From positions 1 through 45,227 of the forward strand of contig JAKOVI010000052.1 of NCBI GenBank assembly GCA_029782135.1: a stretch of DNA of 45,227 bases, written 5' to 3'. Position numbers and translations under genes: made by a program. Positions 1 to 45,227 of the stretch are shown here, in pieces; position 1 is the stretch's first letter; every line of letters starts with the position of its first letter. The notes below the pieces were generated by a model. The model did no database searches. It was not told the origin of the DNA and was given only the letters and a program-made list of their open reading frames with translations. This DNA is from Bacillota bacterium (lineage in GTDB: Bacteria > Bacillota > UBA4882 > UBA10575).

Positions 1-241
1 CTTTGACTTCAAAGGTTCCTTCTTTCCCGGCAAACAGCAAAAGCTGTGGCGTGGGATGGGAATGCATTTCGCAAGTGGGGTTGACTTTGGGGAGTTCTGT
101 CCGGTAAAAGACATCAACGGAGACCGTGGCTTCGGGGACCAATTCTTTGTTCATGAAGATGTGGAAGGGTTCGTCCGGCTTGGCGTGATAAAGGTAGTCA
201 AAAATTTCTTTGGGTTGGCTGATCACATACTTTTCGTACAA
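1..241 (-). CDS. Cupin-like protein, N-terminal part (cut by window edge)
   Basis: Partial minus-strand gene running off the left edge, with about 80 codons visible. I chose the TTG start at 241 because a strong AAAGGAGG lies 8 nt upstream. The protein contains NKELVPEA, SVDVFYRTELPKVNP and then a histidine-rich strand (EMHSHPTPQLLLF), which resembles the HxH metal site of cupin-fold proteins. No function can be given. The same frame stays open far upstream, with an ATG at 331 that has no good ribosome site, so a longer N-terminus is possible. The forward-strand reading of this stretch is its antisense shadow. Confidence 0.55.
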   Translation of the reverse strand, partial: MYEKYVISQPKEIFDYLYHAKPDEPFHIFMNKELVPEATVSVDVFYRTELPKVNPTCEMHSHPTPQLLLFAGKEGTFEVK

Positions 242-429
242 GAAGGCTTCCTCCTTTCCTGGGTTATATTCTTTGCAATAATGCGTATTTATTTCTTGTC
301 GTTCGCTGCCAATTCCTTCTACCCAATTCATAGGACTGTAATCCAGGCGCAGCAACAGCAGGTTTTGATTACAACATGGCTGATTACCACAAAACAGTTC
401 AACACGAAAAGGGGCAGATGATGATGGGT

Positions 430-470
430 AAAAAAAAGTTAGTTGCCGTTGGCGGCAACTAACTTTTTTA
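430..470 (-). terminator. Strong intrinsic terminator after the lipoprotein gene
   Basis: A perfect 17-bp stem (432-448 with 453-469) closed by a four-base loop is flanked by A and T runs, so it can work in both directions. It lies about 80 nt past the stop of the minus-strand lipoprotein gene and separates it from the cupin-like gene. Nothing else was recognised between 242 and 550. Confidence 0.85.
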
Positions 471-550
471 ATTTGTTCTACATTATTAGCAGTTTATATT
501 TCAGCTTAACAGTCAAGAAGTTTTAATGTCTAATGTTTTAAGGTTTTTGA

Positions 551-1084
551 TTAGATCAAAAGTACTTTATTAAATTTGACGATCTCCGAAGTTTCATCTG
601 AGTCGTATTCGTAGTTGTTCACTACCAAAATGTTTACAATTACGGTATTCGGGTTACTTGACTCGATATAACCGTTGATTTGGATGTAATCGCCGTCATC
701 GTTGGTGGCAGCAACCATAAAGATGATATATTGTTCTCCTTCTATTTCAGTTGCCATTAAACAAATATGCTTCCATAGAACTTCTAAATCTTCTTCTTCT
801 TCTCCGGTTATAGTCATTGTCCCCGTGGTAGAACATTCCACTGATCCGCTAAAATAGTAAGCGCCGGATATTTCACTGGCTATCTCGTTGATATTTACGG
901 TAATTTGCGGACGGTCTCCCGACGCGGTGCAGCGCCAAGATGTGCCTTTAAAGGCTTCGGCATCAAAATCGACGATTACCGGATCATCATTGCCTCCGCC
1001 ATTACCTCCACCATTTCCACTCTTACTCCCTCCACAGCCGGAGAGGACCAACATGAACAGAATAAAGATTACCAAGCCCAACAA
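551..1084 (-). CDS. Small predicted lipoprotein, unknown function
   Basis: 177 aa. The N-terminus is a hydrophobic signal segment ending in a lipobox (LVLSGC), so the mature protein should be lipid-anchored on the outer face of the membrane. A Gly/Asn-rich linker (about residues 19-34) follows, then a domain of about 140 residues rich in beta-prone stretches, with an acidic patch (EEEEDLE) near residue 95. No family is recognised. The start is a TTG. An ATG before the lipobox would leave too short a signal peptide, and there is no convincing ribosome site for the TTG, so the start is uncertain. The gene stands alone and ends near a strong terminator. Confidence 0.7.
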   Translation of the reverse strand: MLGLVIFILFMLVLSGCGGSKSGNGGGNGGGNDDPVIVDFDAEAFKGTSWRCTASGDRPQITVNINEIASEISGAYYFSGSVECSTTGTMTITGEEEEDLEVLWKHICLMATEIEGEQYIIFMVAATNDDGDYIQINGYIESSNPNTVIVNILVVNNYEYDSDETSEIVKFNKVLLI

Positions 1085-1221
1085 GGTATTATTTAAATCA
1101 TACTACCCCTTTCTAAACAAATTCTAAACATGTCCCAAAATGGAAAGTTGAAGACAGACCATTTTTTGTCTACTCTATGAGGAAAGAGGGGGAATTGAGG
1201 TTGACGCGGGGGAATTGGCTT

Positions 1222-1536
1222 TTAATTTTCAAATGGGTCCCACAGGTGTTTTTCCAGATCGATGCGCCCGTCCGGGGTAAAGGTGACGCCTTCGGTCTCC
1301 AGTAACATCCGTTGTTCGCCGGGGCCGAAAAGGTAGCCGGGGCCCATTGTTCCCGCCTGGTTGACGACCCGGTGGCAGGGGAGGTTCAGCGCGCGGGGGG
1401 CTTTATGCATCGCCCAACCGACGACCCGGGCGTTGCGCGGCTCGCCCAGGAGCGCCGCAATCTGGCCGTAGGTGGCGACTTTCCCTTCCGGTATTTGGGC
1501 AACAATTTGGTATACGCGTTGGAAAAAGCCTTTCAT
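1222..1536 (-). CDS. Short MGMT-family DNA alkyltransferase-like protein
   Basis: 104 aa from the ATG at 1536, which has GAGG 8 nt upstream. A TTG two codons earlier is less likely. The protein is essentially only the C-terminal DNA-binding/active-site domain of O6-alkylguanine-DNA alkyltransferases (PF01035): helix-turn-helix part (KVATYGQIAALLG), arginine-finger region (NARVVGWAMH) and active-site motif LPCHRVV. Stand-alone proteins of this size are often Atl types, in which the cysteine is replaced (for example by Trp). Here the cysteine is present, so methyl transfer remains possible. Likely role: recognition or repair of O6-alkylguanine in DNA. It lies downstream of the sensor kinase gene on the same strand. 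Confidence 0.85.
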   Translation of the reverse strand: MKGFFQRVYQIVAQIPEGKVATYGQIAALLGEPRNARVVGWAMHKAPRALNLPCHRVVNQAGTMGPGYLFGPGEQRMLLETEGVTFTPDGRIDLEKHLWDPFEN

Positions 1537-1624
1537 TGTCAATACCTCGATTAATTTTTAATGAGTTTCAACAATTGAGATCTCGCGTCTGCACCGCTCA
1601 TCCGTCCGGAGAGATGCGCATCTC

Positions 1625-3430
1625 TTAAGCCTTTTGTTTTATAATTGGTAAGGAAAAGCCGAAAATTGCGCCTTTCCCTTCTTCGCTCTTCACCCAAATT
1701 TGCCCTCCTGAGGAGCGCACAATTTCTTTGGCAATCGCCAGGCCGAGGCCGACGCCGCCTTCGCCGGCGGTCCGGGCTTTGTTTACTTTATAGAACCGCT
1801 CCCAAATCAATGGCTGCTCCTCTTTCGGGATTCCCGGGCCGGTATCGCATACTTCCACCGTGGCCGCGTTTTCCTGTTTCTGCAGGCGGATTAACACCTG
1901 CCCGCCCGGGGGCGTAAAGCGAACCGCATTATCCAGTAAATTTCTGATTACCTGCTCGATCCGGGCTGGATCGGCATGGACGATGAGATGATCTTGGGCA
2001 GTTTGAAAGTCAGCCGCCAGCTTAATCTTTTTCTCCCCGGCGATTGGCTGGTATTTTTCAGAGAGGGAAGCAACCAGGCTTTTGAGGCAAAAATCCTGCT
2101 TCTGCAGGGCCAGGGCACCGCGGTCCAGATGGGCGATCTCCAGCAGATCACGGACCATTTTACTTAAGCGCAGCGTCTCCTCGAGAATATTGAGCAAATA
2201 GGTCTGCTTGGTCGCTTCCTCCTCGATCACGCCATCGAGGAGCGCCTCCGTTTGTCCCCGGATGATCGTCAGCGGGGCGCGGAGTTCATGGGAGAGGTCG
2301 GCGATTAATTGTTTCCGCATCATTTCCAGGTTACGCAAGGCCGAGATATCCTGGAAAACCAGAATGATCCCCCAGAGCAGGTCTCCGTCGAGAAGCGGGG
2401 TTGCATGAACGAGGACCGTCACTTTCTCCTGGAGATTAATTTCGGCACTTTCCGAAGTTTTGTGCTCTGCCACCGTATTGATTAACCCCCGGAGGTCCGG
2501 AAAACTTTCCATTGTTAATAAATCCGGCTCGCCGCCGGCTGCCGGGTCTTGTGCGGAGCCGGTGGCCGTTACGGGCTTTAAACCCAACAGTTCCCGTGCT
2601 TTCTCATTGATAAACATGATTCTTCTTTTTTCGTCGACGGCCAAAACCCCTTCCGACAACTCCGCCAACATCCGCTCGCTTTTATGTTTCTCCCGGCGCA
2701 AAGCTTCGATGCTTTGGCCTAACCGGTGGGACATCACATTGAAAGCCTCCGCCAATTCGCCGATTTCATCGGAACGGTGGCCGACCCTGATCCGGAAGTT
2801 CCCTTCCGCCATTGCAACCGCCGCCTCTTTTAGTTTAATAATAGGGGTGGAAATGGACTGTGAGAGATAGAGGGCGACCAGGAGGGCGATCACGATCCCG
2901 ATCAAGGACGCCAAAGCAACGAGTTGCCAGAGGCCGTTAATAACCCTGCCGACAATGGTCAAGGGGGCAATTAAAAAAACGGCGCCGGTGATCTGCCCGG
3001 TCTGCGTTTTGACAGGCGTGCCGACAAAGATTGCTTCGACTTCTAAAATCGGGTTATAACCGCGCCGGACAATTGTCCGGCCGGAGATAACCTGGGAGAA
3101 ATCGGCCCGCGAGAGACGGGCCCACCGCCAGCCGAGCCCCGGGGTCATCGCCAGTCTTCTCCCGCTGGCATCCATAATGATAATCCGGGCTTCCAAATAG
3201 TTCCCGGTTACCTCGAGGATCTTCTCCGCCGTCTCCGGCGGCATTTCGCCGGTAAATAGCCCGATTACCGTCTGGCCGAGTTGTTGACCCTTCCGCACCA
3301 GTTCCCGCTGCTTTTCGGCAAATAAGAACCGGCGGGCCGCCGCCGCAAAAAAAAGCCCCAGAATCAGGGTGGCGACCAGGATGATGACGATATAGGAAGC
3401 AGTTAATTTTACTCCGATTTTATTCTTCAT
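1625..3430 (-). CDS. Sensor histidine kinase (Cache-like sensor, HAMP, PAS, HisKA, HATPase)
   Basis: 601 aa membrane kinase. Order seen: TM1 (about 10-30), an extracytoplasmic sensor segment (35-155), TM2 (about 165-190), HAMP (190-240), a PAS-like domain (255-365), the H-box LIADLSHELRAP with the phospho-accepting His at 381, N-box (RNLLDNAVRFTPP, about 495-508), G1 (DTGPGIP), F-box (ERFYK) and G2 (GVGLGLAIAKEIV). This is the WalK/PhoR-type architecture. Its ATG overlaps the stop of the response regulator gene by 4 nt (ATGA), so the two are translationally coupled and form a pair. The Spy-like gene upstream suggests the signal is envelope or protein-folding stress; the actual ligand is unknown. 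Confidence 0.95.
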   Translation of the reverse strand: MKNKIGVKLTASYIVIILVATLILGLFFAAAARRFLFAEKQRELVRKGQQLGQTVIGLFTGEMPPETAEKILEVTGNYLEARIIIMDASGRRLAMTPGLGWRWARLSRADFSQVISGRTIVRRGYNPILEVEAIFVGTPVKTQTGQITGAVFLIAPLTIVGRVINGLWQLVALASLIGIVIALLVALYLSQSISTPIIKLKEAAVAMAEGNFRIRVGHRSDEIGELAEAFNVMSHRLGQSIEALRREKHKSERMLAELSEGVLAVDEKRRIMFINEKARELLGLKPVTATGSAQDPAAGGEPDLLTMESFPDLRGLINTVAEHKTSESAEINLQEKVTVLVHATPLLDGDLLWGIILVFQDISALRNLEMMRKQLIADLSHELRAPLTIIRGQTEALLDGVIEEEATKQTYLLNILEETLRLSKMVRDLLEIAHLDRGALALQKQDFCLKSLVASLSEKYQPIAGEKKIKLAADFQTAQDHLIVHADPARIEQVIRNLLDNAVRFTPPGGQVLIRLQKQENAATVEVCDTGPGIPKEEQPLIWERFYKVNKARTAGEGGVGLGLAIAKEIVRSSGGQIWVKSEEGKGAIFGFSLPIIKQKA

Positions 3431-4119
3431 CGCGGTTTTTCCTCAAAACGGTAACCGATTCCCCAAACCGTGTGCAGATACCGGTACTTGCTCTTTTCTT
3501 CAATTTTATTTCTTAACCTGGTCATATGGACATCAACCGTGCGGACATCGCCTAGGGCATCGTTTCCCCAAACGATCTCGTAGAGCAAGTCGCGGTTGAA
3601 AACACGGGAGGGACTCTTCGCCATCAGCGTTAATAAATCAAATTCTTTGGGGGTGAGGGGGATCTCCGTTTCTGCAACGAAAACTTTCCGCGCTCCGGGG
3701 TCGATGAGCAGGTCCCCATAAATTAACCGTTCCGTTTTCCCGGAAGCGTCCCATTCTTGGCGGCGTAAAGTGGCTTTGACCCGGGCGGTCAGTTCCCGGG
3801 GGCTGAAAGGTTTAATCACATAATCATCAGCGCCAATCTCCAAGCCTAAAACCCGGTCGCTTTCTTCCCCCCGGGCCGTCAGCATTATAATGGGGATATT
3901 ACTTTCCTTCCTTATTTCCCGGCAGACGAAGAAGCCATCCCCTTCCGGGATCATAATGTCCAGGATCAGAAGTGACGGTTGAAACTTGCGGAACAGCTCC
4001 AAACATTGTTTCCCGGTATAGGCAGCCTCCGTTTCGTAGCCTTCGCGCTGCAAGTAGGTGCGGATTAATTCCACTACTTTCTCTTCATCATCACAAATTA
4101 AGATCCGCGGTTTTCCCAT
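3427..4119 (-). CDS. OmpR/PhoB-family response regulator
   Basis: 230 aa. The N-terminal receiver domain has the acidic pair DD at 10-11, the phospho-acceptor Asp54 (LLILDIMIPEGDG), a Thr in LTARGEE and Lys in VIKPF. The C-terminal winged helix (about 130-228) has LTPKEFDLLTLMA and RTVDVHMTRLRNKIE, the DNA-recognition part. It is cognate to the kinase whose gene overlaps its 3' end. The Spy-like gene lies 181 nt upstream on the same strand. TATGAA direct repeats 11 bp apart in the promoter of that gene are a candidate binding site, so the system may control its own locus. Confidence 0.95.
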   Translation of the reverse strand: MGKPRILICDDEEKVVELIRTYLQREGYETEAAYTGKQCLELFRKFQPSLLILDIMIPEGDGFFVCREIRKESNIPIIMLTARGEESDRVLGLEIGADDYVIKPFSPRELTARVKATLRRQEWDASGKTERLIYGDLLIDPGARKVFVAETEIPLTPKEFDLLTLMAKSPSRVFNRDLLYEIVWGNDALGDVRTVDVHMTRLRNKIEEKSKYRYLHTVWGIGYRFEEKPR

Positions 4120-4232
4120 CTTCTTACCCCCTATTAGTTAATTGTAAACAGAAGCGGGGGAACTGTCCAGAGTAAGAGGATTCCGGCTCCCCCTTGGTAA
4201 AAGACGTCAGCGGTTGACCGGGCGTAAACAGA

Positions 4233-4262
4233 AAGCAAGAGAAGGTAATCCTCCTCTTGCTT
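4233..4262 (-). other. Hairpin between the Spy-like gene and the response regulator
   Basis: AAGCAAGAG (4233-4241) pairs with CTCTTGCTT (4254-4262), and the inner bases AGG/CCT extend the stem. It lies just after the stop of the Spy-like gene. On the minus strand only a broken T run follows (TTTCTGTTT), so it may be a partial terminator or an mRNA 3'-end stabiliser that makes the Spy-like protein more abundant than the two-component proteins. Confidence 0.5.
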
Positions 4263-4300
4263 AACTTGATTCAAGGTTCTTTTGAATGTTATGTAATACT

Positions 4301-4801
4301 TTATTCTATATCCTTCTTTTCCTTTTGCAACGGCTGCAGTGGGACCTTCCGTCCTGGCCGGGGAAACGCCGGTTGGCTGCTTTTTAATTTTTCCAACTGT
4401 TCAGGGGTGAGAATGTTTTCGAGCGCCGCGCGGGCTTGTTGGTTTTTCTTACGCAGTTCAATGCGGAGGGGAACCATCTCCGACAGTTTTTGCTGGATGG
4501 CAGTCTGATCCGGATGCTCGGCCCCCCAGAGACGGCGAAGTTCGAAATGGAGCTGTTGTAACTGGTGCCGGAGTTCTAAAGTTTCTTTTTCCAGTTGTTG
4601 TTTGATCTGAAGGATCTTTTCTTGTTGCTCCGGGGTGAGTTCCAAACCGGGGCGCTTGCCTACCCAAGCTCCCTGTCTGCCTGCAAACCTTTGGTGAATC
4701 TTCACAGCGCCGCCCGGCCCCAAGGGAGCGGCGGCAACCGTCACGGCGGCCACCAGTAGCAAGGCCATACTCACTACCAAGATGGAGACTCTTTTCCGCA
4801 T
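4301..4801 (-). CDS. Spy/CpxP-like secreted protein (LTxxQ repeats)
   Basis: 166 aa. A Sec signal peptide is seen (MRKR, hydrophobic core 7-24, then AAAPLG). The mature part is mostly helical and charged, with two LTPEQ motifs, LTPEQQEKILQIK and LTPEQLEKLKS, typical of the Spy/CpxP family. Family members are chaperone-like or metal-responsive envelope proteins and often act as stress reporters for a neighbouring two-component system. Here the gene is first in the order Spy-like, response regulator, kinase. The start ATG has AAGGAG at good distance. The C-terminal 25 residues are basic and proline-rich. Exact function in a Gram-positive-type cell is unknown. Confidence 0.85.
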   Translation of the reverse strand: MRKRVSILVVSMALLLVAAVTVAAAPLGPGGAVKIHQRFAGRQGAWVGKRPGLELTPEQQEKILQIKQQLEKETLELRHQLQQLHFELRRLWGAEHPDQTAIQQKLSEMVPLRIELRKKNQQARAALENILTPEQLEKLKSSQPAFPRPGRKVPLQPLQKEKKDIE

Positions 4802-4886
4802 GAAAACTCTCCTTTCCGTTTGGTTTTAGGGACTTTCCTGCCTGTTCTTTCCTGATCAGATGTAACAAAGTTTCGCTTCATTTAAA

Positions 4887-4920
4887 GCATAGCTGAAACT
4901 TATGAATAAAGTATGAACAA
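4887..4920 (-). promoter_or_regulatory. Candidate promoter with tandem response-regulator site
   Basis: Read on the minus strand, a TATGCT -10-like element (4892-4887) is preceded by two TTCATA units. On the plus strand these are TATGAA at 4901-4906 and 4912-4917, exactly 11 bp apart. Direct repeats at 11-bp spacing near the -35 region are the usual target layout of OmpR/PhoB-family regulators. It lies upstream of the Spy-like gene. This is an inference from spacing and context. Confidence 0.45.
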
Positions 4921-5104
4921 ACTCCCAAAAAACGCAAAACAAGAATGTAAGTAGGATTGGTGTATAGCTTATTGTTTCCAGGCCAGACGGCTTTAATAGC
5001 AAAAGGGGAAATCCCCTGCTCCTGCCCTCCATTCGTTGTCATGCCTGCGGGTTGTGGCGAATAAACTTCTTAGAGTCATAAAAAAACGGAAGGAGTGAGG
5101 GGCC

Positions 5105-5929
5105 TTGTCAGGGCAGGAACGGCGTTTGGCTTGGCAGGATACGCTATCCGGATTTCCTTTACCCGGACGGTGCGCGAAACCACGCCAGACCGGTTGTACC
5201 ATGGTGTCGGACAAAAGGTTGGGGTTGAGCGAAACCCGTGATCTGTTGGAACTGGCCGGCGACTACATTGACCTGATCAAGCTAACTTTTGGCACTTCGG
5301 CTCTTTACCCGGAAACCGTCCTTCGCGAGAAGATTCAACTGATTCGTACCTACGGCGTGGATGTTTACCCTGGGGGAACACTGTTTGAGATCGCAGTCTG
5401 GCAAGACAAGATGGAATTATTCTTTGAATGTGCAGCTGAACTAGGATTTACCGGGATCGAGATCTCCGATGGTACCATTTCCCTCAGTACTCAGGAACGG
5501 CGCCGGGCGATTCAGAGAGCAAAAGCCCTCGGGTTTAAGGTGGTTACCGAAGTCGGTAAGAAAAAAGGAGCACCCCTCTCGGTGCGGCGCATGCAACAGA
5601 TGATCACCGACGATCTGGAACAGGGGGCTGATCAAGTCATTATCGAGGGACTGGAATCCGGCAAAGACGTTGGGATTTATGCCCGGCACGGGAAGGTTAA
5701 AGAAGCGGAGATGGAGGCATTAGTGCATGAACTGCCTTCCTCGGAAACTGTGTTGCTTTGGGAGGCACCCTTGAAGAGCCAGCAGGTGAGGCTGATTAAA
5801 CGCTTCGGGCCGAACGTCAATCTCGGCAATATTGCACCGGAAGACGTCTTGACCCTTGAAGCCTTGCGCTGCGGACTGTATGGCGATACCTTGGAATTCT
5901 GCTTGGAACAGGCGGCTGGCCGGAGATGA
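5105..5929 (+). CDS. comA: Phosphosulfolactate synthase (ComA family)
   Basis: 274 aa. Family enzymes add sulfite to phosphoenolpyruvate to give (2R)-phospho-3-sulfolactate, the first step of coenzyme M synthesis in methanogens and of sulfolactate formation in Bacillus spores (YitD). Matching regions: KPRQTGCTM near the N-terminus, YIDLIKLTFGTSALYP, DVYPGGTLFEIAV, GFTGIEISDGTISL, VTEVGKKKG, the acidic stretch ITDDLEQGADQVIIEG, and FGPNVNLGNIAPEDVLTLEALR near the C-terminus. The TTG start is supported by AAGGAG 9 nt upstream and by conservation of the KPRQTG segment, which precedes the first ATG. No ComB or other pathway gene is adjacent. It is transcribed away from the Spy-like gene. Confidence 0.9.
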   Translation: MSGQERRLAWQDTLSGFPLPGRCAKPRQTGCTMVSDKRLGLSETRDLLELAGDYIDLIKLTFGTSALYPETVLREKIQLIRTYGVDVYPGGTLFEIAVWQDKMELFFECAAELGFTGIEISDGTISLSTQERRRAIQRAKALGFKVVTEVGKKKGAPLSVRRMQQMITDDLEQGADQVIIEGLESGKDVGIYARHGKVKEAEMEALVHELPSSETVLLWEAPLKSQQVRLIKRFGPNVNLGNIAPEDVLTLEALRCGLYGDTLEFCLEQAAGRR

Positions 5930-6108
5930 GAGGAAAAACTGGGAGAGGGGAGAAGGTACGAAACAGCTGCGGAAACAGTACCCGGGGAACAACGGTAGAG
6001 TGAACCAGTAATACAATAGGGGAATAATTATACTGCCAATTTGGAGGGGACAGGGAGCATTAAGCGAAATGAATAACATATATCTATCTCCTGACAACAA
6101 AGGAAGGG

Positions 6109-6537
6109 ATGGCGAAGATGAAATCGTACCGCAAAGAGCTAGTCTTTAACACAAAGAACCGGGTGGAGTTTATTAATATTACGGACCGGGTTGAGGAGGC
6201 ATTGGCGGAAAGCGGGATCAAAGAGGGACTCTGCCTGGTCAATGCGATGCATATCACGGCCAGTGTCTTCATTAACGACCATGAAAGCGGCTTATGGCAG
6301 GACTACTACCGTTGGCTGGAGAAACTGGCCCCCCATGAGCCGGTCTCCCAGTATGCGCATAACCGGACGGGGGAAGACAATGGCGATGCCCACCTCAAAA
6401 GACAGGTGATGGGACGGGAAGTGGTGGTCGCCGTTACCAATGGCCGCCTGGATTTCGGCCCGTGGGAACAGATCTTTTATGGGGAGTTTGACGGGCAGCG
6501 GCCGAAACGGGTCTTGATTAAGATCATTGGGGAGTAA
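6109..6537 (+). CDS. YjbQ family protein (UPF0047)
   Basis: 142 aa, the whole length of the family. Characteristic segments: [30 protein letters not shown], a region ending [23 protein letters not shown], and [30 protein letters not shown]. The His, Asp and Glu residues in these stretches are the conserved ones. YjbQ has been reported to have secondary thiamin-phosphate synthase activity, but its main role is unclear. The ATG at 6109 and one at 6118 share the same AAGGAAGGG region. It lies 179 nt after comA, and I saw no clear promoter or terminator in that gap. Confidence 0.9.
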
Positions 6538-6564
6538 GATTGCCGGTGTACGGCCATTAAAAAG

Positions 6565-6606
6565 CTGGCCCGGCTCCAGACGTCTGCTGGAGCCGGGCCT
6601 TTCTTC
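6565..6606 (+). terminator. Terminator between yjbQ and the convergent chemoreceptor
   Basis: GGCCCGGCTCCA (6567-6578) pairs perfectly with TGGAGCCGGGCC (6588-6599) and is followed by TTTCTT. It ends the yjbQ transcript. On the other strand it is followed by AAAAA-rich complement and could also help to stop the chemoreceptor transcript. Confidence 0.9.
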
Positions 6607-6662
6607 ACAAAGCCCGAATGGAGCCTTCGTGGATTGTAAGCCGGATGGGAATGGTGTCTGTC

Positions 6663-8183
6663 TTAATGAGCCACTTTAAACTGGTTGACCATTTGGCGCA
6701 AATGCTCGGCTTCCTCATTGAGCAATTGGTAGGAGGATGCCAGTTCCTCGACCATTGCAGCGTTTTCCTGAGTAACCTCGTTTAATTGCCCAATCGAAGT
6801 TTGGATCTGGTGGACGGCTCGCGCTTGCACCTGCATGGTCTCAGCAACGGCGTTAATTACGGCAAAAGTCTGTTGCGTATTCTCAACGATCAGGTTAAGG
6901 GCTTCCCCGGATTTTTGTACCATGCGGTTGCCGTGGTCAACCCGTTCCAGACTTTCGGAGATTAAAGCTTCAATCTCCTTTGCTGCGGCGCCGGACCGTT
7001 TGGCGAGGTTTTGGACTTCCGCGGCGACGACGGCAAAACCATGACCATGCTCCCCGGCGCGGGCCGCTTCGACGGCCGCATTGAGTGCCAGGATGTTGGT
7101 TTGGAAGGAGATGTCATTCACCACTTTGATGATATTGGCAATCCGGTTGCTACTGGTTGAGATCTGTTCCATTGCCGCGACGGTGCCGGCAATCGCTTCT
7201 TCTCCGTCTTTGACCGCATTCAGGGTTGTCTGCGAAAAGTAATGTGCCTGTTCGGCGTTGGCGGCAACCTGTTGGATGGCGGCGCTGACTTCTTCGATGG
7301 TGGCGGATAATTCTTCGATTGAGGCGGCTTCTTCCTCGGTGCGTGCGGCCAGGTCCTCATTTCCGGCGGCAATTTGTTGCGAATTGTTTTTGATTTTCGC
7401 CACGGTATTTTGGACCAAGTTGATTAACTCCCGCTGCTGAGCCAACATTTGATTGAAACCGAGCTCCAGATGGCCAATCTCATCTTTCCTTGAGACCGGA
7501 AGCTCGGCGGTGAGGTCGCCTTGCGCGGCGCGGCTAAACGAATTTAACATCGTAGGGATTGGTCTAAGGATATAACCGGTGAAGAGCATGGCAATCAGGT
7601 TGCCGAAAGTGATACTCGCTAAAACAATCAAGCCGAACCAGAGGTTTAAATTCCTGACTAAGCGGTTGACTTGTGCTTTTTCTATACCAACAAACCACAT
7701 ACCGATGATTTTCCCGTCGGCATCGCGAAGCGGTTTGTAGCGAGTGATAAAGGTCCTGCCCACTGCCTCTGCCTCTCCGGTATAATCCCGGCCGTTGACG
7801 AGAACCGTCTCGACCACCTCCGGCGCCGCCTTGGTGCCGAGGGCTCTTGCTCCGTTTTCCAGCGTTACATTCGTCGCAACCCTGGTGTCCCCCAGGAAGA
7901 GCGTGGCGAGGGCTCCGGTCTGGTCCCTGATCCGGTCCACTACTTGCGAACGCCCGTTGATTAGGACATCACCTTTATAGAGTTCATTATTCACACGCCG
8001 CCAGGGTCCGGGGTAGGTCTCCTCCAACAATTCATAGCCCAAATTGAGTGCTGCGTTGAGTTGTTCGGTAAAACCGAAATTGACCAGTTTACCAACCTGA
8101 TAATTGACCACGAGGAAGAGGGTTAACCCGATCAGGCTTAAGAGGCTGATGATTCCAATTAAAATCTTCTGCTTTAGCTTCAT
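6663..8183 (-). CDS. Methyl-accepting chemotaxis protein with extracytoplasmic Cache-type sensor
   Basis: 506 aa. Layout: TM1 (about 7-27), a single Cache-like sensor (30-175, with GDVLINGRSQVVDRI, ATLFLGDTRVATNV and YKPLRDADGKIIGMWFVGI), TM2 (about 182-206), HAMP (205-257) and a long coiled-coil signalling domain. The hairpin tip (NDISFQTNILALNAAVEAARAG and GFAVVAAEVQNLAKRS) is the CheA/CheW contact region. It probably senses a small metabolite outside the cell and feeds the flagellar chemotaxis pathway. The ATG has AGGAG at good distance. It is a single-gene unit with no che genes nearby; a possible sigma-D promoter lies upstream. Confidence 0.95.
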   Translation of the reverse strand: MKLKQKILIGIISLLSLIGLTLFLVVNYQVGKLVNFGFTEQLNAALNLGYELLEETYPGPWRRVNNELYKGDVLINGRSQVVDRIRDQTGALATLFLGDTRVATNVTLENGARALGTKAAPEVVETVLVNGRDYTGEAEAVGRTFITRYKPLRDADGKIIGMWFVGIEKAQVNRLVRNLNLWFGLIVLASITFGNLIAMLFTGYILRPIPTMLNSFSRAAQGDLTAELPVSRKDEIGHLELGFNQMLAQQRELINLVQNTVAKIKNNSQQIAAGNEDLAARTEEEAASIEELSATIEEVSAAIQQVAANAEQAHYFSQTTLNAVKDGEEAIAGTVAAMEQISTSSNRIANIIKVVNDISFQTNILALNAAVEAARAGEHGHGFAVVAAEVQNLAKRSGAAAKEIEALISESLERVDHGNRMVQKSGEALNLIVENTQQTFAVINAVAETMQVQARAVHQIQTSIGQLNEVTQENAAMVEELASSYQLLNEEAEHLRQMVNQFKVAH

Positions 8184-8251
8184 CGTTATCTCCTACCATT
8201 TCTTTTACCTTATTTAGTTAAATAAAAAAAGATGGCAACGTTAATTTCATC

Positions 8252-8277
8252 ATCGGCATGAGACAACGAACTCTTGA
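8252..8277 (-). promoter_or_regulatory. Possible sigma-D (sigma-28) promoter of the chemoreceptor
   Basis: On the minus strand TCAA (8277-8274), a 16-nt spacer, then GCCGAT (8257-8252) followed by GA. The sigma-D consensus is TAAA, 14-16 nt, GCCGATAA. The match is partial, but the downstream gene is of the motility class that this sigma factor usually controls. Confidence 0.45.
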
Positions 8278-8396
8278 GACAGTTAATCAGCTTTTAAGAT
8301 AAGAGACTTACCTGGCCCTTTCCGCCAGTAAGGCTGTGATTGAGTGTTCTTGGGCTGTATTTTAAGACGGCCGGGCTGATCTTGTTGTGGCAAAAG

Positions 8397-8424
8397 AAAA
8401 AACCGTCTGCGGACGGTTTTTTCT
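8397..8424 (-). terminator. Terminator of the M23 peptidase gene
   Basis: AACCGTC (8401-8407) pairs with GACGGTT (8412-8418), extended by flanking A and T runs, with a small TGCG loop. On the minus strand it lies a few tens of bases after the peptidase stop and is followed by a T-rich run. It may act on both strands. Confidence 0.85.
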
Positions 8425-8447
8425 TTGACATTTTTTGTTTCGATGGC

Positions 8448-9590
8448 TTAAATATAGTTCAGCGGGTTTTTGGTTTGACCGTTCTTGATCACTTCAAAGT
8501 GGAGATGCGGGCCGGTACTGTTACCGGTCGAGCCGACCGCGCCAATCCGTTCTCCGGTTTTGACCTTTTGCCCGACTTTGACGTAGATCTTGGATAAATG
8601 GGCGTATCTGGTCTGTAACCCGTTACCATGGTCAACCAGAATCGAGAGGCCGTAACCACCGTTCCAGCCGGCTTGGACCACTTTGCCATCGGTGTAAACA
8701 TAGACGGGATTGCCGGTGTTGGCGGCGATGTCGAGCCCGTCATGGAACTTGCGGCGGCCGGTGATCGGGTGAATCCGCCAACCGTAATAACTGGAGATCC
8801 GCTTGCCCTGGACCACCCCGAAGTTAACCTTCCCGCCGCGGGAGACCGTTGTCTTGGTACCGACCCGGACCAGCGCATTGACCGGTTCTTTGATCACGTT
8901 TTCGTTTTTGACGGTTAAGGAATTTTGGTACCCGTTGAGGAGAGTAATGTCATATAAGACTTCTTTTTCGCCCTCGACCCCTTCGCGGATGATATACTTC
9001 TGGCTGGTATAAAGAGTATTGTCTTTCTGTGTCTGGACTTTGAAGGGGACCGGTTCGATAATTGTGTTTTCGAATTGAATCATCACATCTAAAACCGGGT
9101 TTAAAGGCCTGATCAGCAAGATCTCACCGGGATAGATTTTATCCGGGTTAACATCGGGATTTAAGATTTGCAAATCGGCGACACTCATCTGATGAGCACG
9201 GGCCAGGTTCCAAAAGTTATCACCGCTTTTGATCTGAATCTCCAACGCCTCTTCTTCAACGGCATAGATCCGTTCCCGTGCCGTCGTCAAGGAGTCAAGT
9301 TCTTCCGGTTTAACCTCCACTGCCACCAACTCGACCGTTTGCACAAAAGAGATCTTTTTGATCAGAGCATTCTGGTCAACGTTTTTGAGATAGCTCTTCT
9401 GGTATTCGCTTAACATATTTTCCAGTGCATTCCGATCGGTCTCGGCAATCGTAAACCAGATTTCACCGTCAACGACAAACTGATAAGCCTTAACTTTTTT
9501 TAGGGCATCGGCCAAGCTGATTATACTGGGGAGAATGGCAAAAATAAGGAGGAGAATGATGAAAAGTGCTACGGTCCTTTTTTTTGTCAC
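8448..9590 (-). CDS. LysM/G5-domain M23 peptidoglycan endopeptidase
   Basis: 380 aa. N-terminal membrane anchor or signal (7-26), an alpha/beta region (35-115), a LysM domain (about 117-162, IKSGDNFWNLARAHQMSVADL ending YPGEILLI), a G5-like domain (about 165-245) and a C-terminal M23 metallopeptidase. Zinc ligands are visible: H283 and D287 in HDGLD, H331 in YAHLS, and H362/H364 in HLHFEV. Such proteins cut cross-links in peptidoglycan, and in Firmicutes this LysM-G5-M23 layout is common in division- and sporulation-linked hydrolases. The start is GTG, with no obvious ribosome site upstream. It is divergent from the unknown membrane-anchored gene at 9840. Confidence 0.92.
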   Translation of the reverse strand: MTKKRTVALFIILLLIFAILPSIISLADALKKVKAYQFVVDGEIWFTIAETDRNALENMLSEYQKSYLKNVDQNALIKKISFVQTVELVAVEVKPEELDSLTTARERIYAVEEEALEIQIKSGDNFWNLARAHQMSVADLQILNPDVNPDKIYPGEILLIRPLNPVLDVMIQFENTIIEPVPFKVQTQKDNTLYTSQKYIIREGVEGEKEVLYDITLLNGYQNSLTVKNENVIKEPVNALVRVGTKTTVSRGGKVNFGVVQGKRISSYYGWRIHPITGRRKFHDGLDIAANTGNPVYVYTDGKVVQAGWNGGYGLSILVDHGNGLQTRYAHLSKIYVKVGQKVKTGERIGAVGSTGNSTGPHLHFEVIKNGQTKNPLNYI

Positions 9591-9839
9591 TTAAGTCACA
9601 CACTTTCTGTTGTGATGGGCGGTGTCAGAGCAATAGTTATTAGTAATTTTAACACAAAAGTTCACCATTTTTTCTTGGAAAAATATTCTCCATGTAACTT
9701 TTCATGATAATAAACGTTACAGAGAAGGGAATTGTTTCGCGAAAAGCATTTTTATTAAAAAAAGTTGCTTTGCTTTGAAGGGCAGCTCAGCGAAAACTGC
9801 CGCTAAAGGATAGCGTGACTTGAAGAAGGGAGACGGAAG

Positions 9840-10730
9840 ATGCAACGAACTTGGAAGATAGCCGGGATTGTTGCCGGGGTGACGGTCCTTTTGGCAACGT
9901 TCAGTTTCACCCTTGGGTACTACCGGCAAAGAGCGAAGGAGCAAACCGTCCGCGAAGGGTTGGCCGCGCTCATGGCTAAGGAATCGGTGACCGCTGCGGA
10001 TGTGAGTAAATATCTCGATGCGTATCTCGGCGATCTTTCGCCGGAAACCGCCGCTGAATTGGTCCGTGCTTTTGAAGAGGTGCAACAGAAAACCTTGCCG
10101 GAGTGGCAGGAGCTTTTTGACGATCCGGAGTTGCAGGAGGCGATTCGCCCCCATTATCACCCTGGGTGGACGCGGGAAGAGGCCGGGCGGATCATGGATG
10201 AGGAAACCCGTACGCTTTTATTATCAACCTTTGACCAGGGCTTTAAGATCGAGACGGCGGAGGGTTACTTTTTCCCGGTCATCGATTATACCTCTTATGC
10301 GCGCTACCGGTCCGCCGTGACACCGGATCTTGCGGCCTATCTTGACCTGATGGCGGTGGAGTCCGAAAAGCCCCCGGTTAAGGACGCCGCCTTGTTGATC
10401 GGTTGGGAGGAGATGATCGAACGGGCGTTGCGGCAGGAGGAGTTTTTGGCGGCGTATCCCTCATCCCCGCAAGTTGAGGCGGTGCGCCGCTTGTTGGGGC
10501 GTTACCGCTACTTTGCGCTCTTTGGGTGTGATAACACACCGTTATTTAGCTACGGGACCAAAGTGATGAGGCCGGAGGCCCGCCAGGCCTACTTGGCTCA
10601 AGAGTGGGATCCGCAAAAGGGGGATTTTTCGGCGCTGATCGAAGAGTACCTGGCTATTCTGGCGGAAAATGATTACCGATTAACCGCCGAAGTGGAGGCC
10701 TTCCGGAAGAAAGCGGCCGGGATTGAGTAA
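9840..10730 (+). CDS. Membrane-anchored protein of unknown function
   Basis: 296 aa. One N-terminal transmembrane helix (about 7-26) with a short positive N-tail, then a largely helical, acidic soluble domain predicted outside the cell. The sequence has many aromatic residues in the middle (PHYHPGWTREEAG, GYFFPVIDYTSYARYRS) and a region LLGRYRYFALFGCDNTPLFSYGT with a single Cys. No family is recognised. The start ATG has GGGAGACGGAAG before it, and a clear terminator follows the gene, so it is a single-gene unit. Being divergent from a cell-wall hydrolase might hint at an envelope role, but that is only context. Confidence 0.75.
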   Translation: MQRTWKIAGIVAGVTVLLATFSFTLGYYRQRAKEQTVREGLAALMAKESVTAADVSKYLDAYLGDLSPETAAELVRAFEEVQQKTLPEWQELFDDPELQEAIRPHYHPGWTREEAGRIMDEETRTLLLSTFDQGFKIETAEGYFFPVIDYTSYARYRSAVTPDLAAYLDLMAVESEKPPVKDAALLIGWEEMIERALRQEEFLAAYPSSPQVEAVRRLLGRYRYFALFGCDNTPLFSYGTKVMRPEARQAYLAQEWDPQKGDFSALIEEYLAILAENDYRLTAEVEAFRKKAAGIE

Positions 10731-10789
10731 AAGGTTTGCGGCTTCAGGACTGTTGATTGCCGGAAATTGAGCGGCGCAAAGCGTTTTTG

Positions 10790-10827
10790 CCGTTTCTTAG
10801 CTTTTTCAGCCAAGAAACGGTTTTTTT
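10790..10827 (+). terminator. Intrinsic terminator of the 9840-10730 gene
   Basis: CCGTTTCTT (10790-10798) pairs with AAGAAACGG (10812-10820) and a run of seven T follows. It sits about 60 nt beyond the stop codon. Confidence 0.9.
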
Positions 10828-11103
10828 ATTAACATGGAAAGTTTGCATGATAGCTACCGTATCTGGGGAGGGAGCCGGCCGGCTTAAAAAAGCAGCCGCA
10901 AAAGGGACGGGTTAAGCAAAAAGATCGATGACCGGCGGATAAAGCAGCTCCGGATTACCCATAATGAGGAGAAGGAAGCAGCCTGATGAGTAGGAAGCCG
11001 CCGCAAACATAAGGCTGTTTAAGGCTTATCAAAACTAGTCACCTGGCCGGTGGCGATTAAAGGACAATTGGTAGTATTTTCAGGCCGAAGAGGGGAAAGA
11101 GCA
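10828..11103 (+). other. Long leader before the radical SAM gene, no gene seen
   Basis: About 275 nt without a credible ORF. It contains small possible stems, for example GCCGGCTT/AAGCAGCC around 10875-10900, and two similar motifs (AGCAGCCGCAAA and AAGCCGCCGCAAA). I could not match it to a known riboswitch. In particular the cobalamin box core (GCCACTG) is absent, although the downstream protein has a B12-binding domain. Confidence 0.4.
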
Positions 11104-12636
11104 ATGAAAGTTTTGCTTGTTTATCCGCAGTTTCCGGAGACCTTTTGGAACTTTAAGCATGCGCTCAGGTTCATCGGGAAGAAGGCCGGGAATCCCCCGC
11201 TGGGTTTGTTGACCGTGGCGGGCTTTCTCCCCCGCGAATGGGAATTGAAGCTGGTTGATGAGAATGTCACGCCTTTGACGGAGACCGACATCAAGTGGGC
11301 TGATTATGTGATGCTCAGTGCGATGACGGTGCAGAAAGAGGCGGTGCGGGCGATCATTGAACGCTGCAAAAGGCAGGGGAAAAAGTTGATCGCCGGCGGC
11401 CCGCTCTTCACGGTGGACGCCGATCAATACCCGGAGATTGATCATCTGGTGCTCAATGAGGCGGAGGTCACCCTCCCCCGTTTCCTGGCCGACCTGGAGC
11501 GGGGAAGTCCCGGGCATCTCTATACCGCCGGCCCCGGGGAATGGGCTGACCTGAGCCAGACTCCGCTACCGCGGTGGGATCTCCTGAATTTTAAAGACTA
11601 TAACGCGATGGCGATCCAGTATTCGCGGGGCTGCCCATTTGACTGTGAATTTTGCGATATTACAATGCTTTACGGGCGACGGCCGCGGACAAAAAGGAAA
11701 GAACAGATCATTGCCGAACTGGAGGCTTTATACCGGCAAGGCTGGCGCGGCGGGGTCTTTGTGGTTGACGACAATTTTATCGGGAATAAAGTGCAGTTAA
11801 AGGAGGAGATTTTACCGGCGATGGCCGACTGGCTGCAGCGGTATGATTATCCCTTCTCCTTTAATACGCAGGCCTCGATTAACCTGGCGGATGATGAGGA
11901 ATTAATGGCCGCCATGGTGCGGGTCGGGTTTGAGTCGGTCTTTATTGGGATCGAAACCCCGGCCGAGGAGAGCTTGACCGAATGCGGCAAGGTGCAGAAT
12001 AAGAACCGGGATTTAGTGGCGGCAGTGAAGAAGATCCAGCGCCATGGGTTACAAGTCCAGGGCGGTTTTATCGTCGGCTTTGATCATGATCCGCCGACCA
12101 TCTTTGACCGGCAGATTGAGTTCATCCAACAGAGCGGGATTGTCACCGCGATGGTCGGGCTGTTGAATGTGCTCAAAGGGACCAAACTTTACCAGCGGCT
12201 GGAAAAGGAAGGACGCGTTTTGGCGGAAAGCAGGGGGAACAACACCGAACTGAGGATTAATTACCGGCCGAAGATGCCCTGGGATGTTTTGCTGCAGGGG
12301 TACCAAAAAGTGTTAACCACGATCTATGCGCCCGAACATTTTTACCGCCGGGTTAATGAGTTCTTGCGCGAGTTCAACCCCCCGCCGGGCAGGAAACTCC
12401 ATCCCCGCCTCTACCATGTCAAGGCCTTTTTAAAGTCGGTCTTCCTGATTGGTCTTCTTGGCCAGGAAAGGGCGTATTTCTGGCGCCTGGTCGGGTGGGC
12501 GCTGCTGAAGAAGCCCCGGGTTTTCCCGTGGGCGATTGCCTGTAGTATTTATGGCTTCCATTTCCGGAAAGTCTTCCTGGAGGGTACGGAGAACGCAACA
12601 GTGCCTTTGGCCGCGCCGGACACTTCACCGGTGTGA
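11104..12636 (+). CDS. B12-binding-domain radical SAM protein (DUF4070-type)
   Basis: 510 aa from the ATG at 11104 (GAGGGG before it). A start 54 nt further upstream would add a segment that looks non-coding. The N-terminal cobalamin-binding domain (about 1-150) includes NPPLGLLTVAGFLP and GGPLFTVDADQYPEIDHLVLNEAE. The radical SAM core has the CxxxCxxC cluster motif in RGCPFDCEFCDI, then VVDDNFIGN and ESVFIGIETP. The C-terminus is DUF4070-like, as in hopanoid C-2 methylase-like (HpnP/HpnR) and related lipid-modifying proteins. The substrate is unknown, and no hopanoid genes are nearby. The C-terminal 90 residues contain hydrophobic aromatic stretches that may touch the membrane. Confidence 0.88.
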   Translation: MKVLLVYPQFPETFWNFKHALRFIGKKAGNPPLGLLTVAGFLPREWELKLVDENVTPLTETDIKWADYVMLSAMTVQKEAVRAIIERCKRQGKKLIAGGPLFTVDADQYPEIDHLVLNEAEVTLPRFLADLERGSPGHLYTAGPGEWADLSQTPLPRWDLLNFKDYNAMAIQYSRGCPFDCEFCDITMLYGRRPRTKRKEQIIAELEALYRQGWRGGVFVVDDNFIGNKVQLKEEILPAMADWLQRYDYPFSFNTQASINLADDEELMAAMVRVGFESVFIGIETPAEESLTECGKVQNKNRDLVAAVKKIQRHGLQVQGGFIVGFDHDPPTIFDRQIEFIQQSGIVTAMVGLLNVLKGTKLYQRLEKEGRVLAESRGNNTELRINYRPKMPWDVLLQGYQKVLTTIYAPEHFYRRVNEFLREFNPPPGRKLHPRLYHVKAFLKSVFLIGLLGQERAYFWRLVGWALLKKPRVFPWAIACSIYGFHFRKVFLEGTENATVPLAAPDTSPV

Positions 12637-12807
12637 AACAGCGCCTGGCTTTAAGTGGGAGGAAAAGCCGTCATGGGTAATAATCCGTTGCACACCACGC
12701 CGGTACGATAACCAAGCATATAAATTGTGAGCAAGGCGCGCGGGCATTTCGCGCCGCCGCCGGTTATACTGCTAGTGGAAATTCGCCCGGTGGAAACGGA
12801 GTATATG

Positions 12808-12838
12808 GAAAACCGCCTGATCCGTCAGGCGGTTTTCT
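12808..12838 (+). terminator. Intrinsic terminator after the radical SAM gene
   Basis: AACCGCCTGA (12811-12820) and TCAGGCGGTT (12825-12834) form a perfect stem with a TCCG loop, followed by TTCTTC. The remaining gap 12637-13004 holds no convincing gene. Confidence 0.9.
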
Positions 12839-13004
12839 TCTGCCGTTCTTGGGAAATTTCAAGAAAAAAACTGGTTGTTCGCGAGGGATATAAGATAAAG
12901 ATTCAGAAGGGATTAAGCGAGAGGAAACTGGAGGAAAATAGCGAATAGGTACAATTAATCATCGGCTTGGACCGGAAAGAAGAGCCGGTAAAGGGAGAAA
13001 GTGA

Positions 13005-13592
13005 ATGCGCAGGTGTTCTTGGTGTCTCGGTGACGAACTGTATATGAAATACCACGATCTGGAATGGGGGGTTCCGGTTGTTGACGACCGGAAACACTTC
13101 GAATTTTTAATCCTCGAAGCGGCGCAGGCCGGATTAAGTTGGTTAACGATCCTGAAGAAGCGGGAGAACTACCGGGCGGCGTATGCCGGTTTTGCGCCGG
13201 AGGTCGTCGCCGGTTTTTCCGAGGACGAGATCGCCGCTTTATTAAAAAATGAGGGAATCATTAGAAACGAGCGGAAAATCCGGGCTTCCATCCATAACGC
13301 GCGGCGCTTTCTGGAAGTGCAGGCGGAGTTTGGAAGCTTTAGTGCTTATTTATGGGGCTTTGTCGATTACCGCCCGGTGGTGAACAACTGGCAAAGCGAG
13401 CAGGAGATCCCGGCGCAGACCGCTTTGTCGGTCGCCGTGGCGCAGGACTTAAAAAAACGCGGTTTTCAGTTTCTGGGACCGGTGATCATTTATTCTCATC
13501 TGCAGGCCACCGGCTTGGTGAATGATCATATCGTTTCTTGTTTTCGTTATCAGCAAATCAGGGATTTAAACTTATCGCAAATAAAAGGATGA
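13005..13592 (+). CDS. tag: DNA-3-methyladenine glycosylase I
   Basis: 195 aa, the normal Tag length. Tag excises 3-methyladenine from alkylated DNA. The structural zinc ligands are all placed as in the family: C4 and H17 near the N-terminus (RRCSW and KYHD) and the C-terminal pair in NDHIVSCFR. Substrate-pocket segments are HDLEWGVPVVDD, EAAQAGLSWLTILKKRENYR and GIIRNERKI. ATG has GGGAGAAAGTGA before it. The gene is followed at once by the PRPP-synthetase-like gene, whose proposed start lies 14 nt past this stop, and then cinA. With the MGMT-like gene it gives the region two alkylation-damage functions, though at separate loci. Confidence 0.95.
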   Translation: MRRCSWCLGDELYMKYHDLEWGVPVVDDRKHFEFLILEAAQAGLSWLTILKKRENYRAAYAGFAPEVVAGFSEDEIAALLKNEGIIRNERKIRASIHNARRFLEVQAEFGSFSAYLWGFVDYRPVVNNWQSEQEIPAQTALSVAVAQDLKKRGFQFLGPVIIYSHLQATGLVNDHIVSCFRYQQIRDLNLSQIKG

Positions 13593-13605
13593 GGGGGAGA
13601 AGAAG

Positions 13606-14592
13606 ATCGATACCGGGGAGATTAAAATTTTTGCCGGCAGTTCCGGCCGGGCTTTTGCCCAGGAGATGTGTAACTACTTGGGGATTAAACTGGGGCAGGC
13701 GGATACGATTGTTTTCACGGAGGGCAACATTTTTGTCCGCGTCGGCGAGACGGTCCGGGACAAAGATGTCTATCTCGTGCAGCCGATCGGCCTCTATCCC
13801 AATAACGAGTTTGTCGAGATTCTCTTTTGGATGGATGCCTTTAAACGGGCCAGCGCGAATTCGGTGACCGCGATTATTCCTTATTTCGGCTATGCGAAAG
13901 GCGATAAGAAGGATGAACCGCGGGTTTCCATCCGGGCCCGGGTCTGCGCGGAATGTATTGAATTGGCGGGTGCGGACCGGATCGTGACGATGGATTTGCA
14001 TAGCCCGCAGATCCAAGGCTTTTTCAAAAAGCCGGTTGACCACCTTTATGCCCTTCCTGTGTTGTGTGAGTATATCAAGAGTTTGGGGCTTGAGAATTTG
14101 ACCGTGGTCTCGCCGGATGCCGGTTTTACCAAGCAAGCCCGGAAATTTGCCTCTTATCTTGAGGCGCCGGTGGCAATCGGTGATAAAACCAGAACCGGCC
14201 ATGATGAGCAGGCGGAAGTTTTGGAGATCCTCGGGGATGTGAACGGCCGGAACGTCCTGGTGGTCGATGATTTTAGCATCACCGGTGGAACACTGATTAA
14301 GTTGGCCGAAGAGCTTAAAAAGCGCGGTGCGGAGCGGATCTTGGTTACGTTATCCCATGTTTTATTAAACGAGCAAACCTTGGCCAGGATTGAAGAGAGC
14401 CCGATTGAAATGGTGATCGGTACGGATACGGTTTACAACCCCTACATCAAGGGGTCGAAGAAGGTCAAAGTTGTTTCGGTTGCGCCGTTGTTTGCCGAGG
14501 CGATTGACCGGATTCACCGGCGGGAATCGGTCAGCCCGTTATTCTCCGCCGTGCCGAAAAAAGTGGTGGACTATAATGGAGTCTTAAAGTAA
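13606..14592 (+). CDS. Divergent ribose-phosphate pyrophosphokinase-like protein, proposed ATC start
   Basis: 328 aa if started at ATC 13606. The first ATG (13666) would remove the conserved first strand EIKIFAGSSGRAFAQE, so the true start must be upstream. In frame there is no ATG, GTG or TTG, but ATC follows GGGGGAG with 6 nt spacing. The family makes PRPP from ATP and ribose 5-phosphate. Seen: KRASANSVTAIIPYFGYA, MDLHSPQIQGFF (catalytic-region His kept), DKTRTG in place of the usual KRRP loop, and VVDDFSITGGT as PRPP loop. Differences from housekeeping Prs: the ATP-loop ARQDRKARSRE is AKGDKKDEPRV, and FSDGE is FTEGN. This suggests a paralogue of altered specificity. Confidence 0.8.
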   Translation: MDTGEIKIFAGSSGRAFAQEMCNYLGIKLGQADTIVFTEGNIFVRVGETVRDKDVYLVQPIGLYPNNEFVEILFWMDAFKRASANSVTAIIPYFGYAKGDKKDEPRVSIRARVCAECIELAGADRIVTMDLHSPQIQGFFKKPVDHLYALPVLCEYIKSLGLENLTVVSPDAGFTKQARKFASYLEAPVAIGDKTRTGHDEQAEVLEILGDVNGRNVLVVDDFSITGGTLIKLAEELKKRGAERILVTLSHVLLNEQTLARIEESPIEMVIGTDTVYNPYIKGSKKVKVVSVAPLFAEAIDRIHRRESVSPLFSAVPKKVVDYNGVLK

Positions 14593-14618
14593 TTCTATAC
14601 AATGAAGAAGGGTTAGCA

Positions 14619-15860
14619 ATGCGTGCAGAAATCATCTCGGTCGGCACTGAATTGTTGTTGGGACAAATTGTTGATACGAATGCAGCTTTTCTCTCGCGGG
14701 AGCTGGCTGCCTTAGGGATTGATCTTTATCACCGGACAACGGTCGGGGATAACCCGGAGCGGCTAAGGCAGGCGGTTGAGGATGCTTTAAGCCGGGCGGA
14801 GCTGGTCATTACGATCGGGGGCTTGGGGCCGACCACCGATGACTTGACGAAAGAGGTCGTGGCACAGGTCCTCGGTTTGGAGCTGGTTTTGGACCAGCCT
14901 TCCCTGGCGCGGATGGAAGCTTACTTCCGGCAGTTGGGCCGGAAGATGACGGAGAACAATTATAAACAGGCGTTCATCCCGGCGGGCGGTCAGGCGCTCC
15001 CGAATCTGCACGGAACGGCACCGGGGGTGGCCGTCCGCTGGAAGGAGCGGCTGGTGGTCTGTCTCCCCGGTCCCTCGCATGAACTGGAACCGATGTTCCG
15101 TGATTATGTCCGTCCGCTGTTGCAAACGGGGCAAAACGGGGTCATCTTCTCCCGGGTCCTGAAGATCAGCGGACGCGGGGAGAGCGCGGTCGCCGAGGAA
15201 ATTGCCGACCTTCTGGCGGCGCAGACTAATCCCACGATTGCGCCCCTGGCTTCGCCGGGGGAGGTGAAACTGCGCCTGACAGCGCGAGCCGCATCTACCG
15301 CGGCAGCGGAAGAACTGATCACCGGAATGGAGGCCCGGATTCGCGAGCGGTTAGGCCTTGCGGTCTTTGGGGTCGATGACGAGACGCTGGAGGAAGTGGT
15401 GGTCAGGTTGTTGGCCGGCCGCCGGGAGACGTTGGCGGTGGCCGAGTCCTGCACCGGCGGGTTACTGGCCGGCCAGCTGACGGAGGTTCCCGGGGCATCG
15501 GCCGTCTTTGAACGCGGTGTGGTTACATATAGCAACCGGTCCAAGGTGGAGCTCCTGGGCGTCCCGGAGGAAGTGATCAATACCTACGGCGCGGTCAGCG
15601 CGGAAGTAGCCCGGTCGATGGCCGCCGGGATCAGGGAGCAAGCCGGTACCGATTGGGGGATTGGCATTACCGGGATCGCCGGTCCCGGCGGGGGAACGGC
15701 AGAAAAACCGGTTGGCCTGGTCTATGTTGGGTTGGAAGGGCCGGCGGTCAGTCTGGTTAAAAAACTGAACTTTCCGGGGAGCCGCCAGATTGTGCGAAGG
15801 CGGACAGTCCAGACCGCGCTGGATCTGCTCCGGCTGGAATTGCTGACGAAACATCGCTAA
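14619..15860 (+). CDS. cinA: CinA, competence/damage-inducible protein
   Basis: 413 aa, full length. The N-terminal MoCF/MogA-like domain (about 1-170: EIISVGTELLLGQIVDTNAAFLS, TIGGLGPTTDDLTKE, LPGPSHELEPMF) is ADP-ribose pyrophosphatase-like. The C-terminal CinA/PncC domain (about 255-410) has LAVAESCTGGLLAGQLTEVPG, a typical GVVTYSNRSK and GIAGPGGGTAEKPVGLVYVG and acts as nicotinamide-nucleotide amidohydrolase in NAD salvage. Ribosome site AAGAAGGG precedes the ATG. It is 26 nt downstream of the PRPP-synthetase-like gene. PRPP supply and pyridine-nucleotide recycling would be metabolically linked, which may explain the order. Confidence 0.96.
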   Translation: MRAEIISVGTELLLGQIVDTNAAFLSRELAALGIDLYHRTTVGDNPERLRQAVEDALSRAELVITIGGLGPTTDDLTKEVVAQVLGLELVLDQPSLARMEAYFRQLGRKMTENNYKQAFIPAGGQALPNLHGTAPGVAVRWKERLVVCLPGPSHELEPMFRDYVRPLLQTGQNGVIFSRVLKISGRGESAVAEEIADLLAAQTNPTIAPLASPGEVKLRLTARAASTAAAEELITGMEARIRERLGLAVFGVDDETLEEVVVRLLAGRRETLAVAESCTGGLLAGQLTEVPGASAVFERGVVTYSNRSKVELLGVPEEVINTYGAVSAEVARSMAAGIREQAGTDWGIGITGIAGPGGGTAEKPVGLVYVGLEGPAVSLVKKLNFPGSRQIVRRRTVQTALDLLRLELLTKHR

Positions 15861-15875
15861 AGAGGGGGCGGACGG

Positions 15876-17882
15876 ATGGCGGTGGAAGATCGGGTCTATT
15901 TGGCGAAAGAGGATTTCCGGGATTTCAAAATCGGTGCGTTCCCGTATGATCCCGAACATTCGGCGATGGGTGAATACCATTATGATCCGCCTGCCGGTTA
16001 TCCGGGGAATTGGTATTGTCCGATCACCGACCACGGATGGCGCGGACCGCTGTGGCTGATCACCAACGCCGGCGAGCGCCGGGTGATGGAAGCGACCAAA
16101 CTCCGCCGGAATGATCTGTTTGACCGCAATGTCCTGGTGACGGGGGAGGACGACTGGTCCGATTATACGGTGGAAGTGGAGATGCGGGTGCTCGATACCT
16201 CCCTCTCCGGGGAACTTGGCTTTCGCTACCAAAACAGCCGGTGTTATTATGCACTCTGTTTGGCGGCCGGCCAGGTGAAATTTCTCCGGCGAAACCATGC
16301 GGAAACGGTGGAATTGTTCGCGCGAGCCTATGAGTATAACTGTGACCGGTTTGAGCAACTCAAAGTTGAGTGCCGGGGGGAAGAGTTCCATTGTTACCTC
16401 AATGGCCGGCTGGTCTGTACGGTCCGTGACACGGCTTTTCCCCGGGGTAAGGTGGCACTGGCCGCCGAGACCGCGGTGCAGTTTGCCAACCTATTGGTCT
16501 ATACGGATGCGGCGACGGTCCGGCGGAGCCGGGCCGAACGGCAGCGGCGGAAGGAAGAATTAATGCGGTTGCAGCAGGAGTACCCGCAACCGCAGTTGTG
16601 GAAGCGGATTGACCTTCGGGATTTTGGCGCCGGGCGGAGCGTGCGGTTTGGGGATCTGACCGGGAATGGCCGGTACGACATTGTGATTGCCCAGTGCCAG
16701 AAACGGATTTATAAAGATGCTTATGCCAATATCAGTTGTTTAACTGCACTTGATCTGGATGGTAATGTCTTGTGGCAAATTGGCGAGCCGAATCCGGAGC
16801 ATGCCTACATCACTGCCGACTTGCCCTTCCAGATCGCCGATGTCGATCTGGACGGCGCCAATGAAGTGATTGTAGCGAAAGATTTTCAATTGATGATTCT
16901 CGACGGCCGGACCGGCCGGGTGAAAAAGGCGATCCCCACCCCCTTGGCCGCCGATCCGGACGAGGCTTTATATACCGTACCCTATGGCCACTACGCTTTT
17001 GACCGGCTGAATGTCGACAGTATCAGGATCTGTAACTTCAGCGGCCGCCCCCAACCGACGGATATCCTGATCAAGGACCGTTATTCGCGATTGTGGGCCT
17101 TTGACAATGAGCTTAACCTGTTATGGAAGTACCGGGGTGGGGGGAATACCGGCCATTTTCCGTTTACGAAGGATCTGAACGGTGACGGGCGCGAGGAGAT
17201 GTTTGTCGGCTACCACCTGGTCGACGCCGACGGCCGGACCATCTGGAAGCTGCCGGTCAAGACCGATCACACGGATGAGATCATCATCGGGCGTTTCGCG
17301 CCGGACCGTGATGAGGAACTGATTGCCCTTGTGGCCGGGCATGAAGGTTTTATCATCGCCGATCTGGCCGGGCGGATCCTGGTCAAGCAGGAGATTGGGC
17401 ACGCGCAAAGATTGAGTGCCGCCAATTACCGTCCGGATTTACCAGGTTTCGAACTGGCGGTGACAACCTTCTGGGGTTACCAGGGGATTATTCTCATCTT
17501 TGACTGTCACGGCCGGTTGCTTCACTCCTGGGAACCGGGGACGAACGGCAATATGATTACCCCGGTGAACTGGAGCGGGGACGGCCGGGAGTTGATGCTG
17601 CTAAACGGCCATCCGGAAAAGGGTGGTCTGGTTGACGGCTGGGGGCGGCAAGTGGTGCGTTTTCCCGCGGACGGGCACCCGGTCCGCTGCGCGGAAGTAA
17701 TCGACCTGACCGGGGACTGCCGGGAAGAGATCGTCCTCTGGGATGAGCATGAGATGTGGATCTACACCCAAGACCGGGAGTTTACCGGTGAACGGATTTA
17801 TTCCCCGGAGAAATACCCAACTTATAACGGCTCCAACTACCGGGGGGAATACTCCTGGCCGGGTTGGAAAAGCAACCGCTAA
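15876..17882 (+). CDS. Concanavalin-like plus beta-propeller protein, possibly carbohydrate-active
   Basis: 668 aa. No signal peptide or membrane segment is seen. Residues about 90-215 look like a concanavalin-type jelly roll (DWSDYTVEVEMRV, GELGFRYQNSRCYYAL, CYLNGRLVCTV, FPRGKVALAAE). Residues about 250-660 contain repeated FG-GAP/VCBS-like blades (FGDLTGNGRYDIVIA, IADVDLDGANEVIVA, TKDLNGDGREEMFVG, VIDLTGDCREEIVLWD). Overall it resembles rhamnogalacturonan lyase-like propellers, and the C-terminus (YNGSNYRGEYSWPGW) supports this, but I cannot place it firmly. It starts 15 nt after cinA with AGAGGGGG before the ATG, and a terminator follows. A role on imported oligosaccharides is an inference. 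Confidence 0.7.
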   Translation: MAVEDRVYLAKEDFRDFKIGAFPYDPEHSAMGEYHYDPPAGYPGNWYCPITDHGWRGPLWLITNAGERRVMEATKLRRNDLFDRNVLVTGEDDWSDYTVEVEMRVLDTSLSGELGFRYQNSRCYYALCLAAGQVKFLRRNHAETVELFARAYEYNCDRFEQLKVECRGEEFHCYLNGRLVCTVRDTAFPRGKVALAAETAVQFANLLVYTDAATVRRSRAERQRRKEELMRLQQEYPQPQLWKRIDLRDFGAGRSVRFGDLTGNGRYDIVIAQCQKRIYKDAYANISCLTALDLDGNVLWQIGEPNPEHAYITADLPFQIADVDLDGANEVIVAKDFQLMILDGRTGRVKKAIPTPLAADPDEALYTVPYGHYAFDRLNVDSIRICNFSGRPQPTDILIKDRYSRLWAFDNELNLLWKYRGGGNTGHFPFTKDLNGDGREEMFVGYHLVDADGRTIWKLPVKTDHTDEIIIGRFAPDRDEELIALVAGHEGFIIADLAGRILVKQEIGHAQRLSAANYRPDLPGFELAVTTFWGYQGIILIFDCHGRLLHSWEPGTNGNMITPVNWSGDGRELMLLNGHPEKGGLVDGWGRQVVRFPADGHPVRCAEVIDLTGDCREEIVLWDEHEMWIYTQDREFTGERIYSPEKYPTYNGSNYRGEYSWPGWKSNR

Positions 17883-17968
17883 GCGGCAGGACCGGACTGG
17901 TTAAACCGTTGCGGTGAATAAGTTTTCTCTACTCCAAAAAGCCGCGGATGGCCAAAAGAAACATCTAG

Positions 17969-18005
17969 CCTCCGGTCAGCAGAATGTTGCGACCGGGGGT
18001 TTTTC
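17969..18005 (+). terminator. Terminator after the tag-to-propeller gene cluster
   Basis: CCTCCGGTC (17969-17977) pairs with GACCGGGGG (17991-17999, one T-G pair), followed by TTTTT. It closes the cluster that begins with tag. Confidence 0.85.
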
Positions 18006-18191
18006 ATTCCCATTTTCTGGTCTAAGCGGAGTTTTTACCCCGTATACATAGAAAATACTACTCGTTATTTCGTCCTAGTTATTCGCCATTCGCTGAAGAT
18101 TGCATATCCATCTCAAAGGACCTTGCTAATTGTTCATCACGCGGATGAATTTTAGCCGTAACAGGCCAAAGTCCATTCATCGAGAAAAGAA

Positions 18192-18220
18192 TTGTCAAAT
18201 GTAGCCTGATCGTGTATGAT
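18192..18220 (+). promoter_or_regulatory. Sigma-A type promoter before the CofE-like gene
   Basis: TTGTCA (18192-18197), a 17-nt spacer and TATGAT (18215-18220). The expected start of transcription is near 18227, about 70 nt before the ATG. The rest of the gap from 17883 holds only the terminator at 17969. Confidence 0.8.
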
Positions 18221-18294
18221 ATATTAGTTAGGCAGGCACCGGTTTTAACGGTGCTGAACTGTAGGGCGGTAAGATGGGAAAGGAGAGAAACGGA

Positions 18295-19482
18295 ATGCGT
18301 TTGATTGGCACCCAGGTGCGTGGAATTCGCGCTCCGATTATCAAACAAGGGGATGACCTGGTTGCGATTGTCGTTGATGCCGTTTTACAAGCTGCAGCTC
18401 AGGAAGGATTTTCCCTTCGGGACCGGGATGTAGTTGGGATTACGGAATCACTGGTTGCGCGGGCGCAGGGCAATTATGTGACCCTTGATGAAGTGGGTAA
18501 AGAGTTGAATCATAAATTTGGCGATGAGGAACTGGGCGTGGTGTTTCCGCTGCTGAGCAGGAACCGTTTTGCCCCGGTTTTGAAGGCGATTGCACGGAGT
18601 TTTTCCCGCGTCTACCTGTTACTGAGTTATCCGGCGGATGAAGTGGGAAATCCTCTGATGGATCTGGACCGGATGGAAGAAGCGGGGATTAACCCTTACT
18701 CCGATCTGTTGACGGAAGAAGATTACCGGCGAATTTTCGGCCCCGAAGTGCGGCATCCTTTTACCGGTCTGGATTATGTCAGTTTTTATAAGAGTTTTGC
18801 GGTCAATGAGAATATGACGGTGTTCTTCTCCAATAATCCCCGGGATATTTTACGATTTACCAAAAACGTGCTCGTGGCCAATGTCCATGCCCGCCGGCGG
18901 ACCAAGCGGATTTTGCTGGAAGCCGGGGCGCAGCGGGTTTACGGGTTGGATGAGATCTGTACGGAAGCGGGTAAAGGCTGCGGTTATAACGCTGAGTATG
19001 GCCTCCTCGGTTCCAACATGGCCACCGACGAAAAACTGAAGTTGTTCCCCCGGGACGGCCGGCACTATGTCGAGGCAATCCAGCAGCAGTTGAAAGCAAA
19101 GACCGGTAAAGCGGTCGAAGTGATGATCTACGGGGACGGTGCTTTCTGCGATCCGGTCGGGAGAATATGGGAGTTGGCGGATCCGGTGGTGTCGCCGGCG
19201 TTTACCCCGGGACTCGCGGGGACGCCCCATGAAATCAAGATTAAATTCCTGGCTGACCGGTTGTTTGAAGCAGAGGGAGGCGCCGCCTTGGATGCCGAAG
19301 TACGGGCGGTCATTGCCGGGAAACAGCGGGGAGGACCCGGGGAAGAGCAGAGTCTCGGGACGACTCCCCGGCGGCTCACTGATCTGCTTGGCAGCCTCGC
19401 CGATCTGACCAGCGGGAGCGGGGATAAAGGAACACCGATTGTACTCATCCAGGGGTACTTTGATGATTATGCGACGGAATAA
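18295..19482 (+). CDS. Coenzyme F420-0:L-glutamate ligase-like protein (CofE family)
   Basis: 395 aa from the ATG at 18295, which has AAGGAG 9 nt upstream. An in-frame ATG 21 nt earlier lacks one. Family segments: MRLIGTQVRGIRAPIIKQGDDL, DRDVVGITESLVARAQGNYV, YGDGAFCDPVGRIWELADPVVSPAF and a metal/nucleotide region LFPRDG. True CofE adds glutamate to F420-0, but clostridial members of this longer group usually occur without the other F420 genes, and none are seen here, so the real substrate may be different. It is followed 74 nt later by the aspartate-semialdehyde dehydrogenase gene and may form a unit with it. Cys residues cluster around 222-230 (EICTEAGKGCGYN). Confidence 0.8.
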   Translation: MRLIGTQVRGIRAPIIKQGDDLVAIVVDAVLQAAAQEGFSLRDRDVVGITESLVARAQGNYVTLDEVGKELNHKFGDEELGVVFPLLSRNRFAPVLKAIARSFSRVYLLLSYPADEVGNPLMDLDRMEEAGINPYSDLLTEEDYRRIFGPEVRHPFTGLDYVSFYKSFAVNENMTVFFSNNPRDILRFTKNVLVANVHARRRTKRILLEAGAQRVYGLDEICTEAGKGCGYNAEYGLLGSNMATDEKLKLFPRDGRHYVEAIQQQLKAKTGKAVEVMIYGDGAFCDPVGRIWELADPVVSPAFTPGLAGTPHEIKIKFLADRLFEAEGGAALDAEVRAVIAGKQRGGPGEEQSLGTTPRRLTDLLGSLADLTSGSGDKGTPIVLIQGYFDDYATE

Positions 19483-19556
19483 ACCGGACCGTTGACGCGG
19501 TTTCTTCAAAAAGATTGTGCTTTTTTCATCATCAAAAGGATAAATGGGGGATTGAC

Positions 19557-20636
19557 ATGATTAAGGTAGCAATTGTAGGGGCAACCGGGATCGTTGGCCA
19601 GCAGGCAATTGTCAGCCTACAGAACCATCCCTGGTTTGCCATCACCAAACTGGCGGCCTCCGAACGTTCCGCCGGCAAGACTTATGCCCAGGCTTTAAAA
19701 GGGGCTGACGGGGCATCCCACTGGTGGTGCCCGGAGGAGTTGCCGGCTGAGATTGGACAGATGGTGGTGGAGAATGCGGCGGAGTTTGATCCGGAGTCTG
19801 TTGATCTCATCTTCTCCACGGTGGAAGCAAGTGTCGCCAAGGAATTGGAGCCCAAGTGGGCGAAGACGACGCCTGTGATCAGCACCGCTTCGGCTTTCCG
19901 CTACGAACCGGATACGCCGATTCTCGTGGGCGGGGTCAATATGGAGCATGCCGCCCTCCTGGCGGTGCAACAACGAAACAGGGGATGGAAAGGGTTTGTC
20001 GCCCCCAAACCCAACTGTACGATCAGCGGTCTCGTCGTTTCTTTGAAACCGATTTTAACCCACTTTGGGGTGAAACAGGTGGTTATGACTTCCCTCCAGG
20101 CGATGTCCGGCGCCGGGCGTTCCCCCGGTCTCTCCGCGATGGATATGATGGAGAATGTGATTCCGTATATTCCGGGGGAGGAACCGAAGGTCGAAAGCGA
20201 ACCCCTTAAGATTCTGGGGACGTTTACCGGGGACGGGATCAAAGACGCGCCGTTCGGAATCACGGCTACTTGTACCCGGGTCCCGGTCCTCGACGGTCAC
20301 CTGGTGGTGGCGTTTGTCCAGACGGAGAAGGCGTGCACACCGGAAGAGGTGAAAGCGGCGATGCTCGATTTTGGCCGGGAGTTTTGCCAGTTGGGGCTGC
20401 CGAGTTCGCCCGGACACCTGATTAAAGTGTCGGACGATCCGTTCCGACCACAACCGCGGATGGACCGGGATTGCGGCGGCGGAATGACGGTGACGGTTGG
20501 CCGGATCCGGAAAGATCCGATCCTGCCCAACGGGATTAAATTTGTCTGCCTGGCTCATAATACGAAACTGGGTGCGGCCAAAGGAGCGATCCAAACGGCC
20601 GAGTATTTAGTCAAGCATTATTTGCACTGGCTCTAA
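19557..20636 (+). CDS. asd: Aspartate-semialdehyde dehydrogenase, archaeal/fungal type
   Basis: 359 aa, NADPH-dependent reduction of aspartyl phosphate to aspartate semialdehyde, the branch point to lysine, threonine and methionine. N-terminal Rossmann motif VGATGIVGQ, the catalytic Cys154 in PKPNCTISG, and CTRVPVLDGHLVVAFV in the substrate domain. The PNCT-ISG context and overall length fit the archaeal/fungal group rather than the usual bacterial one. ATG at 19557 has GGGGG before it; an upstream start 42 nt earlier would add a segment unlike the family. A sigma-A promoter and Thr T-box begin just after this gene, so threonine supply and threonyl-tRNA synthesis sit side by side. Confidence 0.92.
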   Translation: MIKVAIVGATGIVGQQAIVSLQNHPWFAITKLAASERSAGKTYAQALKGADGASHWWCPEELPAEIGQMVVENAAEFDPESVDLIFSTVEASVAKELEPKWAKTTPVISTASAFRYEPDTPILVGGVNMEHAALLAVQQRNRGWKGFVAPKPNCTISGLVVSLKPILTHFGVKQVVMTSLQAMSGAGRSPGLSAMDMMENVIPYIPGEEPKVESEPLKILGTFTGDGIKDAPFGITATCTRVPVLDGHLVVAFVQTEKACTPEEVKAAMLDFGREFCQLGLPSSPGHLIKVSDDPFRPQPRMDRDCGGGMTVTVGRIRKDPILPNGIKFVCLAHNTKLGAAKGAIQTAEYLVKHYLHWL

Positions 20637-20688
20637 GGTGATCCGGACCGGTTGAACGTTACTGTGCTAAACTGAACGCGCAGTGGTC

Positions 20689-20717
20689 TTGACTCCATTC
20701 GTGAAGTGGGATATAAT
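20689..20717 (+). promoter_or_regulatory. Sigma-A promoter of the T-box operon
   Basis: TTGACT (20689-20694), a 17-nt spacer and TATAAT (20712-20717), near consensus. Transcription should start near 20724 and include the T-box leader. Confidence 0.92.
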
Positions 20718-20739
20718 ACTGTATAATTTACCAACCCGA

Positions 20740-21000
20740 TCCGGGGCGGAAGGCTCTTTCGCACCGGAGTGGAAGAAAAGCGATGAAGAGTGAGTAACCG
20801 GTAAGGATTAGACGCAGAGAGAAAGGCCATCGGCTGGAAGCCTTTCCTAAGCTTGCCGGCGAAGACCGACTCGGAGCAGATGGTGAATTCAAGCCAGACG
20901 GTTGACACCGTTATCTGTCAGCAAGCCGGGTCCTAGACCAAGAAGGGTGGAACCGCGGGCCAGTATACCCGTCCCTTACCAGGGGCGGGTTTGTTTTTTT
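20740..21000 (+). ncRNA. T-box leader, probable threonine specifier (ACC)
   Basis: Features in order: AGTA motif (20793-20796), AGAGAG bulge motif (20816-20821), apical GGCTGGAA, the candidate specifier ACC in GAAGACCGAC (ACC at 20865-20867), the T-box bulge AGGGTGGAACCGCGG (20944-20958), and an intrinsic terminator. ACC is a threonine codon, consistent with thrS downstream. Uncharged tRNA-Thr would pair at both sites, stabilise the antiterminator and let transcription run into the Nudix gene and thrS. The limits are approximate; the specifier choice depends on the folding model. Confidence 0.9.
20967..21000 (+). terminator. Regulated terminator of the T-box
   Basis: ACCCGTCCCT (20967-20976) and AGGGGCGGGT (20981-20990) pair across a TACC loop, with a T-rich tract ending at 21000. 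It is the terminator that competes with the T-box antiterminator. Confidence 0.92.
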
Positions 21001-21027
21001 GGGGAAGTGGACAGGAGGTGAGCAAGG

Positions 21028-21456
21028 ATCGGGCCAGAAGTTGAAGTCTGTGCTGGAGGAGTTGTCTTTGTTGACGGTAAGATTGTGGCATTACGGAGAA
21101 AAAACGGCGTTTGGTTAATGCCGAAAGGCCATGTTGATCCGGGTGAAACCCTGGAAGAAGCGGCCTGCCGGGAGGTTTGGGAGGAAACTGGTCTCGAGGT
21201 CGAAGTCGGTGCGCCGCTGGGGGAAACCAAGTATTCATTCATGGAAAACGATACGGTTCACCGGAAGAGGGTGTACTGGTTTTATATGAAGGCAACCGGC
21301 GGAAAGCTACAGCCGGAAGCGGAGATGTTTACCGAGATCAAACTCCTGAGCGAAGAGGAGTTAAACCTTTTGACCTTTGAGAAGGACCGGAAACTGGCCA
21401 AAGCGGCTTTTGCCCTCTACAAACAGGAGAAAGGCCGCGGGCCGGTTGACGGTTGA
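21028..21456 (+). CDS. Nudix hydrolase in the thrS operon, proposed ATC start
   Basis: 142 aa if started at ATC 21028. The Nudix box is perfect: G-x5-E-x7-REVWEETGL in the stretch GHVDPGETLEEAACREVWEETGL, with the metal-binding Glu residues kept. The first ATG/GTG/TTG in frame (GTG 21085) would cut off the conserved strand EVCAGGVVFVDGKIVAL, while ATC has a textbook AGGAGG 9 nt before it and a stop codon lies three codons upstream. Nudix enzymes of this size often cut Ap4A. Aminoacyl-tRNA synthetases make Ap4A as a by-product, so a place between the Thr T-box and thrS fits that role. This assignment is inferred. Confidence 0.88.
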   Translation: MGPEVEVCAGGVVFVDGKIVALRRKNGVWLMPKGHVDPGETLEEAACREVWEETGLEVEVGAPLGETKYSFMENDTVHRKRVYWFYMKATGGKLQPEAEMFTEIKLLSEEELNLLTFEKDRKLAKAAFALYKQEKGRGPVDG

Positions 21457-21538
21457 TTCTCTAAACGCAACAGGATCTTTGTACGATCCGGGAATCATTT
21501 TTTTCAGATGAGGAAATGACGAGTAAGGAGGAAGAATC

Positions 21539-23449
21539 ATGATCAGTCTTAAGCTGCCGGATGGGGGAGTACAACAAGCCCCTGGCGGTATTTCGGGGAA
21601 AGAACTGATTGCGGGGTTGGAACCGGCCTTAAAAAAGGAGGTTATCTGCCTTAAGGTCGACGGGAACCTGGCGGATCTGTCGGCGACCCTCCCTGACGGA
21701 GCGGAAGTGGAGCTGGTCTTAAAGCCGGCGCCCGAGGCTTTGGAAGTTTTGCGGCATTCGGCCGCCCATATTATGGCGCAGGCGGTCAAGAGGATCTTTA
21801 AGGATGTGAAGCTGGCCATCGGGCCGGCGATTGAAAACGGTTTTTATTATGATTTCGACCTGCCTCGGCCGCTTACGCCGGAGGATCTGACGGCGATTGA
21901 AGCCGAGATGAAGAAGATCATAAAGGAAGATCTGCCGTTCCAGCGTATCGTGCTCCCGCAGGAGGAAGCTTTGGCCTTCTTGGAGAAACAAGGAGAAAAG
22001 TTTAAAGTTGAGTTGGTCTCGGAACTGAATGACCAGGAGATCAGTTTTTACCAGCAGGGAGAGTTTATCGACCTCTGCCGGGGGCCGCATCTTCCGTCGA
22101 CCAGGTACCTGAAGGCTTTTAAGCTGACCAGTATTGCCGGGGCATACTGGCGCGGTGATTCCTCGCGCGAGATGTTGCAGCGGATTTACGGAACCGCCTT
22201 TTTCCAACAGGAGGAACTCGACAAGTACTTTAAGCTTTTGGAAGAGGCCGCCAAACGGGACCATCGCAAGCTCGGGCGGGAACTGGATTTATTCTCCACC
22301 AGCGAGCAGATTGGCGCCGGTTTGATCCTCTGGCATCCGAAAGGCGGGCGGGTCCGGCAGGAGATCGAAGATTTCTGGCGCGAAGAGCACCGGAAGAACG
22401 GTTACGAGCTTGTTTATACGCCGCACCTGGGGCGGGCCACGCTCTGGGAGACGAGCGGCCACTTAGACTTTTACCGTGAAAATATGTATTCCGGGATGGA
22501 GATTGAGCATCAGGAATACCTGATTAAACCGATGAACTGCCCCTTCCATATTGAAATCTATAAGAGCCGGAGCCGTTCCTACCGGGAACTGCCGTTCCGC
22601 TGGGCCGAACTGGGGACGGTCTACCGCTACGAACGGAGCGGTGTCCTGCACGGGCTGTTACGGGTCCGGGGCTTTACGCAGGATGATGCCCACATCTTTT
22701 GCCGGCCAGATCAGATGCCGGCGGAGATCGACCGGGTGCTGGCGTTTTGCCTCAAGATTTTGCGGGCGTTCGGGTTTAGCGATTTTAAGCTTTATTTGGC
22801 GACCCGGCCGGAGAAGTCGGTTGGGACGGAAGAAAGATGGGAAGCCGCCACGGCAGCCTTACGGGCGGCGATCGAAAAAGCCGGCTTACCCTTTGACGTG
22901 GATGAAGGGGGCGGCGCTTTCTACGGCCCGAAGATTGACTTGAAGATTAAAGACGCTTTGGGGCGGGAATGGCAGTGTTCAACGATCCAGTTTGATTTTA
23001 ATGAGCCGGAACGGTTCGGCCTGACCTACAAAGGGGCGGACGGCCAGGACCACCAGCCGTATATGATCCACCGTGCCCTGTTGGGTTCTTTGGAGCGTTT
23101 CTTCGGGATCCTGGTCGAACACTACGAAGGCGCTTTCCCCTTGTGGCTTGCGCCGGTGCAGGCGCTGGTCATTCCGGTCTTGCCGGCGAATCTGGGATAT
23201 GCGGAGGCGGTCTGCGACTGGTTACAAGCCAACGGGATCCGGGCTGAAGTCGACGGCCGGAACGAAAAGATCGGTTACCGGATCCGCGAAGCGCAACTGC
23301 AGAAGATCCCTTATATGCTGGTGGCCGGGGAACAAGAAGAAAAAGCGGGCAAGATTGCCGTCCGGACCAGAAAAGAAGGGGACCTGGGCATTTGGGAGCG
23401 GGAGGCGATCCTCCAACGGATGCAGGAAGAGATTGCCCAGAAAAAATGA
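21539..23449 (+). CDS. thrS: Threonyl-tRNA synthetase
   Basis: 636 aa, full-length bacterial type. TGS domain (1-60), editing/SAD domain (about 65-225, with HSAAH at 73-77 and the CRGPHLP segment near 182), class II catalytic core (about 240-535; motif 2 region RYERSGVLHGLLRVRGFTQDDAH, zinc-ligand region MNCPFH, motif 3 HRALLGSLERFFGILVEHY) and the anticodon-binding domain (540-636). ATG has GGAGGAAG before it. Controlled by the T-box upstream together with the Nudix gene, with about 80 nt between the two genes. Confidence 0.98.
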   Translation: MISLKLPDGGVQQAPGGISGKELIAGLEPALKKEVICLKVDGNLADLSATLPDGAEVELVLKPAPEALEVLRHSAAHIMAQAVKRIFKDVKLAIGPAIENGFYYDFDLPRPLTPEDLTAIEAEMKKIIKEDLPFQRIVLPQEEALAFLEKQGEKFKVELVSELNDQEISFYQQGEFIDLCRGPHLPSTRYLKAFKLTSIAGAYWRGDSSREMLQRIYGTAFFQQEELDKYFKLLEEAAKRDHRKLGRELDLFSTSEQIGAGLILWHPKGGRVRQEIEDFWREEHRKNGYELVYTPHLGRATLWETSGHLDFYRENMYSGMEIEHQEYLIKPMNCPFHIEIYKSRSRSYRELPFRWAELGTVYRYERSGVLHGLLRVRGFTQDDAHIFCRPDQMPAEIDRVLAFCLKILRAFGFSDFKLYLATRPEKSVGTEERWEAATAALRAAIEKAGLPFDVDEGGGAFYGPKIDLKIKDALGREWQCSTIQFDFNEPERFGLTYKGADGQDHQPYMIHRALLGSLERFFGILVEHYEGAFPLWLAPVQALVIPVLPANLGYAEAVCDWLQANGIRAEVDGRNEKIGYRIREAQLQKIPYMLVAGEQEEKAGKIAVRTRKEGDLGIWEREAILQRMQEEIAQKK

Positions 23450-23529
23450 GTTGCAAATAATCCAGGCAGCCGCACGATACGAAACACAACATCATATCGA
23501 GAAATTAAACAAACAAGGGTGATGGGATA

Positions 23530-24144
23530 ATGAAGTTCGTCCTGCGGAATATGATCCTTCGTTTTACCAGCTATTTGGAGGTTCTGATTTCAATCCTCAT
23601 CTTTGCCGGGGTGGGGATTGCCTCCATCGGCCTGGTGAAAAGCCTCCTCGGCATGACCGGTAATTTTGGCGATAGCGGTTACTTTAATACGTTTCTCAGT
23701 TATTCGATGGCTTTGATCATTGCGATCGAATTGATTAAGATGGTCGCCAGTGAGTCGCTGGACAGCGCGATTGATGTTTTGTTGTTTGCGATTGCGCGGA
23801 AACTGATAATCAGTGAAGAAAATCCGGTCGGTTTTCTCATTGGGGTACTCGCGATCGGGGTCTTGTTTATTATCCGCAAGTATCTCTTTGCCTCGCATTT
23901 CCGCACCGAAAGCGGGGTGCTGCTCAATGCTTCCCTCTCACCGGGGAAGGCGAGTGAAATCATCGGTTGCAAACTACCGGATGTTGCCCACACCCTTGGC
24001 GGATTGGTCTCTTATATTGCCGAGCGGGAGAACAGGCGCCTGCATGAAGGGGAGATTTACGAACTGGATGGCTGCCGGTTAAGGATTAACCGGATGCAGA
24101 ATGGGATCATTGAGAGTGTGGAGTATTTAAAGAGCAACAAATAA
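23530..24144 (+). CDS. PsiE-like membrane protein with CorC/HlyC-type C-terminal domain
   Basis: 204 aa. Three to four transmembrane helices (about 15-45, 58-75, 82-88 border, 98-118) with the PsiE signature region ALIIAIELIKM and LLFAIARKLII. The C-terminal 80 residues (LGGLVSYIAERENRRLHEGEIYELDGCRLRINRMQNGIIESVEYL) resemble the CorC_HlyC transporter-associated domain that follows CBS pairs in CorC proteins. Fusion of these two parts without a CBS pair is notable. Function unknown; an ion- or phosphate-linked membrane role is only a guess. It lies 80 nt after thrS, with no terminator seen between, so it may be read through from the T-box operon. Confidence 0.75.
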   Translation: MKFVLRNMILRFTSYLEVLISILIFAGVGIASIGLVKSLLGMTGNFGDSGYFNTFLSYSMALIIAIELIKMVASESLDSAIDVLLFAIARKLIISEENPVGFLIGVLAIGVLFIIRKYLFASHFRTESGVLLNASLSPGKASEIIGCKLPDVAHTLGGLVSYIAERENRRLHEGEIYELDGCRLRINRMQNGIIESVEYLKSNK

Positions 24145-24172
24145 AGCAGGGGCTCTCCCCCTGCTTTTTTTG
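24143..24172 (+). terminator. Terminator after the PsiE-like gene
   Basis: GCAGGGG (24146-24152) pairs with CCCCTGC (24158-24164) and is followed by a seven-T run. It overlaps the stop codon end, and it probably closes the thrS operon. Confidence 0.9.
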
Positions 24173-24205
24173 TGGACGGAACCGGCGCACGGGGGAGGGA
24201 AGAGG

Positions 24206-25855
24206 ATGGAATATACAGAGGAGCAACGCGATGCAGAACGGTTGCGGGCGGTGGTGACCTTTGCCGATCAGGTGCTTGCCCGGGGGCGGGACCGGTACCG
24301 GACGGAACCGACTCCCCTGCTGGCTGACGGGCTAAAGGTTGAGACCGGTGAACATCTTACCTGGCGGGTACCGGGGGGCAGGGAGATTGTCCTCTCCAAC
24401 CTGGCTAGTCAGCAAGTTTTGTTGCGGGTGCTGACCGGATTAACCAACCTTACAGGGGAGAGCAGGTACAAAGAGGCGGGGGAAGCGGTTCTGCGCTATC
24501 ATTTCGATCAGCTGGCCGACAGCAGCGGTTTATTACAATGGGGCGGTCACCGGGTAATTGATCTGAGAACCTTGCGGAGCGACGGACCGGAGAATAAGGG
24601 TTTGGTGCATGAGTTAAAAAACCATTTTCCCTACTATGATCTGATGTTTGCGGTGAACCCGGCGGCCACCAGGAAGCTGATTGATGCGATCTGGAATGCC
24701 CACCTTGATGACTGGGCGAACTTGGAGCTTAGCCGGCACGGCCGGTATGGACTCTCGCCCGGCCTCCTCTGGGAGCACCCTTTTCATGATCCGCCGCCGT
24801 TCAGGGCGACCCGTGGCCTTTCATTCCTCCCGGCCGGTAATGATCTGATCTATGCGGCTGGCCGTCTCTACAAGCAAACCGGCTATCTCCCGGCCTTGGT
24901 CTGGGCGAAAAGGCTGGCCTGGATGTATGTGAAAGCCCGGCACCCGAAAACCCGGCTCGGGGTCTACCAATATACCCAGGCCTTAAAACAAGAAGAGGCG
25001 GAGATCGCCCCGGAAGACCCGCATTTTACCTTCTCCTGTTACGGGGACCGGGCGCAACGCCAGTTCGGTCCGGAATTCGGCCTGGATGCGCTGGAAGGCT
25101 ATATGCTGTTGCCCGGGCATGCCTGGTCGATTTATGTGATCAATTCCTTGATGGAGTTGGAACTGGCCGAAGAACTGGGGACGGAAGCAGCGGAGTTCGT
25201 GGCGTGGGTGCATGAAGGGATGGTGGCTTATGCCAAGTATGCCTACCTTCCGGAGACCAATCAGTTGAAACCGATGCTGGCGAACGGGAAGGATCTCTCC
25301 GGTTACAGGTTGCCGCGCAGCGGGTACTATGGCCCGGCGGGGACAATTCTCCGGCGGTTTCCGGCCGGTGGCGGTTTTTTACATGCCTACGCCCGTACTT
25401 ACCGCCTCACCGGTGATCCCGGCCTCTGGACGGTCGTCCGCCGGATCGGGCAGGGGCTCGGCCTGGGCGATCTGGGCTTACGTCCCGGGGAAAGGGTACA
25501 GGTTGAATTGGGAAGCAAGCAGGCAGATTCCCGGGTCCTCTTCGCGTTGTTGGAGATCTACCGGACAATCCCCCACCCGGCATACCTTGCTTTAGCCCGG
25601 GCCGTGGGCGACAATATCCTCCGGGAGAAATTCCACTACGGTTTCTTTTTGCGGAGGCCCGACTGTCTTTATGCCGAGTTTAACGCCGCCGAACCGTTGG
25701 CACTGCTCAAGCTGGCGGCGGCGATCCGGGGGACCCCGGAGCTTGTTCCCGGGTATTTGGCCACCGGTTATCTCACCGGTGACTATGAAGAGTTGGACGG
25801 GACCGTCCATGGCCTCTACGGGAGTCAATTATATGAGCGCAGCCGGATGTCATAG
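24206..25855 (+). CDS. PL2-family pectate (exo)lyase, no signal peptide
   Basis: 549 aa from ATG 24206 (GGGAGGG before it). The PL2 fold is an alpha/alpha barrel. Conserved PL2-type segments are WGGHR, ENKGLVHELKNHFPYYDLM and SRHGRYG. Spacing of the putative metal ligands and catalytic Arg (H115, E136, R177, H178) is the same as in the Yersinia PL2 enzyme as I remember it (H109, E130, R171, H172). PL2 enzymes eliminate from pectate or oligogalacturonides, often as exo-lyases in the periplasm or cytoplasm. Here no signal peptide is seen, so it is likely intracellular and works on imported oligosaccharides. No transport gene is next to it, and the preceding gene ends with a terminator. Confidence 0.8.
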   Translation: MEYTEEQRDAERLRAVVTFADQVLARGRDRYRTEPTPLLADGLKVETGEHLTWRVPGGREIVLSNLASQQVLLRVLTGLTNLTGESRYKEAGEAVLRYHFDQLADSSGLLQWGGHRVIDLRTLRSDGPENKGLVHELKNHFPYYDLMFAVNPAATRKLIDAIWNAHLDDWANLELSRHGRYGLSPGLLWEHPFHDPPPFRATRGLSFLPAGNDLIYAAGRLYKQTGYLPALVWAKRLAWMYVKARHPKTRLGVYQYTQALKQEEAEIAPEDPHFTFSCYGDRAQRQFGPEFGLDALEGYMLLPGHAWSIYVINSLMELELAEELGTEAAEFVAWVHEGMVAYAKYAYLPETNQLKPMLANGKDLSGYRLPRSGYYGPAGTILRRFPAGGGFLHAYARTYRLTGDPGLWTVVRRIGQGLGLGDLGLRPGERVQVELGSKQADSRVLFALLEIYRTIPHPAYLALARAVGDNILREKFHYGFFLRRPDCLYAEFNAAEPLALLKLAAAIRGTPELVPGYLATGYLTGDYEELDGTVHGLYGSQLYERSRMS

Positions 25856-25948
25856 TTTACCTTAAATATTCTTTTCCCAGCTAGAAGGAGCTCTAAACCT
25901 GATAGTCGAATATATACTAATCAGGACTTTTAGCGGAGGGAAAACTTG

Positions 25949-27691
25949 ATGTTCATAGCCAGGCGACTCGTCCCCCTGTTTTTGCTGCTCTTTATTTTAA
26001 CACGGATTACTCCCACCGCAGAGGCTGAGCCCAATACCAAGCTTAACCTTACATATGATCAGTTGTTCCCCAACCGGATCGCGCTTCCCGCCGGGGGAGC
26101 GCAGCTTTCCGGGCCGGCGATTCCACGGCGGGGCTCGGCAACGCTTCCTGATTATTCGCCGGAAAAAAGAGTGGTCCCCGTACCAATGCCGCCGGAGGTG
26201 AGGGGGGTCTACGCGACCGGGTGGGCCGCCGGTTCGGCGACCTTGCTCAACCGGATCCTGCAGTTTGCGCAGGAAACGGAGATCAATACATTGGTGGTGG
26301 ATATAAAAGATGATACCGGCCGGGTCAGTTACCGGTCCGGCATTCCCATGGTGAATGCGTTGGAAGCCTGGGAAGCCAAGATTGAAGACCCATACCGTTT
26401 GTTGCAAACCCTCCGCCGTGGGCAGATCTACCCGATCGCCCGGTTGGTTGTGTTTAAAGATCCCCTGCTCGCCGAGCGCAGGCCGGATCTGGCGTTGAAA
26501 CAAAAGAACGGGGAGATCTGGCGCGACTATAAAGGCCTGGCCTGGGTTGATCCCCATAGCCGGGAAGTATGGGAATATAACATCGAGATTGCGAAGGAGG
26601 CGGTGCGCTTAGGCTTCCCGGAAATCCAATTTGATTATGTCCGCTTTGCCAGTGACGGCGATTTAAAGAACTGTGTCTACCCGTTTGCGGACGGCTCCAG
26701 TAAGGAAGATGTCATTAAGGAATTCCTTTTGTATGCCCGGAAAGAGCTCGAACCATTGGGGGTAGTGGTTTCGGCGGATATTTTCGGTTTGGTCTGTTCG
26801 TCCGCCGACGATCTCTTCATCGGCCAAAAACTGGAGAAGATCGCGGAAGCGGTACCGGTGATCTCACCAATGGTTTACCCCTCCCATTACGCGAAGGGTT
26901 GTTACGGGTTGAGCAATCCCGATCTCTCCCCTTATGAGACGGTTTTGAGAAGCCTGAAGGATGCCGCGCGCCGCTTGAAGGGATCCCCGGTTCAAATGCG
27001 CCCCTGGTTACAGGATTTCTCATTGGAAAGCGCCTACGGACAGCGGGAGATTCAAGCCCAGATCCAGGCGGTCCGTGACGCCGGGTTCAAAGATTGGCTC
27101 TTTTGGAATCCGAGTTGCCGTTACCAAGTGAGTAAATACAAGCCTATAACCCATACGCTCATTGCTGGGGGCCCGGATTTAGGGGCGACGGAAGATTCAA
27201 TATCCCATGGTGTTGATGGGTCGAGAGCGGAACCGGCAGAGGATTCGCCAATCCCCGGTGCTGGGGAGGCGGGTATGGTACAGGTGGACGATTCCCAAAC
27301 TCTCAGCACTGAGGCGCCAGGTTTTGGACTGGCAAATTCCCCGCCCTCCGGGACGGAAGAGCCAGATTTGGAAGCGGCCGGAGATTCTCTAGCTTTAGAC
27401 GAGCGATTAGTTGCTGCGGAGCAGGCACCGGAAACTTGGGCAGCCGAAACGGCTCCGGAAAGCCAGGGTCTTGCGGGGACAACGGAGACGGCTCAGGAAG
27501 GCTTGGATCGTTCAGACACGGCGCAAGCGGTTTTCGAAGATGCGGTTCTTGAGTGGACAGCGGAAACAGACAACCTGGTAGATAAGAAGGGAGCCGGTGC
27601 TGCGGAGGAGCAGGAATCTCTTCCGGAGGGTGATGAACGAGTTCTTGCCATGGAAGATAAGGAACCGGTTTCCGAAGGTAGCAACCTGTAA
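25949..27691 (+). CDS. Secreted GH-like protein (DUF4015) with long acidic tail
   Basis: 580 aa. Signal peptide (about 1-27). The catalytic-type domain (about 85-390) is of the putative glycoside hydrolase family DUF4015 (GH13-like TIM barrel): RGVYATGWAAG, NTLVVDIKDDTGRVSY, GLAWVDPHSREVWEYNIEIAKEAVRLGFPEIQFDYVRF, VVSADIFGLVC, SPMVYPSHY and DAGFKDWLFWNPSC. A disordered, Glu/Ala/Asp-rich tail of about 170 residues follows, with no repeats that I can align. The start is ATG 25949, in phase with GGAGGG 8 nt before; a TTG one codon earlier is less well placed. The substrate is unknown. It is followed by a separate promoter for the liv operon. Confidence 0.85.
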   Translation: MFIARRLVPLFLLLFILTRITPTAEAEPNTKLNLTYDQLFPNRIALPAGGAQLSGPAIPRRGSATLPDYSPEKRVVPVPMPPEVRGVYATGWAAGSATLLNRILQFAQETEINTLVVDIKDDTGRVSYRSGIPMVNALEAWEAKIEDPYRLLQTLRRGQIYPIARLVVFKDPLLAERRPDLALKQKNGEIWRDYKGLAWVDPHSREVWEYNIEIAKEAVRLGFPEIQFDYVRFASDGDLKNCVYPFADGSSKEDVIKEFLLYARKELEPLGVVVSADIFGLVCSSADDLFIGQKLEKIAEAVPVISPMVYPSHYAKGCYGLSNPDLSPYETVLRSLKDAARRLKGSPVQMRPWLQDFSLESAYGQREIQAQIQAVRDAGFKDWLFWNPSCRYQVSKYKPITHTLIAGGPDLGATEDSISHGVDGSRAEPAEDSPIPGAGEAGMVQVDDSQTLSTEAPGFGLANSPPSGTEEPDLEAAGDSLALDERLVAAEQAPETWAAETAPESQGLAGTTETAQEGLDRSDTAQAVFEDAVLEWTAETDNLVDKKGAGAAEEQESLPEGDERVLAMEDKEPVSEGSNL

Positions 27692-27778
27692 CAACCGGGG
27701 CTGTCCGATTACGGTAAAGCTTGTAACTTTGTATCTAGTATACATGGAAGATGGAAGTTTATTTTGATGCACTTGAGA

Positions 27779-27807
27779 TTGACATTTTATAGTGATTTTG
27801 ATATTAT
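27779..27807 (+). promoter_or_regulatory. Sigma-A promoter of the liv operon
   Basis: TTGACA (27779-27784), a 17-nt spacer and TATTAT (27802-27807), close to consensus. It lies about 100 nt before the binding-protein gene. Confidence 0.92.
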
Positions 27808-27825
27808 TTTTCATAACTTAGAAAG

Positions 27826-27865
27826 AGGCGAGAAATTATTGGCGGTTCTGACCATAATCTCGCCT
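27826..27865 (+). other. Hairpin in the 5' leader of the liv operon
   Basis: AGGCGAGA (27826-27833) pairs with TCTCGCCT (27858-27865), with further pairing of ATTAT/ATAAT inside. It lies between the promoter and the ATG at 27907, and no T run follows. It may stabilise the mRNA 5' end or be a regulatory element; no known class is recognised. Confidence 0.55.
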
Positions 27866-27906
27866 GTATATTTATAAAGTTATTAAAGCAAACGTGAGGA
27901 GGTAGT

Positions 27907-29061
27907 ATGGAAATGAATAAGAAACTGCTGGTCATTATCGGGATTATTGTTATTCTGGCCTTGGTTTTAGTAGCGGTCTTTAGCGGTCGCCGCGAGAGCG
28001 ACACGATTAAGATCGGAACAATCATGTCCATGAGCGGGGTTGTTTCTGCTTATGGGATTCAAACCCGTGATGCCATTCAAATGGCGATTGATGAGATTAA
28101 TGCCAAAGGTGGCGTTCTCGGTAAAAAGGTGGAATTGATTGCCGAAGATGATGAGAAAAATCCGGAGAAGACGATGAATGCCCTGATTAAATTGGCGACC
28201 AAGGATAAAGTGGCGGCGATTATCGGGGCGTTAACCAGCGACTGTACTTTGGCGATCACAAAAGAAGCCCAGCAACGCAATGTATTACTGATTACCCCGA
28301 CCTCAACCAATGACCGGGTGACCGAAGCCGGGGATTTAATCTTCAGATCCTGCTTTAAGGATTCTTTCCAGGGAAGTATCGTGGCGCAATTCGCGATCGA
28401 GACTTTAGGCGCACAAAAAGCGGCGATTCTCTATGATATGAACAATGACTACTCCACGGGGCTGACCAAGGCTTTCCAGGATACTTTTGAATCCTTGGGC
28501 GGCCGTATGGTTGCGATCGAGTCTTACGCCGGCGGGGACAAAGACTTCAACGCCCAGATCACAAAGATTAAGGCGGCCGCTCCTGATGTCCTCTTTATCC
28601 CGGATTACTACAATACGATCTCCTTGGTGATCAAGCAGGTTAGAAACCAAGGTTTGAACGTTACCATGCTCGGGGCTGACGGTTGGGATGAACTGACCGG
28701 TCAGGCCGGTGATGAGGCGATCGGTTCGTACTTCAGCAACCACTATAGCCCGGATGCGGATGATCCGGATGTTCAGGAGTTTGTCCGCAAATACCGTTCC
28801 CGTTATAACGTCACGCCGAATGCCCTGGCAGTGTTGGGCTACGACGCGACCTACATTCTGCTGGAAGCGATCGAACGTGCCGGGACCACCGATCCGCAGA
28901 AAGTGAAAGTCGCGATGATGCAGACCGATCGGAAGTTCGTGACCGGTCATATTAAGTTTGACGAGCAACGCAATCCGGTGAAGTCGGTGACGATGTTGAA
29001 GATTGTGAAAGGTCCGGACGGGAAACTGACCACCGAATACGTTGGGCAGGTTAATCCATAA
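27907..29061 (+). CDS. livJ: Branched-chain amino acid type ABC transporter substrate-binding protein
   Basis: 384 aa. Periplasmic-binding-protein type I fold (Peripla_BP_6): TIKIGTIMSMSGVVSAYGIQ, AIQMAIDEINAKGGVLGKKVELIAEDDEKNPEKT, YSTGLTKAFQDTFESLGG, PDVLFIPDYYN, VLGYDATYILLEAIERAGT. N-terminal hydrophobic helix (about 6-26) but no lipobox cysteine, so it is either membrane-anchored by that helix or cleaved; most Gram-positive-type binding proteins are lipoproteins. Ligand is a guess: Leu/Ile/Val or another amino acid. ATG has GAGGAGG just 4 nt before; an ATG two codons later has spacing of 10 and is an alternative. Heads livJHMGF. Confidence 0.92.
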   Translation: MEMNKKLLVIIGIIVILALVLVAVFSGRRESDTIKIGTIMSMSGVVSAYGIQTRDAIQMAIDEINAKGGVLGKKVELIAEDDEKNPEKTMNALIKLATKDKVAAIIGALTSDCTLAITKEAQQRNVLLITPTSTNDRVTEAGDLIFRSCFKDSFQGSIVAQFAIETLGAQKAAILYDMNNDYSTGLTKAFQDTFESLGGRMVAIESYAGGDKDFNAQITKIKAAAPDVLFIPDYYNTISLVIKQVRNQGLNVTMLGADGWDELTGQAGDEAIGSYFSNHYSPDADDPDVQEFVRKYRSRYNVTPNALAVLGYDATYILLEAIERAGTTDPQKVKVAMMQTDRKFVTGHIKFDEQRNPVKSVTMLKIVKGPDGKLTTEYVGQVNP

Positions 29062-29090
29062 TCATAATCAGTCTGGAGTTGACAGAAGAT

Positions 29091-29125
29091 AAGTAATGGG
29101 AGAAATTCTTTTTCTCCCATTACTT
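29091..29125 (+). terminator. Strong hairpin between the binding protein and permease genes
   Basis: A 15-bp perfect stem (29091-29105 with 29111-29125) with a TTCTT loop lies 30 nt after the binding-protein stop. A weak AATTTGG follows, not a real T run. It may stabilise or trim the mRNA so that more binding protein than permease is made, or act as a partial terminator. Confidence 0.7.
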
Positions 29126-29176
29126 AATTTGGTTTAAATTGCCACTTTTTGCTTTAATGTAAGGAGGTGGGGTTTG

Positions 29177-30076
29177 ATGGGGGTTTTTCAACAGATTTTA
29201 CAGCAGATGATTAACGGATTGTCCTTAGGAAGCATCTACGCTTTACTGGCGCTGGGTTATACGATGGTTTACGGGATTGTGAAACTGATTAATTTCGCAC
29301 ACGGCGACATACTAATGATTGGGGCTTTTATCGGCTATTTCGTCTTAATCAAGCTTGGCGTAACCCCCGGGACCTTGATTGTTGCTTTTTTAATTTCGAT
29401 GCCGTTCTGTGCTTTGCTTGGGGTCTTAATGGAAAAGATCTGCTATAAACCACTCCGCAACGCACCGCGGATCAATGCCTTGATTACGGCGATTGGCGTT
29501 TCTTTCTTTTTGGAGAATGGTGCGCGGGTCTTACCGGTGATCGGTCCCAACCCTCGTGTTTTCCCCACGTTACCCCCGGTTACCCATCATCTTTTCGGGG
29601 TCGGGGTTAGCCGCGTCCAAATTATTATCTTTGCCGTAGCGATTGGGCTGATGCTCGTCCTGAATTACATCATTAATTATACCAAGATTGGTAAAGCAAT
29701 GCGGGCGGTCTCTTTCGATAAAGGAGCCTCATATTTGATGGGGATCAATGTCGACCGCGTCATTTCTTTTACTTTTGCCCTGGGTTCAGCCTTGGCGGCG
29801 GCAGCGGGGATCCTGTTTGCCAGCGCTTATCCACAAGTCGAACCATACATGGGGATTATGCCGGGGTTAAAAGCGTTCATCGCCGCCGTGCTTGGTGGAA
29901 TTGGTAGTATTCCCGGAGCAATGCTTGGCGGTTTTATTTTGGGTGTCGCCGAAACTTTAGCGAAGGGTTTTCTCTCTTCCCAAATGGCCGATGCGATCGC
30001 GTTCGGTTTATTAATCATCATTCTCGTCGTCAAACCAGCGGGAATTCTCGGGATACCGATTAACGAGAAAGTGTAG
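29177..30076 (+). CDS. livH: Branched-chain amino acid ABC transporter permease LivH
   Basis: 299 aa, about eight transmembrane helices. Family segments: NGLSLGSIYALLALGYTMVYGIVKLINFAHGDILM near the N-terminus, GKAMRAVSFDKGASYLMGINVD (EAA-type loop contacting the ATPase) and GIMPGLKAFIAAVLGGIGSIPGAMLGG. ATG 29177 is preceded by AAGGAGG at 9 nt. A TTG start one codon earlier is in frame but less likely. Confidence 0.95.
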   Translation: MGVFQQILQQMINGLSLGSIYALLALGYTMVYGIVKLINFAHGDILMIGAFIGYFVLIKLGVTPGTLIVAFLISMPFCALLGVLMEKICYKPLRNAPRINALITAIGVSFFLENGARVLPVIGPNPRVFPTLPPVTHHLFGVGVSRVQIIIFAVAIGLMLVLNYIINYTKIGKAMRAVSFDKGASYLMGINVDRVISFTFALGSALAAAAGILFASAYPQVEPYMGIMPGLKAFIAAVLGGIGSIPGAMLGGFILGVAETLAKGFLSSQMADAIAFGLLIIILVVKPAGILGIPINEKV

Positions 30077-30086
30077 GTGACGTTAA

Positions 30087-31106
30087 TTGCAGAACGAACG
30101 GCTAAAAAGGACGATAATCTCAATAATCCTGCTGGTCCTGGTCTCGGTCTTCTTGAATGTCTTGGTGGCCATGCGGATTATTGATGAGTATACAACCCAG
30201 GTGTTAACGATTGGCGCGATCAATGTGATTGTGGCGCTAGGTTTGAACCTGATCTCCGGTTTTACCGGGCAGTTGGCGTTAGGTCATGCCGGTTTTATGG
30301 CTGTGGGCGCCTATACCACAGCGGCGCTCGTCATGAAGCTGGGGTTCCCGATCTTCCCGGCAATTTTTGCCGGCGGGTTGGTCTCTGCGCTCTTTGGCTT
30401 CCTGATTGGGCTGCCCACCCTGCGGTTGCGCGGTGACTACCTGGCAATTGTCACTTTGGGCTTTGGGGAGATCATCCGGGTGATCATGATTAATCTGGCG
30501 GAGATTACCGGGGGCCCGGCTGGGTTGAAGGGAATTCCGCCGTTCACCAACAACTTTTTCTGGCGTCCGGTGGTTTCGTTTGGCATTGTCTATTTATTCC
30601 TGGTCTTAGTGGTATTCCTGATCAGTAACTTGTTAAAATCCTCTCCCGGTTGTGCGATTGTTTCGATCCGGGAGGATGAGATCGCGGCAAATGCGATGGG
30701 AATCAATGTCTTTTATTATAAAATGTTCGCCTTTACCCTTTCGGCCTTTATTGCCGGTTTGGGCGGCGGGCTTTATGCGCCGTTTTTCGGTTATTTGAAC
30801 CCCAATATGTTTACCTTCCTAAAGTCGGTGGAGTTCTTGATCATTGTGGTCTTGGGCGGAATGGGCAACATCACCGGAACTGTCCTGGCCGGCTTTGGCC
30901 TGACTTACCTGCAGGAATTCTTACGTTTCCTCCAGGACTACCGGTTGGTGATTTACCCGCTGATCCTGATTGTGTTGATGCTTTTCCAACCTTCCGGTTT
31001 GATGGGCTTGTTTGGGAACCGCGAATTCTCCCTGACCGGACTGGCTGAACAGATTAATCAAGCACTTTTCCGGAAGAGTCCGGCAGAAAAGGCTGGTGAT
31101 AAGTGA
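30087..31106 (+). CDS. livM: Branched-chain amino acid ABC transporter permease LivM
   Basis: 339 aa, multi-spanning. Family segments: NVIVALGLNLISGFTGQLALGHAGFMAVGAYT, LRGDYLAIVTLGFGEIIRVI, and ATPase-contact loop EIAANAMGINVFYYK. TTG start with AGGTGA 6 nt upstream. It ends in a TGATG overlap with livG, so translation is coupled. Confidence 0.95.
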   Translation: MQNERLKRTIISIILLVLVSVFLNVLVAMRIIDEYTTQVLTIGAINVIVALGLNLISGFTGQLALGHAGFMAVGAYTTAALVMKLGFPIFPAIFAGGLVSALFGFLIGLPTLRLRGDYLAIVTLGFGEIIRVIMINLAEITGGPAGLKGIPPFTNNFFWRPVVSFGIVYLFLVLVVFLISNLLKSSPGCAIVSIREDEIAANAMGINVFYYKMFAFTLSAFIAGLGGGLYAPFFGYLNPNMFTFLKSVEFLIIVVLGGMGNITGTVLAGFGLTYLQEFLRFLQDYRLVIYPLILIVLMLFQPSGLMGLFGNREFSLTGLAEQINQALFRKSPAEKAGDK

Positions 31107-31889
31107 TGACGACAGTCTTGCAAGCAGAAAACATCTCCATCCAGTTTGGCGGTCTGATGGCAGTCTCCAGTTTTAATATGGAACTGCAGGAAGGGGAACT
31201 GGTCGGTCTGATTGGGCCGAACGGGGCCGGGAAAACGACGATCTTTAATATGCTGACCGGGATCCACAAACCAACCAGCGGCCGGATTCTGGTGCAGAGC
31301 CGTAACGGCGGACAACGGAATATCGAAAAACTCCAGCCCTATCAGATCACCAGTTTGGGTGTGGCCAGGACCTTCCAGAATATCAGGCTCTTCAAGAACC
31401 TCAGCGTCCTGGATAATGTGCGGATTGCCAATCATTTTAATGCCCAATATAAGTCAATCCATGCCATCTTGCGCCTTCCACTTTTTTATCAGGAAGAAAA
31501 GCGGATCTATGAATATAATATGGAGCTTTTAAAGCTTTTTAAGCTCGAGCAGAAATGCAACGAACTGGCGAAGAACCTTCCTTATGGTGAACAGCGAAAA
31601 CTTGAGATCGTGCGGGCTCTGGCGACGAAGCCCCATACCCTGCTCCTCGATGAACCGGCGGCCGGGATGAACCCCCAGGAGACCAAAGAATTAATGGAAC
31701 TCATCAAGTCGATCAAAGAGCAGTTTGATTTGACGATTCTTTTGATTGAGCATGATATGAACTTGGTGATGGGGATCTGTGAACGGATTATCGTCCTCGA
31801 TTATGGCCGCGTGATTGCACAGGGCAAGCCGGCGGAGATTACCCGCAATCCGATGGTGATCAAAGCCTATCTTGGGAAGGAGATGGAGC

Positions 31890-31900
<11 letters not shown>
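31106..31900 (+). CDS. livG: Branched-chain amino acid ABC transporter ATPase LivG
   Basis: 264 aa. Walker A GPNGAGKTT, Q-loop region ARTFQNIRLF, signature LPYGEQRKLEIVRAL, Walker B LLLDEPAAGMNP, and switch His in LIEHDM. LivG-type insert between Walker A and signature is present. Starts at the ATG overlapping the livM stop, and its 3' end overlaps livF by 11 nt. Confidence 0.96.
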
Positions 31901-32597
<697 letters not shown>

Positions 32598-32623
32598 TTA
32601 TAAACGAATGGAGGGGTTAATGC

Positions 32624-33253
32624 ATGTATGTCCGTAGCCGGATGACCAGGGACCCGTTCACGGTTTCACCGGACACAACAATCGCCGAAGCGCTCGAGTT
32701 GATGCGGGTCAAGAAGATTAATCGCGTGCCGGTGGTGAAAGATGGGAAACTCGTCGGTATCATTACCGAACGGAGGCTGATGGAAGTTTCGCCATCCTCC
32801 GCGACTTCACTCAGCATCTTTGAGATTAATTACCTGCTCGCGAAGACCAAAGTTAAAGAGGTAATGACAAAGAATGTCGTGACCGTCTCTCCTGACGATC
32901 TGTTGGAAACAGCCGCCTTAAAGATGAGGGATAATCAGATTGGTGGACTTCCGGTGGTGGAAGATTCGAAGCTGGTGGGGATTATTACCGAATCGAATAT
33001 TTTTGATGCTTTCATTGAGATCATGGGCTTCCGCGAACGGGGCAGCCGGATCTCGATCCTGGTCCAGGAAGACCGGCCGGGCGTCTTGGCCGAACTGGCC
33101 GGGGTCATTGCCAAATTTGACATCAATATCACCCATTTGGCGATCTACCATGGAGAAATTGTCCTCCGTGTCGACACCCGGAAGCCGGACAAACTGCTTG
33201 AGGCTTTGCGGGAGAATGGATTCAAAATCAATTCGGTCTTCATTACGGAATAG
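32624..33253 (+). CDS. CBS-pair plus ACT-domain protein (AcuB-like)
   Basis: 209 aa. CBS1 (about 5-58), CBS2 (about 75-132) and a C-terminal ACT domain (about 139-205, ISILVQEDRPGVLAELAGVIAKFDINI). CBS pairs bind adenosyl nucleotides and ACT domains bind amino acids, so it is a likely sensor of both. It starts 26 nt after livF with GGAGGGG before the ATG, so it is part of that operon. A role in tuning amino-acid uptake or metabolism is plausible, but the target is unknown. Confidence 0.9.
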   Translation: MYVRSRMTRDPFTVSPDTTIAEALELMRVKKINRVPVVKDGKLVGIITERRLMEVSPSSATSLSIFEINYLLAKTKVKEVMTKNVVTVSPDDLLETAALKMRDNQIGGLPVVEDSKLVGIITESNIFDAFIEIMGFRERGSRISILVQEDRPGVLAELAGVIAKFDINITHLAIYHGEIVLRVDTRKPDKLLEALRENGFKINSVFITE

Positions 33254-33314
33254 GTAAACATTTTTGGCCGGGCGTTGACCAGGTCTTCGCCCTAACAAGA
33301 TTACATAGTGGTTC

Positions 33315-33353
33315 AAAGGCCGAGACTGCCTAAACAAGGTAGTCTCGGCTTTT
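33315..33353 (+). terminator. Terminator of the liv operon
   Basis: CCGAGACTGCC (33320-33330) pairs with GGTAGTCTCGG (33338-33348, one G-T type mismatch), flanked by AAAGG and CTTTT. It lies about 60 nt after the CBS-ACT stop. Confidence 0.85.
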
Positions 33354-33415
33354 GAATGCTAAAAATATTAATAGTTGCTCCGTGCTTTACCCTATTGCTT
33401 TCCCCAGTAAGGGAC

Positions 33416-33522
33416 GGATGGTGTTTTCCGGCGATTTGAATTTCTTGGCTAGTATTCTTAGCGAAGCGGAGCTGAGCTTTAGAATCCTCCAAGAAATTCA
33501 CCGAATAAGGAAAACACCATCC
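33416..33522. repeat. Long two-armed intergenic hairpin (about 107 nt)
   Basis: The arms GGATGGTGTTTTCC (33416-33429) and GGAAAACACCATCC (33509-33522) are perfect complements. Inside, AATTTCTTGG (33439-33448) and CCAAGAAATT (33489-33498) also pair perfectly, and a third short pairing ATTCT/AGAAT lies near the centre. The two internal loops are 9 and 10 nt. It fills most of the gap between the liv terminator and the convergent degV gene. It could be a small RNA, a REP/MITE-like element, or a 3' end of degV mRNA. Confidence 0.7.
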
Positions 33523-33541
33523 AGCCCCTGCTTTTAGTCCT

Positions 33542-34384
33542 TTAGGCAAACTGGACGGCGGCACCGACGGTCCCCGGCCCGGTATGCACGCCAATCACCG
33601 GCCCCACCTGGGCAGTGGTGCTGACCTTAAGGTTAAAGGTGTTCTCTAAAACGGTCTTGAGTTTGAGGGCAGCTTGTTCGGCCGCCCCGTGGGCGACGAT
33701 CATCCTGGCGAGTTTTCTTCCCTGCGCCAGCTCCTGGATCGCATGGACGATCCCCTGGAGCGCCCGTTCTTGGCTCCGGGCGATCCCTTGGGGGACATAG
33801 ATCCCCTCCTCGTTGACCCGGACGATCGGTTTAATTTTGAGCAGGGAGCCGACAAAACCGGAGACTTTACCGATGCGTCCCCCCTTATGCAAATATTCCA
33901 GGGTGTTTAAAGTGAAAAGCGTTTCGATCTTCTTGCGGGCGGCGGCAAGTTTCGCCAGGATCGACGGGATGGCCAGTCCTTCCCTGATTAATTGGGCTGC
34001 CTCCATGACCATTAAACCGGCACCGAGGCTAATCGTCCTGGAGTCAACCAGATGGATCTTTTCTTGCAGTTTTTCCTTGGCCAGGTGGGCGGAGTTTAAA
34101 GTGCCGCTTAATCCGGAGGAGAGGTGGATCGAGAGGATTTCATCATACTCTGTCAACAAACTTTGGTAAAAACGGATAAACTCGTCGGGCGATGGCTGCG
34201 AAGTTTGGGGCAGGACGGAACTATTCGCCAACCGGGCGTAAAATTGCTCGGGGGTAATTTCTCCGTCTTTAAACTCTTCCTCGGCAAAACGCAGCTTTAA
34301 GGGGATGACGTGAACATTCAGCTCTTTCTGCATTTCTTTGGTCAAATCCGCTGTACTGTCGGTTACTAACGCAATCTTGCTCAT
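33542..34384 (-). CDS. DegV family fatty-acid-binding protein
   Basis: 280 aa, normal length. N-terminal TDSTADL segment, TSQPSPDEF (the conserved fatty-acid head-group contact region), SIHLSSGLSGTLNSA, LVDSRTISLGAGLMVMEAAQL, TLEYLHKGGRIGKVSGFVG and IGVHTGPGTVG near the C-terminus. DegV proteins bind fatty acids and, with FakA, feed exogenous fatty acids into phospholipid synthesis. No FakA gene is adjacent. ATG has GGAGGG before it. Confidence 0.94.
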   Translation of the reverse strand: MSKIALVTDSTADLTKEMQKELNVHVIPLKLRFAEEEFKDGEITPEQFYARLANSSVLPQTSQPSPDEFIRFYQSLLTEYDEILSIHLSSGLSGTLNSAHLAKEKLQEKIHLVDSRTISLGAGLMVMEAAQLIREGLAIPSILAKLAAARKKIETLFTLNTLEYLHKGGRIGKVSGFVGSLLKIKPIVRVNEEGIYVPQGIARSQERALQGIVHAIQELAQGRKLARMIVAHGAAEQAALKLKTVLENTFNLKVSTTAQVGPVIGVHTGPGTVGAAVQFA

Positions 34385-34544
34385 AGGTTCCCTCCATTGA
34401 TCGCAAAGGGTAGATGCTCTTTCTAAAGGCGTTTCCCTGTGCGAAAGATATACTGGTTAGACGGAGAAAACGCCAAAAGGTTATATTAAAAAAGGGTAAA
34501 TTTTTGGCGGGGAACGGAAAGTGATCGTCTGATGGCAAGGTGAA

Positions 34545-34586
34545 CAGAAAAAGCGCAAGGCTGTCCGCCGGGACAGCCTTGCGCTG
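34545..34586 (-). terminator. Terminator of the hcp gene
   Basis: GCGCAAGGCTGTCC (34553-34566) and GGACAGCCTTGCGC (34571-34584) form a perfect 14-bp stem with a GCCG loop. On the minus strand it is followed by TTTTTCTG. It ends the hcp transcript about 20 nt after the stop. Confidence 0.94.
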
Positions 34587-34606
34587 AAAGGTCGGAGGGC
34601 CGGGTG

Positions 34607-36166
34607 TTAACCAAGGATTGCTTTTAGATCCTCATCCGGGGTGCTGATCCGTTTAATGTTGAACTTCTCGACCAGGACATTGAGGACATTCTCCGAGAGA
34701 AAGGCCGGGAGGGTTGGCCCCAGATAAATGTTTTTCATCCCTAAGGAGAGCAGCGTAAGGAGAACACAGACCGCTTTTTGCTCATACCAAGAGAGGACAA
34801 GGGTGAGCGGCAGGTCATTCACCCCGCACTCGAAGGCCTCCGCTAAAGCCAGGGCGACTTGAATGGCAGAATAGGCGTCGTTGCATTGGCCCATGTCCAT
34901 CAGCCGCGGCAGACCGCCGATGGTGCCCAAGTCAAGATCATTGAAGCGGTATTTCCCGCAGGCCAGCGTTAAAATAACGGTATCCTTCGGAGTTTTCTCC
35001 ACGAATTCGGTGTAATAGTTCCGGCCGGCGCGGGCGCCGTCGCAACCGCCGACTAGGAAGAAATGTTTAATCGCACCGCTTTTCACCGCGTCGATCACTT
35101 GATCGGCGACCCCCAGGACGGTATGACGGGCAAAACCGGTCGTCAGGACGCTGCCGCCGTTAATGCCGGTCAGTTTCCGGTCTTCCGTCCAGCCGCCGAG
35201 TTCGAGTGCTTTATTGATTACCGGGGTAAAGTCTTTCTTCCCGTTTTGGTCCGGGATATGAACCAGACCCGGATATCCGACTACCGCGGTGGTGAAGACC
35301 CGGTCGGCGTAGGACGGTTTCGGCGGCATCAGGCAGTTCGTGGTAAAAAGGACCGCGCCGGGGACGCCGTCCAGCTCTTTCTGCTGGTTCTGCCAGGCGG
35401 TCCCGAAGTTCCCCTTGAGGTGGGGATATTTTTTCAGTTCCGGGTAAGCGTGCGCCGGAAGCATTTCGCCGTGCGTATAGATGTTGATTCCGCGACCTTC
35501 CGTCTGCTCCAGGAGCTGTTTCAAGTCATGAAAATCATGGCCGGAGACAATGATCAATGGTCCTTTCTCAATCACCGTGCTGACTTTGGTCGGGACGGGA
35601 TGACCAAAGGTCGAGGTATTGGCCTCGTCAAGTAATGCCATACATTTGAGGTTGATCTGCCCGAACTCCATGAGGAGAGCCAACCATTCCTCGACGGTGT
35701 GCTCGGTGCCGAGTGCGCGCAGGCCTTTGTAGAACCAGGCCGTCACTTCCTCGTTTTTCTTGCCGAGGACATAAGCATGCCAGGCGTAGGCCGCCATTCC
35801 GCGTAACCCGAAAAGCAAGGTGGAACGGAGTGAGACGATGTCCGTCTCCCCCTGCCAGAGGGTGGAGGGATCCAGGTCCGCAGCCCCACCCAAACGGTCT
35901 TTTTCTTGCCGGACCAAGGTTGTCAGCTCCCTGATCCGGTCGCCGTCAAAATTGACATTCGTAATCGTGGCAAATAACCCTTGCATGATTAGTTCGTCCG
36001 CCTGCGGGGTCGTTCCCCTTTCCGCAGCGCGGGCCAACCCGACGAGGGCGCCGGTCAGCTCGTCATGGGCATTGGCGACCTCGGGTTTTTTCCCGCAGAC
36101 GCCAACGACGGTACATCCTTTTCCACCCGCAGTCTGTTCGCATTGGAAACAAAACATATTACTCAT
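34607..36166 (-). CDS. hcp: Hydroxylamine reductase / hybrid-cluster protein (class I)
   Basis: 519 aa. The N-terminal cysteine set C6-x2-C9-x8-C18-x5-C24 (CFQCEQTAGGKGC then VGVCGK) matches the class I spacing of strict anaerobes rather than the E. coli class II form. Conserved hybrid-cluster regions follow: SGHDFHDLKQLLEQT, YTHGEMLPAHAYPELKKY, TNCLMPP, and VGGCDGARAGRNYYTEF. Hcp reduces NO/hydroxylamine-type species and guards against nitrosative stress. ATG has AAAGGAGG before it. It lies 194 nt after the ferredoxin-like gene on the same strand, with the divergent CRP/FNR gene beyond. Confidence 0.97.
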   Translation of the reverse strand: MSNMFCFQCEQTAGGKGCTVVGVCGKKPEVANAHDELTGALVGLARAAERGTTPQADELIMQGLFATITNVNFDGDRIRELTTLVRQEKDRLGGAADLDPSTLWQGETDIVSLRSTLLFGLRGMAAYAWHAYVLGKKNEEVTAWFYKGLRALGTEHTVEEWLALLMEFGQINLKCMALLDEANTSTFGHPVPTKVSTVIEKGPLIIVSGHDFHDLKQLLEQTEGRGINIYTHGEMLPAHAYPELKKYPHLKGNFGTAWQNQQKELDGVPGAVLFTTNCLMPPKPSYADRVFTTAVVGYPGLVHIPDQNGKKDFTPVINKALELGGWTEDRKLTGINGGSVLTTGFARHTVLGVADQVIDAVKSGAIKHFFLVGGCDGARAGRNYYTEFVEKTPKDTVILTLACGKYRFNDLDLGTIGGLPRLMDMGQCNDAYSAIQVALALAEAFECGVNDLPLTLVLSWYEQKAVCVLLTLLSLGMKNIYLGPTLPAFLSENVLNVLVEKFNIKRISTPDEDLKAILG

Positions 36167-36215
36167 TTATGGGCCTCCTTTTCATAATTAAAAGACGTTG
36201 AATTCAGCAACAGGC

Positions 36216-36263
36216 GGCCGGCCAAAGCTGTTTTTTCCTGTCGCAGAAGCGGCCGGCCTTTTT
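36216..36263 (+). other. GGCCGGCC hairpin upstream of hcp
   Basis: Two copies of GGCCGGCC (36216-36223 and 36251-36258) can pair with each other or fold on themselves. On the plus strand five T residues follow, as in a terminator, but no plus-strand gene is seen here. It may partly separate hcp from the ferredoxin-like gene. Confidence 0.5.
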
Positions 36264-36360
36264 CGTGATTTGAAACATTACTTCTATCTTATTATATTGT
36301 ATCGTTACGGTTAAAGCAACGAGCTTTGCAGCATAGCCCGGCATTACATGAAATTTATAC

Positions 36361-37086
36361 CTAGGAATCAAGAATCGTCCCGTCGGTGCCAATCGTCACG
36401 ACCTGCCAGGGAATCATTTTCCCGCTCTTGACGAGCGCAGTCTGGACAGCGTGGACGATCCCGCCACAACATGGCACTTCCATCCGGACCACGGTGATGC
36501 TCTTCAAATTATTGTTCGCGATGATCGCAGTCAATTTTTCCGCATAATCAACCTGGTCGAGTTTTGGACAACCAATCAGGGTGATCCGGTTTTTCATGAA
36601 TTCGTTATGCATATCCGCATACGCATAGGCCGTGCAATCGGCGGCGATCAAGAGATGGGCGTTGTTAAAATAAGGAGCATTCACCGGGACCAGTTTGATC
36701 TGGCATGGCCACTGCCGGAGTTGGGACTCCACCGGCGCCACCGGCATGGAAGCTGGAGAAGGAGCCGTTGTGGACGGGCGGATCGTTTTCACCTGTTGCC
36801 CGGGGCAACCGCAGGCTAAAGGCGGTTGGGGTTGGCTGGCCGCCGCCTGCCGGGCGAGATGCTCTTTGACCGCTTCCTCATCAAAGGGCGCCGCCTCCCG
36901 TTCTTCGATCGTAATTGCCCCGGTCGGGCATTCCGGTAAACAGTTCCCCAAACCGTCACAGTAGGATTCGGAGATCAGTTTGGCTTTACCGTTGACCAGT
37001 TGCAGGGCGCCTTCATGACAAGCGTTGATACAAAGCCCGCATCCGTTGCACTTTTCCTCATCAATGGTGATGATTTTCCGTTTCAT
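36361..37086 (-). CDS. Two-cluster 4Fe-4S ferredoxin-like protein, hcp-linked
   Basis: 241 aa from ATG 37086 (AAAGGAGG 9 nt before). A longer start would add a poorly conserved tail. Residues about 10-55 hold two [4Fe-4S] motifs (CNGCGLCINACHEGA and a second CxxxGxCxxxCP in CDGLGNCLPECPTGA). The linker is Pro/Ala-rich with a CGCPG motif. The C-terminal half (about 125-235) has LLIAADCTAYAYADMHN and IGCPKLDQ, then VPCCGGIVHAV. Proteins of this kind are found next to hcp in clostridia and probably supply electrons or sense redox state. Confidence 0.9.
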   Translation of the reverse strand: MKRKIITIDEEKCNGCGLCINACHEGALQLVNGKAKLISESYCDGLGNCLPECPTGAITIEEREAAPFDEEAVKEHLARQAAASQPQPPLACGCPGQQVKTIRPSTTAPSPASMPVAPVESQLRQWPCQIKLVPVNAPYFNNAHLLIAADCTAYAYADMHNEFMKNRITLIGCPKLDQVDYAEKLTAIIANNNLKSITVVRMEVPCCGGIVHAVQTALVKSGKMIPWQVVTIGTDGTILDS

Positions 37087-37191
37087 TTTTAGCAACCTCC
37101 TTTGCCGCACTTCTTTTTGGATTCCGGGCGAGGGGGCTCTTTTTGCCTGGGCAAACTCTCTTCCGGACAAAAGCTTTCGGCAAGATTTTTA

Positions 37192-37220
37192 TTGTCTTTT
37201 CAAGGGTATTGTAATAAAAT
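37192..37220 (+). promoter_or_regulatory. Sigma-A promoter of the CRP/FNR gene
   Basis: TTGTCT (37192-37197), a 17-nt spacer and TAAAAT (37215-37220). Start of transcription expected near 37227, just before the palindromic operator. Confidence 0.75.
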
Positions 37221-37234
37221 AAGGGCGAAAAATC

Positions 37235-37250
37235 GGTAACCTATGTTACC
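37235..37250. promoter_or_regulatory. Palindromic operator of the hcp-linked CRP/FNR regulator
   Basis: GGTAACCTATGTTACC is a perfect 6-bp inverted repeat with a 4-nt spacer, the geometry used by CRP/FNR dimers. It lies between the divergent regulator and ferredoxin-like genes, just after the promoter of the regulator gene, so it could repress that gene and tune both transcripts. Confidence 0.75.
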
Positions 37251-37266
37251 AAAAGGGGATGATCCG

Positions 37267-37959
37267 GTGTATGCCAAATGGAGCCGGCCGTTAACCCGCT
37301 GTTGGCTGTTTGCCGGCGTGGGTGCCGCTGATCTGAATATCATGTTGCAATGCCTTAATCCGGTGGTGAAGGAGTATAAAAAAGATGAATGTGTGACCGT
37401 CGCCGGGGAAACGTTCAGCGGCGTGGGAGTGGTTTTGAATGGGACGGTGCTGGTGACGAAGGAGGATGTCGCCGGCCGGCGGGTCGTGCTCTCCGTTTTG
37501 GGGGAAGGGGACCTCTTTGGCGAGATGGTCGCCTTTTCCCAGGAGAAAAACTGGCCGGCCACCGTCATTGCGCAGCAGGTTTGTACGGTGATGTTTTTAC
37601 CGCCGGAGAAGATCATCGGAAGCTGCCCGCACCAATGTGCCAGCCACCGGTTGTTAATCCATAATATGCTCAGGATTGTGTCGGATAAGGCGCTGCGGTT
37701 GAATAAACAAGTAATGTACCTGGCAATGAAAAGCATCAGGGAGAAGGTTGCCACTTTATTACTTGAAGAATACAGGAGAGCCGGAACGGCTACTTTTATG
37801 CTTCCTTTAAAACGCCATGAGCTGGCGGATTTCTTAAATGTCGCCCGCCCGTCGCTCTCCCGGGAACTGGGGAGGATGAAAGCTGAAGGGATCATCGACT
37901 TCCACCGGTCGACCGTTAAGATCCTAAATCTTGAGAAGTTGAAACAGATGGTGGAGTAG
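37267..37959 (+). CDS. CRP/FNR-family regulator, probable HcpR
   Basis: 230 aa from GTG 37267 (AAGGGG 8 nt before). An ATG at 37243 lies within the operator and has no ribosome site. N-terminal cyclic-nucleotide-binding-like domain (about 10-130, VVLNGTVLVTKEDVAGRRVVLSVLGEGDLFGEMVAF), dimer helix (135-155) and winged helix (about 165-225, LPLKRHELADFLNVARPSLSRELGRMKAEGII). Divergent from an hcp-linked ferredoxin-like gene, so it is probably the nitrosative-stress regulator HcpR. Whether it uses haem or another cofactor cannot be seen. Confidence 0.88.
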   Translation: MYAKWSRPLTRCWLFAGVGAADLNIMLQCLNPVVKEYKKDECVTVAGETFSGVGVVLNGTVLVTKEDVAGRRVVLSVLGEGDLFGEMVAFSQEKNWPATVIAQQVCTVMFLPPEKIIGSCPHQCASHRLLIHNMLRIVSDKALRLNKQVMYLAMKSIREKVATLLLEEYRRAGTATFMLPLKRHELADFLNVARPSLSRELGRMKAEGIIDFHRSTVKILNLEKLKQMVE

Positions 37960-38000
37960 GCGGGAGCGTTGTTCAAGGAGAAAGTGTTGCAAAAAAACAC

Positions 38001-38029
38001 TTGACTTTCCGGGGCGGACTGCCTATACT
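38001..38029 (+). promoter_or_regulatory. Sigma-A promoter of the ylxM-ffh operon
   Basis: TTGACT (38001-38006), 17-nt spacer, TATACT (38024-38029), near consensus. Expected start near 38036. Confidence 0.9.
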
Positions 38030-38076
38030 AGTCTAGTGTAAAGTAAAGATCCTTGTCAGCAAGGAGGCTCCTCAAG

Positions 38077-38511
38077 ATGGAGCATCTGGTCCGGATGGGT
38101 CTGCTCTTCGATTTTTACGGGGAATTGTTGACACCCAAACAACAGAAGGTATTTAGCTTATATTTTCTGCAGAATTTGTCGCTGGGCGAGATTGCCGAGG
38201 AGGAGGAGACGTCCCGCCAGGCGGTGCATGATCTGCTCCAACGGACGGAAAAACTATTGGAAAAATGGGAAGGTAAATTGCACCTCCTGGACCAATATCT
38301 CCGGCACCAACGGGCCCTAGGGGAAGTGGACCGGGCAATGAAAGCCCTGGGGAAGCTGCTTCCACCGGAAGCCACCGCGCAAAATGCCTTTCACCGTCTC
38401 GAAGAAAAGGTTGCCCGGCTGGCGGCGGAGCTTGATCTGAAACCGGAGGAAGAGGAGGCTGGTCCGTCAGGAAGCGAGGATGCTTTAAGTAAGAAGGGGA
38501 GCGGGGAATAA
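38077..38511 (+). CDS. ylxM: YlxM, regulator of SRP assembly
   Basis: 144 aa from ATG 38077, which has AAGGAGG 9 nt upstream; an earlier in-frame start is unlikely. Helix-turn-helix of sigma-70 region 4 type (YGELLTPKQQKVFSLYFLQNLSLGEIAEEEETSRQAVHDLLQRTEKLL), then a charged helical tail. YlxM stimulates Ffh GTPase in streptococci and is co-transcribed with ffh. It lies 3 nt before ffh. Confidence 0.94.
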   Translation: MEHLVRMGLLFDFYGELLTPKQQKVFSLYFLQNLSLGEIAEEEETSRQAVHDLLQRTEKLLEKWEGKLHLLDQYLRHQRALGEVDRAMKALGKLLPPEATAQNAFHRLEEKVARLAAELDLKPEEEEAGPSGSEDALSKKGSGE

Positions 38512-38514
38512 TTT

Positions 38515-39840
38515 ATGGTTCTTTCAAGTCTCTCGGAGAAACTTCAGGAAACCTTACGCCGCTTGCGGAGTAAAGGAAAACTTAGTGAAAAAGATGTCGA
38601 GGAAGCCCTCCGCCAGGTAAAATTGGCCTTACTGGAAGCGGATGTTAATTTCCGGGTGGTCAAAAGTTTTACCGACCGGGTGAAAGCAAGGGCGGTCGGC
38701 CAGGAGGTACTCAACAGCCTGACGCCGGGGCAGATGGTGGTGAAGATTGTCCACCAGGAGCTCACCAAGCTGATGGGCGAGCAGGCGGAGAAGTTGGCGG
38801 TGGGGGACCGGACGCCTTATGTCTATCTTTTAGTCGGCCTGCAGGGAGCGGGGAAAACAACGACCGTCGGTAAACTGGGCGGTCTCTTGAAGAAGCAGGG
38901 GCGCCGCCCGCTGCTTGTGGCGGCTGATGTCTACCGTCCTGCAGCCGCCAAGCAACTGCAAGTCCTGGGCGAACAGCTCGAGCTTCCGGTATATACCGGA
39001 ACGGAAGCGGATCCGGTGGCGATTGCCCGGCAGGCGGTTGCCCGGGCGGAGCAAACCCAGCGCGATGTGGTTTTGATTGATACCGCCGGCCGGTTGCATA
39101 TTGATGAGGAATTAATGGCGGAACTGGCTGCGATCAAGCAGGCCGTCTCGCCGGTCGAGATCTTGCTGGTGGTCGATGCGATGACCGGCCAGGATGCGGT
39201 CACCGTGGCGCAGGGTTTCCATGAAAAACTTGGACTGACCGGTTTAATCTTAACCAAGTTGGATAGTGATACGCGGGGCGGGGCCGCGCTTTCGATCCGG
39301 GAAGTGACCGGCTGCCCGATTAAGCTGGTCGGTATGGGTGAAAAACTGGATGAACTTGAGGTTTTCCATCCCGACCGCTTGGCTTCACGGATCTTAGGGA
39401 TGGGGGACGTCCTCACCTTAATTGAAAAAGCGGAAGCCTCCATCCAGGCCGAGCAGGCGAAAAACCTGATGCAAAAGATCCAAAAAGACCAGTTTACGCT
39501 GGATGATTTTTTGGAACAGATGCGTCAGGTGCAAAAGATGGGCCCTTTGGATCAGCTCTTTGCCATGCTGCCGGGGATGAAACCCAAACACCTGCAGGGG
39601 CTGGAGTTTGACGAGAAAAGTTTTAAGCATCTGACGGCGATTATCCAATCAATGACCCCGGAGGAACGGCGGAATCCGCAGATTATTAACGCCAGCCGGC
39701 GGAAGCGGATCGCCCGCGGTTCCGGCCGCCCGGTCCAAGAGGTTAACCGCTTGCTCAACCAGTTTGAGCAGAGTAAAAAGATGATGAAGCAACTGGGGAA
39801 GCTCGGGAAGGGCGGATTACCAAGACTACCGTTTATGTAA
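38515..39840 (+). CDS. ffh: Signal recognition particle protein Ffh
   Basis: 441 aa. N domain (1-85), G domain with P-loop GLQGAGKTTTVGKL (108-121), DVYRPAA, DTAGRLHID, TKLDSDTRGGAALS and GMGEKLDEL, then the Met-rich M domain (about 330-441) that binds 4.5S RNA and signal peptides. ATG follows GGGGAATAATTT. It targets nascent membrane and secreted proteins to SecYEG. Confidence 0.98.
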   Translation: MVLSSLSEKLQETLRRLRSKGKLSEKDVEEALRQVKLALLEADVNFRVVKSFTDRVKARAVGQEVLNSLTPGQMVVKIVHQELTKLMGEQAEKLAVGDRTPYVYLLVGLQGAGKTTTVGKLGGLLKKQGRRPLLVAADVYRPAAAKQLQVLGEQLELPVYTGTEADPVAIARQAVARAEQTQRDVVLIDTAGRLHIDEELMAELAAIKQAVSPVEILLVVDAMTGQDAVTVAQGFHEKLGLTGLILTKLDSDTRGGAALSIREVTGCPIKLVGMGEKLDELEVFHPDRLASRILGMGDVLTLIEKAEASIQAEQAKNLMQKIQKDQFTLDDFLEQMRQVQKMGPLDQLFAMLPGMKPKHLQGLEFDEKSFKHLTAIIQSMTPEERRNPQIINASRRKRIARGSGRPVQEVNRLLNQFEQSKKMMKQLGKLGKGGLPRLPFM

Positions 39841-39901
39841 GTTTTTATGAGGACATGAACTTAAGCATAGGCGCGATACTACGATAAGGAGGTGAAAAGA
39901 A

Positions 39902-40165
39902 ATGGTCCGTATCCGACTGACCCGGATGGGTGCGAAAAAACGCCCCTTTTACCGGTTTGTCGTCGCTGATTCCAGATCACCGCGGGATGGAAGGTTTATC
40001 GAGATTTTGGGTCATTATAACCCGATTACCAACCCCATGGAATTAGTGGTGGATAAAGAAAAGGCACTCTATTGGTTGGGTCAAGGCGCGCAACCATCGG
40101 AAACGGTAAAACGCTTATTTAAAAAAGCCGGTGTTTTACCGGGAGAAGAGGCGGTTGGCGAATGA
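39902..40165 (+). CDS. rpsP: 30S ribosomal protein S16
   Basis: 87 aa. [40 protein letters not shown] is diagnostic of S16. GGAGGTGAAAAGAA ribosome site. First gene of the typical rpsP-khpA-rimM-trmD-rplS cluster. Confidence 0.98.
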
Positions 40166-40181
40166 AAGGATGTGATCTTCC

Positions 40182-40409
40182 TTGAAAGAATTGGTGGAGT
40201 TGCTCACCAAGTCTCTTGTTGCGCATCCGGATGATGTGTACGTCCGCAAGGAAGAATCGGCCGACTCCATCCTCTTGGAAATTACCGTGCATAAGGATGA
40301 TCTTGGACAGATTATCGGGAAACGGGGACGGGTGATTAAGGCGATTCGTACCTTGGTGTGGGCTTGCGCCCCGGCGGACAAGAAAGTCTTGGTGGAACTG
40401 GCCGAATGA
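40182..40409 (+). CDS. khpA: KhpA RNA-binding KH-domain protein (YlqC)
   Basis: 75 aa. A single KH domain with the GxxG loop in QIIGKRGRVIKAIRTLV. KhpA works with KhpB as an RNA chaperone and affects division. TTG start with AAAGGATG upstream. Ends in an ATGA overlap with rimM. Confidence 0.95.
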   Translation: MKELVELLTKSLVAHPDDVYVRKEESADSILLEITVHKDDLGQIIGKRGRVIKAIRTLVWACAPADKKVLVELAE

Positions 40410-40963
40410 AAACCGGGCGGCGTGCTGATCCGTGGCAGAATCCACCCCCGGGATTAATTGCCGTCGGTGAGGTCCTGACAACACAGGGTAATAAAGGCGA
40501 GGTCAAAGTGTCGCCTTTGACCGATAACCTGGAGCGTTGGCTGGAGTTGACCCGGGTCTTGCGGGCCGACGGGACCGGTACCAATGAACTGTGGATTGAA
40601 AATGTCCGTTTCTTTCGTGGGCTGGTGATTGTGAAGTTTCGCGGGATCGATAACATTTCTACCGCCGAAGAGTTGCGCGGGGAATTCCTTTGGCTGCCGG
40701 AGGAAGAGCGCCCGCGGTTACCGGAAGGCCGTTTTTATCTTGATCAACTGATCGGGTTGAAAGTTTACGACCTCAACGGCCGTTTTCTCGGTAAAATTGA
40801 GGAAGTACTTCAGACCGGGGCCAATGATGTCTATATTGTCCGGGGCGGGGAGGAAGGTGAAATCCTCCTGCCGGCCATTAAACAGGTGGTCCGGCAAGTC
40901 GATACCGAACAAGGTTTCATGCACGTGGAGTTGCTCCCCGGACTGGTGGATGGAGAAGAATAA
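40406..40963 (+). CDS. rimM: Ribosome maturation factor RimM
   Basis: 185 aa. N-terminal domain (GEVLTTQGNKGEVKVSPLTDNLERW) and the C-terminal PRC-barrel (FYLDQLIGLKVYDLNGRFLGKIEEVLQTGANDVYIVRGGEEGEILLPAIKQVV). RimM binds S19 and helps 16S maturation. ATG overlaps the khpA stop. About 20 residues before the family core are Gly/Pro/Arg-rich and variable. Confidence 0.96.
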   Translation: MKTGRRADPWQNPPPGLIAVGEVLTTQGNKGEVKVSPLTDNLERWLELTRVLRADGTGTNELWIENVRFFRGLVIVKFRGIDNISTAEELRGEFLWLPEEERPRLPEGRFYLDQLIGLKVYDLNGRFLGKIEEVLQTGANDVYIVRGGEEGEILLPAIKQVVRQVDTEQGFMHVELLPGLVDGEE

Positions 40964-40964
40964 G

Positions 40965-41747
40965 ATGTTAATCCAGTTTCTTACCTTGTTTCCGGAGATG
41001 TTTACCGGCCCTTTTTCCTGCAGCATGATTAAACGGGCGCAGGAAAGGGGAGTAGTGACTTTGGAAACAATCGATTTCCGCGCGTATGCCGAGGACCGGC
41101 ACCGCACAGTGGATGATACCCCGTACGGCGGCGGGCCTGGCATGATCTTAAAACCGGAACCAATCTTTAAAGCCGTTGAAGCAATCACCGCAAAGGCCAG
41201 TACCAAACCGTATATCATCCTCACGACGCCGCAGGGGGAACCCTTTCGCCAGCAGATCGCCGTGGAACTGAGTAAAATGCCTCATCTGATCTTTATTTGC
41301 GGGCATTATGAAGGGTTTGACGAGCGTATCCGGACCTTGGCTGATCGGGAGTTGTCAATCGGCGATTATGTCTTAACGGGAGGGGAGCTTCCGGCGATGG
41401 TCATGGCGGACGCGGTGATCCGGTTGTTGCCCGGGGTATTGGGCGACCCGCAATCCGCTGCCCAGGACTCGTTCAGCCGGGGACTGCTGGATTATCCACA
41501 GTATACAAAACCGGCCGAGTTTCGCGGGATGGCCGTACCGGCGGTCCTTCTTTCGGGCGATCACGGAAAGATTGAGGCGTGGCGAAGGCAGCAGGCGCTG
41601 TTGCGGACTGCCCGCCGCCGTCCGGAACTCTTGGCCGGGATCGAATTATCCCCGTCCGAACGGGAGTTTTTAGAAGAACATCAACTGCTTAATCCGGAAA
41701 AGCAAGATCTTCCGATGAAGGGAGGGAACGAAATTGAATCAGATTAA
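40965..41747 (+). CDS. trmD: tRNA (guanine-N1-)-methyltransferase
   Basis: 260 aa. Makes m1G37 in tRNA from S-adenosylmethionine. The trefoil-knot segments [28 protein letters not shown]-type [31 protein letters not shown] and the N-terminal [10 protein letters not shown] are seen. Starts 1 nt after the rimM stop. Its 3' end overlaps rplS by 14 nt. Confidence 0.97.
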
Positions 41748-42072
41748 ACTTGTCGAACAGGAACAACTGAAAAAAGATATACCCGAGTTTGCTCCCGGTG
41801 ATACCGTTCGTGTTCACCAGAAAGTGGTGGAAGGTGAAAAACACAGAATTCAGGTTTATGAGGGAGTAGTGATTGCCCGGGCTCATGGCGGGCTACGCGA
41901 GACTTTTACTGTCCGGAAGATCTCCGGCGGGGTCGGGGTCGAAAGGATCTTTCCCCTGCATTCACCAATGATCGACAAGATCGAAGTGGTGAGAAGGGGC
42001 CGTGTGCGGAGAGCAAAACTTTACTATTTGCGCAAACGTTCCGGAAAAGCTGCTCGCATCCGTGAACTATAA
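41734..42072 (+). CDS. rplS: 50S ribosomal protein L19
   Basis: 112 aa. [37 protein letters not shown], then [31 protein letters not shown], diagnostic of L19. TTG start in the trmD 3' end, with GGGAGG before it. Confidence 0.97.
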
Positions 42073-42087
42073 TAGGAAAGACGGGGT

Positions 42088-42116
42088 AAAGGGCCATCGA
42101 CGGGTGGTCCTTTCTT
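42088..42116 (+). terminator. Probable terminator after rplS
   Basis: AAAGGGCCA (42088-42096) pairs with TGGTCCTTT (42105-42113), with one G-T pair, then CTTCC. It would end the ribosomal-protein operon before deoB, though the T run is short. Confidence 0.6.
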
Positions 42117-42200
42117 CCGTTTATAAGAACGGGTGGCGGGCGTTTTTCCTGTTCCGCAGGAACTGATGAGAAAACAAGGCAGACCGGGAAGGAGATCGCA

Positions 42201-43397
42201 ATGAAAAACGGACGTGTTTTTTTGGTAGTCCTTGACGGGGTTGGCATCGGGGAGGCGCCTGATGCCAAACTGTACGGTGATGAAGGGAGTAATACCTTGG
42301 GCAATCTTGCGGAGCAACTGGGTGGCCTCGCGCTTCCTTTTTTGGGCGCGCTCGGACTCGGAAATATTGCACCGCTCAAGGGGATCCCGCCGGTGACACC
42401 GGCGCAGGGGGCGTACGGCAAAATGCGGGAGGCCTCCGCGGGCAAAGATACAATCACCGGTCACTGGGAGATGACCGGGGTGGTTTTAGACCGCCCGTTC
42501 CCGGTCTACCCCAACGGCTTTCCGGGAGAGCTGATTTCCGCACTGGAAAAGGAGAGCGGCCGGAAGGTATTGGGGAACAAAGTGGCTTCGGGGACGGAGA
42601 TCATTAAAGAGCTGGGCGCGGAGCAGCTGGCAACCGGCGCTCTGATCGTGTACACTTCGGCCGACAGTGTGATGCAAATTGCCGCCCACGAAGAAGTGAT
42701 CCCGGTTGACGAATTATACCGGATTTGCCTGATCGCCCGCCGGTTGCTCCAAGGCGAGCACCGGGTGGCACGGGTGATCGCCCGGCCGTTCACCGGGGAG
42801 CCCGGTGCTTTCCAGCGGACCACCCGCCGGCGCGACTTTGCCGTCGAACCGCCGGAGGAGACGATTCTTGATCGCTTGGCGGCGCAAGAGATTACGACGG
42901 TCGGGATCGGGAAAATAGAGGATATTTTCAGCAAGCGCGGGCTGGCTGCCAGTTACCATACGGGGGACAATCTTAGTACTTTGCAACAACTCTTATCCGT
43001 GGCCGGTGAGTTGGCCGGTCCGGCACTGGTCTTCGCGAATTGTGTCGATTTCGATACCTTGTATGGGCACCGCAATGATCTTGCCGGCTTTGCCCGCGCC
43101 TTAACGGAAGTGGATGCTTACCTGAAAAGGCTTGTTACCCGCTTTCAACCGGAGGATCTCCTGGTGGTAACGGCCGACCACGGATGTGATCCGACCACCC
43201 CCAGTACCGACCATTCCCGGGAGTATGTGCCCCTCCTCGTTACCGGGGAACAAGTACGCCAAGGGGTCAATTTGGGAACGCGGGCTTCCTTTACGGATCT
43301 GGCGGCGACCCTTGCCGATTATTTTGGCATTACCGGATGGACAAAAGGAAACAGTTTTTATCCGGAGCTAATGAACGAAAAAATTACAAAAGGGTAA
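42201..43397 (+). CDS. deoB: Phosphopentomutase
   Basis: 398 aa. Interconverts ribose- or deoxyribose-1- and 5-phosphate. Alkaline-phosphatase-fold metal residues are in LDGVGIGEAPDA, the catalytic Thr in GKDTITGHWEMTG, and later VNCVDFDTLYGHRND-type (ANCVDFDTLYGHRND) and TADHGCDPTTPSTDHSREYVPLLV. Pairs with deoA 100 nt downstream for nucleoside salvage. Confidence 0.97.
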   Translation: MKNGRVFLVVLDGVGIGEAPDAKLYGDEGSNTLGNLAEQLGGLALPFLGALGLGNIAPLKGIPPVTPAQGAYGKMREASAGKDTITGHWEMTGVVLDRPFPVYPNGFPGELISALEKESGRKVLGNKVASGTEIIKELGAEQLATGALIVYTSADSVMQIAAHEEVIPVDELYRICLIARRLLQGEHRVARVIARPFTGEPGAFQRTTRRRDFAVEPPEETILDRLAAQEITTVGIGKIEDIFSKRGLAASYHTGDNLSTLQQLLSVAGELAGPALVFANCVDFDTLYGHRNDLAGFARALTEVDAYLKRLVTRFQPEDLLVVTADHGCDPTTPSTDHSREYVPLLVTGEQVRQGVNLGTRASFTDLAATLADYFGITGWTKGNSFYPELMNEKITKG

Positions 43398-43500
43398 ACG
43401 GATTATCTGACGAATACTTACTAGTTGTTTTAAAAAGGTAGGCCTCTTGCCGCGCGAGGCCCAAGGGCGAAGACAGCTTTAAGAAAAGGGCGTGACCGAA

Positions 43501-44805
43501 ATGCGAATGATCGAGATCATCTCCCGCAAGCGGGACGGGTATGAGCATACGGAGGAAGAATTAGACTTTCTGGTCCGGGGAATCACGGAAGGGAGGATCC
43601 CCGATTACCAGTTGGCGGCCTGGTGTATGGCGGTCTATTTTCAGGGGATGACCCCGCGGGAGGCGCGCAACCTTGCGGTAAAAATGGCCGCCTCGGGAGA
43701 ACAGATTGATCTGTCATCGATTCCCGGGGTGAAAATTGATAAACACTCAACCGGCGGAGTCGGGGATAAAACCTCTTTGGTGGTGGCCCCGTTGGTGGCG
43801 GCCGCCGGAGTGCCGGTCTGTAAAATGTCCGGCCGCGGGCTTGGCCATACAGGCGGGACGATTGATAAATTGGAATCGATCCCCGGCTACCGGACCGAAC
43901 TGCCGATCGCGGAGTTTTTCCAGCAGGTACGGACGGTTGGGCTCGGGATTACCGGGCAAAGCGGCAACCTGGTGCCGGCGGACAAACAACTCTACGCGTT
44001 ACGCGATGTAACAGGGACCGTGGAGAGTATTCCGCTGATTGCCACCAGTATCATGAGCAAAAAACTGGCCAGCGGGGCCGACGGGTTTGTCCTTGATGTG
44101 AAGGTGGGGAACGGCGCTTTTATGAAATCACAAGAAGAAGCGGAACGCCTGGCGGAATTGATGGTCGCGATCGGGAAAAGTGCCGGACGGCAAACCGTCG
44201 CGGTTCTCTCCTCGATGGAACAACCGCTCGGCCGGGCGGTGGGGAATGCCCTGGAGGTTAAGGAAGCGATCGCGACGCTCGCCGGGGACGGACCGGCTGA
44301 TTTGAAAGAGTTATCCCTCGTCCTGGGAGCGCAGATGCTAATCCTGGCCGGGGCGGCTCCTGATGAAGAAACGGCCCGCCGGAAACTGGAGATTGTTCTC
44401 AGTTCCGGGCAGGCCCTCCATTATTTTGAAAAGTGGATCAAAGCGCAGGGCGGCGACCCGTCGATCATCGACCATCCGGAACGCTTGCCGGCGGCAGCCG
44501 TCGTCCGGAAGGTGCTAAGTTTTGGCGGGGGATACGTCAGTGGTTGGGAGACGGAGGCGCTCGGTTTGACCGCGATGCGGCTGGGCGCCGGGCGGGAAAG
44601 AAAGACGGATCCGGTTGACCATGGCGTCGGGCTCATTATTGAAAAGAAGATCGGCGACCGGGTGGTAGCCGGTGAAGTAATTGCGCAGGTCCATGCCCGT
44701 TCCGAAGTGGAGGCGGCGCGCGCCGCCGAGGAGATTCGAACGGCGCTTAAGCTCTCTGCCGAACCACCGGCCCGTGCTCCGCTGATCTTTGGATATATTG
44801 TTTAA
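43501..44805 (+). CDS. deoA: Pyrimidine-nucleoside phosphorylase / thymidine phosphorylase
   Basis: 434 aa from ATG 43501; an in-frame GTG 9 nt earlier is too near its ribosome site. Cleaves pyrimidine nucleosides with phosphate. KHSTGGVGDKTSLV (phosphate loop), SGRGLGHTGGTIDKLESIPG and the C-terminal pyrimidine-binding domain are seen. In family terms closer to the Firmicutes Pdp type. Follows deoB after 103 nt that holds a small GGCCTC/GAGGCC hairpin (43441-43461). Confidence 0.96.
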   Translation: MRMIEIISRKRDGYEHTEEELDFLVRGITEGRIPDYQLAAWCMAVYFQGMTPREARNLAVKMAASGEQIDLSSIPGVKIDKHSTGGVGDKTSLVVAPLVAAAGVPVCKMSGRGLGHTGGTIDKLESIPGYRTELPIAEFFQQVRTVGLGITGQSGNLVPADKQLYALRDVTGTVESIPLIATSIMSKKLASGADGFVLDVKVGNGAFMKSQEEAERLAELMVAIGKSAGRQTVAVLSSMEQPLGRAVGNALEVKEAIATLAGDGPADLKELSLVLGAQMLILAGAAPDEETARRKLEIVLSSGQALHYFEKWIKAQGGDPSIIDHPERLPAAAVVRKVLSFGGGYVSGWETEALGLTAMRLGAGRERKTDPVDHGVGLIIEKKIGDRVVAGEVIAQVHARSEVEAARAAEEIRTALKLSAEPPARAPLIFGYIV

Positions 44806-44809
44806 CATC

Positions 44810-44832
44810 GAAAAAAGCTTGAATCTTTTTTC
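44810..44832 (+). terminator. Weak terminator-like hairpin after deoA
   Basis: GAAAAAAG (44810-44817) pairs with CTTTTTTC (44825-44832) round a 7-nt loop. The stem is A/T-only apart from its ends, so it is a weak candidate. Confidence 0.35.
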
Positions 44833-44880
44833 CATTGCCCTGGGGGGAAAATTGATTTAAGATGATAAAGGTGGAGAATT

Positions 44881-45068
44881 ATGCAATGGTTTGAGTGATG
44901 ATCTTTTCCGCTGAAACCAGATGAGGAACATTACAGGGTATATCAGCTGGTTAAGCGGAATGGTAACTTAATTGTCGTTACAAGAAAGGAAGCGAAGATT
45001 ATTTTGACTTTTATTGTTTAAACGGCGAACCTGAAGAAATACGTAACAGTATTGTGTTGAAGGAGTGA
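44881..45068 (+). pseudogene. Broken small ORF upstream of rnfC
   Basis: An ATG with AAGGTGGAG before it starts a frame that is stopped after five codons by two consecutive TGA. The same frame then continues with coding-like composition (PLKPDEEHYRVYQLVKR, then LIVVTRKEAKII). One missing base near a T run (about 45001-45006) moves the good frame, which goes on as DFYCLNGEPEEIRNSIVLKE to a stop that overlaps the ribosome site of rnfC. It looks like a small protein of about 60 aa that has been inactivated. No family is recognised. Confidence 0.45.
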
Positions 45069-45072
45069 TCTG

Positions 45073-45227
45073 ATGCGTTTAAGAACCTTTAAAAAGGGGA
45101 TCCACCCCCCTGGGTATAAAGAGCGGACCGCTTCCTTGCCGGTTGAGGTTCTGCCTTTACCCCGGCAAGTTGTCTTGCCGCTCCGCCAGCACATCGGCGC
45201 ACCGGCGGAACCGATCGTAAAGGTGGG
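45073..45227 (+). CDS. rnfC: Electron transport complex subunit RnfC, N-terminal part
   Basis: 51 codons visible before the window ends. The sequence KGIHPPGYKERTASLPVEV then PLPRQVVLPLRQHIGAPAEPIVKVG is the highly conserved N-terminus of RnfC. RnfC is the cytoplasmic FMN/Fe-S subunit of the Rnf ferredoxin:NAD+ oxidoreductase, which pumps ions in anaerobes. AAGGAG 7 nt before the ATG. The rest of the rnf operon should follow. Confidence 0.95.
   Translation, partial: MRLRTFKKGIHPPGYKERTASLPVEVLPLPRQVVLPLRQHIGAPAEPIVKV

Follow-up and report, generated by a model that had tools for sequence, protein, structure and literature searches.

The palindrome located between the CBS-gene/liv operon and a DegV-like gene in the window (the whole 45,227-nt stretch of Bacillota DNA analysed here) is a short-form copy of a dispersed repeat family, which is absent from Rfam and from the literature searched and enlarges the set of small interspersed palindromes described in bacteria. 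Taken as a whole, the family is probably a decayed, non-autonomous MITE/REPIN-like repeat spread by a replication-coupled single-strand route, and its mobilising enzyme has possibly been lost.

Hairpin in the window and its neighbours

The 107-nt palindrome at 33416-33522, noticed originally from the letters alone, was confirmed by letters and by folding (MFE of -61.0 kcal/mol on the + strand and -59.1 kcal/mol on the - strand), and none of 200 dinucleotide shuffles matched its fold (z of -7.0 and -6.5, respectively). The outer stem, perfect and 14 bp long as predicted, pairs GGATGGTGTTTTCC (33416-33429, +) with GGAAAACACCATCC (33509-33522, +) and corresponds to family helix 1, where both-side changes occur in 13 of 19 pairs. 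The inner stem was predicted to have 10 bp but has 12, formed by TGAATTTCTTGG (33437-33448, +; family helix 3, 92% of cells paired) and CCAAGAAATTCA (33489-33500, +), the right arm being placed by the fold and the family structure. The internal loops between the two stems are indeed near-equal, with sizes of 7 and 8 nt instead of the predicted 9 and 10 nt, a difference that comes from counting a 10-bp stem. The third pairing expected inside is also present, with 5 bp between 33454-33458 and 33481-33485 (+), and matches family helix 4 (96% of cells paired).

According to a family profile built from 26 copies, the repeat extends beyond the 107 nt first noted. The window copy covers profile positions 3-227 of 233 and is delimited as a 137-bp palindrome at 33399-33535, which lies on the + strand in the orientation of the family alignment and lacks the apical insert of longer copies. 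Alignment of the copies places a single apical CGGAG at 33467-33471 (+), representing an empty or precisely deleted insert site.

The profile end of the repeat lies 6 bp from the stop codon (33542-33544) of the DegV-like gene, which is encoded on the - strand at 33542-34384. On the other side, outside the repeat, the CBS-gene/liv operon carries a terminator-like hairpin of its own, as originally stated (33319-33349 followed by TTTT, to 33353, +), and this hairpin is conserved in G001 of the same genus. Terminator-like hairpins of differing sequence were also seen after the CBS gene in other genomes of the family, such as AAACTGTC...GACAGTTT in G009 and G011. A consensus scan of 33200-33600 returned no intrinsic-terminator-like site (a GC-rich hairpin with a T run), in agreement with the earlier view that the palindrome is not a simple terminator. 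No sigma-70 promoter was found around the hairpin, and Rfam searches at gathering and permissive thresholds gave no credible match to it.

Distribution, insertion and anatomy of the repeat family

The repeat was searched for in its own genome (G000; 2.38 Mb, 163 contigs), then in 60 relatives, and then in 29 genomes of the class. Looking for other genomic copies, as the original prediction had suggested, led by BLAST to ~30 places in the own genome, each holding a single arm or both, and to 31 matches of the arm consensus, and the copies are mostly intergenic. Carriers make up 12 of the 29 class genomes, every one of them in a single GTDB family (f1, Hydrogenispora-like Bacillota), where they account for 12 of 16 genomes and belong to genera g1, g2, g5, and, weakly, g6. 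Within the search of 60 relatives, the repeat was absent from the 45 genomes outside this family. When 84,980 species genomes were scanned for the pattern, the named matches were Hydrogenispora sp. and Bacillota MAGs, and no match was obtained in viral contigs, plasmids, or phages. The family is lineage-restricted.

The best identity between copies in the own genome is 89% over the alignment, and since no pair exceeds this value, the family looks old and decaying; by pairwise identity no recent copies were found in this genome, and present activity of the family lacks support. Two further divergent copies stand side by side on the same strand at G000:C57:13832-14188 (L171), and on C151 a second, truncated copy is found beside a full one.

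Empty sites point to insertion. The CBS gene and degV are adjacent in six relatives (G001, G005, G006, G012, G002, and G009), and the element is present between them in none of the six, indicating that the window copy is a lineage-specific insertion. At a second locus, a 149-bp stretch of G002 holds a copy, and G012 has there 44 bp unrelated to the repeat. At these empty/filled pairs, no target-site duplication was readable for the element as a whole, because intergenic DNA has turned over completely and cannot be aligned between species; 5-bp repeats flank the apical insert only. A few copies do keep their place at orthologous sites, in seven multi-genome clusters. With ~30 places scattered over the own genome, many copies in relatives, and an empty orthologous site, the suggestion of a MITE-type repeat was right in kind, and we consider it very likely that the family is a non-autonomous palindromic mobile repeat.

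Full-length copies are ~230 bp and consist of two inverted arms (~70 bp each) around an apical insert (~82 bp), with copies ranging from 137 to 230 bp; the insert folds as a three-way junction, and a hand-made consensus of arms plus insert folds at -158.7 kcal/mol (z -17). The insert is present in most full-length copies and is bordered on both sides by a 5-bp CGGAG or CGAAG, while the short copies, including that of the window, have CGGAG once. This pattern fits a nested insertion with 5-bp target duplication or, conversely, a precise hairpin deletion; accordingly, the window's short form either represents the ancestral unit or arose by exact loss of the apical hairpin between its CGGAG repeats. 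Short and long forms coexist in g1, g2, and g5, and many copies are halves that have lost sequence from one arm, either the left or the right. In the stretches examined, the apical insert was not found outside the element, the single off-list match duplicating a listed copy. Conserved, non-complementary tails that differ between left and right lie outside the arms, suggesting that the true ends of the element do not coincide with those of the palindrome.

Several modules adjoin or enlarge the repeat. In the orthologous copies L067 (G012:C120) and L077 (G002:C10), the insert holds a further stretch of ~70 bp, giving an element of ~296 bp in which nesting has possibly gone one level further, to a third. 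Another small module, a separate stem-loop of roughly GCTTGCCCCAGCTTGCTGGGGTGGGCGACTACTT, is located in the right flank of L034, L053, L055, and L080 and in the flanks of L081/L039; in G005 it recurs on either side of the repeat. Many copies (e.g., L056 and L061) have, 20-100 bp outside the left arm, a conserved ATGAATAATTACCTTTGTAAGCC tail and a degenerate stretch resembling CTCGTCACTCGTTGCTCG.

Palindrome symmetry and replication strand

Covariation was scored in 26 copies with a hand-written structure. Paired cells amount to 89.5%, and changes on both sides were found in 34 of 77 pairs, compared with 15.4 after shuffling and 13-16 after sliding. The covariation between the arms is strong, but copies of one repeat share kinship, and subfamily founders can carry symmetric changes. 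RNA tolerates G-U but not A-C pairs, and the two swap on the opposite strand. Among the mismatch cells, G-T and A-C are equally frequent (76 vs 69, p = 0.62), and this holds for the arms as well as for the insert, so that neither strand bears the signature of a folded RNA. The covariation in relatives that had been proposed as a check was thus found between the arms, but it is not specific to an RNA strand. According to this count, the symmetry of the palindrome appears to have been kept as DNA during spread of the family, with single copies decaying regardless of the RNA fold. Counting G-T against A-C is a cheap way of telling a DNA palindrome from an RNA structure where covariation alone cannot.

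The orientation of the copies was compared with the replication strand, for which third-position GC skew, after correction for gene direction, served as the estimate. The comparison covered 93 distinct copies in eight genomes, each with up to 20 kb of surrounding sequence (for the window's own copy, the window itself). Relative to the skew, 80 of the 93 copies have the same orientation (p = 6e-13), as do 72 of 85 independent loci when orthologous loci are merged (p = 5e-11), and all orientation-call margins exceed 21 bits. The window copy is oriented opposite and is one of the 13 exceptions. Judging from the sign of the skew, the strand usually found on the lagging-strand template would be the G-rich one, the reverse complement of the family alignment.

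Neighbouring genes agree with the copies in orientation in 77.5% (right) and 73.6% (left) of cases, close to the leading-strand base rate of 75.9%. At tandem sites, one orientation relative to transcription prevails (52 vs 11), and the skew is still followed in eight of the 11 sites where the genes run opposite; it is also followed at 14 of 20 non-tandem and seven of 12 convergent sites. A fixed orientation downstream of genes was rejected, as it is mostly explained by replication strand and leading-strand gene bias, the separation of these effects being incomplete; replication and transcription are not fully separated, and an added transcription effect may contribute.

The arms remain complementary across diverged copies. 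In the mechanism we propose, the element would spread via single-stranded DNA coupled to replication, and single copies would decay neutrally after insertion. Spread by such a replication-coupled single-strand route is, taken by itself, a tentative proposal, and we regard the chance as somewhat short of even.

Mobilising enzyme, related systems and rival explanations

In size and dispersal, being small (<~500 bp), non-coding, and present in many dispersed copies, the repeat resembles MITEs, and its two inverted arms, which pair as a hairpin with compensatory changes, correspond to those of a REPIN. Candidate enzymes were searched for with models of Y1 (PF01797), TnpB (PF07282), and reverse transcriptase (PF00078), and none of the three turned up in the copy-rich genomes to which its model was applied. 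Matches to Y1 were restricted to G003, which has no copies, and G006, a weak carrier in which the match contains two stops. Mobilisation of the REP/RAYT type was rejected for the lack of a Y1 gene in copy-rich genomes, and membership of IS200/IS605, as defined by TnpA (Y1) and TnpB, for the lack of both in these genomes; retro-mobility was also discarded, the only reverse transcriptase among carriers being one gene in G006. Among the arm matches listed for the own and family genomes, no pair of arms lies 1-3 kb apart as expected of a related full-length element, and no autonomous relative was found among arm matches in these genomes, plasmids, or phages.

REPINs are doublet hairpins whose movement is attributed to RAYTs, and they show compensatory changes between arms as well as single-arm remnants (PMC3116915). 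Like REPIN/REP-BIME (RAYT, TnpA-REP), the present family has extragenic inverted doublets that form one long single-stranded DNA hairpin, with compensatory changes and single-arm remnants (PMC3116915), but its arms are ~3 times longer, no hairpin tagged with a REP tetranucleotide was identified, and no copy-rich genome has a Y1 transposase. IS200/IS605 elements use the lagging-strand template both for excision and for insertion, and their orientation follows replication, as in some other IS families (PMC5371812). The repeat shares subterminal hairpins and, by GC skew, a replication-following orientation with these elements and their palindrome-ended derivatives (PMC5371812, PMC6006769), whereas TnpA and TnpB are both absent from the copy-rich genomes here and no recognised tetra- or pentanucleotide target was seen. 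By description, it is also similar to ERIC/IRU of enterobacteria, an imperfect palindrome of ~127 bp that is intergenic and dispersed, and whose orientation next to genes matters (PMC2229807, PMC3049150). However, orientation here tracks the replication strand, and the 7-bp terminal repeats and TSD of ERIC (PMC2229807) were not seen. BOX and RUP of Streptococcus pneumoniae are likewise small modular repeats (RUP is 107 bp), and the optional inner modules of BOX resemble the optional 82-bp hairpin found here (PMC3049150, PMC2229807); they belong to another lineage and have candidate parent IS elements, of which none was found for the present family.

A classical MITE, i.e., a deleted derivative of a DDE-type IS that is moved in trans as double-stranded DNA via terminal inverted repeats and owes its bias to a fork-targeting transposase, is an unlikely though respectable alternative. 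The long inverted arms, small size, intergenic dispersal, and 5-bp direct repeats around the insert agree with it, and several IS families with clamp-binding transposases show a similar orientation bias (PMC5371812). However, the matches listed include neither a full-length element with the same ends nor the 1-3 kb arm pair, nothing similar was found in plasmids or phages, and the differing conserved tails beyond the palindrome suggest that the inverted repeats are not terminal. The bias might instead be produced by survivorship, in which insertion is random and copies with the stronger hairpin on the lagging-strand template are lost more often. Palindromes are unstable during lagging-strand synthesis, and the strand that usually forms the lagging-strand template has a slightly weaker fold as single-stranded DNA (mean of -52.6 vs -55.9 kcal/mol; 22 of 28 copies). 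Nevertheless, this difference is only ~3 kcal/mol of 55, and half copies have little fold of their own, yet their bias is no weaker (29/32 for left-only and 21/24 for right-only copies, compared with 22/28 for full ones), which makes survivorship improbable.

The palindrome had also been proposed to be a structured 3' UTR or a new small RNA, and neither proposal fared well. A functional 3'-UTR element under selection, protecting or processing the mRNA of the upstream gene in an ERIC-, REP-, or BOX-like manner, would account for the strong fold, for right ends often ≤15 bp from a stop codon, for the one transcription-relative orientation favoured at tandem sites, and for the presence of a few copies at orthologous sites. 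We hold it to be improbable as well, because the equal G-T and A-C mismatches reveal no protected RNA strand despite the strong covariation, Rfam has no match, many copies are halves, relatives lack the insertion at the same genes, and the bias in gene orientation lies close to the rate that the replication strand alone would give. A gene for a small RNA that acts in trans, set between the convergent operons, is highly improbable: the fold is stable on both strands, and the sequence is a dispersed repeat whose orthologous site is empty. No signature of a promoter or terminator was found, Rfam gave nothing at gathering scores, and the covariation is not strand-specific (neither strand has an excess of G-U over A-C).

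Compared with these alternatives, the decayed MITE/REPIN-like repeat spread through single-stranded DNA remains our preferred reading. Orientation by replication strand without a known single-strand transposase provides a testable handle on the spread of orphan palindromes, and a new repeat family is set in a poorly studied anaerobic lineage. It is conceivable, if rather unlikely, that palindromes spreading through single-stranded DNA at forks with an enzyme other than Y1/RAYT, TnpB-linked systems, and reverse transcriptases represent an unrecognised replication-coupled mobiliser in Hydrogenispora-like Bacillota.

At the window locus, the element is probably inert, its effect being at most an extra hairpin on the 3' end of the degV mRNA. 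Further along the window (34607-38000), the translations suggest a hybrid-cluster-protein-like ORF (34607-36166), a 4Fe-4S ferredoxin-like ORF (36361-37170), and a divergent Crp/Fnr-like regulator (37243-37959), an arrangement that looks like a nitrosative-stress locus.
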